Shown here one piece after another: positions 1-64,000 of a stretch of 64,000 bases of DNA (positions are counted from its first letter, which is position 1; every line of letters starts with the position of its first letter). The notes under the pieces were generated by a model, which searched no databases, had not been told where the DNA came from, and was given only the letters and a program-made list of their open reading frames with translations. Where the stretch lies: contig JAAYUC010000001.1 of NCBI GenBank assembly GCA_012517865.1, positions 1 through 64,000 of the forward strand. The letters are read 5' to 3'. The DNA comes from Chloroflexota bacterium (GTDB taxonomy: Bacteria > Chloroflexota > Anaerolineae > Anaerolineales > Anaerolineaceae). The translations under genes were made by a program, and so were the position numbers.

Positions 1-1
1 C

Positions 2-148
2 TGCACCTACACACCGGATCCCAACTGGAATGGGACCGACAGCTTTGTGTACAAAGTCAACGACGGGGAACTGGACTCCAATGAGGCCACAGTGACCATC
101 GTTGTCTTCCAAGGTCCAAGGGTCTACATTCCAATATTGTTCAAGTAA
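2..148 (+). CDS. C-terminal end of a surface protein with a bacterial Ig/cadherin-like repeat (partial)
   Basis: The window opens inside a reading frame (codons from base 2, stop 146-148) that gives 48 residues. They contain the strand pattern of tandem bacterial Ig or cadherin-like repeats: YTPDPNWNGTDSFVYKVNDG followed by a VTIVV strand, as in large secreted proteins built from roughly 90-residue modules. The chain ends in RVYIPILFK, a short Arg/aromatic/Pro/hydrophobic tail. From memory, similar tails close many secreted proteins of Anaerolineae, which suggests an export or anchoring role; that part is inference. The upstream repeats and signal peptide lie outside the window. A strong hairpin follows 16 bases after the stop. 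Confidence 0.7.
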   Translation, partial: CTYTPDPNWNGTDSFVYKVNDGELDSNEATVTIVVFQGPRVYIPILFK

Positions 149-163
149 GCTTCAATATTTAGA

Positions 164-200
164 AAACAACAGGCTGCCTGCCCGGGCAGCCTGTTGTTTA
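164..200. terminator. Bidirectional intrinsic terminator between the surface protein and the nitrilase gene
   Basis: A 14-bp perfect inverted repeat (arms 165-178 and 185-198) encloses a 6-nt loop. The arms are A/T-rich at the base and G/C-rich near the loop, so A and U runs flank the stem on either strand. It sits between two convergent genes, with stops at 146-148 (+) and 214-216 (-), and probably ends both transcripts. Confidence 0.8.
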
Positions 201-213
201 TTATTAGGAAACT

Positions 214-1005
214 TCACAGGGTGTATTGGCCGGGCTGCCGGTCAGAAAAGAGGTCGTTACCTGGTGAAAAGCGTTTATCAAGCGCGTTTTGGGGATCAAT
301 ATCGACAAATGTGAGGCTTTGCCCGTCTTCAGCTGCCCGGGTAAGCACCTCTCCCTTGGGGGAAATAATCTGGGATTTGCCGGTGAATCGGAGAGACAAA
401 CCCTGCCCTGTTTCACTCCCGACGCGGTTGGCCGTAATACTGAAGACAGCGTTTTCGAGGCTGCGGACAACCATCGCGTTCTGGCACAATGGCAGCACCA
501 GGTTGGCGGGATGACAGATAATCTGCGCTCCTTTAAGAGCCAAAGACCGGGCAGACTCGGGAAAAACCCAGTCAAAGCAGATCATCATGCCGATGCAGAC
601 CTGATTGAAATAAAAAACCGGGAAGCCATTATTGCCAGGTTGGAAAAGCTCCTTTTCAGTATTGAAAAGGTGAACCTTTCTGTAAACACATAACACACCA
701 TTTCCATCCAACGCGGCAGCTGAATTGAAAACACCTTCGGGCGCGCGTTCGCTGAACCCGCTTACGATGCAGGCGCGGTGCCTCATGGCAATCTCAATCA
801 GACTACTAAGGAATGAGCCGCTGCCAGATGACGGTTCGCTCAGCGCTTCAAGCTCCCGCGGGTCGTCAAAAAGATAACCGGTGGAAGCCAGTTCCGGCAG
901 AACGACCAGGTCAAATTGGCTGTCCGAAAGGACGTTTGTTATCAGGTCGAGATTGGCGGCAGGGTCTCCGTGCCGCGGTTGAAATTGGAAAAAACCGATT
1001 TTCAC
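214..1005 (-). CDS. Carbon-nitrogen hydrolase (nitrilase superfamily)
   Basis: A 263-residue protein, a normal size for a single nitrilase domain. The Glu-Lys-Cys catalytic triad is visible: E38 in VVLPELASTG, K110 in YRKVHLF and C143 in MMICFDW. The family hydrolyses C-N bonds of amides, N-carbamoyl compounds or nitriles; the substrate cannot be read from the sequence. The start is GTG at 1005, preceded by a GGAG ribosome-binding site. It diverges from the AmrS-type gene that begins 60 bases away, so the two may share a promoter region. An omega-amidase or N-carbamoylputrescine amidohydrolase role is possible but not shown. Confidence 0.88.
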   Translation of the reverse strand: MKIGFFQFQPRHGDPAANLDLITNVLSDSQFDLVVLPELASTGYLFDDPRELEALSEPSSGSGSFLSSLIEIAMRHRACIVSGFSERAPEGVFNSAAALDGNGVLCVYRKVHLFNTEKELFQPGNNGFPVFYFNQVCIGMMICFDWVFPESARSLALKGAQIICHPANLVLPLCQNAMVVRSLENAVFSITANRVGSETGQGLSLRFTGKSQIISPKGEVLTRAAEDGQSLTFVDIDPQNALDKRFSPGNDLFSDRQPGQYTL

Positions 1006-1064
1006 ACTGGCCTCCAGTGTACAATACAGTTAGATAGAATAAGTTTACAGGGAGGGATGCTGTT

Positions 1065-2090
1065 ATGTCAAAGAGTTTTGAAGCGCTTCTCTATGAAGAA
1101 TTGCCCGGGAATAAAGTCCGCTGCCAGCTCTGCGCGCATCACTGTGTGATAAACGACGGCAAGCGGGGAATCTGCAGAGTGCGAGAGAACCGGGAGGGGA
1201 CACTCTATTCCCTGACATACGGCAGGCTGGTTGCCGCGCATGTGGATCCGATTGAAAAGAAACCCCTGTTCCATTTTTACCCAGCCAGCCGCAGCTTTTC
1301 CATTGCATCAGCGGGATGCAATTTTGACTGCCAGTGGTGCCAAAACTGGGAAATTTCGCAGGGGATTTCTGACGCGGAGATCGCGCGCAGCCCTTACACA
1401 GCCCCACAAGAAGTAGTCTCCTCCGCGGTGAGATTTGGCTGTAAAAGTATTTCCTATACATATACCGAACCAACGGTGTTTTTTGAGTACAGCCAGGAAG
1501 TTGGACGGCTTGCCCGCGAAGCGGGGATTAAGAACGTGTACGTCACCAACGGCTATATGAGCGACCAAACCATAACTTTGTTGAGCGGCTGGTTGGATGC
1601 TGCCAACGTGGATATCAAGGCTTTTTCGGACGATGTATACCGAAAGTATATTGGCGGACGACTTCAGCCTGTACTTGACGGTTGTGTGGGACTGAAGAAA
1701 GCCGGAGTCTGGCTGGAAATTACCACGCTTCTCATTCCAGGCTTGAATGATGATGAAAATCAACTGCGCGACCTGGCGCGATTCATTGTCAGGGAGCTTG
1801 GCGCGGATACACCCTGGCATGTCAGCCGCTTTTATCCGCAATACAAATACCAGGAGGCGAAAATTACCAGCCTGCAGAGCATCCAAAAAGCGCTGGACAT
1901 CGGCAAGGCGGAAGGCTTGCTCTATACTTATGGGGGGAATGTGTCGGGTTTGGCGAACACGCTCTGCCCGAGCTGCGGCTTTACCCTGATTGAACGGGAA
2001 GGGATGAGCGTATTTAGCAATCAGATAAGCCCGGAAGGCGGTTGTCCGCAATGCGGGGCGCCTATCGCCGGGGTGGGATTAAATGCATGA
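1065..2090 (+). CDS. amrS: AmrS-type radical SAM enzyme (AmmeMemoRadiSam system)
   Basis: A 341-residue radical SAM protein with the cluster motif CNFDCQWC (CX3CX2C). A Cys-rich N-terminal segment (CQLCAHHC) precedes it and a zinc-ribbon-like pair of CxxC motifs (CPSCG, CPQCG) lies at the C terminus. This layout is that of AmrS, formerly grouped with pyruvate formate-lyase activating enzymes. AmrS usually occurs with AMMECR1 and Memo-like partners, neither of which is in this window. The start at 1065 has a GGGAGGG ribosome-binding site about 10 bases upstream. The physiological substrate is not deducible here. Confidence 0.85.
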   Translation: MSKSFEALLYEELPGNKVRCQLCAHHCVINDGKRGICRVRENREGTLYSLTYGRLVAAHVDPIEKKPLFHFYPASRSFSIASAGCNFDCQWCQNWEISQGISDAEIARSPYTAPQEVVSSAVRFGCKSISYTYTEPTVFFEYSQEVGRLAREAGIKNVYVTNGYMSDQTITLLSGWLDAANVDIKAFSDDVYRKYIGGRLQPVLDGCVGLKKAGVWLEITTLLIPGLNDDENQLRDLARFIVRELGADTPWHVSRFYPQYKYQEAKITSLQSIQKALDIGKAEGLLYTYGGNVSGLANTLCPSCGFTLIEREGMSVFSNQISPEGGCPQCGAPIAGVGLNA

Positions 2091-2096
2091 TTTGAC

Positions 2097-3644
2097 CTAA
2101 ACCTTTAGGTCTGAAAAACAGGCCTCAAACGCTCCTGACCGCACCATTTTCAGGATTCTCTCCAAATGAGGGTGCAGCAGGCTGTCTTGAGGAAGAAACG
2201 GAACTTCTGATCTAATCAAAGCGTAAGCTTGCTGCGTGATTTTTCCCTGGCGCAATTGAGGCTGTTTTTGCATTCTAAAATCCAGTGCCTGCGCAGCACA
2301 AAACAGTTCAATGGCGATGATTACCGCAATGTTGCGCAAAATTTCGCGGCAGTGAAGGGCTGCATTTGGTCCCATCGAGACGTGGTCTTCGACATTGCCG
2401 GAAGAAGGAATACTGTCGGTACTGGCAGGGTGGGAAAGGGTTTTGTTCTCCGAACTCAGGGCTGCCGCGGTGTATTGCAGCAGCATAAACCCGGAATTCA
2501 CGCCGCCGTGTTCGGTCAGGAAAGGCGGGTAGGCAGCCGTGCTGCTGCAGTTATCGACCAATTTGGCAATGCGCCGCTCGGACATGTTGCCCAAATCTGT
2601 CAGGGCGATACTCAAAAAATCCAGCGATAAAGCTAAAGGCTCGCCGTGGAAATTTCCACCGGAAATTACCAAAGGACGGTCGTCTTCACTCCAAAATACC
2701 AGAGGGTTATCCGTCACTGAATTAAGCTCGATTGCGATGATTTCCCGGACCTGGTCGATGACATGCTTAACCGCGCCGTGAACCTGCGGAATGCAGCGCA
2801 AGGTGTATGCATCCTGGATATTCTTTGGGTCGTGCGGACGGGTGAATTGGCTGTTTTGTAACAACGTACGGAAGAGAGCCGCTGTTTCTTGCTGGCCTGG
2901 CTGCGGGCGGAGGCGGTGAATCTCCTCGGCAAACGCCCATAAAGTGCCGTTCTGGGCTTCCAATGTCAGGGCTGCTGCCAGATTGGCTGAACGCATCAGG
3001 GATTCAGCCTGGGCGCAAAGCAGCGCGCCCAATGCTGTCATCAGTGTGGTGCCGTTTGTGAGCGCCAGTCCTTCCTTGGCGCGCAGCCGCACGGGGCTCA
3101 GTCCGGCTTGGGCGAGAGCCTCGGCCGCGGGCATTTCCCGGCCTTTCCAACACACGTTGCCCATGCCAATCAGGGGCAGCGCCATATGCGCCAGAGGGGC
3201 AAGGTCTCCGCTGGCGCCCAAGGAACCTTTCTCCGGAATACGGGGCAATATGTTTTTGTTCAGCAGGGAGAGCAGCAGCTGCAAAGTCTCCAGACGCACA
3301 CCTGAATATCCGCGCGCCAGCGTGTTGGCGCGGATGAGCATCATCGCCCGAACCGTCTCCTCGTCGAGAAAATCTCCAACGCCAACCGCGTGGCTGAGCA
3401 GGATGTTTTCTTGCAAGGTTTCAACCTGGTCGGGTGGGATGACGCGGTCTTTGAATGCGCCAAAACCGGTAGTGATGCCGTACGCTACTTCGCCTCTGGC
3501 TACCAGTTCCGCAACTGCTTCAGCGGATTTCCGGATGCCGGGAAGGCATGCTTCAGAAAGCGCGACCTGAACCTTTGGGTTCTGAGAAACCAACCGGACT
3601 TGTTCAATCGTCAAAGATTGTCCGTCAAGGAAAATCTGCGTCAT
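2097..3644 (-). CDS. hutH: Histidine ammonia-lyase
   Basis: A 515-residue member of the aromatic amino acid lyase family, of typical length. The Ala144-Ser145-Gly146 triplet that cyclises to the MIO electrophile is present in GSLGASGDLAPL. Ser84-His85 in the specificity region points to histidine rather than tyrosine or phenylalanine as substrate. The enzyme converts L-histidine to urocanate and ammonia. No hutU, hutI or hutG lies nearby, so either the rest of the pathway is elsewhere or urocanate is not degraded further. GGGAGG precedes the ATG at 3644. Its 3' end is 6 bp from the convergent amrS stop. Confidence 0.93.
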   Translation of the reverse strand: MTQIFLDGQSLTIEQVRLVSQNPKVQVALSEACLPGIRKSAEAVAELVARGEVAYGITTGFGAFKDRVIPPDQVETLQENILLSHAVGVGDFLDEETVRAMMLIRANTLARGYSGVRLETLQLLLSLLNKNILPRIPEKGSLGASGDLAPLAHMALPLIGMGNVCWKGREMPAAEALAQAGLSPVRLRAKEGLALTNGTTLMTALGALLCAQAESLMRSANLAAALTLEAQNGTLWAFAEEIHRLRPQPGQQETAALFRTLLQNSQFTRPHDPKNIQDAYTLRCIPQVHGAVKHVIDQVREIIAIELNSVTDNPLVFWSEDDRPLVISGGNFHGEPLALSLDFLSIALTDLGNMSERRIAKLVDNCSSTAAYPPFLTEHGGVNSGFMLLQYTAAALSSENKTLSHPASTDSIPSSGNVEDHVSMGPNAALHCREILRNIAVIIAIELFCAAQALDFRMQKQPQLRQGKITQQAYALIRSEVPFLPQDSLLHPHLERILKMVRSGAFEACFSDLKV

Positions 3645-3667
3645 CCTGTATTCCTCCCTGCCAAGAA

Positions 3668-4180
3668 TTACGATTCGGTAATCAGGACTGAATTGAGCGT
3701 AACCGCCGGCGAATCAACTAGGTTTGGGTCCCGCGGGGGAATGGCAAAGAGCACATCCAGGCCTGCCACAACCTGGCCAAACACGGCGTGTTTGCCGTCC
3801 AGCCACGGCGTAGGCACATGGGTGATGAAGAACTGCGAGCCGTTAGTGTTGGGTCCGGCGTTTGCCATAGAGAGCACACCGGGTTTATCGTGGCGCAACT
3901 TCGGGTCAAACTCGTCCTTAAAGCGGTAGCCGGGGCCGCCGCGGCCGGTGCCGGTAGGGTCTCCGCCCTGGGCCATAAAATTCGGAATGACGCGGTGGAA
4001 AATGGTACCGTCATAGAAACCCTGGCGGGCAAGAAACACAAAATTGTTGACGGTGTGGGGAACGTTTTTCGCAAACAGGTCGATGACAATATCACCTTTG
4101 CTGGTGCGCAGGGTCGCCTGGTATTTCTTAGTAAGGTCCAACTGCATTTCAGGTTCGGACTGCCATTGTTGAGAACTCAT
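3668..4180 (-). CDS. Cyclophilin-type peptidyl-prolyl cis-trans isomerase
   Basis: A 170-residue single-domain cyclophilin without a signal peptide, so probably cytoplasmic. The family signature [14 protein letters not shown] lies at residues 61-74, with catalytic Arg63 and a downstream NTNGSQFFI block. It accelerates proline isomerisation during protein folding. A GGAGG ribosome-binding site precedes the ATG at 4180, and an extended -10-like TGCTACAAT lies further upstream on the minus strand. It is separated from hutH by 23 bp on the same strand, so the two may be co-transcribed. Confidence 0.93.
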
Positions 4181-4356
4181 GCTGCCTCCAAGTTGTTTTG
4201 GTCAATTGTAGCATCAAACCGGCGCCGCGCCCGCATTGGAAGGGGAGGCCAGACAAGTACCTGGAAAGAATCGTTGAGGCGATTAACCGGGAGAAGCGCG
4301 GTTTTAAGTCGTCTAGCTCTCATCAGCACGCGCAAAATTCTCGATATGTGTCGAAG

Positions 4357-4833
4357 TCAGGTCAGTTCTTGATTAAGTGATTTCAGGAGCGCGAGGATTT
4401 CCTCATTAGCAGGGATATCTGTCATGTCGTGTCCGTAGTGGATGTAGCGCACATTGCCGGCTTTATCCACAATAATCTGGCCGGGCATGCGGCCGAGTTT
4501 AAAGAGGTTCACGCGCTGTCCGAGCAGCTTTAAGACCAAATGGCTTGGGTCGGGGAGGCCGATGAAGGGCAGCTTTTCCTTGAGAAAGTAGGATTTAAAC
4601 GCCTGGGGGCTTTCAGGGCCAATCACCACAATTCGCGCGCCGGCAGCAGCAAATTTATCGTAATCATGACGCAACTGCGCCATATGCCGCTGGCAAAATG
4701 GTCACATAAAACCGCGGTTCAACACCAGAATAACATGGCTGGAACCTTTGAATTGGGAGAGAGTAAAGACATTACCCTCCACGTCCTCCAGAGTAAAGTC
4801 AGGTGCAGGAAGATTCAGCTGTACAAGAGACAT
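4357..4833 (-). CDS. Selenocysteine-containing peroxiredoxin-like protein (in-frame UGA at the catalytic position)
   Basis: Reading from ATG 4833 gives 43 residues of an AhpC/TSA-type thioredoxin fold (SLVQLNLPAPDFTLEDVEG), then one in-frame TGA (4702-4704), then an uninterrupted 114 residues to the stop at 4357. The TGA is codon 44 in NRGFM-U-PFCQRHMAQL, exactly where this family has the peroxidatic Cys of a CxxC motif; Cys47 is the retained second residue. Conservation on both sides argues against a pseudogene. A stable hairpin starts 18 nt after the UGA (see SECIS entry). The protein would have 158 residues including Sec and probably reduces peroxides or disulfides. No selA, selB, selC or selD is in the window, so Sec decoding must be supplied from elsewhere. 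Start codon choice is moderate: the upstream AAGGG is weak. Confidence 0.8.
4665..4684 (-). promoter_or_regulatory. Candidate bacterial SECIS hairpin
   Basis: On the minus strand the mRNA can form an 8-bp stem (TATGGCGC with GCGTCATG, allowing two G-U pairs) around the apical loop AGTT. The loop begins about 26 nt after the UGA codon and has a G in its second position. Bacterial SECIS elements lie just downstream of the UGA inside the coding sequence and carry a G among the first loop bases, so this is a reasonable fit. It was folded by eye only. Confidence 0.6.
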
Positions 4834-4910
4834 AGAGACCCTTTCCGCGCAATTTTTGACGCTGTTGTTCTGCTGTGATGGTTATTCCCAATATAGCATT
4901 GGAAGATTTC

Positions 4911-5738
4911 CTAACCCTTGACCGCGCCGCCAAGCATGCCGCGAATGAAGAATCGTTGGAAAAGAATGTAGACAAGGACGGTAGGCACAGCCACTATCAA
5001 CGCGCCAGCCGCCAGCAGCGGGATGTTGGCAGTATATTTGCCCTGGAAGAAAGCCAGACCAACCGGAAGAGTGCGCATAGTCTCATCCTGGACAAGCACA
5101 AGCGCGAGCAAAAATTCGTTCCACGTCCACATAAAAACGAGAACCACCAGGGTGGTTACCGAGGGTTTCGCCAGCGGCCAGAGGACGCGCCAGAGCGTTT
5201 GCCAGCGGGTGCAGCCGTCCATCGCGGCAGCGTCCACCAGGTCTCTCGGCGCGTTTTCAAAGAAAGACGTCATCCACAAAGTGCCAAAAGAGACGCTGAG
5301 CCCAATCTGAGGAAGGATGAGAGCCCAATACGTATCTCGCAAGCCCAAGAGGTCCAGAAAGTGATAAAGCGGGATGATGACCGCTTCGAATGGCACCATA
5401 TAGCCCAGCAGGATGAGGGGAAAGAGCCACTTCTTCCCAGGCAGGGGCAGCAGTCCAAAGGCATACCCCATCAATACGGAAATAAACACACTGGCCGCCA
5501 CGACAGCCGCGGAGACAATCACGCTGTTCTTGAAAAAGATGTTGAATCTGCCGGTGAACCAAGCCTGCCTGAAATTATCCAGATTCCAGGTGCGCGGAAG
5601 GCTGAACGGACCCTGGATGAGTTGGGTATCTGTCTTGAAGGCGCCCAGGAAAAGGCCGGACACTGGCAGAAGAACCAGCAGCGCGAAGAAGGTGAGGAGA
5701 AGATAGCGAGGAACAAGCTGGGTTTTTGGGCTGGTCAT
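4911..5738 (-). CDS. Sugar ABC transporter permease (MalG family)
   Basis: A 275-residue integral membrane protein with about six hydrophobic segments. The cytoplasmic EAA loop that contacts the ATPase reads DLVDAAAMDGCTRWQTLWRV. It is the second permease of a CUT1-type carbohydrate importer. Its start overlaps the stop of the upstream permease by 4 bp (ATGA), which implies translational coupling. No ATP-binding subunit follows, so a shared MsmK/UgpC-like ATPase encoded elsewhere is likely. The sugar cannot be assigned. Confidence 0.92.
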   Translation of the reverse strand: MTSPKTQLVPRYLLLTFFALLVLLPVSGLFLGAFKTDTQLIQGPFSLPRTWNLDNFRQAWFTGRFNIFFKNSVIVSAAVVAASVFISVLMGYAFGLLPLPGKKWLFPLILLGYMVPFEAVIIPLYHFLDLLGLRDTYWALILPQIGLSVSFGTLWMTSFFENAPRDLVDAAAMDGCTRWQTLWRVLWPLAKPSVTTLVVLVFMWTWNEFLLALVLVQDETMRTLPVGLAFFQGKYTANIPLLAAGALIVAVPTVLVYILFQRFFIRGMLGGAVKG

Positions 5739-6637
5739 TCCTTGGCCTCCTCGTTTCCGTTCTGCAATCGGCGAATGAGGAGGGAAATCGCCAGGATGAT
5801 AATCATTAGAACCGTGGCCACCGCGGAGGCATAACCTATGCGGTTTTGCTGAAAGGCGGAGCGATAAATCAGGAAGCCAACCACCAGCGTGGCATTGCCT
5901 GGACCTCCGCGCGTGGTGACATAAACCAGGTCAAACACCCGCAAAGCGGCAATAATGGTTGTCACAAGCGCCACGCCGATTTCCGCGCGCAGACCTGGGA
6001 TAGTGATGTGTAAGAATTGCTGAAAGGCGTTGGCGCCGTCCAGGCTGGAAGCTTCGTAATACTCTTCCGAGATGTGCTGCATGCCGGCTAAAAAGAGTAT
6101 CATGCAGAATCCGTACTGCACCCAGGTGCCCACCGAACCCACCGCCGGAAGCGCGAGGGCAAAATCACCCAACCAGGCCCGGGTAAGGCTGCCCAGTCCA
6201 ACCGCTTTCAAGAGAATATTGAGCGGGCCGAACTGAGGATTGAAAATCCAGCGCCAAATCACGCCAACGACAACCATACTGATGACCTGCGGGAGAAAAA
6301 GCACAGTCCGGAAAAAGGTCATCCCAGGGAGTGTTTTACGCGTGAGAAGCGAGGCGAGCAGAAGGCCCAGCAAAACTGGCAGCACGCAAAAGAACAAAAT
6401 GAAAATCAGGTTGTGTAAAAACGCGTTGGTGAATTGGGCGTCGTAGAACATAACCCGGTAGTTTTGAAGACCAATCCAATCGCGCCGGGCGCTGAAGCCA
6501 TTCCATTCGTAGAAGCTTGTTCTGACCGTTTCCAGGATGGGATAGAAGGTAAAGCCAAGATAAATCAAGAATCCGGGCAGCAGGTACAGCCACCCTTTCC
6601 ATTTATTTTCACCTGGGTATGCCTGGTTTGAACGCAT
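5735..6637 (-). CDS. Sugar ABC transporter permease (MalF family)
   Basis: A 300-residue membrane protein, first permease of the importer. It has an N-terminal membrane segment (WLYLLPGFLIYLGFTFYPIL) and the EAA loop EEYYEASSLDGANAFQQFLH. Length is typical for CUT1 permeases without the extra MalF periplasmic loop. It sits between the binding-protein gene and the MalG-type permease; a strong hairpin lies in the 52-bp gap upstream, which probably sets the ratio of binding protein to permease. Confidence 0.92.
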   Translation of the reverse strand: MRSNQAYPGENKWKGWLYLLPGFLIYLGFTFYPILETVRTSFYEWNGFSARRDWIGLQNYRVMFYDAQFTNAFLHNLIFILFFCVLPVLLGLLLASLLTRKTLPGMTFFRTVLFLPQVISMVVVGVIWRWIFNPQFGPLNILLKAVGLGSLTRAWLGDFALALPAVGSVGTWVQYGFCMILFLAGMQHISEEYYEASSLDGANAFQQFLHITIPGLRAEIGVALVTTIIAALRVFDLVYVTTRGGPGNATLVVGFLIYRSAFQQNRIGYASAVATVLMIIILAISLLIRRLQNGNEEAKE

Positions 6638-6649
6638 CGCGGATAAAAG

Positions 6650-6679
6650 GCAGCCGGCGCTTTTTCAGGCGCCGGCTGC
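6650..6679 (-). terminator. Intergenic hairpin between the binding protein and permease genes (partial terminator or 3' stabiliser)
   Basis: An 11-bp perfect G/C-rich stem (6650-6660 with 6669-6679) surrounds an 8-nt loop. On the minus strand only four U residues follow. In binding-protein-dependent transporters such a hairpin after the first gene commonly protects its mRNA or allows limited readthrough, so more binding protein than permease is made. Confidence 0.65.
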
Positions 6680-6689
6680 ACGAACGAGG

Positions 6690-8012
6690 TTATTTGCTCA
6701 GATACGCTTCGTAATCTTTTTGGACTGCCGAAACAAAATCTTCCGGGGTGCTGATGCTGCCCAGCAGTTTCTGCAATTCAGCCACCAATGTGTCATAGAA
6801 AGTTGGAGTGGCCCAGTCGATGTAATGACCGACGGCATTGCCTTTGTTGATGGCATCCCAGGCCCTCAACGTGTCTCCAAAGAGGTTATCTGTATCGATA
6901 TCCGCGCCTTCCGGCAGCGCCATGGCTGGGAGCATGCCGGCCTTTGCCCAGAGCTCAGCTGCGCGCGGGCTGATCATCCAGTTCAGATACTCCGCGGCCA
7001 GGTCGGCTTTGGTGCTTGTCTTGCGGATAGCGAAGGGAATACCTACGCCGCCAATTGCCAGAGCTTTTTTGCCTTCAAAAGGCGGCATGAGGAAGAACCC
7101 AAATTCCTGGTCTGTATCATTAATCAGTTCGCCAGCCAGCCAGGAACCGGTTATGGTCATGGCGCCGTTGCCGGCTTTAAAGAGGGCGTTGCTGTCGTCA
7201 TATCCAATGCCCGGGTAGCCTTCAGTGAAGTAACCAGCCTTAGCCCACTGCTGCAGTATTGCCGCCGCTTTGATATTCTCTTCAGTCTTGAAGCTGACAT
7301 TGTTTACGCCGTAGGTCAGGTTGTTGATGTAATCCAGGCTGACCAGCAGGTGCTGAATCGCGCTGAATTCATGAATCGCGTTCCAGCCGTCCAGGCTTCC
7401 GAAGGAAATAGGCGTCTGTCCGCTTTCCTTAATCTTCGCGAGCAGGGCTTCGAACTCTTCGAAAGTTTGCGGAACTTCCCAGCCATTCTTCTTGAACATG
7501 GTTTTGTTGTAATACACGCCAACCACCTCAGCCGTTGGACTCACGCCGTACAGATTGCCCTGCCCAAAAGTTTTCCCATCGGGGGTGAAGCTGTTTCGGC
7601 TGGCAACCGAAGTGGAGAAGACTGAGCCCCAGTTGTACTTGGCAAGGTAAGAATCCAGCGGCAGAAGCAGCCCGGCTTCCACCATGGCGCCCATATCACT
7701 GCGGCCCTGGTTGACCTGCGCAACATCCGGCCCATTCGCTTCGCTGAGGGCCAGCTTCAGGGTCACTTTAAGGTCGTCCAGAGTCTTGACCACGCGTTCA
7801 ATCTTGACGCCGGGATGAGCAGCTTCAAACTCAGCATTGAGTGTGTCCATCACCTGGCTCTCAACATCGCGATAGAACTGGTCCCATACCACCAGGGTGG
7901 TTTCTTCGGTAGCCGGCGCCTGAGTCTGCGCGGGTTTCTGGCTTCCCTGACAGGCGCCCAGAATCATTGCCAGCGCCAATAGAATTGCAATGGTTAAACG
8001 CATTCTTTTCAT
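6690..8012 (-). CDS. Sugar ABC transporter substrate-binding lipoprotein
   Basis: A 440-residue extracellular solute-binding protein (family 1, MalE-like). It has a Lys/Arg-rich start, a hydrophobic stretch and a lipobox LGAC with Cys21, followed by a Gln/Thr/Pro linker, so it should be membrane-anchored on the outer face. Motifs of the family include GNLYGVSPTAEVVGVYYNK and the Trp-rich hinge EYLNWM. ATG 8012 is chosen over an in-frame ATG at 8030 because AAAGGAG lies just before 8012. First gene of the three-gene transporter operon. No regulator is adjacent. Confidence 0.92.
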   Translation of the reverse strand: MKRMRLTIAILLALAMILGACQGSQKPAQTQAPATEETTLVVWDQFYRDVESQVMDTLNAEFEAAHPGVKIERVVKTLDDLKVTLKLALSEANGPDVAQVNQGRSDMGAMVEAGLLLPLDSYLAKYNWGSVFSTSVASRNSFTPDGKTFGQGNLYGVSPTAEVVGVYYNKTMFKKNGWEVPQTFEEFEALLAKIKESGQTPISFGSLDGWNAIHEFSAIQHLLVSLDYINNLTYGVNNVSFKTEENIKAAAILQQWAKAGYFTEGYPGIGYDDSNALFKAGNGAMTITGSWLAGELINDTDQEFGFFLMPPFEGKKALAIGGVGIPFAIRKTSTKADLAAEYLNWMISPRAAELWAKAGMLPAMALPEGADIDTDNLFGDTLRAWDAINKGNAVGHYIDWATPTFYDTLVAELQKLLGSISTPEDFVSAVQKDYEAYLSK

Positions 8013-8030
8013 ACTGCTCCTTTGTAACAA

Positions 8031-8356
8031 ACTGAAAGTTTGGAGAATTATACCTTACCTGAACTCCCCGGGCCTTGTCGATTGATGTATCGTGGATTTT
8101 GATAATCCCAAGGTTCGCGGAGTGTGGCTCAGACGTTCCGGCCTGTACATGTTGGTATAATGAATTCAGGCTCTGTAGCTGGCAGCCGCTCATTTGTTTT
8201 TGAATATTGGAAAGAATCTTGCCGCCATGAGAATAGGGCAAAGCCCACATACGACAATCACATCAGAACACCGCTTTTGGCCTTTGGGTATTGGGTAAGT
8301 CTGACTGGACGCTGTTCCAGTTTTTATTTTAATCGGCAGAATTAGGGAAGGAGAAA
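8031..8356. other. Divergent intergenic region between transporter and glpX
   Basis: About 326 bases without a convincing gene. On the plus strand an extended -10 (TG at 8153-8154, TATAAT at 8156-8161) could drive glpX with a leader of about 190 nt. No good -35 is seen. No riboswitch fold was recognised in the leader. A carbon-source operator for the sugar transporter would be expected here, but no clear palindrome stands out. Confidence 0.4.
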
Positions 8357-9385
8357 ATGGTGGAAAAGAAAGAAGCAGTCTCTTTGAGAGAAGCGTTCTC
8401 TCATCTCTCCTGGCAGCTGTTGATGGTCACAGAAAACGCGGCTATCGCGGCAGCACGATCAGCTGGAAAGGGAGATAAACACCTGGCGGATAAGGCCGCG
8501 GTGGACGCGATGCGCGATACTCTGGATAAGATGAGCGGGTTTTCAACCAACATCAAGATTGGCGAAGGGGAACGGGACGACGCGCCGATGCTGTTCATCG
8601 GCGAACAGCTCGGCAGGGGAAATATTGCCATTGATATCGCCGTGGACCCGCTGGAGAACACCAATGCAACCGCCGACCTGAAACCCGGCGCGGTTTGCGT
8701 GCTGGCTGCATCTTCCAGGGGCGGGCTCATACAGGCCTCGGATACCTACCTGGATAAGCTGTGCGTCGGACGCGAGGCCGCGCCGCTGGTGGATATCCGC
8801 CTCGCGCCAGAAGAGAACATCCGCCGCATCGCGGAGGCTTTGCACCGCAAGGATTACGGGGAAATCACCGTGACCATTTTGGACCGCCCGCGGAACGCGG
8901 AGCTGATTCAGCGGGTTCGGTCCACAGGCGCCCGGGTGAATCTTATTGCTGACGGCGACCTGATGCCGTGCATCTTTACCTGTTTTAAAGGCGCCGGCGT
9001 GCATGCGGTCATGGGGATTGGCGCTGCTCCGGAAGGGGTCATTTCAGCGGCTGCCATCAAGCTGTTGGGCGGCGGGATGCAAGCGGTCTTTAAGCCTAAA
9101 GACGACGCCGACCGCCGAAGATTAACGGCTATGGGAATTCAGCTTGACCAGGTCTATACAGCTGAGACCCTCGCGCCAGGAGAAAATCTGATTTTTTGCG
9201 CCACAGCGGTCACACCAATCCTGACGACTACCAAGGCTGTTCTGGAAGGTGTGAGCTTCTTTCCCGGAGGAGCAAAAACCCACAGCCTGGTGGTTTCCAA
9301 CACATTCATGAACTTTGTGCCAACCACACATGTGCTGGACAGCACCAGATTCTCGCAGGAAAAAAGCGAATTCCGACTGTGGTAG
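8357..9385 (+). CDS. glpX: Class II fructose-1,6-bisphosphatase
   Basis: A 342-residue protein of the GlpX family, of the usual length. Metal and substrate motifs are clear: VTENAAIAA near the N terminus, GEGERDDAPM at 69-78 and DPLENTN at 97-103, where the second commonly seen Gly is Asn. It hydrolyses fructose 1,6-bisphosphate in gluconeogenesis. AAGGAG precedes the ATG. It is followed by the gmd gene with its own promoter, so it is probably monocistronic. Some GlpX enzymes also act on sedoheptulose bisphosphate; the sequence does not decide this. Confidence 0.93.
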   Translation: MVEKKEAVSLREAFSHLSWQLLMVTENAAIAAARSAGKGDKHLADKAAVDAMRDTLDKMSGFSTNIKIGEGERDDAPMLFIGEQLGRGNIAIDIAVDPLENTNATADLKPGAVCVLAASSRGGLIQASDTYLDKLCVGREAAPLVDIRLAPEENIRRIAEALHRKDYGEITVTILDRPRNAELIQRVRSTGARVNLIADGDLMPCIFTCFKGAGVHAVMGIGAAPEGVISAAAIKLLGGGMQAVFKPKDDADRRRLTAMGIQLDQVYTAETLAPGENLIFCATAVTPILTTTKAVLEGVSFFPGGAKTHSLVVSNTFMNFVPTTHVLDSTRFSQEKSEFRLW

Positions 9386-9419
9386 TCTTATAGACGCCCG
9401 CAGGCAGCCGGTTGGCTGG

Positions 9420-9447
9420 TTGACAGTGTTCGTCCGGATGGTAAAAT
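9420..9447 (+). promoter_or_regulatory. Sigma-70-type promoter for gmd
   Basis: A perfect TTGACA (9420-9425) is separated by 16 bp from TAAAAT (9442-9447). Transcription would start near 9454, leaving a leader of about 20 nt that contains an AACGAGG ribosome-binding site before the ATG at 9477. Confidence 0.75.
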
Positions 9448-9476
9448 TGCGGTCTACAAAGTAAACGAGGTTTTTA

Positions 9477-10547
9477 ATGAAAACTGCATTAATTACAGGT
9501 ATCACCGGGCAGGATGGGTCCTACCTGGCGGAATTGCTCCTAAGCGAAGGTTACGAAGTTCACGGCGTCATCCGGCGTTCGAGCACATTTAACACCCGCA
9601 GAATTGACCATTTGTACCGGGATCCGCATGGAAATGGCGAGAAGCCGCGTCTCTTTCTGCACTACGGCGATATGGGCGCGACCGATACCCTTCTGGACGT
9701 CATTTACACCACCAAACCGGATGAAATCTATCATCTGGCCGCGCAAAGCCATGTGCGCGTCAGCTTTGACATGCCTGAGTACACCGGCGATATTACCGGT
9801 CTGGGCACCACGCGCATCCTGGAAGCGATTCGAAAAAGCAAATTGAACTGCCGTTTTTATCAGGCGTCTTCCAGCGAGCTTTTTGGAAGCGCGAAACCTC
9901 CACAGAATGAGAATACGCCCTTTCAGCCCCGCAGCCCATACGCAGCCGCCAAGCTGTATGCCTATTGGATGACGGTAAACTACCGCGAAGGCTATGGGAT
10001 GTATTCTGTCAACGGAATTCTCTTCAACCATGAATCCCCGCGGCGCGGAGAAACATTCGTGACGCGCAAAATTACCCGCGCGGTTGCGTCCATTCGAGCG
10101 GGATTGCAGGACAAGCTCTTCTTGGGCAACCTGGATGCCAAACGCGACTGGGGATACGCTCCGGAATACCTGGAAATGATGCATCTGCTGCTCCAGCAGG
10201 ATGAACCGGACGATTTTGCCATTGGCACTGGCGAAGCGCATTCCGTGCGCGATTTTCTGGATGAGGCTTTTGGGTATGTCGGGATGGACTGGCATAAGTA
10301 TGTGGAAATTGACCCGCGCTACTTCCGCCCGACCGAAGTGGATTACCTGTTGTGCGACCCCACCAAAGCGAGGACCAAATTGGGTTGGGAGCCGAAAATC
10401 AAGTTCCATGAGTTGGTGCGCATTATGGTGGACGCGGACCTCGAATTGCTAAACCTGCCCAAACCGGGCGAAGGCAAGCGTATTATCGATGAAAAGTTTA
10501 ACGGCTGGCACCGCTGGGAGCACCAGGTTGTCAGCATGGATAAGTGA
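9477..10547 (+). CDS. gmd: GDP-mannose 4,6-dehydratase
   Basis: A 356-residue short-chain dehydrogenase-type sugar nucleotide enzyme. The NADP-binding motif [10 protein letters not shown] is at 8-17, the catalytic acid at E134 in SSSELFG, and the Tyr155-x3-Lys159 pair in SPYAAAK. It makes GDP-4-keto-6-deoxy-mannose, precursor of fucose, rhamnose and related sugars for surface glycans. No fucose synthase or glycosyltransferase gene is nearby. It has its own promoter, so it appears to be a stand-alone gene. Confidence 0.95.
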
Positions 10548-10572
10548 CAATAATCGCATAGTCGGATATAAT
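10544..10572 (+). promoter_or_regulatory. Promoter of the valS T-box transcript
   Basis: GTGACA (10544-10549) and a consensus TATAAT (10567-10572) are spaced by the optimal 17 bp. The -35 element overlaps the last codon of gmd. Transcription would begin about 10579, just ahead of the T-box leader. Confidence 0.75.
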
Positions 10573-10589
10573 AAGTACTTCGGAGTAGT

Positions 10590-10809
10590 AATCCGCAGCT
10601 GCTGACAGAGAAGGGTTGGGAAGGCTGAAACAACCCGCAGCCTTGGTGAGGATGAAGTCGCCGGAATGATGACCGAAGAAATCCGTCAGGGAGAGTAGAA
10701 CGGTCCGGGAACGCCCGTTAGCGCGTTTGAGTGCATTGACGAATGTCAATGAATTGAGGTGGTACCACGGAAACTTTCGCCCTCTATGAGCGAAAGTTTC
10801 TTTATTATT
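10590..10809 (+). promoter_or_regulatory. T-box riboswitch controlling valS
   Basis: The leader carries the hallmark T-box sequence GAGGTGGTACCACGG (10756-10770) next to a Rho-independent terminator. The terminator has an 11-bp stem (10770-10780 with 10790-10800) followed by TTTATTATTT. Further upstream is a stem I-like region starting CAGAGAAGGG with closing CAACCC. The T-box pairs with the acceptor end of uncharged tRNA and forms an antiterminator. The specifier should be a Val codon; GTC at 10657-10659 is the best candidate. The exact 5' limit was judged by eye. Confidence 0.88.
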
Positions 10810-10825
10810 TGTGAGGAGAATGAAA

Positions 10826-13516
10826 ATGACAGAACTGCCAAAAACTTATGATTTCAAAGAATACGAAGAGAAGATTTACGCCAACTGGGAGAGCAAAGGA
10901 TACTTCCGCCCGAAAAACGACCCAAACAAACCCGGGCATGACCCTTCCATCAAACCTTTTGTCATTGTTATTCCTCCTCCCAACGTTACCGGCGGGCTGC
11001 ATCTTGGGCATCCGCTCTTTGTGGCCACTGAAGATTTAATGATTCGTTACCACCGCATGAAAGGCGAACCAACCTTGTGGGTGCCTGGCACCGACCATGC
11101 CGGCATTGCCACGCAGCTGCAGGTCGAAAAGCAGCTTGCCCGGGAAGGGCTGACTCGAACCCAGTTGGGGCGCGAAGCTTTCCTGAAACGCATGTGGCAG
11201 TGGAAAGAACAATACGGCGGGCAAATTACCCACCAGATTCGGCGGATTGGCGCCAGCTGCGACTGGGACAGAGAACGCTTCACGCTGGATGAAGGCTTGT
11301 CGCGCGCGGTGCGCGAAGCGTTTGTGCGGCTGTACGAAAAGGGTTTAATCTACCGCGGTCCCCGCATGATTAATTGGTCCCCCGGCCTAAAAACAGCGGT
11401 TTCGGACCTTGAGGTTGAATATTCCGAAGAGAGGGGCACTTTATACTATTTCAAGTACCCTCTTGCCGATAACAGCGGCGATTATATTCCAGTGGCAACC
11501 ACCCGACCGGAAACAATCCTCGGCGATACCGCGGTGGCTGTGCACCCCGACGACCAGCGCTACCAGCGTTACATCGGCAAAATGGTGCGGGTGCCGGTCA
11601 TCGGCCGGGAAATCCCTGTGGTCGCTGATGAATATGTGGAACGTGAATTTGGCACCGGCGCGCTTAAAATCACGCCCGGACACGACCCCCACGATTATGA
11701 AATCGGGCAGCGGCATCAGCTCGCGCTCATCAATATCATGAATCCCGACGCGACATTAAACGAAAACGCGGGACCCTATGAGGGATTGGACCGCTACAAA
11801 GCCAGGCAGGCCTTGTGGGAAGATATGCGCGCGCAGGGTCTTGTCCTAAAAGAAGAACCTTATATGATGAGCGTCCCCAGGTCTCAACGCGGCGGTGAGA
11901 TTGTTGAGCCGTTGGTCTCTACGCAGTGGTTCGTCAGGATGGAAACTCTGGCGAAGAACGCCAAAGCTGCCGTGGAAGCCGGCCAAATCACTTTTGTGCC
12001 TGACCGTTTCACCAAAGTCTTCCACAACTGGATGGACAATATCCAGGATTGGTGCATCAGCCGTCAACTCTGGTGGGGGCACCGCATACCGGTCTGGTAC
12101 TGCCAGGACTGCGGTGAGGTCATCGTCGCGCGGGAAACGCCGGAAAGCTGCCCCAAGTGCCGCAGTGCGCGCCTGGAACAGGACCCGGACGTGTTGGATA
12201 CCTGGTTCTCTTCGGGTTTGTGGCCGTTTTCAACGCTTGGCTGGCCGGAGCGAACGCCCGATTTTGAGTATTTTTATCCGACCTCTGTGCTGGAGACTGG
12301 CTACGACATCTTGTTTTTCTGGGTCGCCCGCATGATTATGGACGGTATTGAGTTCACAGGCAAAGCTCCGTTCCACACCGTATATTTGCACGGCATCATC
12401 CGCGACGAAAAAGGCGTGAAAATGAGCAAAACCAAGAACAACGCCATTGACCCTCTGGAGGTCATGGACGCGATGGGGACCGATGCTCTGCGCTTTACGC
12501 TCCTGGTCGGCAGCACCCCTGGCAATGATATGAATATATCCGTTAAAAAGGTGGAGGCTAACCGCAACTTTGCCAATAAAGTCTGGAATATCGGCAGATT
12601 TGTCATTTCAGCAGTGGACCGCGCCGGCGCGAAACCCGTTTCGGAACCCGTTTGGACCCTGCCTGACCTGTGGATTTGGGCCAGATTAAAGCAGGTGGTC
12701 AACAGCGTCAACAATCTATTTGAAAATTACCAATTTGGAGAAGCTGGCAAGCAGATTTACGAATTCTTCTGGAGCGAGTTCGCCGATTGGTATCTGGAAG
12801 CTTCAAAACGGCAGCTTTCGGAAGGCGGCGAGCGCGCGTACTTTACCGCCTTTGGGCTCGCCCGGGTATTGGATGTGATGCTGCGCCTGCTGCATCCTTT
12901 CACGCCGTACGTGACCGAAGCGCTGTGGGGTTACCTCAAGCAGGCCTGCCTGGATGCCGGCCTCCCGCTAAAAAATAAAGAAGGTTGGGAAGAGGCGCTT
13001 ATTGTGGCGCGTTGGCCGGAGCGCATGGAGATGGAGGGGTGGGAGGATGAAATCATTAAGGATTTCAGCATCACGCAGGAGCTGATACGCGCAATCCGCA
13101 ACCTGCGCTCGGAATACAAAATAGAGCCTTCGCGAAAACTGCATGCGATTTTTGTGTCGACTGACCAGCAAATCCTGCTCGAGTCGCAAAAGTTGGTGCT
13201 GTGTGATTTGGCAGGGCTTGACCCGGACGCGACAGAAATTCGTTCGGAAAAGCCAGAAGACCAAAGCGGCCTGGCCGGGCTTGTCGTGAACGAAATTGAA
13301 GTTTTTGTACAGCTTGCCGACGCCAAGGATGACGCGGCTGAGGAAGAACGGCTGCGCAAAGAATTGGCGGAGCTGGAGAGTCAGGTAGCGCGCCTTGAGA
13401 GCTTGTTGGCAAGTCCTTTCGCGCAAAAAGCGCCGGAGAAGATTGTGCAGGCAGAGCGGGAAAAACTGGAAACATACAAAGGCAGCATCCAAAAACTGCG
13501 CTCGCGGCTTGGTTAA
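10826..13516 (+). CDS. valS: Valyl-tRNA synthetase
   Basis: An 896-residue class I synthetase. The HIGH motif appears as HLGH (59-62) and KMSKS as KMSKT (532-536). The CP1 editing domain lies between them, with a zinc-ribbon insertion (CQDCG and CPKC) ahead of DVLDTWFSS. The C terminus has the Val-specific coiled-coil arm. ATG 10826 is preferred over GTG 10811 or ATG 10820 because GAGGAG (10813-10818) gives correct spacing only to 10826. Expression should rise when tRNA-Val is uncharged through the upstream T-box. A terminator follows directly. Confidence 0.97.
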   Translation: MTELPKTYDFKEYEEKIYANWESKGYFRPKNDPNKPGHDPSIKPFVIVIPPPNVTGGLHLGHPLFVATEDLMIRYHRMKGEPTLWVPGTDHAGIATQLQVEKQLAREGLTRTQLGREAFLKRMWQWKEQYGGQITHQIRRIGASCDWDRERFTLDEGLSRAVREAFVRLYEKGLIYRGPRMINWSPGLKTAVSDLEVEYSEERGTLYYFKYPLADNSGDYIPVATTRPETILGDTAVAVHPDDQRYQRYIGKMVRVPVIGREIPVVADEYVEREFGTGALKITPGHDPHDYEIGQRHQLALINIMNPDATLNENAGPYEGLDRYKARQALWEDMRAQGLVLKEEPYMMSVPRSQRGGEIVEPLVSTQWFVRMETLAKNAKAAVEAGQITFVPDRFTKVFHNWMDNIQDWCISRQLWWGHRIPVWYCQDCGEVIVARETPESCPKCRSARLEQDPDVLDTWFSSGLWPFSTLGWPERTPDFEYFYPTSVLETGYDILFFWVARMIMDGIEFTGKAPFHTVYLHGIIRDEKGVKMSKTKNNAIDPLEVMDAMGTDALRFTLLVGSTPGNDMNISVKKVEANRNFANKVWNIGRFVISAVDRAGAKPVSEPVWTLPDLWIWARLKQVVNSVNNLFENYQFGEAGKQIYEFFWSEFADWYLEASKRQLSEGGERAYFTAFGLARVLDVMLRLLHPFTPYVTEALWGYLKQACLDAGLPLKNKEGWEEALIVARWPERMEMEGWEDEIIKDFSITQELIRAIRNLRSEYKIEPSRKLHAIFVSTDQQILLESQKLVLCDLAGLDPDATEIRSEKPEDQSGLAGLVVNEIEVFVQLADAKDDAAEEERLRKELAELESQVARLESLLASPFAQKAPEKIVQAEREKLETYKGSIQKLRSRLG

Positions 13517-13519
13517 ACC

Positions 13520-13552
13520 AAAAAGAGATGCCTTCAAGGCATCTCTTTTTTA
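13520..13552. terminator. Bidirectional terminator after valS
   Basis: The stem AAAAGAGATGCC pairs with GGCATCTCTTTT around a 5-nt loop TTCAA, with T-runs on both strands. It serves valS on the plus strand and the convergent 576-residue gene on the minus strand. Confidence 0.88.
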
Positions 13553-13554
13553 TG

Positions 13555-15285
13555 TTATTTTCTGGCTGCAATACGGTCAGATTCCCGCTGCATTATTCTG
13601 CGGAGAATTGCCAAAGAACAGGCGTAAGTAGAATCCATGCCCTCGTATGAGAGCGCGCCAGCTCCCAGGTTTTGCCCTTTGGTAAGGGGGGTATCCGAGA
13701 CGTAGTGCAGAATGCCCAGGTCAAAGGGAAGCTTGTGCAGGTTGACGATTTCATTTACCGGATGCCGCTGCGGGCGGAAAAGCTCGTAAACGGCGGATAG
13801 ATAGGGTCCGGCTTCCATCTCAATATCCGTGTAGCCTTCTCGGTAGATAACATCCATAACGGTGGCATTTTGCAGGAAGGTGCCCCAAACAGAAACAGCT
13901 TTTTGGTTGTCCAATACCGTGCCGTAAGTCAGGTAGGGGGAAAGGTCCGAAGCCTGAAAATTGTTATCAAAGATATAGGTGTTTTTGGAGTGCTCGTCAT
14001 AGACCACATTCGGGAGAATGACATCCCCGCGCACGCCGTTGAGGCTGGCCGCCTTGCCCATCACATAAATACCCAGAATTTGGGCCGCGTTTTCCGCAAT
14101 CTTGGTCAGGAGGTGATACGCCCCGAACCCGAGGGGATAATCAATATTCACAATAAGCGCGTTGGATTTTGATAAAAATTCCCACTCGGCGCAGCCGGGC
14201 AGGGCGCAAGGGGTGATGCGGGTATCGATGTTGGCTGGAACCAGCCTGGAGAGGTCAATTACCTGGGCTTCTGTATCAAAGGCGTGCACACTTGGAAAGC
14301 GGAAAATTCCGCGTTCCTTCTCAAATCGGAGCTGCTCCTCCCAGGCGGATTTTCCGGCTGGAGACGATTGATATTTCTTCATGACGTAATAGAAGAAGTT
14401 TTCTTTGCTGGATGGGACCGCTTTGTTCTGGATGTCCTGCCACTCTGCCAGCAGCAAAGGTTGTTCCGCGCTGTGAATGAATTCGATCAGTTCCTCCTGT
14501 TTGCTGAGCGCGAAGCCCGACAGAAGGTTCACCAGACTGTGCGTATTGGAGGAGACGAAATAAATCGGGCGCTCGTTTATCTCGGGATACTGCTTTTCAA
14601 TCTTTTCCCACCAGGCTTCTGTCGCTTTTCGGTAATCATTCAGCGAACCACTGAGCAGTTGGAGTCTGAAATTGCACTTCACTTTGGCGAAGAGAGCCAG
14701 AACCTCGCCAAACCGCCCGCCCAATACGGTATAAAGGCGGCCAAGGTCGCTCTCACTCATCTTTAGCTGGTTCGCGAGACGCTGGAAACGTTCAGGATCG
14801 GCAGGAGAGGCATTTAGGTAGAGGTCCGGCGGAATGTGACTCAGCAGGGCATTCAGTTTATTCCACTCAATCTGCAGGGCGGTCAGCGTGGGCACGACAT
14901 CATCAATATCGGAGCGGGAGGCGATATAGCATGCCATTTGCTCTCCGCCGTCGTAAAAACAGCGCCTGCGCCTGGCCCGGGCAGCCACTTCCGTCCAGGT
15001 TTCCACGTTTCCGTAGCCGTGTTGAGAAAAATTGCTCTCTGTTTGCCCAAGAATGATTTTCTTCACATTAAAAATGCACTCCGGTAAGCGCTGCAAGCTG
15101 TAAATCAAAGCGGAAGTATCCGGATACGGCTCGCGCGCGTTTGGATGCAGGGAGGAATTCATCCCGGAATGTACTTCTTCGAGCGAACGAATCTGAATCA
15201 CATTCGTGGACCGCAGCAGTGAGTAGATGGTGCGAAGATAAAGGTCAATTTCCTCAGAGGAGCGAACCGGAACCTGTCTTTCCAT
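13555..15285 (-). CDS. Conserved-looking protein of unknown function with a nucleoside-phosphorylase-like C-terminal part
   Basis: A 576-residue soluble protein without signal peptide or membrane segment. The N-terminal half is helical with no motif I can name. The C-terminal half has features reminiscent of purine nucleoside phosphorylase or AMP nucleosidase folds: IYVMGKAASLNG, a GTVLDNQKAVSVWGTF strand-loop and DIEMEAGPYLSAVYE, where an acidic ME pair follows a strand as in the ribose-binding motif of that superfamily. It may belong to the DUF6909 group, from memory only. AAGGACA before the ATG acts as ribosome-binding site. It stands alone, convergent with valS and divergent from a HAD gene. 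No activity is assigned. Confidence 0.6.
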   Translation of the reverse strand: MERQVPVRSSEEIDLYLRTIYSLLRSTNVIQIRSLEEVHSGMNSSLHPNAREPYPDTSALIYSLQRLPECIFNVKKIILGQTESNFSQHGYGNVETWTEVAARARRRRCFYDGGEQMACYIASRSDIDDVVPTLTALQIEWNKLNALLSHIPPDLYLNASPADPERFQRLANQLKMSESDLGRLYTVLGGRFGEVLALFAKVKCNFRLQLLSGSLNDYRKATEAWWEKIEKQYPEINERPIYFVSSNTHSLVNLLSGFALSKQEELIEFIHSAEQPLLLAEWQDIQNKAVPSSKENFFYYVMKKYQSSPAGKSAWEEQLRFEKERGIFRFPSVHAFDTEAQVIDLSRLVPANIDTRITPCALPGCAEWEFLSKSNALIVNIDYPLGFGAYHLLTKIAENAAQILGIYVMGKAASLNGVRGDVILPNVVYDEHSKNTYIFDNNFQASDLSPYLTYGTVLDNQKAVSVWGTFLQNATVMDVIYREGYTDIEMEAGPYLSAVYELFRPQRHPVNEIVNLHKLPFDLGILHYVSDTPLTKGQNLGAGALSYEGMDSTYACSLAILRRIMQRESDRIAARK

Positions 15286-15391
15286 ATTGCCATGTCCTTA
15301 GTAATAATTTCTGCGATGATTGATTTTATCACGCAGGCAGAAAGCCCTCTGGCATACTTTATAATAGGGTCACAGAACGGAGGAGCCGCGT

Positions 15392-16000
15392 ATGCCGATA
15401 GATACAGTCATCTTTGATTTTGGTGGTGTCATTTTACGCTACCTTGACCCCGACTGGCTGCGCACAATGCTGCCTTACGGGGACCAAATCCAAACAGCCG
15501 TGAATGAATACCTGCAATCGGATATCCTCTGGGAGGTGATGCGCGGACGTTTGCGGGAAATGGACTTTTGGAGCGCCAAAGCCCGCGAGATGAATATCCC
15601 CATCGAAGCTGTGGAACGCTATCTGCAGGTTCAGACTGCCCGCGCACAGTTGGATTCTCAGGTGCTTGCGCGTATGGCGGGCTTAAAAGGCCGTTACAAA
15701 CTGGGGATACTCAGCAACGCCGGGGATACAACCAGAATGCTCCTGCAGGAACATTACCGCCTCCATGAGGTGGTTGATGACATTGTCATCTCAGCTGAGG
15801 AGGGACTGGTGAAACCGGAGCCGGAAATCTACCTGCTCTCGGCGCGGCGGCTGGGCACTCAGCCCGAACGCTGCGTTTTTGTGGACGATTTGCCGGAAAA
15901 TATCCGGGCCGCCGAGCGCGTGGGAATGCGCGGTGTTCTGTTCACGGATACTGAGAGTTCTCTGGCGCGTTTGGACTCACTTCTCGCGCAGGAGGCGTAA
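15392..16000 (+). CDS. HAD-superfamily hydrolase (YihX-like subfamily)
   Basis: A 202-residue HAD class IA protein. Motif I is FDFGGV (residues 8-13), so the second Asp of the usual DxD is Gly, as in YihX and related phosphatases. LGILSNAG supplies motif II, a Lys in LVKPEPEIY motif III, and [11 protein letters not shown] motif IV. It probably dephosphorylates a small sugar phosphate. GGAGGA lies upstream of the ATG, with a TATAAT at 15360-15365. Its stop is 2 bp from the rsmI start, so the pair is co-transcribed. Confidence 0.85.
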
Positions 16001-16002
16001 CG

Positions 16003-16695
16003 ATGCTCTATCTGGTAGCCACTCCCATCGGCAACCTCGGCGATATGACCTACCGGGCAGTCGAAACCTTGCAAGGGGTCGACCTAATCGCCAGCGAGGA
16101 CACGCGAAAAACCAGCATCCTCCTGAAACATTATGGAATTTCAAAGCCTCAGGTGGCTTTCCATACCATAAACGAAGCCAGGATGACGCCAAAGCTGCTG
16201 GAACGCTTGCTGGAAGGGGAAAACATCGCGCTGGTGACCAACGCCGGCACGCCCGGAATCTCTGACCCGGGCTATTCCCTCACGCATGCTGCCGTTCAGG
16301 CCGGGGTGGCGGTGACGTCCATACCAGGGCCTTCCGCGGTCATCACAGCGCTCACTCTGGCGGATTTGCCTTTGCACAGCTTCACCTTTAAGGGTTTTCC
16401 ACCGCATAAAGAAGGCCCCCGAAAACGCTTTTTGGAACAGGAAAAAGACTCTCCGCACACGTTGGTCTTCTATGAGAGTCCATACCGCCTTATGGCGTTC
16501 CTAAAAAACGCTCTGGAAATATTCGGCGACCGGCGCGCCATGTTGGCCAATGACCTGACCAAGAAGTTTGAGGCCATCTGGCGGGGAAGCCTGCGGGAAA
16601 TACTGGAGCAAATGCAGAACACAGAAATAAAAGGTGAATTCTGCATTTGTATTGAAGGCTGTCCGGAGGAAAGGGTCAGAACGCGAGAGGGGTAA
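16003..16695 (+). CDS. rsmI: 16S rRNA (cytidine1402-2'-O)-methyltransferase RsmI
   Basis: A 230-residue tetrapyrrole-methylase-fold enzyme. Motifs include [16 protein letters not shown] at the N terminus, [18 protein letters not shown] (80-90) and the SAM loop [10 protein letters not shown]. RsmI methylates the 2'-OH of C1402 in the decoding region of 16S rRNA. At 230 residues it lacks most of the C-terminal extension of E. coli RsmI, which has about 286. It overlaps the convergent yhhQ gene by 20 bp at the 3' end. A second RsmI-like gene lies at 22364-23071, so this copy is the better candidate for the housekeeping function. Confidence 0.88.
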
Positions 16696-17407
16696 GGTCC
16701 TTCAAATCAGAGAAAACATCCAGGTTTTCCGCTTTCTTGAGCCTGTTGGTAATCCAATAGGTGGCTGGCGTCATGATGACCTCAACAGCAACCTTGAAAA
16801 GGTAATTGCTGAGCGTGAGCGTCAGGTAAAGCTCCCACGGAAAAACACGCGTCAATGAGCCTACCGCGATGAAAACAGCGGTATCCACCAGTTCCCCGAC
16901 AATTGTGGAGCTTATCGTTCGAACCCAGAGCCATTTCCCCTGTGTGCTGTGTTTGAGCAGCGCCATAATGATGGCATTAGAGAAACTGCCGCCAAGATAC
17001 CCAAGAAAACTTGCCAATACAATTCCGCCAGAACTGACTCCTCCGAGGATTTTATCGTAGGCGGACTGCCCGACAGAATTTAGCCAGGTGGGTTCACCCG
17101 GCAATTTCTGAATAAAGTAAAACATCAGCGCTGTAAATACCAGCCCCAAAAAACCAATCCAGATGACGCGCCGGGAGATTTTGTATCCATAAACTTCAGT
17201 GAGGATATCCCCAAAGATGTAGGCGACTGGAAAAAACAATGTGCCGGCATCAAACGCCAACGGCACGCCGCCCAGGGAAATCCCCCAGTCTATCAATTTG
17301 GCTGATGAGGCGATATTGCTGAGAGCCAAAACCAAAGTGAAGACAACCGTTACGATATCCAGGTAACGATAGGTGAGTGGTGAGGAGGCGGGAGGTTTTT
17401 CGTTCAT
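16676..17407 (-). CDS. yhhQ: Queuosine precursor transporter (YhhQ/QPTR family)
   Basis: A 243-residue membrane protein with about six to seven hydrophobic segments. Family features are the acidic pair in [16 protein letters not shown] and a second conserved block [10 protein letters not shown]. YhhQ imports preQ0 or preQ1 for queuosine synthesis. ATG 17407 is chosen: a longer frame to 17581 would overlap rsmE and add a non-membrane Arg/Ser-rich stretch. The start lies 8 nt after a TATACT box, suggesting a leaderless mRNA. The link to the TGT-like gene 4 kb away suggests salvage of a deazaguanine base. Confidence 0.87.
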
Positions 17408-17414
17408 CAGCGTA

Positions 17415-17441
17415 AAGTATACCTTTTTTACAGGTATACTT
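17415..17441. promoter_or_regulatory. Divergent promoter palindrome between yhhQ and rsmE
   Basis: A perfect 10-bp inverted repeat (AAGTATACCT, 7-nt spacer TTTTTAC, AGGTATACTT) fills most of the 43-bp gap between the two start codons. Each arm contains TATACT pointing outwards, ending 8-10 nt before its ATG. The element can therefore be two face-away -10 boxes giving leaderless or nearly leaderless transcripts. It could also be an operator that represses both genes together. Confidence 0.6.
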
Positions 17442-17450
17442 ATTTCCACA

Positions 17451-18188
17451 ATGCAGCGCTTTTTTGTTGAATCAGACGCGATACAAGGCGGCAAAGTGCG
17501 CTTTCCGGAATCCGCGGCCCGGCAAATGGAGAAGGTCCTGCGGCTGGACCTTGCTCGTGACGAGGTCATCGTCCTCGACAACTCCGGAAAGAGTTACCGC
17601 GTTCGCCTGAACGGCCGGCAGGCTGGACTCCTATCTGGAGAGATTCTGGAGACGAAAGCGCCGGACCCGCGTTTGGAGCTGCGGCTGGAACTTGGCTTCA
17701 GCCTCACCAAGAGGGAAAAGGTGGAATGGATTCTCCAAAAAGGGACTGAACTAGGGGTCAGCGTTTTCAGACCTTTTGTTTCAGAACGAAGCCTTGACCG
17801 GGACCTGAAGTTGGAACATGCCAGACAGGAGCGCTGGAATGCAATTATCCGGGAAGCGGCCGAACAATCCCAGCGTTCACGGCTGCCCGAATTATGCGCG
17901 CCGAGAAATTTCCGGGAGTTGCTTACAGCCTTTCCATCTGAGAGTGTCAGGTTGTTTGCCTGGGAAGGAGCCGCGCCAGAGCTGCAAATGCGGCCCGAAT
18001 GGTTCAGAGGAGCGGCGGCAGTCGGCCTTCTGGTGGGGCCGGAGGGGGGCTTCAGCCTGGAAGAAGCCGGATTGGCTAAGGCGGCGGGGTTCCGACTGTG
18101 TTCGCTTGGACGGCGCGTTTTGCGCATGGAAACTGCCTGCCTGACGGCCTGCGCGCTCAGCGCGCATTACCTCGAAACCGCTCGTTAA
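17451..18188 (+). CDS. rsmE: 16S rRNA (uracil1498-N3)-methyltransferase RsmE
   Basis: A 245-residue SPOUT methyltransferase. It has the N-terminal PUA-like half (RFFVESDAI at the start) and the C-terminal knot with GPEGGFS and LGRRVLRMETA, the SAM-binding signature. RsmE makes m3U1498, also at the 30S decoding region. ATG 17451 is used because the in-frame upstream ATGs fall inside the divergent yhhQ gene. Its stop codon shares bases with that of the convergent RsmF-like gene (TTAA at 18185-18188). Confidence 0.95.
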   Translation: MQRFFVESDAIQGGKVRFPESAARQMEKVLRLDLARDEVIVLDNSGKSYRVRLNGRQAGLLSGEILETKAPDPRLELRLELGFSLTKREKVEWILQKGTELGVSVFRPFVSERSLDRDLKLEHARQERWNAIIREAAEQSQRSRLPELCAPRNFRELLTAFPSESVRLFAWEGAAPELQMRPEWFRGAAAVGLLVGPEGGFSLEEAGLAKAAGFRLCSLGRRVLRMETACLTACALSAHYLETAR

Positions 18189-19654
18189 GTATTGATAATC
18201 GCGCGGGAAGGCAGCAAATTGCGCAGGCGGCCGGGGAGGTTTTTTCCCGCGCCAAGGTTTCTCCCTTCGCTGTCGCGCGCAGCGATAATTGTGCCTTTTT
18301 GGCAGCCTTCGATGTTCAGGCCGCGAATTTCCGCGCCTTGCAGCCATTGAGGGATTAAATCAGCGGGAATGACCCACACATTGCTCTCAAATCGGTCGCC
18401 AAAGCGGCTGACTGATTCCGCGGACAATTCAAAGTGTGAACCGCTCCAGCGGCCAAAGGGAAAACCAAAAGCATAATAAGGCAGGTCCGGGAAGCGTGTC
18501 AGGAATTGACCTGGCAGCAGATACAGCTGCTGCTCTCTGTGGTAGAAACGCAAGTCTCTATTGCTAACTTCCGGGGCGAAATCGAAACCGTATAAGTCTT
18601 GCAGCTCGCGCAGCAGCGCAGCCTGAGCTTTCTCATCCAAAGGCTCAAGGCCGGTTTTACTGAATGGCCGGCAAGGGGGAGCCACAAGCGGCAGCTTGAG
18701 CGGGGCTGTCTTAATCAGTTTCGCGGCAAAGAAACCGTTAGTGCCGGCCACGTGCGGCCACAAGCGCAGGCTTGCGGCAGCCTGTGGGTCGAAGCGCTGC
18801 CCTTCGAAAGCTGTCAGTCCGGGCGCTTTGAGCAAAGATTGGGGGCTTTCGTCCACGCGCGCGGTTCCGGGGTGCGTTTCCAGGAATCTACTCAGAACAG
18901 CTTCGTCTTCTTCGGGGGCGAGCGTGCAGGTCGAGTACACAATTTCCGCCCCGATTTTTGCGGTGCTGACCGCGGATTCCAGCAGCGCCAGCTGGCGCGC
19001 GGCCAACCTTTCCCGCTCTCCTGGGGTTATCGGACGGAATGGGTGACTGGCGGAGACGCGAAGGCCTTCCATGCTGCATGGCGCGTCGAGTAAGACCCGG
19101 TCAAAGGTTTCCGGAAACCAGGCTCCAATCTTTTCGCCAGTGAAGTTGGTAATTGCTGTGTTCGCCGCGCCCCAGGTGAGTAGTACCACCCGCAGCGCCT
19201 GCAGCCTGCCGGTGCTTGAATCATTGGCAAGAATTAAGCCGCTGTCATTGATACTGTCGACCAGCTGCGTGGTCTTGCCGCCGGGTGAAGCTGCCATATC
19301 CAACGTCAGACCGTTGGCGGGAAGCTCTGAGAACAGGGTCACAGGCAGGATTGAAGCCGCGTCCTGCACGTAGTAATACCCAAAGCGGTGCTCGATGGTC
19401 TGTCCGATGGGTGTTTGCGCGGATGAAACCTGCCAGGCAGAGGATGAAAAGCTTATTGGCTCTGATTGCCAGCCGTAGCGTTCGCTCCAGCGGGAAAACG
19501 CTTTTTGTGGGTCAGGGTTCTTCAGCAGATTTACCCTGACAGCCGGATAGGCGGGCTGATTGAGAACATTGAGAAGCTGCGCGTAGTCATCAGGCGTGAG
19601 GTAGGGCCGGTATCGCTCCGCGGCGAAAAGGGAAAGGTGCGCGGAGTCGCTCAT
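18185..19654 (-). CDS. rsmF: RsmF-like 16S rRNA m5C methyltransferase (NOL1/NOP2/Sun family)
   Basis: A 489-residue protein. The SAM motif DMAASPGGKTTQ is at 119-130. The release Cys is C193 in DAPCS and the nucleophile C243 in STCTL, the two-cysteine set of RNA m5C enzymes. There is no NusB domain as in RsmB. Instead a PUA-like C terminus ends with LGAGKNLPGRLRNLLP, as in RsmF, which makes m5C1407 in helix 44. The start overlaps the upstream Rmt-like gene by 4 bp (ATGA). Last gene of the five-gene operon. The exact target base is inferred from the family. Confidence 0.85.
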   Translation of the reverse strand: MSDSAHLSLFAAERYRPYLTPDDYAQLLNVLNQPAYPAVRVNLLKNPDPQKAFSRWSERYGWQSEPISFSSSAWQVSSAQTPIGQTIEHRFGYYYVQDAASILPVTLFSELPANGLTLDMAASPGGKTTQLVDSINDSGLILANDSSTGRLQALRVVLLTWGAANTAITNFTGEKIGAWFPETFDRVLLDAPCSMEGLRVSASHPFRPITPGERERLAARQLALLESAVSTAKIGAEIVYSTCTLAPEEDEAVLSRFLETHPGTARVDESPQSLLKAPGLTAFEGQRFDPQAAASLRLWPHVAGTNGFFAAKLIKTAPLKLPLVAPPCRPFSKTGLEPLDEKAQAALLRELQDLYGFDFAPEVSNRDLRFYHREQQLYLLPGQFLTRFPDLPYYAFGFPFGRWSGSHFELSAESVSRFGDRFESNVWVIPADLIPQWLQGAEIRGLNIEGCQKGTIIAARDSEGRNLGAGKNLPGRLRNLLPSRAIINT

Positions 19655-20475
19655 ATCTGGCTGCGTTCCTTTCGAATGACAAATAACAGCTCATTGACCA
19701 CCTGAATCTTTTCCACGTCCCAACCGCGGCCGGCAGCTGCCTTTGTGATGAGCTGGGTGTGGTAGTCTTCGAGCGAATGATGGCCGCTCAAATCGGAGGC
19801 GGGCAGGCTGGAAACCAAAAGCGGGGCGCGCAATGACGCGAAAAACGGGCCGAGGCAACCGGGTTTTCGTTTTTCAAATCGGTGTGCTTCCTTAAAAAAG
19901 AATATGCAGTCCGCCCCATGCTGAGGGGGTTCCGCGAGGATATCCTGATGGATCGCGCGGGCATTGGGGTATTTTCGTAAGAAAAATTGATTAAGGAATT
20001 CCAGGCGCGGTTTGTGAATGTCGTACGCGAGAAATTGGACTTCCTGAGGCAGACCCAACCATGGAAGCAGCAGCGGGTCCAATGCGCACGCTAGGTCAAG
20101 GATTACTGCAGGGCTGCCGATGATATCCCGCAAAGCCCGGCAAAAAGCATCCAGATGCCCAAGCCTTTCCCGGGTGGAGGCGTGCCTGGCCATCAAATTC
20201 GCAGTCCAGGTTTTCACTTCTGTGTCGGACGGATTGCCCTCAAAGAAGCTCAGCATCCTGGCAGTCTCCGCGGGATAGTCAATATCCTCCAGATAAGGAG
20301 CGACAATGTTGTGTAATTTCTCGCGGAAGGCGGATTTTATCGCCGCTGCGCTGCCGCCTTTGGCAGTAAGTTCAGCCAGAATCTCGCGAAGCATGGCTTC
20401 CGGCAGGTCCATCTGGCGGTATTTTCGTGAAGACCGCGTCTCCGCAATGATTTTTGCTGTGAAACTTTCGTCCAT
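19651..20475 (-). CDS. Divergent ArmA/Rmt (FmrO)-family protein, possibly catalytically altered paralogue
   Basis: A 274-residue protein homologous along its length to the neighbouring Rmt-like protein. Shared blocks are HASTRERLGHLD (98-109), the SAM motif region LDLACALDPLL (126-136) and C-terminal NELLFVI. Key positions differ: the usual Gly-Leu-Asn of LDLACGLNP is Ala-Leu-Asp, the FLLK loop has become FFFKEAHRF, and the PxRSLGGRxKGM signature is replaced by LPASDLSGHHSL. ATG 20475, 4 nt after the preceding stop, is preferred; ATG 20508 would overlap that gene by 29 bp but has no visible ribosome-binding site. It may be an inactive partner subunit or a methylase with a new target. Function unknown. 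Confidence 0.75.
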   Translation of the reverse strand: MDESFTAKIIAETRSSRKYRQMDLPEAMLREILAELTAKGGSAAAIKSAFREKLHNIVAPYLEDIDYPAETARMLSFFEGNPSDTEVKTWTANLMARHASTRERLGHLDAFCRALRDIIGSPAVILDLACALDPLLLPWLGLPQEVQFLAYDIHKPRLEFLNQFFLRKYPNARAIHQDILAEPPQHGADCIFFFKEAHRFEKRKPGCLGPFFASLRAPLLVSSLPASDLSGHHSLEDYHTQLITKAAAGRGWDVEKIQVVNELLFVIRKERSQI

Positions 20476-20479
20476 TGGC

Positions 20480-21292
20480 TCACCGCGAGAGAAGAAAGAC
20501 CAACTCATTTGGGAACTCGAAACCGCGAACCTTAAAAGACGTGTTTTGAGTTAGTTGCGCGAATTGGTGCGCGTAGGTCTGGCGCATTCCTTTCTCACGC
20601 CCGCCCAGGCTCCTGGCTGGATATGAAATCAGAATGTGCTCAGCATTGATTTCCGCCAGGAGGCGCGCACCCAAGGTTTTGTCCAATTGGTCAAGGCAGG
20701 GCAGCGTTTTCAGCAGAAAAGCCACCTGCACCTGCTGGCGCGGAACGCAGGCGCTCAAATCGCAGGGAAGCGCATTTCCCGTAATATTTCGCTGATTAAA
20801 AAACCGATTCAAAAAATCCAGCATCGGCAAAACGACATCACAGGCATAATAAACGAAATCTGGAGAGAGCGGCATCCAGGGCTGCGCCAGCGGGTTTAAC
20901 CCGCAAGCCAAATCCAGAACCGAATGAACTGGCGATATCTCCGCCAGGCAGGTCTTGAAAAAATGACCGATGTAAGGCAATCGTTCGGCTGTGGAGTTGT
21001 GCAGGCGCATCAGCCGCGTGCAATAGTCCTGCCACGCGGGCTCATCATCAGCGGGAATTGTATTCAGAATATCTTCCCATTTCGTGTAGTTAATTTCCGG
21101 AGCAAGGAAGGCTCCTGTCACCTGGTGCAGACGCGTCCGGGCTGTTTTTAGCGCAGTCCGGATATCGCCGCGTTTCTCCAATTCCTCAGATGCCACGCGC
21201 TCGACCAGGCTGGGAATAATTTGGGCGTACTTGGAGTTCCTGCAAATCGCCCGCACCAAAGTTTCAAGGTCTTCAGGGCTGCTGGGAGTCAT
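20480..21292 (-). CDS. 16S rRNA (guanine1405-N7)-methyltransferase family protein (ArmA/Rmt/FmrO type)
   Basis: A 270-residue protein matching the Rmt family motif by motif: ARTRLH at 51-56, LHNSTAERLP at 97-106, SAM motif LDLACGLNPLA at 126-136, FLLKTLPCL, ISYPARSLGGREKGM at 222-236 and NELVFLL. This family methylates N7 of G1405 in helix 44 and gives high-level resistance to 4,6-disubstituted deoxystreptamine aminoglycosides. All recognised motifs are intact, so activity is likely. It starts inside the end of the TGT-like gene (20-bp overlap). There is no antibiotic biosynthesis cluster or mobile element nearby, so a resident role in ribosome modification is as likely as resistance. Confidence 0.87.
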   Translation of the reverse strand: MTPSSPEDLETLVRAICRNSKYAQIIPSLVERVASEELEKRGDIRTALKTARTRLHQVTGAFLAPEINYTKWEDILNTIPADDEPAWQDYCTRLMRLHNSTAERLPYIGHFFKTCLAEISPVHSVLDLACGLNPLAQPWMPLSPDFVYYACDVVLPMLDFLNRFFNQRNITGNALPCDLSACVPRQQVQVAFLLKTLPCLDQLDKTLGARLLAEINAEHILISYPARSLGGREKGMRQTYAHQFAQLTQNTSFKVRGFEFPNELVFLLSR

Positions 21293-22367
21293 TTCGCAAC
21301 TGCTCCATTAAGCGGGTCATAAAACGCAGGTTGTGTTGGGTCGCCAGCCTGAAATAGGCGCTGTCTTGCATGCGGTAGAGATGGCTGAGATAAGCCAGAG
21401 AATAATGGCGGCAGCAGGGGCAATCGCAGCCCGGGGAGACAGCTTGGTGGCTGCGCATGTACTGTTCATCGTTGATGTAACGGAAGCCGAACCAGTCATT
21501 TCCTTTTCCGGGTACCGCCTTTGGAGATTTGAGCGCGTAAAGTCTGCCATGCCTGGCGTCGCGGGTCGGCATAGCGCAGTCAAACAGCTCGTATCCCATC
21601 CGGTAACAAGCCGCGACGCTGACAGGATGCCCAATCCCAAGCGCGTGGATAGGGAACTGAGGGGGGACGACGGAGCGGGTGTATTCCAGAATGTCCGTAA
21701 GCAGATTGGATTGGTCATCAAGCGGCCAGCCGCCAAATCCAAACCCGTCAAAGCCAATTTCCAGCAGCGATTCCGCGCAAATTTTGCGCAATTCAGGGTA
21801 ACCACCGCCTTGGATAACGCCAAAGAGGAGGGGACGGTCTTTAGCGTCCACTTTTCGGGAGGAAAGTTGTTCCTGAAAGGCTGCTTTGGCGCGCTTTGCC
21901 CATTTGATGGTGCGGCTGACTGACAATTGCTGTTCCTGGAATGGAGCGTCGACGTGCGTGCAGTCGTCCAGGCAGATGAGAATATCCGCTCCGTACCCAA
22001 ATTGGAGCTGGATGCTTTTTTCAGGGGTGAGAATGAGCTTGCGGGATGAAGATTCCGGTCGGAAGATGATGCCATTTTCACCCAGACTGCCAAATTTCGC
22101 GTTCTGACGGATAAGGGAATAAGCCTGGAAACCGCCGGAGTCGGTCATGATGATGCCGTCCCAGGCAGACATTCGGTGCAGGCCGCCCAGGCCTTGAACA
22201 ACTGACGAGCCTGGTTTTTGCATCAGATGGAAGGCGTTCATCATCAACGCTTTAACCCCGACTTCGGTTAAATCCGCACTGGTAAGGCTGCGCACAAACC
22301 CATAGGTGGCATCCGGCAGAAAGGCAGGCAGGGATAATGAATGGGCGCGTACGTCAAGTGTCTTCAC
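21273..22367 (-). CDS. Divergent tRNA-guanine transglycosylase-like enzyme
   Basis: A 364-residue TGT-fold protein. Catalytic features are complete: general acid/base D76 in DSGGFQ, base-recognition D134 in LDDC and Q186 in GVIQGG, nucleophile D263 in FDCAMPTR, and the zinc site C314-x-C316-x2-C319 with H345. Two regions depart from standard bacterial TGT: the start block FLPDATYGFVRSLTS, and the base-pocket loop GGWPLDD (212-218) where queuosine-type enzymes have GGLAVGE. It may insert preQ1, preQ0, queuine or another deazaguanine, and its RNA target is open. GTG start, 4-bp GTGA overlap with the upstream RsmI-like gene. Confidence 0.85.
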   Translation of the reverse strand: MKTLDVRAHSLSLPAFLPDATYGFVRSLTSADLTEVGVKALMMNAFHLMQKPGSSVVQGLGGLHRMSAWDGIIMTDSGGFQAYSLIRQNAKFGSLGENGIIFRPESSSRKLILTPEKSIQLQFGYGADILICLDDCTHVDAPFQEQQLSVSRTIKWAKRAKAAFQEQLSSRKVDAKDRPLLFGVIQGGGYPELRKICAESLLEIGFDGFGFGGWPLDDQSNLLTDILEYTRSVVPPQFPIHALGIGHPVSVAACYRMGYELFDCAMPTRDARHGRLYALKSPKAVPGKGNDWFGFRYINDEQYMRSHQAVSPGCDCPCCRHYSLAYLSHLYRMQDSAYFRLATQHNLRFMTRLMEQLRNDSQQP

Positions 22368-23071
22368 GGTCCGCCAAATTGCTTTCTCTGGGGTTTATCA
22401 AGAATCAAAATGAACTCCGCCTTGCGGTTGTTCGTTTGCCTGATGACATCTTCGATAGTTCCGTGATAGAGCTTCTCGGAAGGAAGAGTCAGATCGCAGG
22501 CCAAAAAAACGCGCTGTTTTTTCCCAAAAGCCTGCTGAACTTCCCCCAGGAGTTTGGCAAGCCGGTAAGGCGTGTCCATCAGGATTAGTGGCAGGTCCGC
22601 GCGGCTGAGGCGTGCAAGCGCTGCCTGGCGCTGCTCTGTTTTTGGGGGAAGAAACCCAACGAATTGGAATTGTTCCAGATTGAAAGGACATACCGACACG
22701 GCTGCCATCAGGGATGAAGCTCCAGGCACAGGGACGACCTGAATATTCATTTCCTCAAGCAGCACCAAAAGCTGCCTGCCCGGATCTGAAAAGACCGGCG
22801 TTCCGCAATCTGAGATGAGCGCCAGTGACTGGCCTTGCATCAGCAGGACCAGGATTTCCTGTATCAGGCTGCTTTCGTTGTGTTCATTCAGTTCAATCAG
22901 CGTCTTGCTTAGCCCGAGTTCTTTTAAAAGCCGGGCACCGTTCTTCCTCTCCTCACAGATAACCGCGTCCACAAAATTGAGAATATCAACCGCGCGACGT
23001 GTTATGTCCGCAGGGTTGCCAATCGGAGTGGCGACGATGTAAAGTATGCCAGCGGCAGGTTTTTCAGCCAT
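22364..23071 (-). CDS. RsmI-like SAM-dependent methylase (second copy)
   Basis: A 235-residue protein of the RsmI subfamily of tetrapyrrole-fold methylases: IVATPIGNPADITRRA, CEERKNG, LNEHNES, SDCGTPVFSDPG and VPGASSLMAAVS. It is clearly diverged from the copy at 16003, for example CEERK for SEDTRK. First gene of the five-gene RNA-modification operon, with an AGAGG ribosome-binding site. A TATAAT on the minus strand lies about 45 nt upstream of its ATG. It may share the C1402 target or have moved to a nearby nucleotide. Annotation as true RsmI is uncertain. Confidence 0.82.
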   Translation of the reverse strand: MAEKPAAGILYIVATPIGNPADITRRAVDILNFVDAVICEERKNGARLLKELGLSKTLIELNEHNESSLIQEILVLLMQGQSLALISDCGTPVFSDPGRQLLVLLEEMNIQVVPVPGASSLMAAVSVCPFNLEQFQFVGFLPPKTEQRQAALARLSRADLPLILMDTPYRLAKLLGEVQQAFGKKQRVFLACDLTLPSEKLYHGTIEDVIRQTNNRKAEFILILDKPQRKQFGGP

Positions 23072-23172
23072 GAACAGTGACCTCTTCTTTCAGGTTTGAT
23101 TATATAACACACCTTTCGGAATAACCGCGCGTCAAATGTGGCATAATACTGCCATTCTATCAATGAGGCCGC

Positions 23173-24714
23173 ATGAAAAAATTTAGCCGTCTGACCAAAG
23201 TATCGATACTGCTTGCTGTCCTATTTTCTTTGGATAAACTCCTTGGCGTGGCCCGACAAATGCTTGTCTCCCGGCAGTTCGGCCTTTCAGCGGAATTAGA
23301 TGTGTTTAACGCCTCTAACAATCTACCGGATATGCTTTTTATGCTGATATCCGGCGGCGCGCTGGCGATCGCGTTCATACCGGTACTCACGGAAGTGCTG
23401 TCCAAAGAAGGACGGGAAAAAGCCTGGCTGCTTTTTTCCAATATTCTCAATATCGCCTTTCTGGTGACCTCGGCTCTGGCAGTCGTCATCGCGATATTTG
23501 CGAAACCGCTGGTCAGCGGCAGCCTGGGCATCGCACCCGGCTTCAGCGGTGCGCAAATCGCGCTCACCATAAAACTTCTGCGTCTAAATCTGATCGCGAC
23601 GCTTGTTTTTTCCCTCAGCGGACTGGTAATGGCCGGGCTGCAGGCAAATCAGCATTTTCTGCTGCCGGCGCTGGCGCCAATTTTCTACGACTTTGGACAA
23701 ATCCTGGGTGTAATCATGCTGGCCCCCAACAAACCCTACCAAATCGGACCGATAACGCTGCCAGCGTTTGGTTTTGGAATTGAAGGGATGGTATACGGGG
23801 TTATCATAGGCGCGCTGCTCCACCTGCTGATTCAGGTGCCTGGATTAATCAAATACCGCTTCAAGTGGCAGGCGCGGGCGGACCTGAAAGACCCAGGGAC
23901 CCAAAAAGTCTTGCGATTGATGGGTCCTCGGCTGCTCAGTATGTTCTTTATCCAGCTCATCTTTCTTGCCCAGGACAATTTCGCCTCCCGCCTGGCAACC
24001 GGTTCGGTAACCGCTCTGACCTATGGCTGGTGGATTATGCAGGTGCCCGAGACCCTGATAGGCACCGCGATCGCGACCGCGGTTTTGCCAACGCTGGCCG
24101 AGTTGTTCAGCCAGTCAGCATTTGAACAGCTGAAAACGAAAGTTGAACGGGCCGCGCAGGCCATGCTTGTGTTGACCATCCCTATCGCTGTAATCGCTGG
24201 CATCGTCATTCAGCCGGTTATTCAGCTGCTGCTTGGGCTGGATCCCGCCGACACTGCCAGGGTGGTCCTGGTGACGAGGGTCTTTTTGCTGGGCATCAGC
24301 GGGCATTCCCTGGTGGAATTATTCGTCAGGTCTTTCTACGCTATGCAAAAGCCCAGATATCCGCTGCTTCTTTCGGGGCTGACCCTGTTGTTTTACCTGG
24401 TTTTTGGCTGGCTGCTCTCTGCGCGCTACGAGGCCGCGGGGATTGCCGCGGCGAACACACTCGCATACACAATTCAGGCTGTCGTCTTGTTGATTCTGCT
24501 CGGAAAAGTTCTTTCCGAGAAACCTGTGCTGCTCCCAACTTTAGGAAAGGCGGTTTTGGGAGCATTCCTTGGCGCGGCAGCGGCCTGGTCTGTGATGCGT
24601 TACGCGCCCATTCCGGGAGGGCAGTTCTTCTCTGCAGTAATGGGCGGATTGTCAGGACTAATGCTGGCCGCGCTCATCTTGCGCAAGGATTTGCGCGCGC
24701 TGGCCAGTTTATGA
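23173..24714 (+). CDS. murJ: Lipid II flippase MurJ
   Basis: A 513-residue polytopic MOP-superfamily protein with about 14 hydrophobic segments. The N terminus shows the MurJ signature GVARQMLVSRQFGLSAELD and the DMLFMLISGGAL block. It flips undecaprenyl-linked peptidoglycan precursor across the membrane. ATGAGG just before the start provides the ribosome-binding site. A TGGCATAAT extended -10 lies at 23139-23147, divergent from the RNA-modification operon. Confidence 0.93.
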   Translation: MKKFSRLTKVSILLAVLFSLDKLLGVARQMLVSRQFGLSAELDVFNASNNLPDMLFMLISGGALAIAFIPVLTEVLSKEGREKAWLLFSNILNIAFLVTSALAVVIAIFAKPLVSGSLGIAPGFSGAQIALTIKLLRLNLIATLVFSLSGLVMAGLQANQHFLLPALAPIFYDFGQILGVIMLAPNKPYQIGPITLPAFGFGIEGMVYGVIIGALLHLLIQVPGLIKYRFKWQARADLKDPGTQKVLRLMGPRLLSMFFIQLIFLAQDNFASRLATGSVTALTYGWWIMQVPETLIGTAIATAVLPTLAELFSQSAFEQLKTKVERAAQAMLVLTIPIAVIAGIVIQPVIQLLLGLDPADTARVVLVTRVFLLGISGHSLVELFVRSFYAMQKPRYPLLLSGLTLLFYLVFGWLLSARYEAAGIAAANTLAYTIQAVVLLILLGKVLSEKPVLLPTLGKAVLGAFLGAAAAWSVMRYAPIPGGQFFSAVMGGLSGLMLAALILRKDLRALASL

Positions 24715-24722
24715 GCCTGGAG

Positions 24723-24728
24723 TATAAT
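24723..24728 (+). promoter_or_regulatory. -10 box for a leaderless transcript
   Basis: A consensus TATAAT ends 9 nt before the ATG at 24738, so transcription should begin within 2-3 nt of the start codon. There is no Shine-Dalgarno sequence and no clear -35. Confidence 0.6.
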
Positions 24729-24737
24729 TTCTGAATT

Positions 24738-25865
24738 ATGACTGAAGAAAACGAAAACAAAACACAAGAAATTCCTGCCGCTCCGGAACCGGAAGTTGCG
24801 GCAGAACCTGCCGGGGATAATTCTTCGAGCGATGTGAAAATGGAGTCTCCCACCGGAGGCAAACGCCGCGTCCCGTGGATATGGCTGGGTGTGCTGTTCA
24901 TGGTTCTGATGCTGGCTTTGGGAGTCTTTTGGGGGTACCGCCAGGGGATAGCCCGCCGCCTGGCCCGGGAACAAACGACCGTGGTTGAGGTGGCCGCGGA
25001 GCAGTACCAAATGGCTTTTCAGGATATGGCAGCTGGAAATTATCAGAATGCCAAATCCCGTATTGAGTATGTGATCAAGATTTACCCGCAGTTCCCGGGG
25101 GCGGCTGACCTTCTGCGCAGCATCCTGATGAGCATGGAACAACCGACGCCCACCGCGACGTTAGCGGCAGTTCTTTCACTCACGCCTTCCCCCAGCGGCA
25201 CACCGGACACGCGCAGCGCAGAGGAGGCCTTTAACGCTATTGTCGCGGCAGCCTCCGCGAAACAGTGGCAGGCTGTGATAGATAATGTGGTCGCGATTCA
25301 ACAAATCAACTTTGAATATCGCACGGTGGATGTAGCGGGTTATTACTACATCGCGTTGCGTAACCTAGGCATCCAAAAAATTCAGGCCGGTGAACTGGAA
25401 CAGGGCTTATTCGACCTTTCCTCCGCGGAACATATCGGCCCGCTGGATGGTGAGGCTGAAGGGGTTCGTTCGTGGGCAGCTTTGTACCTGAGCGGCGCGA
25501 GCTTTTGGGACGTTAACTGGCAGCGCGCCATTGAGATTTTTCAGCAAATCAAAGAAGCCTATCCCTATATGATGGACGCTTCGGGGATGACGGCAATTGA
25601 ACGGTACCGGGTTGCTCTCTACCGATACGGCGACCAGATTGCCAGCGCTGGCGACTACTGCACAGCCTACCAGTACTACCTGAGATCTCTGGCAGTCGCG
25701 CAGGACCCCAACGTTCAGGCGACAGCGGACCTCTATAAGCAAAACTGCCAATCCTCGCAGCCCACGGAAGTGACGCCAACTGAACCCACGCCGCCGGGTG
25801 AAACAATCACCCCACCGACGGAAGTCACCCCTTCGCCTCCGCCGACAGAGGAGCCCACTCCTTAG
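24738..25865 (+). CDS. Membrane-anchored TPR-like protein with Pro/Thr-rich tail
   Basis: A 375-residue protein. An acidic N-terminal segment of about 45 residues is followed by one membrane helix (46-66) after a GGKRR positive patch, placing the rest outside. Residues 80-130 and 160-340 form helical repeats resembling TPRs, for example AAGNYQNAKSRIEYVIKIYP. Two Ser/Thr/Pro-rich linkers occur, one near 135-150 and a 35-residue C-terminal tail. Such proteins are common in Anaerolineae, but no function is known to me. It probably organises envelope proteins. Confidence 0.7.
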   Translation: MTEENENKTQEIPAAPEPEVAAEPAGDNSSSDVKMESPTGGKRRVPWIWLGVLFMVLMLALGVFWGYRQGIARRLAREQTTVVEVAAEQYQMAFQDMAAGNYQNAKSRIEYVIKIYPQFPGAADLLRSILMSMEQPTPTATLAAVLSLTPSPSGTPDTRSAEEAFNAIVAAASAKQWQAVIDNVVAIQQINFEYRTVDVAGYYYIALRNLGIQKIQAGELEQGLFDLSSAEHIGPLDGEAEGVRSWAALYLSGASFWDVNWQRAIEIFQQIKEAYPYMMDASGMTAIERYRVALYRYGDQIASAGDYCTAYQYYLRSLAVAQDPNVQATADLYKQNCQSSQPTEVTPTEPTPPGETITPPTEVTPSPPPTEEPTP

Positions 25866-25883
25866 GATCTTTACAGGAAAAAT

Positions 25884-25918
25884 AAGAGCCCGGCGTTTAT
25901 CCACACCGGGCTCTTTTT
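25884..25918. terminator. Bidirectional terminator between the TPR-like gene and rimO
   Basis: AAGAGCCCGG (25884-25893) pairs with CCGGGCTCTT (25906-25915) around a 12-nt loop and is followed by TTT. A-rich sequence on the other side gives U residues on the minus strand as well, so it can end both convergent transcripts. Confidence 0.85.
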
Positions 25919-25941
25919 GTAAGTAATTATTTGCGATAAAG

Positions 25942-27294
25942 TCAGCGATTGGAAGGTTCTATGACTTCTCCCATAAGGTCGTGCTGCATGGCGGCTTTCA
26001 CCCGAACGGTAAGCATGTCTCCGGTTTTACCCTGACCCTCAGCGAACATCAAGCCATCGATTTCCGGCGCATCGCGGTAGGTTCTGCCGACCAAAATATT
26101 GTTGTCCTCATCGACGCCTTCTACCAACATGCTGAATTCTCTGTTAATTAAACGCTGGTTCTTTCGCATTGAAATTCCAGCCTGGAGATTCATCAGATCT
26201 TCCCGACGGGCTTCTTTAACGCTCTCGGCGATTGGGTCGCCAAGCGCTTCAGCTGGGGTGCCCTCTTCCGGAGAATAAGTAAAAACGCCCACATGGTCAA
26301 ACTGCATCTCCTGCAGGAAATCCAGCAGCCTCTGAAAACGTTCCTCGGTTTCATTTGGAAAGCCCACGATGAAGGTGGTGCGGATAACCAGGCCTGGAAT
26401 TTTCGCGCGCATTTTCGCGATAGTCTGGCGCACCCAATCCACATCCGACGGCCGGCGCATCGCCCGCAGCACATCAGGGTCGGCGTGCTGCAGCGGGATA
26501 TCCAGATACGGCAAGAGCTGGGAAGATTCGGCCATCAGGTCGATCAGACGGCTGGAGACATACCCCGGAAAGGTGTAAAGCAGCCTGACCCAGGGCACAT
26601 CCGGAACAGCCGGCAGCAGCGTTTCCAACAGCTCCGGAAGTCCGTCTTGAATACCCAGGTCCTGACCGTAGTCGGTCACATCCTGGGCGATGAGGTTTAT
26701 TTCTTGAATGCCCATATTTTGCAAAGCGAGCGCGTCATTCACAATATCTTGTTTTGACCTGCTTACCAGGCTGCCTTTGATACTGGGAATCGCGCAAAAA
26801 GCGCAGGAACGGCGGCAGCCGTCAGCGATTTTTAGATAGCTGCTGCGCCCTTGAATTGCGTAACCAGGCAGGCCCGAAATGAAATGAATTCGTTCATGTT
26901 CAGGGACCGCCGGAACCGTCGGCCTCGCTGTGTTTTCTTTCAGCTGAGAGAGTAAGGGCAGGATATCCGCCAATTCGCGTGTGCCAATCAGCCCATCAAT
27001 TCCCGGAACCTGTGCAAGCAGGGCTTCTTGATAACGCTGCGAAAGGCAGCCCGCGGCAATCAGCTTTTGCCCCGCTTTTTTGCGGCGGGCGAATTCTTTC
27101 AGGACGTGAATGGATTCCGCTCGGGCATCATGAATGAAACCACAGGTGTTCACGATGATGAACTCCGCGCGGGAAGGCGCCAGCGCGGGCCGTGCCCCCT
27201 GCGCAATAAGCAGGCTTTCCAGACTGCTGGAATCCACCAGGTTTTTGGCGCATCCCATAGTTGTGATGTAAAAAGTGCCGGGTAAAATCTTCAT
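25942..27294 (-). CDS. rimO: Ribosomal protein S12 methylthiotransferase RimO
   Basis: A 450-residue methylthiotransferase. The N-terminal domain has its cluster cysteines in MGCAKN (Cys15), NTCGF and GCLSQRY. A radical SAM motif CRRSCAFC and a C-terminal TRAM-like domain follow. The family adds a methylthio group to a conserved Asp of ribosomal protein S12 at the decoding centre. RimO rather than MiaB is favoured by GCAKN and SIKGSLVSR. It overlaps the upstream HTH gene by 4 bp, so the two are co-expressed. Confidence 0.92.
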   Translation of the reverse strand: MKILPGTFYITTMGCAKNLVDSSSLESLLIAQGARPALAPSRAEFIIVNTCGFIHDARAESIHVLKEFARRKKAGQKLIAAGCLSQRYQEALLAQVPGIDGLIGTRELADILPLLSQLKENTARPTVPAVPEHERIHFISGLPGYAIQGRSSYLKIADGCRRSCAFCAIPSIKGSLVSRSKQDIVNDALALQNMGIQEINLIAQDVTDYGQDLGIQDGLPELLETLLPAVPDVPWVRLLYTFPGYVSSRLIDLMAESSQLLPYLDIPLQHADPDVLRAMRRPSDVDWVRQTIAKMRAKIPGLVIRTTFIVGFPNETEERFQRLLDFLQEMQFDHVGVFTYSPEEGTPAEALGDPIAESVKEARREDLMNLQAGISMRKNQRLINREFSMLVEGVDEDNNILVGRTYRDAPEIDGLMFAEGQGKTGDMLTVRVKAAMQHDLMGEVIEPSNR

Positions 27295-28610
27295 GGTTTT
27301 GTGGTTGGCGATGGAGTAAGTAAAAAGGAAGGCAGCGACGAAAGGTCTGTCATACCGATTGGGTCAAAGCGCAGCCTGCCAATCGAACCGACGCGATTAA
27401 TAGGCTCCAGCGCCGCGCCGTTGAAAACAAACGACAGGGCGGCAATATTTCCAGCTTCCACTTCAATGTATTCGTTGGCGCTGTAGGCATTCGCACTTCC
27501 GGCCGGCATCCTGCCGCTGAACACCTGTTTCCCATCCACGCTTACCCGAACCCAGACGGTCTGGCGCGCCTGGATTACCACCTGAACCGATGCCGTGGTA
27601 TCGGTTGGCAGGATAGGAGGGGTTGGCGAGGGCAACAGTACCGCTTGTTCAGTAACGACTGGCGTGGTCGTCGGCATCACTTCCACAGGCGTTTGGGAAC
27701 CAATCAAGACATCCATCATTTCTGGCAGCTCAGTTGCGGCCGCCTTATTGTTAGTTTGATACGCGACAAGGTCCGCTGCGCCCCAGATGAGAAAAAAGAG
27801 GATTCCGCCGACCAAGAGCGTGCCAAAAAAGAGATCCAGCGTAAAGAAGCGCCGCAGGACAAGAAAAATTGGCGGGAGTTTGTGAGGCGTTCTCATGCGC
27901 TGTGATTGAGGATTCGCTTTTTCAAGCCGGCGTTCCTGCAAGGCATCAGCAAAACGAATCAGGAGCATCTCAGTGTCCAGATTGAGGAAGCGCGCGTAGG
28001 TCTGCAGCAGACCCTTGGCTTCGGATGGACTGGCAAAGGAATCCAATAATCCCTGTTCCAACGCGACCAATTGTTTTCTGGGAATGTGGGTCTGTTCAGT
28101 GAGCAATTCCCATGGAACATCGAGGTATTTGCGGCGGTTCTGGAGTTCTCTGCCAATTTCATCCAGGATTTGCTGCGAGCGCGTACTGGCGGGCGGCGGC
28201 GGAACTGGCTTTTCGGTCGCTTTTTGTTTGCTAACGGCCAGTTTTGGAAAAACGATACTTTTTTTCTTTGCTTGTCTGCCCTTAGCCTGGGGAATTTTGG
28301 TCTGCTCCGGTTTTAGGACCTTGGCGGGATGTTCCTTGGGCTCCGCGGCGGCTGTTTGCATTATTGGGCTTGCGGGAATCGGAGCGGGCGCGGTCGATTC
28401 CGGGGTCGTTTCCAACGGGACGCCAAGAAAATCCGCGTAAATTTTCAGGAATCCGCGCGCTTGCGTTCTGGACCCGAGTTCAGCATATTCATCATTCTCG
28501 AGCGCCTCCAGCAGTGACAGACGGATGCGCGTCGCGCTGGCGACCTGCTCGAGCGGGATGTGCTTTTCCTCTCGAATCGATTTGAGCTGTGAGCCGGTGA
28601 GTTCAGCCAT
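27291..28610 (-). CDS. RodZ-like membrane protein with two helix-turn-helix domains
   Basis: A 439-residue protein. An XRE/RodZ-type HTH covers residues 1-68 (LKSIREEKHIPLEQVASATR) and a second, more diverged HTH about 148-215. A Pro/Lys-rich linker separates them. One membrane helix (LLVGGILFFLIWGAADLV, about 270-288) and an extracytoplasmic beta domain of the RodZ C-terminal type (DUF4115-like) follow, ending Pro/Thr-rich. RodZ links MreB to the cell wall; whether that applies here is unclear. It is translationally coupled to rimO. The tandem HTH is unusual, because RodZ normally has one. Confidence 0.75.
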   Translation of the reverse strand: MAELTGSQLKSIREEKHIPLEQVASATRIRLSLLEALENDEYAELGSRTQARGFLKIYADFLGVPLETTPESTAPAPIPASPIMQTAAAEPKEHPAKVLKPEQTKIPQAKGRQAKKKSIVFPKLAVSKQKATEKPVPPPPASTRSQQILDEIGRELQNRRKYLDVPWELLTEQTHIPRKQLVALEQGLLDSFASPSEAKGLLQTYARFLNLDTEMLLIRFADALQERRLEKANPQSQRMRTPHKLPPIFLVLRRFFTLDLFFGTLLVGGILFFLIWGAADLVAYQTNNKAAATELPEMMDVLIGSQTPVEVMPTTTPVVTEQAVLLPSPTPPILPTDTTASVQVVIQARQTVWVRVSVDGKQVFSGRMPAGSANAYSANEYIEVEAGNIAALSFVFNGAALEPINRVGSIGRLRFDPIGMTDLSSLPSFLLTPSPTTKP

Positions 28611-28623
28611 AAGGTGATTTTAA

Positions 28624-28663
28624 CAAAACCAGCCTGTTCTGCCAAATTGGAGACAGGCTGGTT
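28624..28663 (-). terminator. Terminator after rplI
   Basis: An 11-bp stem (AACCAGCCTGT at 28627-28637 with its complement at 28653-28663) with a 15-nt loop is followed on the minus strand by TTTTGTT. It lies 23 bp after the rplI stop and separates it from the RodZ-like gene. Confidence 0.75.
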
Positions 28664-28686
28664 CTTCTTCTGAAAAGTTCGCCAGT

Positions 28687-29229
28687 TTACGCTTCAGCGG
28701 ATTCTTCAGCGTTTTCAGCGGGTGTTTCCACAGCGGGTTCAGGTGCGGTTTCCGCGGCTTTGGTAGGGCGAACCTTGGTCGCCTCGCCTTCGCGGCGGAC
28801 AATCACCTGGAGCTGCGGAATCAAGTCGATGGTCAGGTGCACGGGAACTTCGTATTCCCCGAGCGTGCGAATGGGTTCAAGTACAATCTGGTGGCGGTCA
28901 AGTTCAACACCCTTGAGTTCTTTCACCTTTTCGGCAACCATCTGGCTGGTAACGGAACCGTAAAGCTTTCCGGTTTCACCGGCTTTGACAGCGAATTCGA
29001 GCCTCAGGCCAGATAAAATATCCGCCAGACCCTGGAGTTCGTTGTTCAAAATCGCGCGCTTTTCGCTTGCTTTTTGGCCGATGGTCTCGGACAGTTTGAT
29101 GGAGCTTTCGGTGGCTGGCAGTGCAAGACCCTGCGGAATCAGGTAGTTTCTTCCGTAACCATCAGCGACTTTTTTGATATCCCCCGCCCGACCTAATTTG
29201 TAAACGTCCTTAATCAATAAAACTTTCAT
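28687..29229 (-). CDS. rplI: 50S ribosomal protein L9
   Basis: A 180-residue L9. The N-terminal RNA-binding motif GRAGDIKKVADGYGRNYLIP is intact, followed by the long connecting helix and C-terminal domain. An extra tail of about 30 residues rich in Ala, Glu and Pro extends beyond the usual 150 or so. L9 usually lies in an rpsF-ssb-rpsR-rplI operon; here it stands alone. On the minus strand TTGACA (29318-29323) lies upstream but with a short spacer to TAGAAT, so the promoter is uncertain. Confidence 0.95.
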   Translation of the reverse strand: MKVLLIKDVYKLGRAGDIKKVADGYGRNYLIPQGLALPATESSIKLSETIGQKASEKRAILNNELQGLADILSGLRLEFAVKAGETGKLYGSVTSQMVAEKVKELKGVELDRHQIVLEPIRTLGEYEVPVHLTIDLIPQLQVIVRREGEATKVRPTKAAETAPEPAVETPAENAEESAEA

Positions 29230-29412
29230 CTCAAGCCCTTTCTATAGCTTATTGTCATATTTGCCCGGAATGAAGGGTACAACACCCGAGCCGCTCAATT
29301 CTATCACATTTAAAAAATGTCAAATGCCGGGATTGGACTGTCAGTGCCCGGTCGGTGCCTGAATAGATTATACTTATTGCGGTTAACAAACTAACTTTTG
29401 CTGAGGGTATCT

Positions 29413-31068
29413 ATGACTGATCAAGAGAGCTTTGAGAACTGGCGAACCAATCTTTATGAGTGTTCCAAAAACAAGTTTCCCGAGCGAAAAGCTGTTTTCA
29501 AGACCTCGTCTGATATTCCGCTTGACCCGATTGTTCCTCCCGAGCACATTCACCCGAATCGTTTCAGTGAGCTTGGTTTTCCGGGAGAGTATCCATACGT
29601 CCGCGGTGTGCAGCCGACGATGTACCGCGGGCGCTTCTGGACGATGCGGCAGTACGCGGGATATTCCAGTGCTGAGGAATCCAACGCGCGCTATCGCTTC
29701 CTGTTGGAACAGGGTCAGACCGGACTTTCTGTGGCTTTTGACCTACCGACGCAGATTGGATACGATGCCGACGATCCCATAGCCCAGGGCGAGGTGGGGA
29801 AGGTCGGGGTGTCCATATCTTCGATTGAGGATATGGAGACGCTGTTCAAGGGAATCCCACTGGACAAGGTGTCCACCAGCATGACGATCAACGCACCAGC
29901 GGCGATACTGCTGGCAGCGTATATTGCCGTCGCGAAAAAACAAGGCGTGGAAACCGCCAAGCTGCGCGGAACAATCCAAAACGACATTTTGAAAGAGTAT
30001 GTGGCGCGCGGAACTTACATTTATCCGCCCGCGCCCAGCATGCGGCTTATCACGGATACCATGCGATTTTGCCGGACCGAAGTTCCCAACTGGAATACGA
30101 TCAGCATTTCGGGATATCACATTCGCGAGGCCGGCTCGACTGCCGCGCAGGAGGTCGGCTTTACGCTGGCAAACGCCATCGCGTACATCGAAGCGGCCAA
30201 AGAAGCTGGCATGGACGTAGATGATTTCGCTCCGCAGCTATCTTTCTTCTTCAACGCGCATAACAATTTTCTTGAGGAAATTGCTAAGTTCCGAGCTGCC
30301 CGCCGGCTTTATGCCAAAATCATGCGGGAGCGCTTTGGAGCTCAAAAAGCCGAATCCCAAAAGCTGCGCTTTCACACCCAAACCGCCGGCTCCACGCTTA
30401 CCGCGCAGCAGCCGGAAAACAACGTCGTCCGGGTGACCCTCCAGGCTCTCGCGGCAGTGTTGGGCGGAACGCAGTCTTTGCACACCAACAGCATGGATGA
30501 AGCCCTGTGGCTGCCGACGGAAAAATCCGTTCAGGTGGCTTTGCGCACACAGCAGATTATCGCCTATGAATCTGGCGTCGCGGATGTCGTGGACCCGCTG
30601 GCTGGTTCTTATCTGATTGAATATCTGACTGACCAGATTGAAGAGAAGGCGGCTGAATATATTCATAAAATCGATGAGTTGGGGGGCGCTCTAAAAGCGA
30701 TTGATTACGGCTTTATCTCCAATGAAATCCAGGATGCCGCGTTCAGCGCGCAGCGCAGGTTGGAAACAGTCGAAGATGTGGTTGTGGGGGTGAACAAATT
30801 CCAACAGGAAGAAACGCTTGAACTGGAATCTTTGCGCATTAATCCGGTCATCGAGGCGCAGCAAAGGGAACGCCTGGCGCGCTTGCGAGAGACAAGAGAC
30901 GCGCAGCGCGCGGCGGAACTCTTGAGTCAGCTTGAAACCGCTGCCAGGGGAAGTGAAAACCTGATACCGCTTTTCATCACCTGTGTCGAGAACAAATTGA
31001 CCCTGGGCGAAATTTGCAACCTGCTCCGCAGCGTCTGGGGCGAATACAGAGCGCCAAGTTTTATCTAA
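29413..31068 (+). CDS. Methylmalonyl-CoA mutase large-subunit catalytic domain
   Basis: A 551-residue protein comprising only the substrate-binding TIM barrel, with no B12-binding DxHxxG domain. That domain must be a separate subunit, not in this window. Motifs are [20 protein letters not shown] and [15 protein letters not shown]. The enzyme interconverts methylmalonyl-CoA and succinyl-CoA. ATG 29413 with upstream TGAGGGT is preferred to a TTG at 29398. It is followed after 8 bp by the epimerase, which supports the methylmalonyl rather than the isobutyryl substrate. Confidence 0.9.
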
Positions 31069-31076
31069 AGGAAGCC

Positions 31077-31487
31077 ATGAAACCAATCAAAATTAACCAC
31101 ATAGCTATTGTCGTAAAGGATATTGAGGAATCTCTTGATTTCTGGGTAAAAGCTTTTGGCTTGCATCTCGACCATGTGGAAGAGGTCCCCTCACAGACCT
31201 CCAAGGTGGCATTTTTACCGCTGGGCGAAAGCGAAGTAGAGCTTGTCCAGCCGACGACGACTGACAGCGGCATGGCAGCTTTCCTGGAAAAACGAGGAGA
31301 AGGGATGCATCACCTGTGTATTGAAGTCGAAGACATTGAGGCCGCGCTCGCGCATCTGACTGAAATGGGCGTGCGGTTGATTAACACCAAGCCGGAAGTG
31401 CTGCCCGGCAGGAAAATGGCCTTTATCCACCCGAAAGCAGCCAACGGCGTTTTAATCGAGCTCTACCAATTGACCGGCGACGCATAA
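31077..31487 (+). CDS. mce: Methylmalonyl-CoA epimerase
   Basis: A 136-residue glyoxalase-fold protein. Metal ligands are visible as His8 in INHIAIVV, Glu in VELVQPT, His in GMHHLCIEV and Glu near the C terminus in LIELYQL. It racemises methylmalonyl-CoA, linking propionyl-CoA carboxylation and the mutase. The start ATG 31077 is 8 bp after the mutase stop, with AAGGAAG overlapping the gap. Confidence 0.93.
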   Translation: MKPIKINHIAIVVKDIEESLDFWVKAFGLHLDHVEEVPSQTSKVAFLPLGESEVELVQPTTTDSGMAAFLEKRGEGMHHLCIEVEDIEAALAHLTEMGVRLINTKPEVLPGRKMAFIHPKAANGVLIELYQLTGDA

Positions 31488-31563
31488 CTTGCAGATTGCT
31501 CCCAGGTTCAATTAACGTCGTCCCTTACTCACCAAAGGGAACTACCAGCAAAAAGGAGAGAAA

Positions 31564-32898
31564 ATGCTGATAACCAATGGAATAATCATCCGCTGGGGGG
31601 AGACCTCCGAAGTCTTGGAAGGAAAAGCGCTGCGACTGCAGGGCGGGCTCATCGACAGTATCGCGGATGAGGAAGTATTAAGGAGCGCCTATCCAGAAGA
31701 AGAGATTCTCGATGCCGGGGGGCAGCTGGTTATGGCTGGCAATATTTGTGCGCATACCCATTTTTATGGAGCCTTTTCCCGCGGGATGGCCATCCCTGGA
31801 GAGCCGCCGGCTGATTTCCCTGCCATCCTGAAAAACTTGTGGTGGAAGCTGGACAAAGCGCTGGATGAGGACGCTGTTTGGTACTCCGCTCTCGTCTGCC
31901 TTGTGGATGCCATTAAGTACGGCACAACAACTCTTTTTGACCACCACGCTTCGCCAAACTGCATCGATGGGTCCCTGGATAACATTGCCGAGGCTGTTTC
32001 ACGGGCAGGTTTGCGGGCTTCTTTGTGTTACGAGGTGACTGACCGGGATGGAGAAGAACGCGTGTCCGCTGGCATCAGAGAAAACGCGCGCTTTATCGAA
32101 AAGTGCGCCGCCAGCGCGGACAGTCCGCTAATCAGAGCGCATTTCGGTTTGCACGCCAGCCTGACAGTTTCAGCGGAAACGTTGGAGCGCTGTCTGACTG
32201 CCAACCAGGGAAAGGCTGGTTTTCACGTACACGCCGCGGAAGGTCTGGTTGACCAGGAAGACAGCCTGAAAAAGTATGGTAAACGCGTGATAGAACGTTT
32301 CTATGAGGCCGGTGTGTTGGGAGAGAAAAGCATCCTGGCGCACGGCGTGCATGCCAGCGAGCTGGAGTTGAAGCTTTTGGCAGAAACCAGAACCTGGCTC
32401 TCGCATCAGCCGCGCTCAAATATGAATAACGCCGTCGGCGTGGCCCCGGTGCTGGACATGCTGAAACGCGGTGTGCGCGTGGTCTTGGGGAACGACGGCT
32501 TCTCCAACGCCATGTGGGAGGAGTGGAAGGCTGCTTACTTCATCCAGAAAGACCACGGCAGGGATCCGCGTTTGATGAGCGGGTACGATGTGATGAAGAT
32601 AGCTGTAGAGAATAATTCCAGGCTTGCGACCCAAACTTTCGGCGGGCTGCGCGTAGGAGAGCTATCTCCAGGCGCTGCGGCCGATATCATCCTGGTCGAT
32701 TACCATCCCATCACGCCGCTGACCGCGGGCAATCTGCCCTGGCATATTTTGTTTGGTTTTCGCGAGGGAATGGTGACCGGTACAATCGTCGCCGGCCGCC
32801 TGCTGATGCGCGACCGCAAGCTCGTTAGCCTGGATGAAGCTGAAATCGCGGCTAAAGCCCGCGAGGCGGCCTTGAGAACCTGGAAAAAAATTCTATAG
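31564..32898 (+). CDS. ssnA: SsnA-like amidohydrolase / aminohydrolase
   Basis: A 444-residue amidohydrolase-superfamily enzyme. Metal-binding residues are His64 and His66 in AHTHFYG, a His in HVHAAEG, a further His in ILAHGVH and Asp in LGNDGFS. The best family match by pattern is SsnA, whose gene in enterobacteria and clostridia lies with selenium-dependent molybdenum hydroxylases; the same link is seen here. It probably deaminates or ring-opens a purine-like or related heterocycle. AAGGAG precedes the ATG, 76 bp after mce, so this may be the first gene of the main operon. Confidence 0.82.
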   Translation: MLITNGIIIRWGETSEVLEGKALRLQGGLIDSIADEEVLRSAYPEEEILDAGGQLVMAGNICAHTHFYGAFSRGMAIPGEPPADFPAILKNLWWKLDKALDEDAVWYSALVCLVDAIKYGTTTLFDHHASPNCIDGSLDNIAEAVSRAGLRASLCYEVTDRDGEERVSAGIRENARFIEKCAASADSPLIRAHFGLHASLTVSAETLERCLTANQGKAGFHVHAAEGLVDQEDSLKKYGKRVIERFYEAGVLGEKSILAHGVHASELELKLLAETRTWLSHQPRSNMNNAVGVAPVLDMLKRGVRVVLGNDGFSNAMWEEWKAAYFIQKDHGRDPRLMSGYDVMKIAVENNSRLATQTFGGLRVGELSPGAAADIILVDYHPITPLTAGNLPWHILFGFREGMVTGTIVAGRLLMRDRKLVSLDEAEIAAKAREAALRTWKKIL

Positions 32899-32911
32899 AA
32901 AGAGACTGAAA

Positions 32912-33571
32912 ATGACATACACCATTGGAATTATTGGCGGAACAGGAAGGGAAGGAAAGGGTCTGGCATATCGCTGGGCAAAAGCCGGGCATCAGGTCAT
33001 TATTGGCTCGAGGTCAGAGGAAAAAGCCCTCGCTGCGGCAGCCGATCTGGCGGCGATGCTGCCGCAAGACGCCAAAATCCTGGGCATGACAAACGCGGAG
33101 GCTGTCGCCAGGTGCGATATTGCCGTACTCACGGTACCCTTCAGCGCTCACGCCGAGACGCTGACCGCGTTAAAAGATTTGTTGAAGGGAAAGATCCTCA
33201 TTGATGTCACGGTTCCTCTGAACCCGGCCAAAGTAACCCGCGTCTCGATGCCGCCCGAAGGCTCCGCCGCGCAGCAGGCGCAAAAGATTCTGGGTGAAGA
33301 AGTGCAGGTTGTGGCAGCTTTTCAAAATATCGCGTATGAACACCTGCTGAACGATGAGAAAGTGGAATGCGACGTTCTGGTTTGTGGAACCGGCAAGGAA
33401 GCCCGAAGAACTGTGATTGGTCTGGTCCAGGATGTGGGTCTGACTGGCTGGGACGCCGGAGTGATTGAAAACGCGGTCGTCCTGGAAGGGCTGACCTCGA
33501 TTCTCATCGGTCTGAACATTCAACACAAGGTCAGTTCCGCCGGAATTAAAATCACAGGAATTCCTGAATAA
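32912..33571 (+). CDS. npdG: F420H2:NADP+ oxidoreductase (NpdG)
   Basis: A 219-residue Rossmann protein starting IGIIGGTGREGKGLAYRWAK followed by VIIGSRSEEKA, the dinucleotide and 2'-phosphate-binding pattern of NADPH-dependent F420 reductases. It passes hydride between NADPH and coenzyme F420. It is directly joined to cofE, with the next ATG following its stop, so supply of reduced F420 and its synthesis are co-regulated. Length is typical for NpdG or Fno. Confidence 0.9.
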   Translation: MTYTIGIIGGTGREGKGLAYRWAKAGHQVIIGSRSEEKALAAAADLAAMLPQDAKILGMTNAEAVARCDIAVLTVPFSAHAETLTALKDLLKGKILIDVTVPLNPAKVTRVSMPPEGSAAQQAQKILGEEVQVVAAFQNIAYEHLLNDEKVECDVLVCGTGKEARRTVIGLVQDVGLTGWDAGVIENAVVLEGLTSILIGLNIQHKVSSAGIKITGIPE

Positions 33572-34351
33572 ATGCCTGTATCCAGAAGCTTGCTCCTAAG
33601 CACCGTTCCAAACCTTCCTGAAATTGTGCCAGGCGACGACCTTTCCGGACTGATTTTCAAGGCCGTCCTTGAGAGTAACATGACGATTAAAGACGGGGAC
33701 ATCTTTGTTATCGCCCAAAAAATCGTCTCGAAATCCGAAGGGCGGTTGGTAAATTTAAAAACTGTTATTCCCAGCCAGCGCGCACAGGAAATCGCGGCGC
33801 AAATTGACAAACGGCCGGAACTGGTGGAACTCATTCTTTCAGAAAGCAGCGAAGTGCTGCGCATTCGCCCGGGCACAATCATCGTGGAGCACAGAAGCGG
33901 ATTTGTGTGCGCAAACGCTGGCATTGACCATTCCAATGTAACAGGTCCCTGGGGGCAGCCAGAAGATTGGGTCCTTTTACTGCCTGAAAACGCTGACCGT
34001 TCCGCGCAGAATCTGCGCGAGAGCTTACAGCGCCTGAGCGGCAAAAAAATTGGCGTATTAATCATTGATTCCCACGGCAGAGCCTGGCGCAACGGCATTG
34101 TTGGCGTCAGCATTGGATTGGCTGGTATGCCGGCGCTGGTGGACATGCGCGGAAAGCCGGATAGATTCAAATACGCCCTGCGGGTAACCGTCATTGCCGC
34201 CGCGGATGAACTGGCAGCCGGGGCATCGCTGATGATGGGACAGGCCGCTGAAGGAACGCCGGTTGTTTTGGCGCGCGGATTTCCGTATGAACTGACGGAA
34301 GACTGCGCTGCACGCCTCGTTCGCGATAAAAAATACGATTTATTCCGATGA
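33572..34351 (+). CDS. cofE: Coenzyme F420-0:L-glutamate ligase
   Basis: A 259-residue CofE. Motifs are LPEIVPGDDL (15-24), DIFVIAQKIVSKSEG and DSHGRAWRNGIVGVSIG. It adds gamma-linked glutamates to F420-0 using GTP. There is no C-terminal nitroreductase domain, so it is not an FbiB fusion. It starts immediately after npdG without a gap and overlaps cofD by 4 bp. Confidence 0.93.
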   Translation: MPVSRSLLLSTVPNLPEIVPGDDLSGLIFKAVLESNMTIKDGDIFVIAQKIVSKSEGRLVNLKTVIPSQRAQEIAAQIDKRPELVELILSESSEVLRIRPGTIIVEHRSGFVCANAGIDHSNVTGPWGQPEDWVLLLPENADRSAQNLRESLQRLSGKKIGVLIIDSHGRAWRNGIVGVSIGLAGMPALVDMRGKPDRFKYALRVTVIAAADELAAGASLMMGQAAEGTPVVLARGFPYELTEDCAARLVRDKKYDLFR

Positions 34352-35328
34352 TGACTGACGCCGCGGTTGAATTTTCTGATTTTCGGGTTGCAGCACTCGC
34401 GGGTGGTGTGGGCGGCGCGAAGCTTGTCCGCGGACTTGACAGTGTATTGCAGCCCGGAAAACTCACCGTCATTGTCAACACCGGGGACGATTTCGTACAC
34501 TTCGGCCTCCAAATCTGCCCGGACCTGGATACTGTCTGTTACGCACTGGCCGGCCTGGCAGACCCGATGAAGGGCTGGGGAAGGGCTGATGAAACCTGGC
34601 AGGTTTTTACTTCGCTGGCAGAACTTGATGCCCCAACCTGGTTTCAGCTCGGGGATAAAGACCTGGCGCTGCACCTTGAACGCACGCGACTGCTGCAATC
34701 CGGCTGGAGCCTGAGCGCGCTGACCAGAGGTTTTTGCGACCGCTGGAATATTCGCAGCCGCGTTCTGCCTATGTGTGACGAGCCGTTCCGCACGCGCGTC
34801 AGAACGGCCGAAGGCAAGCTGCTGGATTTTCAGGAGTATTTTGTGCGGGAACGGTGCGAGCCAAAGGTTCAGGAGTTTGTGTTTGCCCACGCCGAAAATA
34901 TTCAAGCTGCCCCGGAGGTACTGCCAGCCCTTCTGGAGGCTGATTTGGTGGTGTTGTGCCCATCCAACCCATGGGTCAGCATTGACCCGATTCTTCATCT
35001 GCCGGGCATCCGAGAAATTTTGCAAGAAAAAGTTGTCGTGGCAGTATCGCCAATCATCCAGGGCAAGACCATCAAAGGCCCGGCCGCGAAAATGTTCGCG
35101 GAATTGGGGATACCTCCCAGCAGCCTCAGCGTGCTGGACCATTACGCGGATTTTCTGGACGGCTTTGTCTATGACGCGCTTGATCGGGAAGTGTTCCAAA
35201 ATTATGACGCGGAGCGTATAATATTATATGGAACAGACACTCTAATGAAAACCGATGAAGATAAAACCAGATTGGCAGCTGAAGTCCTGCGATTTGGACA
35301 AAATCTCATCTCAAGGAAAGCGCCGTGA
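34348..35328 (+). CDS. cofD: 2-phospho-L-lactate (or enolpyruvyl) transferase CofD
   Basis: A 326-residue CofD. The conserved loop ALAGGVGGAKL (16-26) and VNTGDDFVHFGLQICPDLD are characteristic. It transfers the phospho-lactyl or phosphoenolpyruvyl group from the GDP-activated donor to FO, making F420-0 or dehydro-F420-0. It overlaps both cofE (ATGA) and cofC (GTGA), so the three are translationally linked. FO synthase (cofG/cofH or fbiC) is not in the window. Confidence 0.94.
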   Translation: MMTDAAVEFSDFRVAALAGGVGGAKLVRGLDSVLQPGKLTVIVNTGDDFVHFGLQICPDLDTVCYALAGLADPMKGWGRADETWQVFTSLAELDAPTWFQLGDKDLALHLERTRLLQSGWSLSALTRGFCDRWNIRSRVLPMCDEPFRTRVRTAEGKLLDFQEYFVRERCEPKVQEFVFAHAENIQAAPEVLPALLEADLVVLCPSNPWVSIDPILHLPGIREILQEKVVVAVSPIIQGKTIKGPAAKMFAELGIPPSSLSVLDHYADFLDGFVYDALDREVFQNYDAERIILYGTDTLMKTDEDKTRLAAEVLRFGQNLISRKAP

Positions 35329-35942
35329 TTACATGGGCACTTATTCCGGTAAAAAGATTTAACTTGGGCAAATCCCGCCTCCACGAAGTGCTGTCCCCGG
35401 CGGAACTGGAGGCGGTGAACCGACACTTGTTTAAAAAAACGCTTGCCACAGTCAAAGACAGCGGCGTTTTCAATCGCGTTATGGTGATTAGCGAAGACCC
35501 AGAAGTATTGCTCTGGGTTTCGGATCAGGGCTGTTACGCCCTGCCTGAGGAACATACCGGAGACCTCAACTCGGCGCTAATGCAGGCGCTGGATGCCATT
35601 GTCAGACAGGGCGGGGGAAGCGTGTTAATGATTCCCACCGACCTGCCGCTGCTTTCAGCCTCGGATTTACGAATCTTGGAAGGATTAGTCCCGGAAAAGA
35701 ACGGGCTACTAATAGTTCCAGATCATCAGATGACCGGAACAAACGCGCTTTTCGTAACTGAGCCGAAGCTGATGCCTACGGCTTTTGGCGCGAATTCCTT
35801 CGCGCTGCACCTGGCCCTGGCGGAAGAACGCGGGCTAAGACAGGTAATCCATCTAAGCAGCAACATCCAGCGCGACCTGGACACTCCTGAAGATTTGGCG
35901 TTCTTTGGGGATAGTCTTTATCAAAAACCTATCATTAACTAA
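35325..35942 (+). CDS. cofC: 2-phospho-L-lactate / phosphoenolpyruvate guanylyltransferase CofC
   Basis: A 205-residue nucleotidyltransferase. The start [16 protein letters not shown] is the CofC version of the GT-A nucleotide loop, and [14 protein letters not shown] is the metal site. It activates 2-phospholactate or PEP with GTP and releases pyrophosphate, which the pyrophosphatase further down the operon could remove. GTG start overlapping the cofD stop. Confidence 0.92.
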
Positions 35943-35962
35943 TCGCAGAAAGGGAACCAACC

Positions 35963-36967
35963 ATGACTAAACGTGTAGCAATTTACTTACAGGACGCGCA
36001 TGATTTGCGGGAAGGCCTGGATATTGTCCGGTACGCGGAAGAAAAAGGTTTTGAGGCGGTCTGGCAGGCGGAAAGCCGGCTGGTTCGCGACGCGATTGTC
36101 CCGATGGCGGCCTATGCGGCAGTGACCGAGCGCCTCAAGGTGGGTTCCGGCGTTATTAACAACTGGACCCGCAACATTGGTCTGCTTGCTTCCACTTTCC
36201 TAACACTGGACGACCTGGCCCCAAACCGGATTATTTGCGGCATTGGGGCATGGTGGGACCCGCTGGCGAAAAATGTCGGTATTAACCGCACCAAACCATT
36301 GAAAGCGATGGAAGAAACTGTGACAGTTTTACGCAAACTGCTTAATATGGAGCGGGTGACTTTTGAAGGCGAATTCGTCAATGTGCACGGAATTGAACTG
36401 GATGTTGTCCATGGCCGAAGAGAGCCGCGCAATGTCCCGATTTACATTGGCGCGACTGGCGACAAAATGATGGAAATGGCAGGAAGAATTGCGGACGGCG
36501 TGGTGATGAATTACTGCGTGCCGGTAGATTACAATGACATCGCGATTGAACAGCTGATGGTCGGCTTGAAAAATGCAGGCCGACGCCTGGAGGATTTTGA
36601 CCGTCCGCAGCTGGTAGTTTGTTCGGTGGATGAAGACCACGACCGGGCCATCGACACCACCCGCGAGCTGCTGTGCCAGTACCTCGCTCAGCAGCCGCAC
36701 ATCGCCAAAGCCTCCGGGGTGTCGACTGAAGTTGTGCAAAAAATCCAGGCAATTCTGGGCTGGCCTGCCACGCACGAACAAATTCAAAAGGCCAAACACC
36801 TGGTTCCGGAAGAGTTAATTCACCGCATCACGGCCAGCGGCACCCCTTCCGAAGCCAAAGCCAAGGTTCAGGAATACATTGACCACGGCTGTACCTGTCC
36901 AATTCTTTATGCCGTTGGCGGCAATGCCAAACTGCTTATTGATACGTTTGCTCCGGAGCATACATGA
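35963..36967 (+). CDS. F420-dependent luciferase-like oxidoreductase (LLM class)
   Basis: A 334-residue bacterial-luciferase-like protein. It has the (beta/alpha)8 pattern with [20 protein letters not shown] and [22 protein letters not shown], which resembles the F420 members related to methylene-tetrahydromethanopterin reductase. Its place directly after cofC and next to npdG makes F420 rather than FMN the likely cofactor. AAAGGGAACC precedes the ATG. The substrate is unknown; the neighbouring amidohydrolase and Mo hydroxylases suggest a heterocycle or its breakdown product. Confidence 0.82.
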
Positions 36968-37428
36968 AAAAGCAGGCAACTTCCGACCGCTGCTTTGTTT
37001 GCGGCCGCGAAAATCCTATCAGCCTGGGGATAAAGTTTTATGTAGATGAGAAAGGCGACACGGTCGCGGACGTCACTTTTTCTGAGGATTACCAGGGATA
37101 TCCCGGTATCGTGCATGGAGGTGTGTCCGCTGCTGTACTTGACGAAATTTGCGGCCGGGCTTTTTCGGATAACGGCGACCAGTTCATGCTGACCAGCGAA
37201 CTGACTGTGCGCTATCGCAAACCGGTGCCGGTAAATACACCGCTGATTGCCAAAGGTTACAAGGTCAGTAGAAAAGGACGCGTGGCATTTGCTCGCGGCG
37301 AACTGATAGATCAGGCTGGCAATGTTTTGGTGGAGGCTCACGGGACTTATGTAGATATCCCTGAGGAAAAACTCAAGGAAATGAATCCCGCTCAATTTGG
37401 TTGGAGGGTAACCCCAGATGAACACTGA
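36964..37428 (+). CDS. PaaI-like hotdog thioesterase
   Basis: A 154-residue hotdog-fold protein. The core block [19 protein letters not shown] contains the catalytic region of PaaI-type acyl-CoA thioesterases. The N terminus has CFVCGRENP, a short motif common in this subgroup. It overlaps the LLM gene by 4 bp and the next gene by 11 bp. It may release a CoA intermediate produced by the pathway, or be a housekeeping acyl-CoA hydrolase; the sequence does not decide. Confidence 0.82.
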
Positions 37429-38203
37429 AGATACTCGCTACATCAGACCAAAGAACTTGCAGGAGTTGGAAGCGCTCCTGAAGCAGAAATACGGACGCTG
37501 CCGAATACTCGCGGGAGGCGCGTTTTCTCCCGCGCGAGTTGAAGCTGATGAAATACTTATCGACCTGCAGGACGCTGGCTTAAACCAGGTGGTCCTTGAG
37601 AATGATACGATTCGCATCGGAGCGGCAGCCAGCCTACAGCAAATATTGGAGGGGCTGCACGCGATTGCCGAAATCAGAGAACCTTTGGAAATTGAAGCCG
37701 GCCTGAACGTGCGCGAAAGTCTGAGCCTGTTGAACTATTTGCGGACTGCTGAAACGCGCTCTCCATTCCTGACGGCATTGTTAGCTTTAACCCCCGAGGT
37801 GGAATTGATACCTTCCGGCAGAAAACTTGCCCTTGAAGCATTTCTTGGGCAGGAAAATACAGACAGCCGTGAAATCCCAATTTATGTGAATTTTCAATAT
37901 CCAAAAGGATTTGCCTGGGAGTCCATCGCGCGCGCTCCAAAAGACCGGCCAATCATCTGCGTGACCGTCGGCCGCAATAAAAGCGGGCGGTTGCGCGTAG
38001 CTTGCGGAGGCAATGAAGCCTTTCCCAGGATTATCGAAACTGAAGCGCGGGCAGAAGGCCTATTCACATCAGTCCGGAAAGCGTATGAACACAGTGCTGA
38101 TGCCTGGGCATCGGAGGAGTACCGCCAGGAAATGAGTCAAATTCTGCTATCGCGCTGCTTGAGAAAGCTTGGATTAATCGCAGAATATCAGGAGGAAAAA
38201 TGA
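37418..38203 (+). CDS. Diverged FAD-binding subunit of a molybdenum hydroxylase (CoxM-like)
   Basis: A 261-residue protein with the order of the CoxM/XdhB family: an N-terminal IRPKNLQELEALL, a phosphate-loop position and a C-terminal CO-dehydrogenase flavoprotein-like domain (ICVTVGRNKSGRLRVACGG). The usual AGGTDL flavin loop reads AGGAFSPAR, and the GN-x-ASP-x-D segment cannot be found, so FAD binding may be weak or lost. It overlaps the thioesterase by 11 bp and the large subunit by 4 bp, and is probably part of that enzyme. Confidence 0.7.
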   Translation: MNTEDTRYIRPKNLQELEALLKQKYGRCRILAGGAFSPARVEADEILIDLQDAGLNQVVLENDTIRIGAAASLQQILEGLHAIAEIREPLEIEAGLNVRESLSLLNYLRTAETRSPFLTALLALTPEVELIPSGRKLALEAFLGQENTDSREIPIYVNFQYPKGFAWESIARAPKDRPIICVTVGRNKSGRLRVACGGNEAFPRIIETEARAEGLFTSVRKAYEHSADAWASEEYRQEMSQILLSRCLRKLGLIAEYQEEK

Positions 38204-41109
38204 AACTAAACCTCCAAATCAACGGACAGCCGCAGGTGGTTGAAGCGGCACTTGGCGAACGCCTGATGGATGTTCTTCGCCGTTTGGGTTACCTGGGAGT
38301 AAAGTCCGGCGGCTGCAAAAAAGGGGAATGCGGAGCCTGTATCGTGCTGATGGATGGAAAACCAGTCAACAGCTGCATGTTCCTTGCTGTGCAGGCCGTT
38401 GGGCACGCGCTGACAACGATTGAAGGTCTTGGTTCCGCAGCAAATCAGGGCTGGAAACAGACAGAAGGATTGAGCCCGCTGCAAAGAGCGTTCATCGAGA
38501 ATGGTTCCATTCAGTGCGGGTATTGTACTTCCGCAATGATTCTTGCCGCGAAAGCACTGCTGGAGCGCAATCCAGACCCCAGTGAGGAAGAGGTTCGTAC
38601 CGCGCTGTCCGGCATCCTCTGCCGCTGCACGGCATACGTCAAACCAGTGGAAGCCGTGCTGCAGGCCGCTGCAGAGATGCGCTCCGCGAAACAACCGGGA
38701 ACCGGCGGGCACTTGCCAGAAACACCGAAGTTAATCCCTGTGGATGACTTACCCTCCACACAGGTCGTCGGGAAATCAGCCATTAAAGTGGATGCTGCCA
38801 AACTGGCACAAGGGAAGGCTGCCTTCACTGCTGATTTCGTTCAGCTGGGCACTCTGGTCGCGCGCGTTCTGCGCAGTCCGGTCGCGCATGCCCGCATCGT
38901 CGCGATTAACACAGAAAAGGCGAAAGCGCTGCCCGGCGTGGCCGCGGTATTGACCTGGAAAGACCTGCCCAGGGTGGCATATTCTACCGCCGGACAGTCG
39001 GACCCGATTCCTGGACCGCTGGACAGCTTCTCGCTCGATAACAAGGTGCGCTTTATAGGCGACCGGGTCGCATTTGTTGCCGCGGAAAGCGCGGAAATTG
39101 CTGAAGAAGCGCTGAACCTCATTGAGGTGGAGTACGAGGAACTGCCTGCCGTGCTCGATGCCAGGGACGCGATAAGACCCGGCGCTCCGGTCATTCACGA
39201 CGAAGAAGACTACGTCAACTTTGCGGACTCAGACCCATCTGTCAATCTTGCCGCCAAGATTCGCATTGATATCGGAAATGTGGAAAAAGGGTTCGCTGAG
39301 GCGGATCGCATTTTCGAACGGGAGTATGTCACCTCCAAGGTGCAGCAGGCGCACATAGAACCGCATGTGGCTTTCTCTTATTGGGATCCGGATGACCGAT
39401 TGGTAATCGTGACCAGCACACAGGTTCCATTCCATGTGCGTCGCATGGTCGCTCCGCTTGTGAAACTGCCGGTCAAGCGCATCAGGGTCATTAAACCCCG
39501 CATCGGCGGCGGATTTGGCAATAAACAGGAAGTCTTGATTGAAGATGTCGTCGCGCATCTGACAATTGCGACTGGCAAACCGGTCGTGTATGAAATGTCC
39601 CGCGAGGAAGAATTTATAGCGTCCCGGTCGCGCCACCCTATGCGCGTCAAAATGCGCACTGGTGTAAAGTTGGACGGAACAATTACCGCCAACGAAATGA
39701 TTATCCTGAGCGACACCGGCGCTTACGGATCCCACGCCCTGACGGTGACAGGCAACACCGGGCAGAAATCCATGGCTCTCTACGTTGGGGATGGGGAATA
39801 CCGAAAAGCGCCGAATATTCGCTTTTATGCGGATATCGTTTATACAAACAGGCCGCCTTCCGGAGCTTATCGCGGGTACGGCGTCCCGCAGGGGTATTGG
39901 CCGGTCGACCGTCACATGGAGACAATCGCACGTGAATTGGGGTTGGACCCGCTCGCGTTTCGGTTGAAGAACGCTCTGCGCGCAGGGGAGTTCCAGCCGT
40001 TCAGTACCTCCTGGAATGAAGGAAGGGAACCGCGACCGGAAGTTGTACATACCGTCGGGCTCGAAGAGTGCGTTCGGGAAGGCCGCGCCGCGATTGGTTG
40101 GGATGAAAAATTTGGTAATCCAGCCTGGCACGAAGTCCCGGGAAAGCCCCATCTGCGCAGAGGAATAGGGGCAGCCTTGGTGATGCAAGGGACAGCTATT
40201 CCTTACCTGGATATGGGCGGAGCAAGTCTCAAACTGAATGACGATGGTTCGTTTAATCTCCTGGTAGGGGCTACGGACCTGGGAACCGGGTCTGATACCA
40301 TCTTGGCGCAAATGGCGGCTGAGGTTTTGGGCGTGAAGGAGGATGATATTATTGTTTACTCCTCCGATACTGACTTTACCCCGTTTGATAAAGGCGCCTA
40401 TGCATCTTCAACGACGTACATATCCGGGACTGCTGTAATAAAGGCTGCCCAACAAGTGGCTGAGAAGATTAAAACCAGGGCGAGCGCGATGTTCGCAGAA
40501 TCAGGGAAGCCTGTTCCGGTGGAGCAAATTGTGCTTGCCGAAGGCAAAGTGCACGGACCTGCCGGCCAGAGTTTCAGCCTTGCTGAAATCGCGTTGAACA
40601 GCCTGCATCACACCGACCAGGAGCAAATCATGGCTGTTGCATCCCATGTCTCCCCGAGTTCGCCTCCGCCATTTGCGGCGCAATTTGCCACCGTCCTGGT
40701 CGACCTGCAAACTGGACAGGTCACCGTGGAAGACCTGGTTATGGCTGTCGATGCCGGCGTCATCATCAACCCCCGTACGGCCTCTGGGCAGATAGAAGGT
40801 GGCATGGCGCAGGCTCTTGGCTACGGCGTATGCGAGGAAATGGTTTACGATGAACGCGGCCGGGCGCGAGAGAAGGACTTGGTGGATTATCATATTTTCC
40901 GCGCCGACGAGATGCCTCGCATGCAGACCATCTTTATTGAGACATATGAAAAATCGCATCCCTTCGGAGCAAAAGCGGTGGCAGAAATCCCCATGAACGG
41001 CGTGGCGCCGGCTGTTGGGAACGCTGTCCTGGATGCGTGCGGAGCGGATATTCTGGATAATCCAATTACGCCGGAAAAAGCCTGGCGGGCTCGAAAAATC
41101 AAAGTTTAG
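38200..41109 (+). CDS. Molybdenum hydroxylase, fused 2Fe-2S and molybdopterin subunits (xanthine dehydrogenase family)
   Basis: A 969-residue protein. Residues 1-160 hold two 2Fe-2S clusters: C39, C44, C47 and C59 of the plant-type cluster, then QCGYC and CRC of the second. From about 200 on comes the molybdopterin domain with IGGGFGNKQE, PPSGAYRGYGVPQ and the active-site Glu region FGAKAVAEIP. Family members hydroxylate purines, nicotinate or other heterocycles with water. Electrons would pass through the adjacent CoxM-like subunit. The selenium-dependent type is possible given SsnA nearby, but the Se ligand is not encoded. Confidence 0.9.
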   Translation: MKLNLQINGQPQVVEAALGERLMDVLRRLGYLGVKSGGCKKGECGACIVLMDGKPVNSCMFLAVQAVGHALTTIEGLGSAANQGWKQTEGLSPLQRAFIENGSIQCGYCTSAMILAAKALLERNPDPSEEEVRTALSGILCRCTAYVKPVEAVLQAAAEMRSAKQPGTGGHLPETPKLIPVDDLPSTQVVGKSAIKVDAAKLAQGKAAFTADFVQLGTLVARVLRSPVAHARIVAINTEKAKALPGVAAVLTWKDLPRVAYSTAGQSDPIPGPLDSFSLDNKVRFIGDRVAFVAAESAEIAEEALNLIEVEYEELPAVLDARDAIRPGAPVIHDEEDYVNFADSDPSVNLAAKIRIDIGNVEKGFAEADRIFEREYVTSKVQQAHIEPHVAFSYWDPDDRLVIVTSTQVPFHVRRMVAPLVKLPVKRIRVIKPRIGGGFGNKQEVLIEDVVAHLTIATGKPVVYEMSREEEFIASRSRHPMRVKMRTGVKLDGTITANEMIILSDTGAYGSHALTVTGNTGQKSMALYVGDGEYRKAPNIRFYADIVYTNRPPSGAYRGYGVPQGYWPVDRHMETIARELGLDPLAFRLKNALRAGEFQPFSTSWNEGREPRPEVVHTVGLEECVREGRAAIGWDEKFGNPAWHEVPGKPHLRRGIGAALVMQGTAIPYLDMGGASLKLNDDGSFNLLVGATDLGTGSDTILAQMAAEVLGVKEDDIIVYSSDTDFTPFDKGAYASSTTYISGTAVIKAAQQVAEKIKTRASAMFAESGKPVPVEQIVLAEGKVHGPAGQSFSLAEIALNSLHHTDQEQIMAVASHVSPSSPPPFAAQFATVLVDLQTGQVTVEDLVMAVDAGVIINPRTASGQIEGGMAQALGYGVCEEMVYDERGRAREKDLVDYHIFRADEMPRMQTIFIETYEKSHPFGAKAVAEIPMNGVAPAVGNAVLDACGADILDNPITPEKAWRARKIKV

Positions 41110-41120
41110 AGGTTGTGCCG

Positions 41121-42497
41121 ATGATGCCAATTTTTGGGAGCACACAAAAAAATCTCGACCGCGTTTATGTCATTGGACATATCAATCCCGATACGGATTC
41201 CATCGCATCTGCTGTAGGTTATGCCTGGCTTCTGAGCGAGAGGGACGGAACTTCCACGGTTCCCGCGCGGGCGGGCGCGATTAACCGTCAGACTGCCTTT
41301 GTTTTGAAGTTGTTGAACCTTGACCCACCTTTGCTTCTGACTGACGCGTCATCGCGTTTTGAATCTGTGATGCGCCGACTGGATGTCGTCAGCCCGGAAA
41401 AGTCTTTGCTGGAAGCCTGGACGATTCTGACCCGGACAGGCGGCATCGCGCCGGTTGTGAATGCTGACGGCACGCCGTATGGGATTGTGACTGGCAAGAG
41501 TCTGTTTGACTTTTTACGCAACATTGTTGGTCCTCATCCCAAGTATCGGGATATGACCATCGCCGAGCTGCTGGACATTCCCTGTCGCGAGGCTGCCCAG
41601 ACTGATATCCCCAAGTTCCAGACCGGCACGCGCATCAAAGATGTTATCAATCGTCTGCTGCGGCTGGAAGCTGACGAGTATTGGGTTTTGGATGATCACA
41701 AACGCTACCTTGGCGTTGTCCGTCAGCGTGATTTGCTCAATCCACCGCGCATCAAAGTGGTATTGGTCGATCATAATGAACCCCAACAATCCATCGCTTC
41801 TCTGGAAGAAGCCGAACTGCTCGAAATCCTGGATCATCACCGCCTGGGCAACCAATCCACGCATCAACCAATTAAATTCACGGTGGATACTGTCGGAAGC
41901 ACTTCGACCTTGGTCTCCGAACAGACGGAAGACGCGGGCTTGAGCGCGCCGCCAGCAATCGCGGGATTGCTTTTGGCCGGTTTGCTCTCGGATACTTTAA
42001 TTCTGACCTCTCCGACGACAACGGAGAGGGATAGAGCGGCTGCAAACCGCCTGGCTCGCTGGGCGTTTGTGCCGGGCTCGCCTCTGGAAGAAGAAACCAT
42101 AAAATCTTACGGTGAAAAAATTGTGCAGGCCGGCGCCGGCCTCTCCACCCAGGTCCCTGATGAGGTCGTGACGACTGATATGAAAATTTATGAGACCGCT
42201 GGGTACAAGTTCGCCATCGCGCAAGCCGAAACCTCGGATATCTATGAGGTCGGTGATTACATCCCGAAGCTTCAGACAGCCCTCAAGAACCTGCAGAACA
42301 GGCTGGGTCTGGATTTTGCCGGCTTGATGGTGACAGATGTGGTGGAGGGTTCCAGCCGACTAATCTTTGTGAACGCTCCGCCGGCTCTGGATGAATTGCC
42401 CTATCGACCGCTGCCGGATGGTACGCGCTTTGCTGAAGGCGTGGTATCCCGGAAGAAGCAGCTGCTCCCAATTGTCCTTTCGCTGCTCGAGGTTTAA
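41121..42497 (+). CDS. Manganese-dependent inorganic pyrophosphatase with CBS domains (DHH family II)
   Basis: A 458-residue DHH-family protein. Metal motifs are GHINPDTDSIASAVGY at the N terminus, VDHNE in the middle and DHHR. Between the first and second motifs are two CBS domains (about 75-240), the regulatory insert of CBS-PPases that bind adenine nucleotides. The C-terminal DHHA2 domain ends SRKKQLLP. It hydrolyses pyrophosphate. ATG 41121 is preferred to GTG 41115 on TAGAGG spacing. Inside this operon it could remove the PPi made by CofC and MocA. Confidence 0.92.
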   Translation: MMPIFGSTQKNLDRVYVIGHINPDTDSIASAVGYAWLLSERDGTSTVPARAGAINRQTAFVLKLLNLDPPLLLTDASSRFESVMRRLDVVSPEKSLLEAWTILTRTGGIAPVVNADGTPYGIVTGKSLFDFLRNIVGPHPKYRDMTIAELLDIPCREAAQTDIPKFQTGTRIKDVINRLLRLEADEYWVLDDHKRYLGVVRQRDLLNPPRIKVVLVDHNEPQQSIASLEEAELLEILDHHRLGNQSTHQPIKFTVDTVGSTSTLVSEQTEDAGLSAPPAIAGLLLAGLLSDTLILTSPTTTERDRAAANRLARWAFVPGSPLEEETIKSYGEKIVQAGAGLSTQVPDEVVTTDMKIYETAGYKFAIAQAETSDIYEVGDYIPKLQTALKNLQNRLGLDFAGLMVTDVVEGSSRLIFVNAPPALDELPYRPLPDGTRFAEGVVSRKKQLLPIVLSLLEV

Positions 42498-43285
42498 TGG
42501 ATTCTATCCTTGAGAAACTGGCAGAATGCAGTCAGCGGCAGCAGCCGGTTTGTCTGTGCGTGGTGGTCGACGCGAAGGGGGGCGTTCCCAGGCACGCTGG
42601 CAGCAAAATGCTTGTTTTTCCTGATGGAACCACGATGGGCACTGTGGGAGGCGGAGGTGTGGAGGCGGCTGTGAAGGCGGCTGCATTGGACGCGTTTGTA
42701 ACCCGAAAGCCCTCGCTTGTGCATTATTCCCTGAACGCCCAGGACGAGAGCTCGTTAGGCATATGCGGAGGGGAGATGCAGGTTTACGTTGAACCAATAT
42801 TGGCACAACCAACGCTTCTTGTGATTGGCGCGGGGCATGTGGGTAAGGCTGTCGCCCGGTTAGCGAAATTCCTGAACTTTCGCGTAATCGTTTCTGATGA
42901 CCGGCCAGATTTTTGTAACCCTGTGGAGTTTCCGGAAGCGGACCTGCTGCTTCCGTTGCCAATGCAGGAAATCCCAAAGGCTATGGAAATTGATAATCAG
43001 ACGTTCATTGTGGACGTCAGCAGAGGCAGCGATCTGGATGTTCTTGGGCTGCCGGTGCTGCTTGCCGCGCATCCAGCATATATCGGGGTTATAGGATCCC
43101 GCCGGCGTTGGGAAACAACGCGCAAGGCATTGTTAGAGAAAGGCTTATCCGCGGAGGATATCGCCCGCCTGAAATCTCCGATCGGGATACATATTCACGC
43201 GGAGACGCCGGAAGAAATCGCGGTGAGCATCCTTGCGGAGATAATCGGCATCAAAAACGGGCCTTCTGGTCAGCAGACCAAATAA
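42497..43285 (+). CDS. xdhC: XdhC-family molybdenum cofactor insertion/sulfuration chaperone
   Basis: A 262-residue XdhC/CoxI protein. The N-terminal block ends in GTVGGGGVE (47-55) and a CGGEMQVYVEP motif follows. The C-terminal half is a Rossmann domain (LLVIGAGHVGKAVARLA) ending with the conserved Gly/Ser/Arg-Arg motif GVIGSRRRWE. XdhC binds Moco, promotes its sulfuration and delivers it to the apo-hydroxylase. It overlaps the pyrophosphatase by 1 bp and is followed 10 bp later by the second hydroxylase. Confidence 0.92.
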   Translation: MDSILEKLAECSQRQQPVCLCVVVDAKGGVPRHAGSKMLVFPDGTTMGTVGGGGVEAAVKAAALDAFVTRKPSLVHYSLNAQDESSLGICGGEMQVYVEPILAQPTLLVIGAGHVGKAVARLAKFLNFRVIVSDDRPDFCNPVEFPEADLLLPLPMQEIPKAMEIDNQTFIVDVSRGSDLDVLGLPVLLAAHPAYIGVIGSRRRWETTRKALLEKGLSAEDIARLKSPIGIHIHAETPEEIAVSILAEIIGIKNGPSGQQTK

Positions 43286-43295
43286 AGGAGTACTT

Positions 43296-44702
43296 ATGTG
43301 GAAAAACTACTACATTGTGCAGACAGTGGATGAACTCGTGGGGCTCTTATCATCGCAGACCGGACAAACGCGGATTATTGCTGGCGGAACAGACCTGATG
43401 GTAGAGATACGCAACGGCAAATGGCCCGAGCTTGATACCGTGCTGGATATTTCCCGCGTGCCAGGATTGGACCAGATTTCCTACGATGCTGATGGAATCA
43501 TCCACATCGGCGCGTTGGTGACTCATAACGACATCATCCGTTCCAATCTCATCCGTGAGCGCGGCTTTCCGCTGCTGCAAGCCTGCGCGCGCGTCGCCAG
43601 CCCCCAACTGCGCAACCGCGGCACGGTGGCAGGCAACCTTATCACGGCATCACCCGCGAATGACACCATTACGCCGTTGATGGCCTTGGATGCGAGACTC
43701 GTCTTGCGTTCTTTGGGCGGCACGCGCGTTGTTCCACTTCGGGAATTTTATACCGGCTTGCGCAAAACTGTGCTGCAGCCTGACGAGTTCGTCACAGAAA
43801 TCCAATTTGACGGTATGCGTCAGAATCAGTTCGGGAACTTCAGGAAAAACGCGCTGCGAAGGGCTCAGGCCATCTCTGTAATCAATTGCTGCGCTGTGTT
43901 GAGTATGGACGGCTCCCAGATTGTGCAAGCTGCCCTGACATTAGGTTCTGTCGCGGCCACCGTTCTGCATGCCAGAAGCGCGGAAGAATTCCTGGTCGGA
44001 AAAGCCCTGGACGCAGATGTCATCACGCGAGCAGCGGAGCTGGCAGTCGCAGACGCGGCCCCTATCAGTGATATCCGGGCTTCAGACGCGTACCGTGCTT
44101 ACATGCTAAAAGTCATCGTTGAAGAGGCTTTGACCGATATTCATAAGGGCAACCTGGCGGACTCAGTCCCCGCGCGCGTTCCAACGCTGGACAGCAAACA
44201 GGGGTTCTCAGCTCATCCGGCGGAAAATTGGGATGGAAAGGTAATCCATACGACAATAAATGGCCAGGAGTATTTCATTCCTTATTACGGCGATCATACT
44301 CTGATGAGTCTGATACGCGATTACGTCGGATTAACCGGCACGAAAACCGGCTGCGAGGAGGGCGAGTGCGGCGCCTGTACCATCTTCCTGGATGGTAAAG
44401 CGGTCGTAAGCTGCCTGATTCCTGCTCCGCGCGCGCATAATGCCGTCATAACTACAGTTGAGGGCATAGGGGATGGGAATGAGCTTCACCCGGTTCAGCA
44501 GGCCTTCATCGACCACGCGGCTGTGCAGTGTGGTTACTGCACGCCAGGTTTTGTGATGTCGGCCGTCAAACTGCTTGAAGAAATTCCCCATCCCGACCGG
44601 GAAACAATACAAAGAGGCATCTCCGGGAATTTGTGCCGCTGCACAGGGTATTACAAAATTATTCAGGCGATTGAATCCGCCAGCCTGAAGATGGAGGCAT
44701 GA
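43296..44702 (+). CDS. Molybdenum hydroxylase, fused FAD-binding and 2Fe-2S subunits
   Basis: A 468-residue fusion. Residues 1-285 are the FAD-binding subunit with IIAGGTDL (27-34), RNRGTVAGNL and ITASPANDT, so all flavin motifs are intact. Residues from about 305 on form the two-cluster ferredoxin subunit with GCEEGECGACT, QCGYCTPG and LCRCTGYY. This mirrors the other hydroxylase, where the iron-sulfur part is fused to the Mo subunit instead. It overlaps the Mo subunit gene by 4 bp. AAGGAG before the ATG. Confidence 0.92.
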   Translation: MWKNYYIVQTVDELVGLLSSQTGQTRIIAGGTDLMVEIRNGKWPELDTVLDISRVPGLDQISYDADGIIHIGALVTHNDIIRSNLIRERGFPLLQACARVASPQLRNRGTVAGNLITASPANDTITPLMALDARLVLRSLGGTRVVPLREFYTGLRKTVLQPDEFVTEIQFDGMRQNQFGNFRKNALRRAQAISVINCCAVLSMDGSQIVQAALTLGSVAATVLHARSAEEFLVGKALDADVITRAAELAVADAAPISDIRASDAYRAYMLKVIVEEALTDIHKGNLADSVPARVPTLDSKQGFSAHPAENWDGKVIHTTINGQEYFIPYYGDHTLMSLIRDYVGLTGTKTGCEEGECGACTIFLDGKAVVSCLIPAPRAHNAVITTVEGIGDGNELHPVQQAFIDHAAVQCGYCTPGFVMSAVKLLEEIPHPDRETIQRGISGNLCRCTGYYKIIQAIESASLKMEA

Positions 44703-46915
44703 AGATGGAAATAGTAGGCTCATCCGTTCCCCGAGTTGACGCGCTGGCGAAAGTAACAGGAAAGGCACGTTATCCGGGTGATTTTCTCTTTGCTGATCAA
44801 CTGACCATGAAAGTGCTTTTCGCGCACAGAGCGCATGCGATTGTGCGGACGATTCATATTGAGGAGGCTTTGGCTGTTCCAGGCGTTGTGATGATTCTCA
44901 CCGCCCGGGATGTGCCAAACAATGAATACGGCTTGGGTATCAGGGACCAGCCTGTCCTGTGCGGCCCGGGATCCTCCAATGCTTATGCCGACCGGGTTCG
45001 CTTTGAGGGCGATCAGGTCGCGCTGGTGATTGCGGAGACTGAGCAGGCTGCCATTGAGGGATTGAAAGCTATCCGCGTGGAATATGAAGACCTGCCAGTT
45101 GTGACAGATATTCAGGAGGCGATCCGGGAGGATGCCACCCTGGTCCATCCGGAATATGGGAGCAATATTTTCCATCACAATATTGTGCGATTGGGAGATG
45201 TTGAAGAGGCTTTTTCGCGCTGCGCGGTTATCTGTGAGCGGGAATACCATACACCGGTTCAGGAGCACGCCTTCCTCCAACCGGAATCTGGCGTCGCTTA
45301 CGTCGATAAAGAAGGTGTGATAACCGTCATTGTCGGCGGCCAATGGGCGCATGAGGACCAGGAACAGATTGCTCACGCGCTGAACGTGCCCCTTGAAAGG
45401 GTGAGGGTGATATATCCGGCTATCGGCGGCGCCTTTGGCGGGCGCGAAGATATGTCTGTACAGATTATTCTGGCCTTGGCTGCCCAAAAATTGCACGAGG
45501 CAGGCATAAACCGTCCGGTTCGCATCGTCTGGAGCCGGGAAGAATCCATCATTGGGCATCACAAACGGCATCATTACTATCTAAAGGCCAAGTGGGGCGC
45601 GGATTCGGAAGGCAAAATTCTGGCTGCCCAATGCATGATGTATTCAGACGGCGGGGCGTATGTGTACACCTCACCAAAAGTCCTGGGGAACAGCACACTT
45701 CTTGCCACCGGACCATACCAGATTCCCAATGTCAGTACAGATGCGTATTCTGTTTACACGAATAACATACCTGCGGGCGCGTTCCGCGGCTTTGGAGGTC
45801 CTCAGGCGATCTTTATGGCTGAAATGCAGGCAAACGCGCTGGCTGAAGCCCTGAAAATGGATCCCGTTGAATTTCGGATGAGAAATTTGTTCAAAGAGGG
45901 CTCGATTCAGTCAATGGGTGAGGCAATTCCCAAAGGCGTAAGTATTCGCGAAGTTGTGCAGGCATGCGCTCGCCAGGCTGGTTGGCAGGAGACTCCTCAG
46001 GGATGGAAGAAACCGGAAATCGCGCAGGGTATTAATCCCCATATACGCACCGGTCTTGGTTTTGCCTGCGGGTATAAAAATGTCGGGTTCTCTTTTGGAT
46101 ATCAGGAAAACTGCGCGGCGAAAATTGTCCTTCACGGCAAAACAGAAGTGGAAAAAGCCACGCTTTTCCATGCCGGCGCAGAAGTCGGGCAAGGGTCTCA
46201 TACGGTCTTCGCCCAATTCACCGCGGAAGCTTTGGGATTGCCAATCGAAAAGATTGAACTCTGCCTTTCCGATACCGGGACATCAGGCAACTCCGGGAGT
46301 GTCTCCGCTTCCCGAATGACTTTTATGGCTGGCAACGCGATTCTTGGCGCTGTGAGAAAAGCCCGGGAGCGCTGGGAGGCCGGCGACCGACCCGCAGTAG
46401 GGGATTATACATATCTCGCGCCTAAGACCAGCGGGCTGGATAAACAAAACGGCCACTGCTACCCAAACTTTGCCTATGGTTACGTGGCGGAAGCTGTTTT
46501 AGCAGATGTGAATACCCTAACGGGTGAGATTCGGCTGCGCAAGGTCATTTGCGCCGACGATGTGGGGAAGGCCATCAATCCAGCTTTGGTGGAAGGACAG
46601 ATTGAAGGGGCAGTCGTACAGGCTGCCGGCTACAGTCTGATGGAAAACTTCATCACAGAAAAAGGCATCACACGCACCAAAGAGCTATCAACCTATATGA
46701 TACCGACCTCAGTTGATATTCCGGATGAGGTTCAGAGCGTCATCGTAGAGATTCCCGATCCACTCGGACCGTACGGCGCCCGCGGTATGGGGGAAATGCC
46801 TTATCTGCCCTTTGCTCCCGCGGTCCTCGATGCTGTGTACCAGGCGACCGGCCTGCTCTTCAACCGCTTCCCTCTGACAGCGGAAGTCGTCTTGCGCGGG
46901 TTGGGAAAAATATAG
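44699..46915 (+). CDS. Molybdenum hydroxylase molybdopterin-binding subunit (xanthine dehydrogenase family)
   Basis: A 738-residue large subunit without fused iron-sulfur domain. Moco-binding motifs: IGGAFGGRE, NIPAGAFRGFGGPQ, and the C-terminal GPYGARGMGEMP with the catalytic Glu. It forms the second hydroxylase with the FAD/2Fe-2S fusion encoded just upstream. The substrate is probably a purine or related N-heterocycle, inferred from SsnA, XdhC and MocA in the same run. Confidence 0.92.
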   Translation: MKMEIVGSSVPRVDALAKVTGKARYPGDFLFADQLTMKVLFAHRAHAIVRTIHIEEALAVPGVVMILTARDVPNNEYGLGIRDQPVLCGPGSSNAYADRVRFEGDQVALVIAETEQAAIEGLKAIRVEYEDLPVVTDIQEAIREDATLVHPEYGSNIFHHNIVRLGDVEEAFSRCAVICEREYHTPVQEHAFLQPESGVAYVDKEGVITVIVGGQWAHEDQEQIAHALNVPLERVRVIYPAIGGAFGGREDMSVQIILALAAQKLHEAGINRPVRIVWSREESIIGHHKRHHYYLKAKWGADSEGKILAAQCMMYSDGGAYVYTSPKVLGNSTLLATGPYQIPNVSTDAYSVYTNNIPAGAFRGFGGPQAIFMAEMQANALAEALKMDPVEFRMRNLFKEGSIQSMGEAIPKGVSIREVVQACARQAGWQETPQGWKKPEIAQGINPHIRTGLGFACGYKNVGFSFGYQENCAAKIVLHGKTEVEKATLFHAGAEVGQGSHTVFAQFTAEALGLPIEKIELCLSDTGTSGNSGSVSASRMTFMAGNAILGAVRKARERWEAGDRPAVGDYTYLAPKTSGLDKQNGHCYPNFAYGYVAEAVLADVNTLTGEIRLRKVICADDVGKAINPALVEGQIEGAVVQAAGYSLMENFITEKGITRTKELSTYMIPTSVDIPDEVQSVIVEIPDPLGPYGARGMGEMPYLPFAPAVLDAVYQATGLLFNRFPLTAEVVLRGLGKI

Positions 46916-46920
46916 CAGCG

Positions 46921-47544
46921 ATGCACAGCTCTCAGGCGGTATCCAACGGCCCGCCCGCGATTGCTGGAATTGTTCTGGCAGCGGGCGGCTCCAGCCGGTT
47001 TGGCACGGTCAAACAACTGCTGCCCTGGGGAAAGGGCACCTGCCTGGAAGCCTGCCTGCGGACGGCTGAAATGGCCGGGCTTGCTCCGATTGTGGCGGTC
47101 CTGGGTTCCCAGTATGAACGCATCATGAGGGATACGCGCTTTGGGAGCGCCAGGGCTGTCATTAACGCGGAGTGGGAAAAAGGGCAGGCCACTTCTTTGA
47201 AGGCCGGCCTTCAGGCTTTACCTGATGGATTGTTTGGAGCGGTATTCCTGCTGGCGGATCAACCGCAAATTTCGGTCACTCTGGTTTCAGCCATCATGGA
47301 GCTTGCCTGGAAGCGCGACGCGGTCGTAGTTCCGGTAATCAATGACCGCCGCGCCAATCCGGTTTTTTTCCCGGCCCGAGCTTTTCCGGTCCTGAGGAAC
47401 ATTGAAGGAGACCGGGGTGGGAGGGCGGTTATGTCGGAATTCCAGACTGTGTTGCTGCCGTGGCTCGATGAGGATATGGCATTGGATTTGGATACCCGCC
47501 AGGATTACGACAGACTTTGTCAGATATTCTTTACAAAACCCTGA
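46921..47544 (+). CDS. mocA: MocA/MobA-like molybdenum cofactor nucleotidyltransferase
   Basis: A 207-residue GT-A-type NTP transferase. LAAGGSSRFG (19-28) and KQLLPW (31-36) form the nucleotide loop, with a metal motif LLADQPQ further on. The KQLLPW pattern fits the CTP-specific MocA used by xanthine dehydrogenase-type enzymes rather than the GTP-specific MobA. Its reaction releases PPi. It is the last gene of the operon, 5 bp after the Mo subunit. No strong ribosome-binding site precedes the ATG, so coupling to the upstream gene is likely. Confidence 0.87.
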   Translation: MHSSQAVSNGPPAIAGIVLAAGGSSRFGTVKQLLPWGKGTCLEACLRTAEMAGLAPIVAVLGSQYERIMRDTRFGSARAVINAEWEKGQATSLKAGLQALPDGLFGAVFLLADQPQISVTLVSAIMELAWKRDAVVVPVINDRRANPVFFPARAFPVLRNIEGDRGGRAVMSEFQTVLLPWLDEDMALDLDTRQDYDRLCQIFFTKP

Positions 47545-47558
47545 TATTCTTTTTATTG

Positions 47559-47564
47559 TATAAT
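47559..47564 (+). promoter_or_regulatory. -10 box of the glmS transcript
   Basis: A consensus TATAAT sits about 20 nt before the ribozyme cleavage site. Transcription would begin near 47571. The -35 is weak: TTTACA occurs at 47530-47535, but too far upstream. Confidence 0.55.
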
Positions 47565-47583
47565 CCACCCAGCACCGGAAACC

Positions 47584-47760
47584 AGCGCCAGGCCTGGCAA
47601 CTGCCAGGTGACGAGGACGGGGGTTCCTTTCCGCGAGGAAAGGTTAACCAATTTATTGGGAAAATCGAAAGATCGGCGGATGCCCCCCGGGTGAGCGTTC
47701 ATCCGATTTCCTGTGTCTGGAACAACTAAATGACCTTCAACCCAAACGGTTGGGCGGTCT
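47584..47760 (+). ncRNA. glmS ribozyme (glucosamine-6-phosphate-activated)
   Basis: The leader of glmS has the conserved core of the glmS ribozyme. The cleavage site is between A47584 and G47585, followed by GCGCC. Then come TGACGAGGACGGGGG (47609 on) and GGCGGATGCCCCCCGGGTGAG split over 47675-47695; both blocks are near-identical to the Bacillus ribozyme. A P4-like hairpin CAACCC/GGTTGG follows. GlcN6P acts as coenzyme for self-cleavage, which destabilises the mRNA and lowers GlmS when the product is abundant. The 3' limit is approximate. Confidence 0.93.
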
Positions 47761-47784
47761 CCGATACTGGAAGGAGTACTGAAG

Positions 47785-49626
47785 ATGTGCGGAATTGTGG
47801 CTTACATCGGAGGGCAGAATGCCACGCCGATTATAGTCAACGGCCTGAAAAAACTTGAATACCGCGGATATGATTCGGCAGGCGTCGCCGTGCTGCAGAA
47901 CGGAAAGATTGAAGTCCGCCGCGACGCCGGGAAAATTGCCCGTTTGGAAGCGTTAATTGCTGAGCAGCCTCTCAGCGGCAGTATTGGTATTGGACATACC
48001 CGCTGGGCTACGCACGGAGCCCCCAACCAACAAAACGCGCACCCGCATTTAAGTTCCAACGGCGAGATTGTTATTGTGCACAATGGGATTGTGGAAAATT
48101 ATCTCAGTCTGCGGGATGAGCTTTTGGCGGAAGGCGCGGTGTTCCATTCTGAAACCGATACCGAGACCATTGTTTTTCTGATTGAGCGGTACTTTGCGGT
48201 CACGCAGGATTTAGCCAAAGCAGTCCAGCTGACCATGAAACGGGTAAAGGGTGCCCACGGCATTGTCGTGATGTCCGCGAAAGAACCCGATAAGCTGCTG
48301 GCAGCGCGCCTGGGTAATGCCGGCGGGGTTGCCATTGGCAGAGGAAACGGCGAGATGTTTATCGCGAGCGACCTGCCCGCGATTGTGGAGCATACCCGGG
48401 AAATCACATTCCTTGAAAATGGCCAGATGGCAGTGGTAACCCGCCAAGGCGTCAGCATCCAGACTCTCGACGGGCAAAAGGTACCAGCGCAAATACAACA
48501 TATCCCCTGGGATCCGGTATCCGCTGAAAAAGGCAACTACCGGCATTTTATGCAAAAGGAAATACACGAGCAGGTACGGTCTCTTTCTGATACCATGATA
48601 GGTCGCATCGATTTTGACGATTACCGCATCACACTGCCCGATCTGCGTCTTGATGCAGCCGGCGCCAGGGGCATCAAACGCATCTTCATCACTGCCTGCG
48701 GGACAGCGCTGCATGCCGGTCTGGTCGGAAAAATTATCATTGAGCATCTTACAAGAATTCCTGTGGAAGTGATGGTCGCTTCTGAATTCCGGTACATTGA
48801 CCCGATCGTAGACAGCGATACTGTTGTCCTGGCCATCAGCCAATCCGGAGAAACTGCGGATACGCTGGCAGCCATGGAGGAGGGACGGCGCAAAGGCGCG
48901 AAGCTGTGGAGCATCGTCAATGCGATTGGTTCACAAGCCATGCGCAGCGCGGACGGCGCGATAGCCATGCAGGTGGGTCCGGAGATTGGCGTGGCGTCCA
49001 CCAAGGCATTTACTGCGCCCTTGGTAGACCTGTATATGCTGGCTGTGTACCTCGCAGACCTGCGCGGTAATATCAATCCCGCCAAGCGCTTTGAATTGAT
49101 ACGGGACCTGCTGATGGTGCCGACGCTGGCCGGGAAAACATTGGAACATGAACCCGAAGTGGAGAAGGCAGCTGCCAAATACAAAGACATGCGCAGCGTG
49201 CTGTACCTTGGGCGCGGTATCAATATGCCGATAGCCTATGAAGGTGCCCTGAAATTGAAGGAAATTTCGTATATCCATGCGGAAGGATATCCGGCGGGAG
49301 AGATGAAACACGGACCAATCGCTCTGATAGACCAGGACCTGCCCGTGGTTGTCATCGCCCCCAAAGACGCCTGGTATGAAAAAATGATCAGCCAGGTGGA
49401 ACAGGCCAAAGCCCGCGGCGGAAAAGTCATTGCTGTCGCCACCGAAGGCGATGCGCTCATCCCGACGTTAGTGGATGAGGTATTGTGGGTTCCGCCGGTT
49501 CCCTGGCTGTTAAGTCCCATTCTCACCTCCATCCCGCTGCAGCTGTTTGCCTACCACATCGCCACGCAATTAGGATTGGATGTCGACCAGCCCCGAAATC
49601 TGGCCAAGTCTGTCACAGTGGAATAA
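47785..49626 (+). CDS. glmS: Glutamine-fructose-6-phosphate aminotransferase
   Basis: A 613-residue GlmS. Met-Cys-Gly-Ile start gives the N-terminal nucleophile Cys2 of the glutaminase domain. Two SIS isomerase domains follow (AISQSGETADTLAAM and EGALKLKEISYIHAE). It makes glucosamine-6-phosphate for cell wall and glycan synthesis. GGAAGGAG lies before the ATG. Its leader is a self-cleaving ribozyme, so regulation by its own product is direct. The Mrp gene begins about 68 bp after its stop. Confidence 0.97.
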   Translation: MCGIVAYIGGQNATPIIVNGLKKLEYRGYDSAGVAVLQNGKIEVRRDAGKIARLEALIAEQPLSGSIGIGHTRWATHGAPNQQNAHPHLSSNGEIVIVHNGIVENYLSLRDELLAEGAVFHSETDTETIVFLIERYFAVTQDLAKAVQLTMKRVKGAHGIVVMSAKEPDKLLAARLGNAGGVAIGRGNGEMFIASDLPAIVEHTREITFLENGQMAVVTRQGVSIQTLDGQKVPAQIQHIPWDPVSAEKGNYRHFMQKEIHEQVRSLSDTMIGRIDFDDYRITLPDLRLDAAGARGIKRIFITACGTALHAGLVGKIIIEHLTRIPVEVMVASEFRYIDPIVDSDTVVLAISQSGETADTLAAMEEGRRKGAKLWSIVNAIGSQAMRSADGAIAMQVGPEIGVASTKAFTAPLVDLYMLAVYLADLRGNINPAKRFELIRDLLMVPTLAGKTLEHEPEVEKAAAKYKDMRSVLYLGRGINMPIAYEGALKLKEISYIHAEGYPAGEMKHGPIALIDQDLPVVVIAPKDAWYEKMISQVEQAKARGGKVIAVATEGDALIPTLVDEVLWVPPVPWLLSPILTSIPLQLFAYHIATQLGLDVDQPRNLAKSVTVE

Positions 49627-49693
49627 GGTCATACCAGACAGCAAACACGTTAAAAATCGCGGTAAACTAACAAAAACTATTCAGGAGCCGACC

Positions 49694-50737
49694 TTGATTA
49701 CCAAAGAAGAAGTATTAAGAGCCTTATCCGTTGTCATTGATCCAGACTTACAAAAAGACCTTGTCACGCTGGGGATGGTCGAGGATGTGGAAATCACAGA
49801 ATCCTATGTCAGTTTCTCACTGGTTCTGACTACACCCGCGTGTCCGCTGCGCGCGCAGCTGGAACGCGACGCCCGACGCGCGGTCCAGGTTATGACTGGC
49901 GTCCAGGATGTCAGAATCACTACCAAATCCAGGGTACAGAACCCAAAACAGGTGGAAATCTCTACCAATCAGTTTAAACACGTCATCGCGGTAGGTTCAG
50001 GCAAGGGCGGCGTGGGCAAGAGCACTGTTGCCGCAAATATTGCCGTCAGCCTGGCGAAGGACGGGGCATCGGTTGGCCTTTTGGATGCTGATATCTATGG
50101 GCCAAATATTCCCCGCATGCTTGGAATCACCGGCACGCCTCAGGCTGAGGAAGGCGCCAAGGTAAAACCGCTGACTGCTTATGGGGTGCAGGTCGTCTCA
50201 ATTGGTTTCTTCGTCGCGGATGGGCAGCCATTAATTTGGAGAGGCCCTATGCTGCATTCGGCGATTCAGCAATTCCTCACGGATTTCGATTGGGGCTGCC
50301 TGGATTATCTCATTGTGGATCTTCCGCCTGGCACCGGAGATGTTCAGCTTTCCCTTTCGCAAACCCTTCCGATTATCGGCGCCGTGATTGTGACCACGCC
50401 GCAAGCTGTCTCAATAGACGACGCTTTTCGGGCCATCTCAATGTTCGACAAGCTTGAGATTCCAGTGCTTGGAATCGTAGAGAACATGGGCTATTTGAAG
50501 CTTCCGGATGGAAGTCATCTCCCTGTTTTTGGCGAAGGCGGCGGAAAACGCCTGGAAGGTTTGACAGGTGTTCCGCTGTTGGGAAGCATTCCTCTTGAAC
50601 CCGAGGTCGGGGTGGATGGAGACCGCGGCACGCCGGCAGTCATCGCCAGCCCGCTAAATCCTGCCTCTGAGGCTTTTACAGCCATTGCCAGGAACATTGC
50701 CGCGCAAACCAGCAAACAGGCCTACGCGGCTAAGTGA
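49694..50737 (+). CDS. mrp: Mrp/NBP35-family iron-sulfur cluster carrier ATPase
   Basis: A 347-residue protein. The N-terminal 100 residues form a MIP18/DUF59 domain, followed by a deviant Walker A GSGKGGVGKST and VDLPPGTGDVQL. It carries and transfers 4Fe-4S clusters, useful here for the many Fe-S enzymes nearby. The start is TTG 49694 with CAGGAG 6 nt upstream; a longer frame from 49580 lies inside glmS and has no homologous sequence. The typical CxxC pair near the C terminus is not obvious, as in some ApbC types. Confidence 0.88.
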   Translation: MITKEEVLRALSVVIDPDLQKDLVTLGMVEDVEITESYVSFSLVLTTPACPLRAQLERDARRAVQVMTGVQDVRITTKSRVQNPKQVEISTNQFKHVIAVGSGKGGVGKSTVAANIAVSLAKDGASVGLLDADIYGPNIPRMLGITGTPQAEEGAKVKPLTAYGVQVVSIGFFVADGQPLIWRGPMLHSAIQQFLTDFDWGCLDYLIVDLPPGTGDVQLSLSQTLPIIGAVIVTTPQAVSIDDAFRAISMFDKLEIPVLGIVENMGYLKLPDGSHLPVFGEGGGKRLEGLTGVPLLGSIPLEPEVGVDGDRGTPAVIASPLNPASEAFTAIARNIAAQTSKQAYAAK

Positions 50738-50751
50738 TAGAATTGCGTTTT

Positions 50752-51894
50752 ATGGCAGAACAGACAATTGTCGGCGTTCAATTTTCACCGGTCGGAAAGA
50801 TTTACCATTTTTCTCTCCCGGAAGGTGTCAGCGTCAGTGTTGGCGACTTTGTGCTGGTTAACACGGCGCGCGGCAGGCAGCTGGGAAAGGTTCTGGTAGC
50901 TCCGGTCCAAAATCCCCATAATCCTGAGGAGATTCAACCTGTCGAGCGGAAAGCTACCGAACAGGATTTGCTGGTAAAAGAAAAAAACGCTGAAAAAGAG
51001 CGAATCGCGCTCGATAAGGCGCGGGAATACCTAAAAGACCCGCGTTTTGAGGGTGTGAAGGCCTTTTCGGCTGAATATTCCTTCGACGGCAATCGACTGA
51101 CGTTTTACCTGAATTATGAGCCTGACGGCGGGTTTGATATCCGCACCTTTTTGCGTGAAATTTCGCATTCGTTCCGCGATGTGCGTCTGGAAGTGCGCCA
51201 GGTTGGACCGCGCGACGTGGCAAAAGCGCTTTCCGGACTGGGCGCCTGCGGGATTGAGAAACGCTGCTGCTCTAAGTTCCTGACCGAATTCAGTTCCATC
51301 TCTATCAAAATGGCCAAATCTCAGGATATTTCCCTGACACCTGCCGAAATTACCGGTATGTGCGGAAGGCTGCGCTGCTGCCTCAATTACGAATATGAAA
51401 CGTATGAGGAAGCGCGGAAAAATCTACCCAAGCGGAAAAAGATTATTCAAACTCCCTTGGGAGAAGGTAAAGTCATTCAGGTCCTTCCCTTAAGCGACTC
51501 GGTGGTGGTGGAATTGCCAGGCACAGGTCCGCGGCAATTCAGCCTGGAAGAGCTGCAGACGGGCAAGCTGGCCGAGCGCAAAGAAATTCCTGTTGTGGTA
51601 ACTTCCGGCTTTGAAGAAACAAAAGGCGACGTTGAGATTCTCTCATTTGACACAAAACCAGCGCCTGAGAGTGGTACCAAACCGAAAGGCGAGTTCCCGA
51701 ACAGGAGGGACAGACGCGAGCGCGGAGGGCGGCAGCGCGGCGGTCTTCCCGCTCATCGAAGCGAGCCTGAAAACCTTGGCGGCCCAAATCAGCAGAAGGG
51801 GCGCCCCCAGCAGCAACAAAGTTCTGCTTCTGGTTCCAAACAGCCGGAAGCAGCCGGCCAGGGTTTTCCCCGGAGAAAGAAAAGACGGAGATAG
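50752..51894 (+). CDS. PSP1-domain protein (RicT/YaaT-like)
   Basis: A 380-residue protein. The PSP1 domain covers about 1-260 with the cysteine blocks CGIEKRCC and MCGRLRCCLNYEYE, which in the RicT family help bind a 4Fe-4S cluster. The last 100 residues are low-complexity, rich in Arg, Gly, Gln and Pro (RRDRRERGGRQRGG), a likely RNA-binding tail. In Bacillus RicT works with RicA and RicF to tune RNase Y. ATG 50752 is used, with GTG 50734 as alternative. A TAGAAT 8 nt before the ATG hints at leaderless initiation. Confidence 0.82.
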   Translation: MAEQTIVGVQFSPVGKIYHFSLPEGVSVSVGDFVLVNTARGRQLGKVLVAPVQNPHNPEEIQPVERKATEQDLLVKEKNAEKERIALDKAREYLKDPRFEGVKAFSAEYSFDGNRLTFYLNYEPDGGFDIRTFLREISHSFRDVRLEVRQVGPRDVAKALSGLGACGIEKRCCSKFLTEFSSISIKMAKSQDISLTPAEITGMCGRLRCCLNYEYETYEEARKNLPKRKKIIQTPLGEGKVIQVLPLSDSVVVELPGTGPRQFSLEELQTGKLAERKEIPVVVTSGFEETKGDVEILSFDTKPAPESGTKPKGEFPNRRDRRERGGRQRGGLPAHRSEPENLGGPNQQKGRPQQQQSSASGSKQPEAAGQGFPRRKKRRR

Positions 51895-51896
51895 GC

Positions 51897-52616
51897 GTGG
51901 AACAGGCGGATAATTGGCCGGTCGGTACCACGATATTGGTTATTTTAGCGCACCCGGATGATCCTGAGTTCTTTCTTGGCGGTACCATCGCCCGCTGGAC
52001 TACCGCCGGCTACCAGGTCAAATATGGACTGCTGACGAAGGGGGAGCGCGGCATCAGCCCTGATTACCCCGAGAGCCAGAAACTCGCGGAAGTGCGGGTA
52101 GAAGAACAAAAAAACGCCGCTGCGGTTTTAGGCGTGCATGAGGTGACTTTTTTTGATTACCAGGACGGTTACCTTGTTCCAAGCCTGGAGGTCAGGCGCG
52201 AAGTAACCCGCTTGATACGCAGCGTGAGACCCGACATAGTGGTCTCTTGTGATCCTCAGAATTACTTCGTAAGTGAAACCTACCTGAATCATCCTGACCA
52301 TAGGGCGGCAGGTCAGGTTGTCGTGGATGCTGTTTTCCCCGCGGTTAGTAATCCAAGCTTCTTCCCCGAGTTAATTGAGGAAGGCTATCCCGCTGTGCGG
52401 GTCTCGGAGTTGTGGTTAAGTTTGCCAGCCCAGGCGAATGTTGTCCTCGACGTCAGTGAATTCTGGCAGCGGCGGGCACAGGCACTGCTTGAACATAAAA
52501 GCCAGATTGGGGACCCGAAAAAATTCCTGGAACACCTTAAAGAAAGACGGCTTGAAAGCAGCGATACCGAGGACCGCTATACCGAAAGATTTCGCAGAAT
52601 CATCTTTAGGAAATAA
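51897..52616 (+). CDS. PIG-L family N-acetyl sugar deacetylase
   Basis: A 239-residue LmbE/PIG-L protein. The metal-binding signature AHPDDPEF and the second His motif NHPDHRAAGQ are present. Members remove N-acetyl groups from GlcNAc-linked compounds, including precursors of low-molecular-weight thiols. GTG start 2 bp after the PSP1 stop with GGAG overlapping. No glycosyltransferase or cysteine ligase partner is present here, so the substrate is open. Confidence 0.87.
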   Translation: MEQADNWPVGTTILVILAHPDDPEFFLGGTIARWTTAGYQVKYGLLTKGERGISPDYPESQKLAEVRVEEQKNAAAVLGVHEVTFFDYQDGYLVPSLEVRREVTRLIRSVRPDIVVSCDPQNYFVSETYLNHPDHRAAGQVVVDAVFPAVSNPSFFPELIEEGYPAVRVSELWLSLPAQANVVLDVSEFWQRRAQALLEHKSQIGDPKKFLEHLKERRLESSDTEDRYTERFRRIIFRK

Positions 52617-52617
52617 C

Positions 52618-53808
52618 ATGGACTTCTTGTCTGAGGCACAAGCGCTTTTTCCTGAAACCGTTGCGTTCAGACGGCAATTCCACCAACACCCCGAACTGGC
52701 CTTTTCGGAGTTTGAGACTGCCAGAATAGTCTCTGAAGAACTTAAACGGCTGGGCTACTCTGTCCTTAATGGAATTGGTACCACGGGAGTAACTGGTTTC
52801 TTAGGAAGTACTTCGGTAAAACCGCTGATTATGATGCGTTTTGACATGGACGCGCTGCCAATTCAGGAAGCAAGCGGCGCGGAATACGCCTCTCAGACTC
52901 TGGGCGTTATGCACGCCTGCGGGCATGACGCGCACACAGCGATAGGTCTGACCACGGCGCGGCTGATAGCAAAACATCATCAGGATTTGGATGCTTCCTT
53001 CCTCCTTGTTTTCCAGCCGGCTGAGGAAATCGGGCAGGGCGCGCTGGCAATGCTTGAAGATGGTTTATTCTCCGCGCAAATGCCGGATTTCGCCTTGGGC
53101 GTTCATGTTTGGAACAGCCTTCCAAGCGGAAGTTTTGTCATCAAAACTGGCGAGCTCATGGCTGGCAGCGGGATGTTCACCATCCGGGTATTGGGAAAAG
53201 GCGGGCACGCCGCGCTCCCGCATCAGGCGATTAACCCAATAGCGGCAGGCGCGCAAATAGTCACCACCTTACACAACATTACCGCGCAAAGCGTGAATCC
53301 TTTGGAAGCCGCTGTGGTTGGCGTGACGATGTTCCACGCGGGAACGGCGAACAATATCATTCCGGAACAAGCGGAACTGCAAGGAACCATCCGCTTTTTT
53401 TCCGGGGAATTGTGGCATCTGCTAAACCAAAAAATACAAACAGTAGCCAGAGATACAGCCAGCGCGTTTGGTTGTGAGGTAGAAATTTCCCTGCTTCAAA
53501 ATACACCGCCCTTGGTGAATAATGCGGCGGCTGCTCTGGCAGCCCAAACTGCCCTGAAAAGAATCCTGCCCGAAGCGGCACTACTGACGGATTACCGCAC
53601 CATGGGTTCAGAAGATATGGCGTTATTTCTCGAGAAAGTCCCCGGAGTTTTTATATTTGTCGGTTCGGGAGGGCAGGTGGAAAATGGAGGGTTCCCGCAC
53701 CACCATCCCTGTTTCGATATCGATGAAAGCGTGCTGCCCTACAGCTGCGCTTTACTGCTGCAAACCGCCGTGGAGCTGATAAGCTCGAATAAACAGGAAA
53801 ACCACTAA
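52618..53808 (+). CDS. M20-family amidohydrolase (hippurate / N-acyl amino acid hydrolase type)
   Basis: A 396-residue zinc peptidase-like enzyme. Metal motifs are MHACGHDAHTAIGL and the PAEE block FQPAEEIGQGA. The N terminus has RRQFHQHPELAFSEFETA typical of the IAA-amino acid/hippurate hydrolase group. ATG 52618 begins 1 bp after the PIG-L stop; a frame extension to 52438 only overlaps that gene. Likely cleaves N-acyl amino acids. Confidence 0.92.
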   Translation: MDFLSEAQALFPETVAFRRQFHQHPELAFSEFETARIVSEELKRLGYSVLNGIGTTGVTGFLGSTSVKPLIMMRFDMDALPIQEASGAEYASQTLGVMHACGHDAHTAIGLTTARLIAKHHQDLDASFLLVFQPAEEIGQGALAMLEDGLFSAQMPDFALGVHVWNSLPSGSFVIKTGELMAGSGMFTIRVLGKGGHAALPHQAINPIAAGAQIVTTLHNITAQSVNPLEAAVVGVTMFHAGTANNIIPEQAELQGTIRFFSGELWHLLNQKIQTVARDTASAFGCEVEISLLQNTPPLVNNAAAALAAQTALKRILPEAALLTDYRTMGSEDMALFLEKVPGVFIFVGSGGQVENGGFPHHHPCFDIDESVLPYSCALLLQTAVELISSNKQENH

Positions 53809-54335
53809 TGGCCTATATTTACGCAATTTGTGGAGACAGCGGCTCGGGCAAGACCACGCTGGTCGGTAAGGTTTTGGCTGCGGCCAAAACGCGCAGATGG
53901 ACCTGCCGGGGTATTTATTGTCCGGCAGTCTTTGAGGCGGGCAGCAAAACAGGTATCGAGGTATGCCTCATCCCCGGGATGCAGAAGAAGGCGTTGGCGC
54001 GCCTTGCCCAACCTGGCGATGAAAATGTGGTTGGAAAGTGGTGTATGAACCAGGAGAACATCGCCTGGGCAAATAAGTATTTGCTCGACATGCAATCTGC
54101 GGACCTGTGGATTGTTGATGAAATTGGTCCTTATGAAACTGAGCAAGGCCTGGGTTGGGCGGATATTCTCCCTCTGCTGCCTGATTTGCCTGCCAGGAAA
54201 GTTCTGGTCACCTTTCGAACATCACTTTTGCCCTGGTTTCTGGAGCATTACCCCACGATAAGCGTCGTGCACCTTGGGGAGTCCAATCCCGAAGCCACAT
54301 TGATGGACGCCTTGTTTTCGACAAACCAGGAGTAA
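53808..54335 (+). CDS. THEP1-like NTPase
   Basis: A 175-residue P-loop protein. Walker A is GDSGSGKTTLVGKV near residue 8, Walker B-like LWIVDEIGPYE lies near 100. This matches the THEP1/NTPase group that hydrolyses nucleoside triphosphates in vitro with unknown biological role. A MobB-like function in molybdenum cofactor guanylation is an alternative given the starting residues. Start codon overlaps the M20 stop by 1 bp (TAATG). Last gene before tatC. Confidence 0.72.
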   Translation: MAYIYAICGDSGSGKTTLVGKVLAAAKTRRWTCRGIYCPAVFEAGSKTGIEVCLIPGMQKKALARLAQPGDENVVGKWCMNQENIAWANKYLLDMQSADLWIVDEIGPYETEQGLGWADILPLLPDLPARKVLVTFRTSLLPWFLEHYPTISVVHLGESNPEATLMDALFSTNQE

Positions 54336-54390
54336 CTCCCTGTGATTTTCGACGTACAGCCCTGGAGGACAGGGACTTCAGCAAGCGCTG

Positions 54391-54396
54391 TATAAT
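54391..54396 (+). promoter_or_regulatory. -10 box of a leaderless tatC transcript
   Basis: A consensus TATAAT ends 7 nt before GTG 54404, so the transcript should start at or next to the start codon. No ribosome-binding site is visible. Confidence 0.6.
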
Positions 54397-54403
54397 CTTG
54401 GGC

Positions 54404-55132
54404 GTGGAACAGGAAACCGAAGCTTTAACCATTCCAGGTCATCTGGAAGAACTGCGGGGTGCGCTCCTGCGAGCGCTGATTGGACTTGGCGCTGCTGTCA
54501 TTCTCTCTCTCTTCTTTACGCCCCGACTTATTGATTTTCTGGCTCAGCCGATTGGCGGGCTGGAAAAGCTGCAGGCAATAGAAGTCACCGAGACAATTTC
54601 GGTGTATATGCGCGTAGCCCTGCTGGCTGGTGTGATTCTGGCATCACCGTGGATTTTTTATCAACTTTTCAAGTTTCTTGCCAAGGGGCTGAAGCCAGAG
54701 GAACGCAGCAGAATAATTATGGCTGTTCCGCTGGCAGTGGTCTTTTTTGCGGCAGGCGCTGCCTTCGCATATTTGGTGATGCTGCCTTCCGCGCTCAAAT
54801 TCTTCAGTCAGTTCCTGGGCGTGCAAACCTTTATCCGGATAAAATCGTACTTTGGCTTTGTCACGAATATTATTTTCTGGATTGGATTAAGCTTTGAACT
54901 TCCGCTTTTGATTTTTGTGCTGGCCAGAATTGGCATCCTGAATGCGGGAATGCTGGCGAAAGGCTGGCGTGTTGCTGTGGTAATCATCGCGGTTCTGGCG
55001 GCTGTCATAACTCCTACCGCTGACCCGGTAAACATGGCGATTTTTATGCTTCCGCTTTTTGCGTTATATTTATTGAGTATCGGTTTAGCGGCGCTGGCTG
55101 GAAAGAAACGCGCCGTGGCTGAAAAGGAATAG
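54404..55132 (+). CDS. tatC: Twin-arginine translocase subunit TatC
   Basis: A 242-residue protein with six membrane segments. Signature regions are HLEELRGALLRALI at the start and FELPLLIFVLARIGIL late. TatC is the receptor for folded proteins with twin-arginine signals. GTG 54404 is favoured since it lies at the expected transcription start; a TTG at 54398 is the alternative. It leads the order tatC-tatA-tatB. Mo hydroxylases in this window lack Tat signals, so other exported cofactor proteins are the clients. Confidence 0.93.
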   Translation: MEQETEALTIPGHLEELRGALLRALIGLGAAVILSLFFTPRLIDFLAQPIGGLEKLQAIEVTETISVYMRVALLAGVILASPWIFYQLFKFLAKGLKPEERSRIIMAVPLAVVFFAAGAAFAYLVMLPSALKFFSQFLGVQTFIRIKSYFGFVTNIIFWIGLSFELPLLIFVLARIGILNAGMLAKGWRVAVVIIAVLAAVITPTADPVNMAIFMLPLFALYLLSIGLAALAGKKRAVAEKE

Positions 55133-55142
55133 GAGATATCAC

Positions 55143-55343
55143 GTGTTTGGATCAATTGGATTACCGGAAATTATCTTGATATTGGTTGTTGCTATCTTAA
55201 TCTTCGGCGTCGGACGCATCTCAAAGATTGGCGGAGAGTTGGGTTCTGGCATTCGTGCATTTAAAGAAGGACTGGCCGGAGACAAACCTTCGGAAAAGAA
55301 GGAAGAAAGCGACGACAACCAGAAAACAGGCCGGACGGAATAG
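55143..55343 (+). CDS. tatA: Sec-independent translocase protein TatA
   Basis: A 66-residue protein. One N-terminal membrane helix after FGSIGLPEIILILVVAILI, the hinge FGVGRI and an amphipathic helix (GGELGSGIRAFKEGL) are followed by a charged tail. It forms the translocation pore. GTG start, AGGAG 7 nt before. Confidence 0.93.
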   Translation: MFGSIGLPEIILILVVAILIFGVGRISKIGGELGSGIRAFKEGLAGDKPSEKKEESDDNQKTGRTE

Positions 55344-55367
55344 CCTCTCACAATCTGGCAGAGTGTT

Positions 55368-55685
55368 ATGGAATTCCTCAACCTCGGATGGTCCGAAATC
55401 CTGCTGATTTTGCTGGTGGCGTTTGTGATACTCGGACCTGATAAGCTCACCAAGACCGGACATGACATCGGCGCCTGGCTGCGCAAACTGAACAGGTCTG
55501 AAACTTTTAGGGATGTTGTGCAAACCACAGACCAGATCCGCAATTTTCCGCGGAAAATCATGGATGAAGCCCGCCTGGATCCGATCTTTCCGGACCGCGC
55601 GATGTACCAGGAAGTAATAAAGGATTTTGGTGAGCGCGGGCCGGAAGAAAATTCGCAGCCCGCGAACAGCGGCGATCTCCCCTAA
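55368..55685 (+). CDS. tatB: TatA/TatB-like protein, probably TatB
   Basis: A 105-residue protein with MEFLNLGWSEILLILLVAF and the hinge LGPDKL, followed by a long helical region (HDIGAWLRKLNRSETFRDVV). The Glu at position 10 and the GPxKLP-like hinge resemble TatB, and its longer tail sets it apart from the 66-residue neighbour. Its stop is 12 bp from the convergent GH31 gene. Confidence 0.82.
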   Translation: MEFLNLGWSEILLILLVAFVILGPDKLTKTGHDIGAWLRKLNRSETFRDVVQTTDQIRNFPRKIMDEARLDPIFPDRAMYQEVIKDFGERGPEENSQPANSGDLP

Positions 55686-55697
55686 GTATCTAAATTA

Positions 55698-58172
55698 TTA
55701 TCCTTTCATCGCCATCCATTTTTGGGCGGCACTGAGAACATCAGCCAATGCCGTATCAACGTCTGAGGAAATTGGCTCAGGCTGCCTGCCAAAAATCAGC
55801 TCAAGAATTGCCAGTGTTTGCGCGGGCGAGAAGTACTGCCAGATTTCGACCAGCCGGGCTGGGTGTTCCAGGAATTCCGGCAGACGCTTTTTTAACATAA
55901 GCTTGACCGCTGAGGGAAGTCGGGCTGCTCTTAAGAAACCTTCCATCCGCTCCTCCAGACTTGAGGACCACTTTGCCGGATGCGCGCCCTCCAGTCGGAC
56001 GCGAATACCTTGCGATACGGGAATTTTGGGCACGTTGAGTATCAAGCGGCGGGCTTCTGGAATGTACTGGGAATGAGGTTCCAGTTGATTATCCCCTGAT
56101 TCGAGTGTAATTCGCGTTGGTTCGGCGACGTTTTCGAAAGTTACCTTCCAGGCGCGTTCTTCCGGCAGTCCATTAAATGACCCTGAGGTCGGAGCTATCA
56201 GTAATTCAATCAGGTCTGCGCGGGTTTCCTGTTTGATAAGCGTCATCGCGCTGGCGCCTTCCAGATAACGCTGCGATTCTCCATCATCTTCATATAGGCT
56301 GAATTCTGAATTCTCACCGGGGAAGACTTTCAAGCACAAGGTTTTTGGCAAACTGACACCATTCTCGGGTTCATCTCCATTCAAAGGAATTATCGCGCCG
56401 GCTTTGGCAAATACAGGTATATCCTTTTTGGTTCCGTAGATGGGGTACCAGTATCCGCCCTCAAAATACTCACCGGTAAACATGTTGTACCAGTCGCCTT
56501 TTGGCAGCCAGACTACCTGCCTGGCAAGGCGTGTTTCCGGATTGGTTTTGGTCGTAAACGGCGCGGCCAGCAGCTGCTGGCAGAAAAGGTATTCCTGCGG
56601 GCAGCAGTAGGCCGCGGCTTCGTCCGGCGAATGATAATAAAGTGGGAGGACCAGGGGGTCGCCTTCCTGGGCGCAGTGGTAATTCGCGGAATAGAGCAGG
56701 GGAATCAGCGCGTGGCGCAGCTGCATCGCCTCGCGGATGATTTCGAGCGTATCTGACCCGAATGCCCAGGGCCGGCGGTCAATATAAGGATTATTCGTGG
56801 AGTGCAGGCGCAAAATGGGGCTGAAGACACCATACTGCACCCAGCGCAGGAAAAGCTCCGCTTCTTCAATGCCGTCGCAGTGCCCACCAATGTCGTGGCT
56901 CCACCAGCCGTAAGCGACATTGGACGCGGTCGCGGTGAATTCAGGTTGGAACCGCAGGGATTCCCACGATACCACCGTATCCCCTGAAAAACCAATCGGG
57001 TAGCGGTGTCCGCCTAATCCAGGCCAGCGAGAGAAAATAAACGGGCGTTTTTCGGGGTTTCTGCCGAGATCGTAGTAATGGAGTTCATTTAGCGCGTAAA
57101 GCGGATCTAAGCCTTCCTTTTTGCTTCTGGTCCCTTGCTGCCAATCGATCCACCAAAAATCAACCCCCTGACGCTCTAAGGGATGATGCAGAATTTCCAG
57201 ATAAGCCCGGGAAAATTCGTGCGAAGCGATATCAAACGGCACGGGCTTTTGCTCGGTTGGGTCCATGCCCAGTGCTTGTGCCATGAGCGTGTACTGTTCT
57301 TCGTGCGGATGAATGCCTTCCGCAGGGTGGAGGTTCAGCGCGGTTTTCAGGTTATTTTGGTGAAGGAACTGAAGAAACGCATCGGGATCGGGAAACAGCT
57401 TTTTGTTCCAGGTGTATCCGGTCCATCCTGTGGATGTGTTGCCGGTTTCTGTAATATGCCAATCCATATCCACAATGCAGACAGAAAGCGGGATGCGCTG
57501 CCGTTTAAATTCGAGCATTAGGTCAGTTAATTCCTGTTGCGTATAGGCCCAATAACGACTCCACCAATTCCCCAGCGCCCATCTGGGTATTAGCCCGGGT
57601 TTGCCGGAAATCTGCTGGTATTCTTTTATCGCGGAGGAATAATCTTGCGCGTAGCCAAAAAAGTAAAGGTCCACATACCCTTCCTCGGCGTTTCTGTCCG
57701 TCAGCATGCCTTCTTCGTCCAGCACCAGGGTGCGGGTATCGTCCACGACACTCCAACCAGAGCGGGATACCAGACCCTGACCCAGGGGGATCTTTCCATT
57801 GGCACGGTCGAGCGTTCGGGCTGTGCCTCCCAGGTTGCTGTGGTCCTGGTCGCCGTAATGCCAGGTAACACCGGTCCGTTTAAGGGTAATCTGCAGATAA
57901 CGGTAGTTCAATTCCTCGCCGAGCTTATATCGCATTAGCAAGTCATCGGTCTCAATCGTCAGCCACTCCTGGCTTTGCTGAACGGTAAATCGCGGCACTG
58001 GTTGCTGCCGATACCAAAACACCTGACTTGGCCGGTCCTCAAAGTTTCCACCTGGAGCATATTCCATCCTGATCAACCGGCTTTTGAGGACAGAAAAGCG
58101 CATCTTGCCGGAAATAACCACCGCGCGCGGGTCGGCGAGCGGACTGAGCTTGGGTTTCAAGGGAGCGGTCAT
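55698..58172 (-). CDS. GH31 family glycosidase
   Basis: An 824-residue glycoside hydrolase of family 31. The N-terminal beta domain precedes a barrel with the nucleophile in FWWIDWQQG (near residue 340), and the acid/base Asp in GDTVVSWESLRFQPEF. The C-terminal beta domains carry SLYEDDGESQRYL. The common WxDMNE nucleophile motif is replaced by WIDWQQG, a less studied subgroup, so alpha-glucosidase, xylosidase or another activity cannot be chosen. There is no signal peptide, hence cytoplasmic. GCGAGGAACC precedes the ATG. Confidence 0.9.
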   Translation of the reverse strand: MTAPLKPKLSPLADPRAVVISGKMRFSVLKSRLIRMEYAPGGNFEDRPSQVFWYRQQPVPRFTVQQSQEWLTIETDDLLMRYKLGEELNYRYLQITLKRTGVTWHYGDQDHSNLGGTARTLDRANGKIPLGQGLVSRSGWSVVDDTRTLVLDEEGMLTDRNAEEGYVDLYFFGYAQDYSSAIKEYQQISGKPGLIPRWALGNWWSRYWAYTQQELTDLMLEFKRQRIPLSVCIVDMDWHITETGNTSTGWTGYTWNKKLFPDPDAFLQFLHQNNLKTALNLHPAEGIHPHEEQYTLMAQALGMDPTEQKPVPFDIASHEFSRAYLEILHHPLERQGVDFWWIDWQQGTRSKKEGLDPLYALNELHYYDLGRNPEKRPFIFSRWPGLGGHRYPIGFSGDTVVSWESLRFQPEFTATASNVAYGWWSHDIGGHCDGIEEAELFLRWVQYGVFSPILRLHSTNNPYIDRRPWAFGSDTLEIIREAMQLRHALIPLLYSANYHCAQEGDPLVLPLYYHSPDEAAAYCCPQEYLFCQQLLAAPFTTKTNPETRLARQVVWLPKGDWYNMFTGEYFEGGYWYPIYGTKKDIPVFAKAGAIIPLNGDEPENGVSLPKTLCLKVFPGENSEFSLYEDDGESQRYLEGASAMTLIKQETRADLIELLIAPTSGSFNGLPEERAWKVTFENVAEPTRITLESGDNQLEPHSQYIPEARRLILNVPKIPVSQGIRVRLEGAHPAKWSSSLEERMEGFLRAARLPSAVKLMLKKRLPEFLEHPARLVEIWQYFSPAQTLAILELIFGRQPEPISSDVDTALADVLSAAQKWMAMKG

Positions 58173-58297
58173 GGTTCCTCGCGATTGATGGGTTGTGTGT
58201 CAATTGTACCGGAAAGAAGAGCGCCAAAGCCTGGCAGTTCACAAATAGCCTGAATATACCTGGCCTTCAAAATCTCATAATTCATTATAGGGAATAT

Positions 58298-58330
58298 AAA
58301 AAGAGGTCATTCTGATGAATGACCTCTTTG
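58298..58330 (-). terminator. Terminator after tRNA-Asp
   Basis: A 13-bp perfect stem (AAAGAGGTCATTC, 58300-58312, with 58317-58329) with the loop TGAT is followed by U residues on the minus strand. It lies 4 nt after the tRNA 3' end. Confidence 0.88.
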
Positions 58331-58333
58331 GTG

Positions 58334-58407
58334 CGGGAGCGACGGGATTTGAACCCGCGATCTTGGCCTTGACAGGGCCACATGTTCGACCACTACACCA
58401 CGCCCCC
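58334..58407 (-). tRNA. tRNA-Asp (anticodon GTC)
   Basis: A 74-nt cloverleaf on the minus strand. The acceptor stem GGGGGCG pairs with CGCTCCC (one G-U), discriminator base G as expected for Asp. The anticodon loop CTGTCAA has GTC, the T loop is TTCAAAT. CCA is not encoded. A G34 anticodon of this type is a substrate for queuosine, which fits with the Q-precursor transporter and the TGT-like gene in the window. Confidence 0.95.
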
Positions 58408-58543
58408 AAAAGCGAAAGCTAGTTTATCACGGCCGATTGCATTAGTCAAGCAAAAATGCCAGAAAAACGCTGTCTTTTTGGCTTGAACGTATGCTGGCCG
58501 GATGACTTCAGCGGCTTTTTTCTCAGTAAAAAGGACAGGTCTG

Positions 58544-58870
58544 TTACTCGGCTGGCGCTTCCGGTGTTTCAGCTGGCGGAACTTCGACCGTCTTCTTAAC
58601 TTTCTTTACCGTCTCAGAAACCTTTTCCACCGTGGTCGAGCCGAGTTCCTGCGCCTTGGCCAGAGCTTCTTTGTAAGCTTCTTCAGCTTTCTTTTTAGTC
58701 TCTTCGAAAGTAACGCCGCCTTTTTCCTTCAATTCAATGGCTTTGTCTTTGATTAACTGTCTGGTTTCCTCGCCGGTTTGAGGGGCCATCAAAAGCGAGG
58801 CAATCGCGCCTGAAAGCGCGCCAACGACAAAACCCATCACAAAGGCTCCGAAATTATTAGATTCTGACAT
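58544..58870 (-). CDS. YtxH-like small envelope protein
   Basis: A 108-residue protein. A Gly/Ala-rich membrane helix (MGFVVGALSGAIASLLMAP) is followed by the YtxH hallmark PQTGEETR and a long Lys/Glu-rich helix with coiled-coil pattern. The tail is Pro/Glu/Ala-rich. YtxH proteins are stress-linked in Firmicutes; the mechanism is unknown. AGGAG precedes the ATG. 25 bp after the DUF948-like gene, so co-transcribed. Confidence 0.8.
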   Translation of the reverse strand: MSESNNFGAFVMGFVVGALSGAIASLLMAPQTGEETRQLIKDKAIELKEKGGVTFEETKKKAEEAYKEALAKAQELGSTTVEKVSETVKKVKKTVEVPPAETPEAPAE

Positions 58871-58895
58871 AGTATTCTCCTGTTCCTGTGCTAAT

Positions 58896-59330
58896 TCACT
58901 TTTTACGTAATTTCAGCAGTTCAAGCAGTCTGGTAATGCTTGCCAGACTTTGATTGAGCTTGATGACCGGTTCGGACACATTATTACTCAAAAACTTAAC
59001 CGTACCCTTTAAGGTGTTGACAGTATCCGTTGTCGAATTCAAGATCGGTTTTACTTCATTCTGAATCAGATTGGTGAGAGCCGCGATTTGAATAATCAGG
59101 ATTATCAAGGCTGTACCAATCGCGAACATTTCCAAGGCCAGCAAAATAATGAAAATATCGCGTACTTTGGTGGTGACTTCCGGGCTTTGCCCAGCCAATA
59201 CCACAATTCCAGCCGTCACAGCCAGTACAATCAATACAATCGCGGCGATTATCCACGCGCTGCCCTTACGGCTTTGAACGCTCTCGGCACCAGGTTCTGC
59301 CTGTGTTTGGAGCTTTTCTGATTCGCTCAT
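58896..59330 (-). CDS. DUF948-like membrane protein
   Basis: A 144-residue protein. Two hydrophobic helices lie at about 25-47 and 59-86, with a Ser/Glu/Gln-rich N terminus. The C-terminal half (NEVKPILNSTTDTVNTLKGT) is a heptad-like helix resembling DUF948 proteins, which often sit beside YtxH. AAAGG before the ATG. No function is assigned. Confidence 0.68.
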   Translation of the reverse strand: MSESEKLQTQAEPGAESVQSRKGSAWIIAAIVLIVLAVTAGIVVLAGQSPEVTTKVRDIFIILLALEMFAIGTALIILIIQIAALTNLIQNEVKPILNSTTDTVNTLKGTVKFLSNNVSEPVIKLNQSLASITRLLELLKLRKK

Positions 59331-59394
59331 AGGTTACCTTTCTCTTAAATTATATACTAACCGCAAGGTTTTTTAGCAAAGGTAGAAGCTTATC

Positions 59395-60174
59395 TCAGCT
59401 TTCGTCGTCAAATGTTATTTCACGATCGCCAGCTTCCAGCGCCCCTTCCCGTGCGGTAATGCGGATATCCGCGAAAATGTCTGGCTGCTCGGTAATGACC
59501 AGGTCTTGCTTGGTCAGTTCCAGGATAGCCAGAAAAACTACAATCATGTTAAGGCGCGTGCGTTCACTGCCGAGCAGCTCCTGGAACGAGGAACTTGGGC
59601 GCATCCGCAGCCGGCTGATGATTTCCTCAAGTTTTCGTTTAAGTGTCAGCCTCGGAATGCTTATTAAGCCTTCCGGTTCTGCCGGGCTGGTTTCCTTCAA
59701 AAGGGATTCCAGGGCGAGTATTAAATCATTTATTTCGATGCCGGTCAGGTCAATCTGGCTTCGAACTTCAAAAGCCCGCGGGACATGCAGGTAACCGCGC
59801 AGGTTGGAATCTATTCTTTGACCGAGCCAATGCGCGGCGTCTTTCACTTTTTTATAGAGCTGCAGCTGGTACGCGAGTAGTTCTCCCGGGTCTTCTTCAT
59901 CTTCCTCGCGGGCTGGAGGTCTGGGTAAAAGCGCTTCAGATTTTATTTGCACCAACTTGGAAGCAATGACCAGAAATTCTGAAATGTTGTCCGGTTCCGC
60001 GTCGTGGTGCGCTTCTATGTAGGCAAGGAATTGGTCTGTCACCTGCGCCAGGGCAAGTTTGGTAATGTCCAGTTCCGCTTTTTGGATTAAATCCAGCAGC
60101 AGATCCAGCGGGCCGGTATAAAGTTCGGTCTCGATTTCGTAATTGGTGCTTTGCCGCAGCCAGGATTTTGCCAT
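59395..60174 (-). CDS. scpA: Segregation and condensation protein A
   Basis: A 259-residue ScpA. The N-terminal Smc-head-binding part YTGPLDLLLDLIQKAELDI is clear, as is the C-terminal winged helix near residues 180-235. ScpA is the kleisin that links Smc heads in the condensin complex. smc itself begins 2 kb away on the other strand. A TATAAT ends 6 nt before the ATG, so a leaderless transcript is likely. Confidence 0.94.
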   Translation of the reverse strand: MAKSWLRQSTNYEIETELYTGPLDLLLDLIQKAELDITKLALAQVTDQFLAYIEAHHDAEPDNISEFLVIASKLVQIKSEALLPRPPAREEDEEDPGELLAYQLQLYKKVKDAAHWLGQRIDSNLRGYLHVPRAFEVRSQIDLTGIEINDLILALESLLKETSPAEPEGLISIPRLTLKRKLEEIISRLRMRPSSSFQELLGSERTRLNMIVVFLAILELTKQDLVITEQPDIFADIRITAREGALEAGDREITFDDES

Positions 60175-60180
60175 GCTGTT

Positions 60181-60186
60181 ATTATA
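60181..60186 (-). promoter_or_regulatory. -10 box of a leaderless scpA transcript
   Basis: On the minus strand TATAAT (60186 to 60181) is followed by AACAGC and then the ATG of scpA. The expected transcription start coincides with the start codon. No Shine-Dalgarno sequence is present. Confidence 0.62.
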
Positions 60187-60239
60187 GCTGAAGCTGGAAC
60201 ACTATTGCCGAATGAGAAAAAATAAGGGATACTTGAGAT

Positions 60240-61337
60240 GTGACGGCGTATTCCTGTAATTCCTGCGGATTTCCTTATCCGAGCAAAGGGCTTCCGCACC
60301 AATGTCCGCACTGCGGCGGTGTGTTCGGTCTGCGCTCGCTTAATTTTCCGACTTCACAGACAACTAAGGAGAGCCCCCCTAGTATCTGGCGCTACCAAAG
60401 CAGTTTTGGCCTGCCGCCAGATGCCAGTCCTATCTATCTTGGTGAGGGGAATACTCCATTGGTTGAACGCGTTGTGAGGGGAAAGCGGGTGGCGTTTAAA
60501 CTGGAGAGCCTTAACCCGACAGGCTCTTTTAAAGACCGCGGAACAGCGGTTTTGGCGAGCTTCCTGAAATCGCGGGGCATTAGCGAAGTGGTTGAGGATT
60601 CTTCCGGCAATGCCGGCGCGTCGTTAGCCGCCTATACTGCCGCTCTGGGCATCCAAAGCCATATCTTTGTGCCTGAATCCGCCTCTGGTCCCAAGCTGCA
60701 GCAAATGCTTATTAGCGGAGCGCATGTAGTCCGAATTCCGGGAGCCCGGGAGAAGGCGCACCAGGCCGCGCTGGACTATGTGAAAGAAAAAGGCCTTCCG
60801 TACGCCAGCCACGCGCTGCTTCCGATGGGGATATCGGGCATCGCCACGATCGCTTACGAATTGGCTGAGCAGCTGGGAACACTTCCTGGTACGGTGATTG
60901 TCCCGGTCGGACATGGAAGCATGATGCTCGGATTGCAGCTGGGTTTGCAAGCGCTTTGCGCGGAAAATCCAGGCTGTACCCTGCCAATAATGGTAGGAGT
61001 TCAACCCGCCAACTGCGCGCCTTTGGCCGCGCGCTGGGAACATAAAGCCTTCGAGGGCATCAAGGGAAAATCCATGGCGGAGGGAACGCAGATAGAAAAC
61101 CCGGTGCATGAGTCTGAAATCTTGGCCATGCTCCGTCCTGGTCAGGACCAGATTCTGGCAGTCGACGAGGGGGAGATACGCGCCGCGTTATATGAGCTTG
61201 CCGGAATGGGCTTCTATGCGGAACCTACCTCCGCGATGGTATGGGCCGCTCTGACGAAAAATCAACAAAAATTGCCGGAACCTATCGTTTTAATTATTTC
61301 GGGTTTTGGGTTAAAATTTATCCAGACGAAATTATGA
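60240..61337 (+). CDS. thrC: Threonine synthase
   Basis: A 365-residue PLP enzyme. The N-terminal zinc-ribbon-like segment has C6, C9, C22 and C25. The PLP Lys98 lies in NPTGSFKDRG and the phosphate-binding Gly loop is VPVGHGS. It makes threonine from O-phosphohomoserine. GTG start; the ribosome-binding signal is weak (AAGGGA is somewhat far). The Cys-rich start is usual in archaeal and Chloroflexi-type enzymes. A cysteate synthase-like role is less likely. Confidence 0.88.
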   Translation: MTAYSCNSCGFPYPSKGLPHQCPHCGGVFGLRSLNFPTSQTTKESPPSIWRYQSSFGLPPDASPIYLGEGNTPLVERVVRGKRVAFKLESLNPTGSFKDRGTAVLASFLKSRGISEVVEDSSGNAGASLAAYTAALGIQSHIFVPESASGPKLQQMLISGAHVVRIPGAREKAHQAALDYVKEKGLPYASHALLPMGISGIATIAYELAEQLGTLPGTVIVPVGHGSMMLGLQLGLQALCAENPGCTLPIMVGVQPANCAPLAARWEHKAFEGIKGKSMAEGTQIENPVHESEILAMLRPGQDQILAVDEGEIRAALYELAGMGFYAEPTSAMVWAALTKNQQKLPEPIVLIISGFGLKFIQTKL

Positions 61338-61354
61338 TGACCTGTTGGATCGTT

Positions 61355-61376
61355 TGCTATCAAAAGTTTGATGGCA
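61355..61376. repeat. Near-perfect palindrome upstream of rnc
   Basis: TGCTATCAAA and TTTGATGGCA flank AG with one mismatch. It lies 30 bases before the rnc start. With a 2-nt centre it is better read as a DNA operator than an RNA hairpin. Confidence 0.4.
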
Positions 61377-61406
61377 GACGATCAGGCAGTTCGGGAAAGG
61401 AGACGA

Positions 61407-62111
61407 ATGCCTGATCCTCACGCTTCTGCAAAGTTTTTTGATGCCTTGCCAAAAGGCTTTAAGAACAACTTTTTATTAACGCGGGCCCTTACCCACCGTT
61501 CGTACCTGAATGAAAACCGGTCTGTTCTGGAGGATAATGAACGCCTGGAATTCCTCGGCGACTCTATTCTGGGTTATGTAGCGGCGGAATGGCTGTACAA
61601 CAACTTCCCGGAAAAGAAAGAAGGGGTACTGACCAAGCTGCGTTCAGCCCTGGTGCACACGCAGCAATTGGCTAATTTTGCCAGAAAAATTAACCTTGGT
61701 TCCGCGCTCCTCTTGGGGCGGGGAGAAGACCAGGCAGGCGGTCGGGATCGCAGCGCGATTCTGTGCGACGCTTTCGAAGCGTTGATTGCGGCAATTTATC
61801 TTGATACGGATATTGACACTGTCAAGGAATTCTTATATCCCTTTTTTGAGGAAGAAATCCATTCCATCCTGGCAAATCATTCAGAGGAAGATGTAAAGAG
61901 CCTGTTGCAGGAATGGGCGCAAGCCCAGGGTTTTCCGTCTCCGGTCTACCTACTAACAGGAGTATTTGGTCCGGATCATGAAAAAGTATTCACGGTGAAA
62001 GTGCTGATTAACGACGAAGAAATCGCCGAAGGAATTGGCGGCAGCAAGCAGCTTGCCGAAAAATCTGCCGCGGCGGCCGCGATCTTGAAAATTGGATTAA
62101 AAGAAAAATGA
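61407..62111 (+). CDS. rnc: Ribonuclease III
   Basis: A 234-residue RNase III. The catalytic signature NERLEFLGDSILGYVAAEWLY is near residues 46-66, and the C-terminal dsRNA-binding domain has GGSKQLAEKSAAAAAI. It processes rRNA precursors and structured mRNAs. ATG 61407 with AAAGGAG is chosen; an in-frame start at 61368 would add 13 residues. The stop overlaps the smc start (ATGA). Confidence 0.96.
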   Translation: MPDPHASAKFFDALPKGFKNNFLLTRALTHRSYLNENRSVLEDNERLEFLGDSILGYVAAEWLYNNFPEKKEGVLTKLRSALVHTQQLANFARKINLGSALLLGRGEDQAGGRDRSAILCDAFEALIAAIYLDTDIDTVKEFLYPFFEEEIHSILANHSEEDVKSLLQEWAQAQGFPSPVYLLTGVFGPDHEKVFTVKVLINDEEIAEGIGGSKQLAEKSAAAAAILKIGLKEK

Positions 62112-64000
62112 ACCAAATTAAGCTAGCATCGCTTGAAATGCACGGCTACAAAACCTTCGCGCGCCAGACCGTTCTGCGTTTCCCCGCGAATACCACCGCG
62201 ATTGTCGGACCGAACGGCTCGGGAAAATCTAACGTGGCGGACGCGATTCGATGGGTATTGGGAGAACAGTCCTATTCCCTGCTGCGCGCAAAAAAAACTG
62301 AGGACATGATTTATATCGGTTCCGACCAGCGCGCGCGCGCCGGTATGGCTTCGGTTTCGATTACCTTCAACAACGAGACCAATTGGCTGCCAATTGATTA
62401 CAACGAAGTGGTTCTGACCCGCCGCGCCTATCGCGACGGCACCAATGAATACCTGCTCAATAACCAACGCGTGCGGCTGAAAGATTTTCATGAGCTGCTG
62501 GCAAAAACCGGCCTCAGCGACCGGACTTACACAATTATTGGACAGGGATTGGTAGACCTGGCGCTTTCCATCAAGCCCGATGAACGCAGCAAGCTCTTTG
62601 AGGAAGCTGCCGGCATAGGTTTATACCGCTCCCGCAAGGAAGAAGCCCTTAAACGCCTGGAAAGCACACAGCGCAACCTGGAACGCGCGCTGGATATTGT
62701 GGATGAAATTCGACCCCGGCTGCGCAGCCTGGAAAGACAGGCTGCCCGCGTGGGCGAGTATAAAAAGGTCCAGGAAAGCCTCCAGGAAAAACTGCGAGCC
62801 TGGTATGGATACCATTGGTTCAAAGCCCAGGAAGAAATCGCGCGCCTGAAACAGGAATTGGAAGCGGCAGAAGAATCTTCTGCCCGGGCGCTCGCGCTGC
62901 TTCAGCAGAACCAGGAAACCTCCGCTTCTCTCAAGGAAAGCATGGCCGCTCAAAGGGAGATGGTAAACCAACTGCATCAAAGGCTCGGAAAGCTGCACGA
63001 TGCCATTCAAGCCGCCAATAGAGACCTGGCTGTGAACGATGAGCGCGAGCAGTCGTTGGTCAGGGCTCAGGCGCAGATTGGTGATGACCTGGCAAAATTG
63101 GAAGAAACGCTGGAGTCGGCTGAAAAGACGTTGGAGTTAATGCGGCAAGAAGCCGAGAAAGAGACGCAAACCCTGGCGCAGCTTCAGGAAAAACGCCGGC
63201 AAATCGAAGCAGAATTGACAGAAGAGCGAAAGAAGCGCAAAGACCTGCAGACCAGGCAAAACGACCTGCAGACCCGCCTCGTAAACCTCGATAAAGAGGC
63301 CCTTGTTCTTAAAAGCAGGAGAAATGAAATTGTCAACCGGCTGGAATCGCTTCAACGCGGTCTGAAGAGCAGCAGCGAGATTCTGGAGACCATCACGAAG
63401 GATGAACAAAACGCCGCGGAAACGCGCCGAAACCTTGAAAACAAATTGGCAGAACACGAGAGACAGCTTCTGGAACTGGATAATCAGCGCAAAGCGCACC
63501 AGGATAATCAGCTGAAGGCAAAGCGGGAGCGAGAGGAAAATTCCGCCCAAATAAACCGATTGAATCTTGAGAAGAATAAACTGACCAATCAGCTTCAGCT
63601 GATGCGTCAGGCTCAGGAGAGCATGGCAGGGTTTTCGGAGGGCGCGAAAACATTCCTGCAGCACCCGCGCGTCAGGCGGTATGGAAAAAAGATTACCGAC
63701 CTGGCCAGCAAATTGGAGGTTTCTGAAAAGTACGAAAAAGCGGTCAGCTCCGCTTTGGGTGAAGCTGTTGACCTGTTAATTCTCCCGGAAGACCGGCTGG
63801 ACAAGGACTTATTAACGACCCTGGCAGCTTATGCTGAAAGTAAAGTCGCGCTCATTGGTTTAGAAGGCCTGAGCCAAGCCAAAGCGCAGCCAGCGCCCTC
63901 AGGAGAAGGCATCCTGGGAAGCGCGGTAGCATTTGTTCAGGCCCCGGAATCAATCTCCGCCCTGGTGGAGCACTTGCTGAGTCAATATCTGTTGGTGGAG
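62108..64000 (+). CDS. smc: Chromosome segregation protein SMC (N-terminal part, cut by the window end)
   Basis: An open frame of 631 codons with no stop before the window end. Walker A GPNGSGKS is at 34-41, followed by the Q-loop GEQSYSLLR. A long coiled coil runs from about 165 to 500, and the hinge begins around 510 (GFSEGAKTFLQHP). It forms the ATPase arms of condensin with ScpA, encoded nearby on the other strand. The overlap with rnc implies coupled translation. The second coiled coil and Walker B lie outside. Confidence 0.95.
   Translation, partial: MNQIKLASLEMHGYKTFARQTVLRFPANTTAIVGPNGSGKSNVADAIRWVLGEQSYSLLRAKKTEDMIYIGSDQRARAGMASVSITFNNETNWLPIDYNEVVLTRRAYRDGTNEYLLNNQRVRLKDFHELLAKTGLSDRTYTIIGQGLVDLALSIKPDERSKLFEEAAGIGLYRSRKEEALKRLESTQRNLERALDIVDEIRPRLRSLERQAARVGEYKKVQESLQEKLRAWYGYHWFKAQEEIARLKQELEAAEESSARALALLQQNQETSASLKESMAAQREMVNQLHQRLGKLHDAIQAANRDLAVNDEREQSLVRAQAQIGDDLAKLEETLESAEKTLELMRQEAEKETQTLAQLQEKRRQIEAELTEERKKRKDLQTRQNDLQTRLVNLDKEALVLKSRRNEIVNRLESLQRGLKSSSEILETITKDEQNAAETRRNLENKLAEHERQLLELDNQRKAHQDNQLKAKREREENSAQINRLNLEKNKLTNQLQLMRQAQESMAGFSEGAKTFLQHPRVRRYGKKITDLASKLEVSEKYEKAVSSALGEAVDLLILPEDRLDKDLLTTLAAYAESKVALIGLEGLSQAKAQPAPSGEGILGSAVAFVQAPESISALVEHLLSQYLLVE

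Follow-up and report, generated by a model that had tools for sequence, protein, structure and literature searches.

A second tRNA-guanine transglycosylase-like protein encoded with 16S rRNA methyltransferases in Chloroflexota: a candidate 30S decoding-site modification cassette

Why would a tRNA-guanine transglycosylase (TGT)-like protein be encoded in the middle of an operon for 16S rRNA methyltransferase-like proteins? This question is raised by a locus in a 64,000-nucleotide stretch of Chloroflexota DNA (the window, i.e. the whole stretch analysed here) from a genome of 1.9 Mb that is 99.8% complete. A first-pass annotation made from the letters alone had described five tightly packed minus-strand genes, had placed the actions of the RsmI-, Rmt- and RsmF-like proteins at C1402, G1405 and C1407, respectively, and had raised the possibility of a base-exchanged guanine in rRNA. 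ORF calling and the family models delimit the following features:

22364-23071, minus strand: RsmI2, a diverged RsmI paralogue of 235 aa, first gene of the operon (TIGR00096)
21273-22367, minus strand: TGT2, a second TGT-like protein of 364 aa with a GTG start (PF01702)
20480-21292, minus strand: Rmt1, an FmrO/Rmt-family 16S rRNA (G1405-N7) methyltransferase-like protein of 270 aa (PF07091)
19651-20475 (longest ORF 19651-20508), minus strand: Rmt2, a diverged FmrO/Rmt paralogue (PF07091)
18185-19654, minus strand: RsmF-like m5C methyltransferase of 489 aa, last gene of the operon (PF01189 and PF17125)
17373-18188, plus strand: RsmE, U1498 methyltransferase, probably starting from an internal ATG near 17451 (PF04452, TIGR00046)
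about 16676-17410, minus strand: Vut_1/YhhQ-family queuosine-precursor transporter (PF02592, 151.5 bits)
16003-16695, plus strand: RsmI1, the canonical RsmI, C1402 2'-O-methyltransferase (TIGR00096, 226.5 bits)

The ORF coordinates bear out the five-gene operon and its junctions. RsmI2 and TGT2 overlap by 4 bp (22364-22367), TGT2 and Rmt1 by 20 bp (21273-21292), and Rmt2 and the RsmF-like gene by 4 bp (19651-19654). The Vut_1/YhhQ-family gene is also a member of the cluster as it is conserved in this family. The 4-nt gap reported between Rmt1 and Rmt2 requires that Rmt2 starts at the internal ATG at 20475, a start backed by homologues; with the longest ORF, the two genes overlap by 29 bp. In operon order, the Pfam and NCBIfam calls are TP_methylase/RsmI, TGT, FmrO, FmrO and Methyltr_RsmB-F. 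RsmE does lie tail-to-tail with the operon, as had been claimed, its 3' end overlapping that of the RsmF-like gene by 4 bp. RsmI1 and the Vut_1/YhhQ-family transporter, which were absent from the earlier account, are further members of the cluster; E. coli YhhQ carries preQ0 (PMC5372724). Elsewhere in the window, a glmS ribozyme/riboswitch is found at 47573-47731 on the plus strand (Rfam RF00234, 42.3 bits). A few genes away from the operon (25942-27294, minus strand) lies the gene for RimO, an enzyme that methylthiolates protein S12 of the ribosome close to the decoding centre.

TGT2 is a distinct monophyletic subfamily separate from canonical TGT. The canonical TGT of the same genome is encoded on another contig, is 33% identical to TGT2 and scores 532 bits on PF01702 versus 301 for TGT2. 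We analysed a class sample of 396 genomes and a phylum-wide sample of 301 genomes, with nine TGT2-positive genomes common to both. In the class sample, the TGT matches fall into two groups relative to the window protein, i.e. TGT2 proteins with 52-67% identity and canonical TGTs with about 33-40%; across Chloroflexota, TGT2 proteins are about 50-67% identical. In the tree, 72/72 TGT2 proteins form one clade (support 0.92) with no canonical TGT inside. On the bacterial Tgt model TIGR00430, TGT2 is a borderline pass (306.9 bits; cut-off 306.75). TGT2 is also present in three complete genomes (L240, L247 and L241). Three matches (L050 in G368, G114:C88 and G035:C3) contain one in-frame stop and could be pseudogenes or have a misjudged end. 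Two MAGs labelled WWE3 (L094) and Doudnabacteria (L095) encode TGTs about 40% identical to TGT2; the former has GGYAVTE at the site of the GGWP motif, which it lacks, and an RsmI gene about 400 nt away on the opposite strand.

Does TGT2 have the equipment of an active enzyme? Its AlphaFold model (pLDDT 92.6) superimposes on Z. mobilis TGT with TM scores of 0.86-0.89 at about 30% identity. In an alignment of 42 TGT2 proteins, D102, D156, G229-G230, D280, R289 and H349 are invariant (D102, D280 and H349 in 42/42), a set that includes the aspartates serving as acid/base and as nucleophile, Q203 and R286 are nearly so, and the zinc ligands C318, C320 and C323 are each present in 40-41 of the 42 proteins, with the fourth ligand H349 in all of them. 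The base pocket has changed. In the canonical enzyme, a peptide switch at L231-A232 together with E235 alternates between guanine and preQ1, and the backbone NH at position 232 reads guanine N7 via a water (PMC3660597). TGT2 lacks this switch of bacterial Tgt: the motif GG-LAVGE has become GG-WPLD, with A232 replaced by Pro in 42/42 proteins, L231 by Trp in 40/42 and E235 lost. Pro232 removes the backbone NH that reads N7, and the predicted pocket fits either of two states, i.e. one locked in a carbonyl-in, preQ1-like conformation or one accepting an N7-substituted guanine. The loop L98-I104 of E. coli TGT becomes ordered and stacks on A37 once tRNA is bound (PMC13416341); its TGT2 counterpart is four residues longer and has new conserved residues. 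With its catalytic residues intact and its pocket and loop rebuilt, TGT2 is, judging from the alignment and the model, probably active as a transglycosylase that has a different base pocket and acts on a different RNA.

In the genomes sampled, TGT2 comes with Rmt throughout. In the class sample, Rmt/FmrO is present in 108/396 genomes and TGT2 in 70/396; all 70 TGT2 genomes carry Rmt, whereas the other 38 Rmt genomes lack TGT2, so that the dependence is one-way. The co-occurrence (Fisher p = 2e-50, a value that overstates independence because the genomes are phylogenetically related) spans more than a dozen families, and the two genes lie within 200 nt of each other in 53 of the 70 genomes. The phylum sample gives the same picture (TGT2 in 53/301, Rmt in 58/301, and Rmt in 53/53 TGT2 genomes). 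The adjacency of TGT2 and Rmt1 is kept in both orders (Rmt1-TGT2 and TGT2-Rmt1) and with extra neighbours, among which RsmI is a frequent third member in many families; in family f38, TGT2 can be distant from Rmt. The gene order of the window recurs in four other species of its family, besides members of the genus, and the full gene set recurs within this family, with RsmI2 as an additional RsmI. In one genome of another family (L051/L080), the order is YhhQ-RsmI-TGT2-Rmt1-Rmt2-RsmF-RsmE, all on one strand. Among the matches listed, at least one case lies outside Chloroflexota, i.e. a MAG labelled Firmicutes (L093) with TGT2-Rmt1-RsmI. In a control set of 78 further TGT loci, all from other bacteria, no Rmt, RsmI, RsmF or RsmE gene was found within 5 kb, save one RsmI. 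Conservation of gene order in relatives had been set beforehand as a test, and the linkage proved strong and phylum-wide: because the order recurs in the family and the core pair TGT2-Rmt1 is found throughout the phylum, the linkage is more than chance. Linkage and co-occurrence do not prove a common substrate.

The assignment to G1405 is probable for only one of the two Rmt-like proteins. Rmt1 scores 161 bits on PF07091 and 210.8 bits on NF000466, below the NCBIfam equivalog cut-off of 250; its best PDB match is Sgm (E 5e-46), and it retains the SLGGRxKGM motif of the G1405 enzymes. Rmt2 scores 133.7 bits on PF07091 and 134.8 bits on NF000466, far under the same cut-off. In the window copy, SLGGRxKGM is replaced by DLSGHHSLEDYH (motif site DLSGHHSL; THGGRNLTNRY or LSGRRSL in other families). 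Rmt2 also has FKE in place of LKxLP, and the window copy additionally carries an altered SAM motif (ACALDPL). Because SLGGRxKGM is lost in the alignment, a G1405 target of Rmt2 appears doubtful, and Rmt2 may be a non-catalytic partner or an enzyme with another target. In six loci of family f38 (L049, L068, L070, L071, L086 and L087), Rmt2 occurs without an adjacent Rmt1, beside RsmE and often RsmI; Rmt2-RsmE in this family is a second conserved 16S-modification pair.

The assignment of the operon RsmI to C1402 is not supported. RsmI2 is a diverged paralogue that passes the TIGR00096 cut-off narrowly (171.8 bits; cut-off 167.9; RsmI1, 226.5 bits), in which EDTRK has become EE-R/F-x and FYESPYR has become LMDTPYR, changes that are kept within family f1, and this extra RsmI copy is found mainly in the family of the window. 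C1402 more likely belongs to RsmI1 at 16003-16695. The RsmF-like protein has both expected domains (PF01189 and PF17125), and its best NCBIfam model is RsmF at 226.6 bits, below the cut-off of 588. Overall, the interpretation in the first-pass annotation is partly supported.

The source of a base for exchange is suggested by the queuosine pathway. QueA is nearly universal among the genomes, and queuosine-pathway bases should therefore be at hand. In a single family, the QueA gene immediately precedes TGT2 in three genomes (L034, L035 and L206), and this adjacency ties TGT2 to the pathway. In a search for a transporter or queuosine gene specific to TGT2, YhhQ and QueA turned out to be widespread irrespective of TGT2. 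A diverged QueA (about 250 bits) occurs in G346, G363 and G383 of family f38, all three of which have TGT2, and in G117 of family f41; G363, G383 and G117 also have the canonical QueA, so that the diverged copy is additional there. This diverged QueA could act on a second RNA that bears a 7-deazaguanine.

Based on these data, we suggest that the operon serves as a cassette for modification of the 30S decoding site, with TGT2 swapping a guanine, most likely in 16S rRNA, for a 7-deazaguanine. We put the probability of this reading at roughly one half. In this model, TGT2 and Rmt1, often with RsmI, would form the core of the cassette, to which some lineages would add Rmt2, RsmF and RsmE. Rmt1 would be a chromosomal housekeeping enzyme that most likely places an m7G1405-type mark. 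TGT2 would follow the usual chemistry of TGTs (Asp nucleophile, covalent RNA intermediate and base exchange) on an RNA position other than the tRNA wobble position. We infer 16S rRNA as its target as well as the exact nucleotide, the inserted base and the physiological role. Because Rmt and RsmI act within helix 44, the leading guess for the target is a guanine of this helix or its partner strand, i.e. most likely one in or near helix 44 within the 30S particle; the base inserted would be a 7-deazaguanine supplied by the queuosine pathway (preQ1 or preQ0), and the cassette may serve accurate decoding or shield against helix 44-binding drugs.

The proposed base-exchanged guanine is favoured by the distinct subfamily, the rebuilt base pocket and the fixed Rmt partnership, but 16S sequences single out no target. 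Among 33 genomes (19 with and 14 without TGT2), no 16S position separates the two groups; the decoding region 1394-1408 is invariant in all 33, and UGU at 1391-1393 is present in 19/19 TGT2-positive genomes but also in 12/14 TGT2-negative genomes. As a consequence, sequence cannot name the target of TGT2. E. coli TGT requires UGU in a hairpin loop (PMC10103133), and since helix 44 is a helix, this counts against a target within it.

Could TGT2 instead modify tRNA, in another isoacceptor or at another position, the operon being shared for fine-tuning of translation with genes that are co-regulated and RNAs that are different? Every well-known RNA TGT works on tRNA and, to our knowledge, TGT substrates so far are tRNA (G34 and archaeal G15) and, for DpdA, DNA. 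TGT2 also keeps R286, R289 and the fold, and the QueA adjacency suits a tRNA-style queuosine pathway. However, TGT2 has just one strict partner, Rmt, and 16S G1405 is the only site for which the Rmt family is known. A canonical TGT and QueA exist alongside TGT2, and both the loop that recognizes tRNA and the base pocket differ across the whole subfamily. On balance, we consider a tRNA substrate rather unlikely. It is also conceivable that the operon is an aminoglycoside-resistance island, in which the Rmt genes protect and the other genes mend side effects on neighbouring modifications. Rmt/FmrO enzymes elsewhere give high-level resistance and interfere with RsmF or RsmI, in that RmtC prevents RsmF from acting at C1407, as ArmA does with RsmI at C1402 (PMC12406665); by analogy, this interference would make joint control of these modifications plausible. 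A resistance island is nonetheless highly improbable, given that the core pair is found throughout entire families in varying chromosomal surroundings, the neighbours examined include no resistance or biosynthesis genes, and Rmt2 is without the G1405 motif.

The pattern in which TGT2 is always accompanied by Rmt and Rmt is sometimes alone would fit an action of TGT2 after Rmt, possibly on m7G itself, which is speculation. TGT2 could remove the 7-methylguanine made by Rmt1 at 1405, either as an eraser that restores guanine or in a second step that installs 7-deazaguanine. Pro232 deprives the pocket of the NH that senses guanine N7 via a water (PMC3660597), which agrees with this, yet Pro232 is equally consistent with a pocket locked for preQ1. 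Moreover, G1405 in helix 44 would need to be flipped into the TGT pocket. As a charged base, m7G leaves readily, but we know of no biochemical precedent, and we regard removal of the Rmt1 product as quite unlikely. Very unlikely, in our estimate, is a two-enzyme relay in which Rmt1 would methylate N7 of a helix-44 guanine and TGT2 would exchange the 7-methylguanine for a 7-deazaguanine; if true, the relay would result in a base-exchanged nucleotide in ribosomal RNA.

Should TGT2 act on 16S rRNA, as in the preferred reading, rRNA would be modified by base exchange in addition to methylation and pseudouridylation, and this at the very place where the genetic code is read and aminoglycosides bind. 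Such an activity would also put the Rmt genes on Chloroflexota chromosomes in a housekeeping context, which bears on the origin of the resistance methyltransferases. We know of no report of a base swap by a TGT in ribosomal RNA; a search of the open-access literature found no paper linking TGT with Rmt or rRNA.

TGT2 shares with the bacterial Tgt of Z. mobilis and E. coli the fold, the catalytic aspartates, the zinc site, Q203 and the GG motif. It differs from them in GG-WPLD, the loss of E235, the substitutions A154C, E157D and M260L and the longer tRNA-contact loop, and its gene is linked to those of 16S methyltransferases and coexists with a canonical TGT. DpdA, which inserts 7-deazaguanine into DNA, is like TGT2 a paralogue in the TGT superfamily; it has adopted a different nucleic acid as its substrate, as TGT2 would have done. 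However, TGT2 scores only 20 bits on DpdA models, and a reading as DpdA or a phage-defence protein was rejected on these scores (20.2 bits versus the NCBIfam cut-off of 200; 20.4 bits in PADLOC); no Dpd genes were seen nearby. Rmt1 has the family, SAM motif and SLGGRxKGM motif in common with the Rmt/ArmA/Sgm resistance methyltransferases that make m7G1405, but it is chromosomal, in an operon with a TGT and below the equivalog cut-off, and Rmt2 is without the motif. Finally, the flanking genes belong to the same families as the housekeeping methyltransferases RsmI, RsmF and RsmE (C1402, C1407 and U1498, respectively), whereas here they are operon-linked with TGT2 and Rmt, and RsmI2 is a diverged extra copy.

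Follow-up and report, generated by a model that had tools for sequence, protein, structure and literature searches.

The origin of the acquired Rmt resistance genes is a long-standing question. Among known systems, the closest to the two proteins analysed here are the acquired Rmt/ArmA enzymes (RmtB, RmtC, RmtD, RmtE, RmtF, RmtG and ArmA) and Sgm of the FmrO group (PDB 3lcu). One source places RsmF (C1407), RsmI/RsmH (C1402) and RsmE (U1498) around G1405, and describes RmtC and Sgm as blocking RsmF and ArmA as blocking RsmI (PMC12406665). For rmtG, one article groups the gene in an operon together with rsmH, tgt and 'rsmL' (PMC9311965), and another describes a tRNA ribosyltransferase gene preceding it (PMC3904158). 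In our literature search we found no paper that generalizes the TGT–rmt link beyond the rmtG operon, and none that links Rmt to Chloroflexota. Here we describe a chromosomal locus from a deep-branching anaerobe of the Anaerolineaceae (Chloroflexota) that carries two genes of the FmrO family, A and B, and we present evidence that B looks like an ancient sister enzyme that has been conserved, its active site remodelled, and not like a broken copy of A.

The locus lies in a 64,000-nt stretch of contig JAAYUC010000001.1 (the window), from an assembly of 1.92 Mb in 51 contigs whose closest named relatives are Anaerolineaceae metagenome bins (the B protein of UBA6073 is 73% identical). An operon on the minus strand has the order RsmI-like, TGT2, A, B, RsmF-like. 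Checking of the open reading frames located copy A (20480..21292, 270 aa) and copy B (19651..20508, 285 aa) where, and on the strand on which, the initial annotation had placed them. The start of A is overlapped by TGT2 (21273..22367, minus strand), a divergent paralogue of tRNA-guanine transglycosylase (PF01702, 301 bits), which is preceded by the second RsmI-type methyltransferase gene of the genome (22364..23071, minus strand; TIGR00096, 171.8 bits against a cut-off of 167.9). B is followed by an RsmB/F-type rRNA methyltransferase gene (18185..19654, minus strand; PF01189 plus the RsmF N-terminal domain). Convergent with the operon is a gene for an RsmE-type methyltransferase (17373..18188, plus strand; TIGR00046, 149.7 bits), and farther along lies RsmI proper, the higher-scoring of the two (16003..16695, plus strand; TIGR00096, 226.5 bits). 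The window thus groups the kinds of enzyme that modify positions around G1405, and the cluster seems to tune the ribosomal decoding centre. Compared with the Sgm/FmrO group, the genes described here are chromosomal, stand amid rRNA-modification genes and are of two kinds, one of which, B, is without the signature loop. Each of the two ends of the cluster is flanked by an RsmI-type gene, both scoring above the TIGR00096 cut-off. Elsewhere in the window (13555–15285), a 576-aa protein of unknown function matches DUF6909 over nearly its full length (746 bits).

Copy A scored far beyond chance against PF07091 (FmrO), with 161.1 bits against the Pfam cut-off of 27, and below the cut-off of the NCBIfam Rmt equivalog NF000466 (210.8 versus 250 bits); its best solved relative by sequence is Sgm (E = 5e-46). 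It shares the Pfam family with the acquired Rmt/ArmA enzymes, from which it differs in its identity to them of about 23–33%, in falling under the equivalog cut-off and in not being mobile. For residue conservation we aligned 96 A rows and 94 B rows, one of each duplicating the window sequence (locus L001). In agreement with the initial annotation, which had credited the first copy with all recognizable Rmt motifs, A contains LDLACGLNPLA and SLGGREKGM and keeps every motif common to the Rmts. The SLGGREKGM loop (residues 228–236, 20585..20611, minus strand) is conserved across the A rows (G235 in 96/96, K234 in 93/96 and M236 in 92/96) and is followed, as in Rmts, by a tyrosine (Y240, 95/96). 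The AlphaFold2 model of A has a pLDDT of 93.7. On these grounds A is probably an m7G1405 methyltransferase of 16S rRNA.

Copy B likewise exceeded the PF07091 cut-off (133.7 versus 27 bits) and scored below that of NF000466 (134.8 versus 250 bits). The initial assignment of both copies to the Rmt/FmrO family stands. Sgm is its best solved relative both by sequence (E = 1e-23) and by fold: AlphaFold2 predicts a confident Rmt fold (pLDDT 94.5, with residues 1–7 below 50), for which the best Foldseek match is Sgm (TM 0.81), each of the best 16 matches is an Sgm, Rmt or ArmA entry, and a structure of RmtC with SAH is among the matches. The true start of B may be codon 12 (~20475), near the starts of its relatives, which would give a protein of 274 aa. 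In B, SAM motif I (LDLACALDPL, residues 137–146, 20071..20100, minus strand; the full segment reads LDLACALDPLL) keeps D138 in 94/94 rows, and residue 142 is Gly in 51 rows and Ala in 43; loss of this Gly, remarked on initially, therefore holds for the window copy and fails as a rule for B. RmtC, which we take to be an active resistance enzyme, has the sequence DAGCALNPF, in which Ala occupies the equivalent position. Because RmtC shares this Ala, the Gly-to-Ala change is not evidence of lost SAM binding, and we rejected it as a mark of dead SAM binding in B. Seven residues of B (H109, R115, D138, D163, D189, K206 and E273) are kept in 94/94 rows; among them are D138, D163, D189 and R115, presumed SAM-binding residues of the kind that a pseudo-methyltransferase would have lost.

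The two copies diverge in two further segments. A motif specific to B (KEAHRFEKRKPG, residues 206–217, 19858..19893, minus strand), with K206, E207 and R210 in 94/94 rows and H209 and R214 in 92/94, has the pattern KEAHRxExR, occupies the place of KTLPCLEQ in A and replaces the corresponding segment of the acquired Rmts. The SLGGRxKGM loop is altered in every B row, as the initial reading of the window copy had it: the column of G235 (A numbering) is deleted in 94/94, and the column of Y240 holds His or Gln in 81/94. Two B-type genes of another family, f9 (L172 and L174), carry KEMPRFERN, adjoin RsmE and are distant from A; these two rows possibly represent an earlier or intermediate state of the B motif. 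Among the 25 most similar pairs, some of which repeat one genome, dN/dS was 0.07–0.21 for B, indicating purifying selection, mostly 0.03–0.15 for A (one pair at 0.34) and about 0.04–0.07 for TGT2. The initial annotation had called the second copy degenerate; its own invariant motifs, intact SAM pocket, dN/dS and confident fold contradict this, and we rejected decay of B on its conserved motifs, selection and fold. We lean towards B being a SAM-dependent rRNA methyltransferase with a different target.

To place the two copies, rows shorter than 230 aa or containing X were excluded from the tree input; for an earlier tree, 20 rows had been removed from the row set and 3 added, and the careful tree comprised 58 rows after four odd or long rows (L163, L200, L057 and L199) were left out. 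In the 58-row tree, B formed one clade (support 100/99), and A fell into a 33-row clade (100/98) together with single-copy genes from elsewhere in the phylum. Forcing the A rows of the family together with B, a grouping defined after seeing a tree, cost 64 log units and was rejected (AU p = 0.004). B-type genes also came from f9 and from two additional bins of the Anaerolineae. The position of B relative to the Rmts, Sgm and A had a support of 47 in one tree and was an open fork in the 58-row tree. As to the grouping with an unrelated methylase that the initial annotation had named as a refuting outcome, B belongs to the same family as A. Because B is a separate clade and the joining of A with B is rejected, B appears to be an old side lineage set beside A and not a decayed A copy.

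These results bear on two ways of making B a derivative or dependant of A. The initial annotation took B for a recent duplicate of A, decaying or freshly changed, and the adjacency of the genes, their common family and their motif differences would fit such an origin. The tree and the AU test, however, led us to reject a recent tandem duplication of A, contradicting the local duplication that had been suggested, and the purifying selection, invariant motifs and confident fold of B also speak against this view, which we regard as very improbable. The same annotation raised a heterodimer with a pseudo-subunit, that is, B as a catalytically inactive partner of A that gives RNA binding or stability; METTL14 is a partner of this inactive kind for METTL3. 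Gene order agrees with such a partnership, with B following A in 74 of 92 A rows and overlapping it by 4 bp in 47 of those 74. B also lacks the Rmt signature loop, and its conserved residues would also suit an inactive partner that binds SAM, although the SAM-pocket positions are invariant. Fifteen genomes have one FmrO match. In six of them, all from one genus, an unbroken TGT2–A–RsmF cluster has lost B. Four have B only, and all four are fragmented assemblies or have B at a contig end; B without A in an unbroken cluster was never seen in Anaerolineaceae, as expected of a subunit. A further three (G100, G054 and G063) have A, and B is either absent or present as a fragment close to the end of a contig, one (G072) has a weak partial FmrO match, and one (G038) has a divergent A-type gene. 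In G038, a complete genome, this single gene (L163) adjoins RsmF, and neither TGT2 nor B is present. In several genera, moreover, A (with TGT2) and B (with RsmF) are separated by kilobases or found on separate contigs. The six genomes without B and the separated genes run counter to an obligate heterodimer; an A–B heterodimer is possible and not required, and we consider an inactive-subunit role for B unlikely, if less so than a recent duplication.

A third view holds that A and B provide intrinsic aminoglycoside resistance or self-protection and not a housekeeping function. The relatives of both proteins are resistance enzymes, and G1405 is intact in the 16S rRNA of relatives: positions 1402–1408 were unchanged in 25/25 family 16S genes that reach this region, a set that includes one gene from an FmrO-less genome and two from G038, with five further loci too short. 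The assembly of the window contains no 16S gene, so the target sequence was checked in relatives only. Against this view, a Pfam scan of 27 neighbouring proteins, a subset of the open reading frames between 4.9 and 41 kb, revealed no mobile element or resistance cluster near A and B and no biosynthesis genes, and the position of the pair among rRNA-modification genes is fixed, with a conserved gene order. At 0.535, the pair and the window have the same G+C content. FmrO genes are also near-universal in the family, with matches in 127 of 147 Anaerolineaceae genomes, of which 112 had at least two; they were found in 76 of 400 genomes sampled across Chloroflexota, mostly as a single copy outside the family, and in none of 14 control genomes. 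The pair co-occurs widely beyond the window, and cultured carriers include Bellilinea caldifistulae, Thermanaerothrix daxensis, Flexilinea flocculi, Ornatilinea apprima and Leptolinea tardivitalis. The initial annotation had seen neither a mobile element nor an antibiotic cluster and had suspected a resident family in place of acquired resistance; both points were borne out by the neighbour scan and the distribution. Our literature search found nothing usable on a resistance phenotype in Anaerolineaceae. We judge a resistance or self-protection role improbable.

The gene preceding A in the operon is an extra copy beside canonical TGT (301 versus 532 bits against PF01702), and QueA is also encoded in the genome. 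Residues of TGT2 that align with the presumed catalytic Asp and Zn-site residues of bacterial tRNA-guanine transglycosylase are kept in nearly all rows. In contrast to canonical queuosine TGT, which has GGL in the base-recognition loop, all 113 TGT2 rows read GGWP (residues 212–215, 21723..21734, minus strand). TGT2 is directly upstream of A in 78/92 rows; of the other 14, seven are at contig ends, five have TGT2 nearby outside our strict limits and two (L060 and L163) are without it in the locus. Across 68 genomes, TGT2 was present in 26 of 28 genomes with FmrO and in 0 of 40 without, the latter including some incomplete genomes that show only TGT fragments. These genomes are not independent, but several genera lack both genes together. 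The two FmrO genomes without TGT2 are G038 and G515, and TGT2 is split in G464. In f9, TGT2 is present and unlinked to FmrO; because the association persists there without linkage, the tie between the two genes looks functional.

Querying 72,556 plasmids with TGT2 by tblastn, the best 60 of 67 records being examined, retrieved 15 records with TGT2 at 45–48% identity, the other matches listed being at 36% or less. Among the matches listed, all 15 of these genes adjoin an rmt gene: rmtG in 8 records, rmtD1 and rmtD2, rmtB2 in 2 records with one gene in between, and rmtE2 in 3 records with the TGT truncated. The acquired genes rmtB2, rmtD, rmtE2 and rmtG therefore have a TGT2 gene nearby, as A does. 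Records with a GGWP paralogue near rmt or FmrO are L253, L254, L255, L256–L260 and L208. A quick tree placed the TGT2s of plasmids outside those of Chloroflexota; a direct escape of the plasmid rmt genes from this phylum is therefore not supported, and the donors probably belong to another phylum. Downstream of the plasmid rmt genes we found no remnants of a second FmrO gene: behind rmtG lies a fragment of RsmI, and behind rmtD1 and rmtE2 lie open reading frames unlike A, B, RsmI and RsmF. The open reading frame that follows rmtE2 in L255 (5711–6028) resembles the start of a lipoprotein and may mark the donor chromosome.

Taken as a whole, the locus is best read, with modest confidence and from sequence evidence, as a resident decoding-site modification operon made up of the RsmI-like, TGT2, A, B and RsmF-like genes beside RsmE. 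A would place an N7 methyl group on G1405 of 16S rRNA, a housekeeping modification that is always present. B would be a second ancient member of the fold of A that has kept SAM binding, has lost the SLGGRxKGM...Y loop and, following strand 4, carries the charged motif KEAHRxExR, which is invariant. It would most likely methylate another nucleotide or atom of the 30S decoding region, acting alongside RsmF and not as a subunit of A. In favour of this reading, 16S positions 1402–1408 are unchanged in the relatives, and RsmF follows B in 86/92 B rows, most of which have A and TGT2 upstream; against it, both proteins score under the Rmt equivalog cut-off. A bolder proposal, which we put forward as speculation, has A and TGT2 both acting at guanine position 7 in the same 16S region as parts of an ancient module of the decoding centre, A by N7-methylation and TGT2 by base exchange to a 7-deazaguanine. 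B would add a further mark, and the plasmid genes rmtB2, rmtD, rmtE2 and rmtG would be pieces escaped from such a module in another phylum. If true, the action of TGT2 on 16S rRNA would, to our knowledge, be the first rRNA transglycosylation known.

The resident Rmt relatives, together with the link of TGT2 to rmtB2, rmtD, rmtE2 and rmtG of hospital plasmids, point to an origin of these genes in a housekeeping rRNA-modification module, and TGT2 may serve as a genomic marker for tracing rmt donors. B would be a natural experiment in re-aiming a G1405-type enzyme, available in cultured species that are not pathogenic. For the Anaerolineaceae, a large family of anaerobes, Rmt relatives are standard chromosomal equipment.
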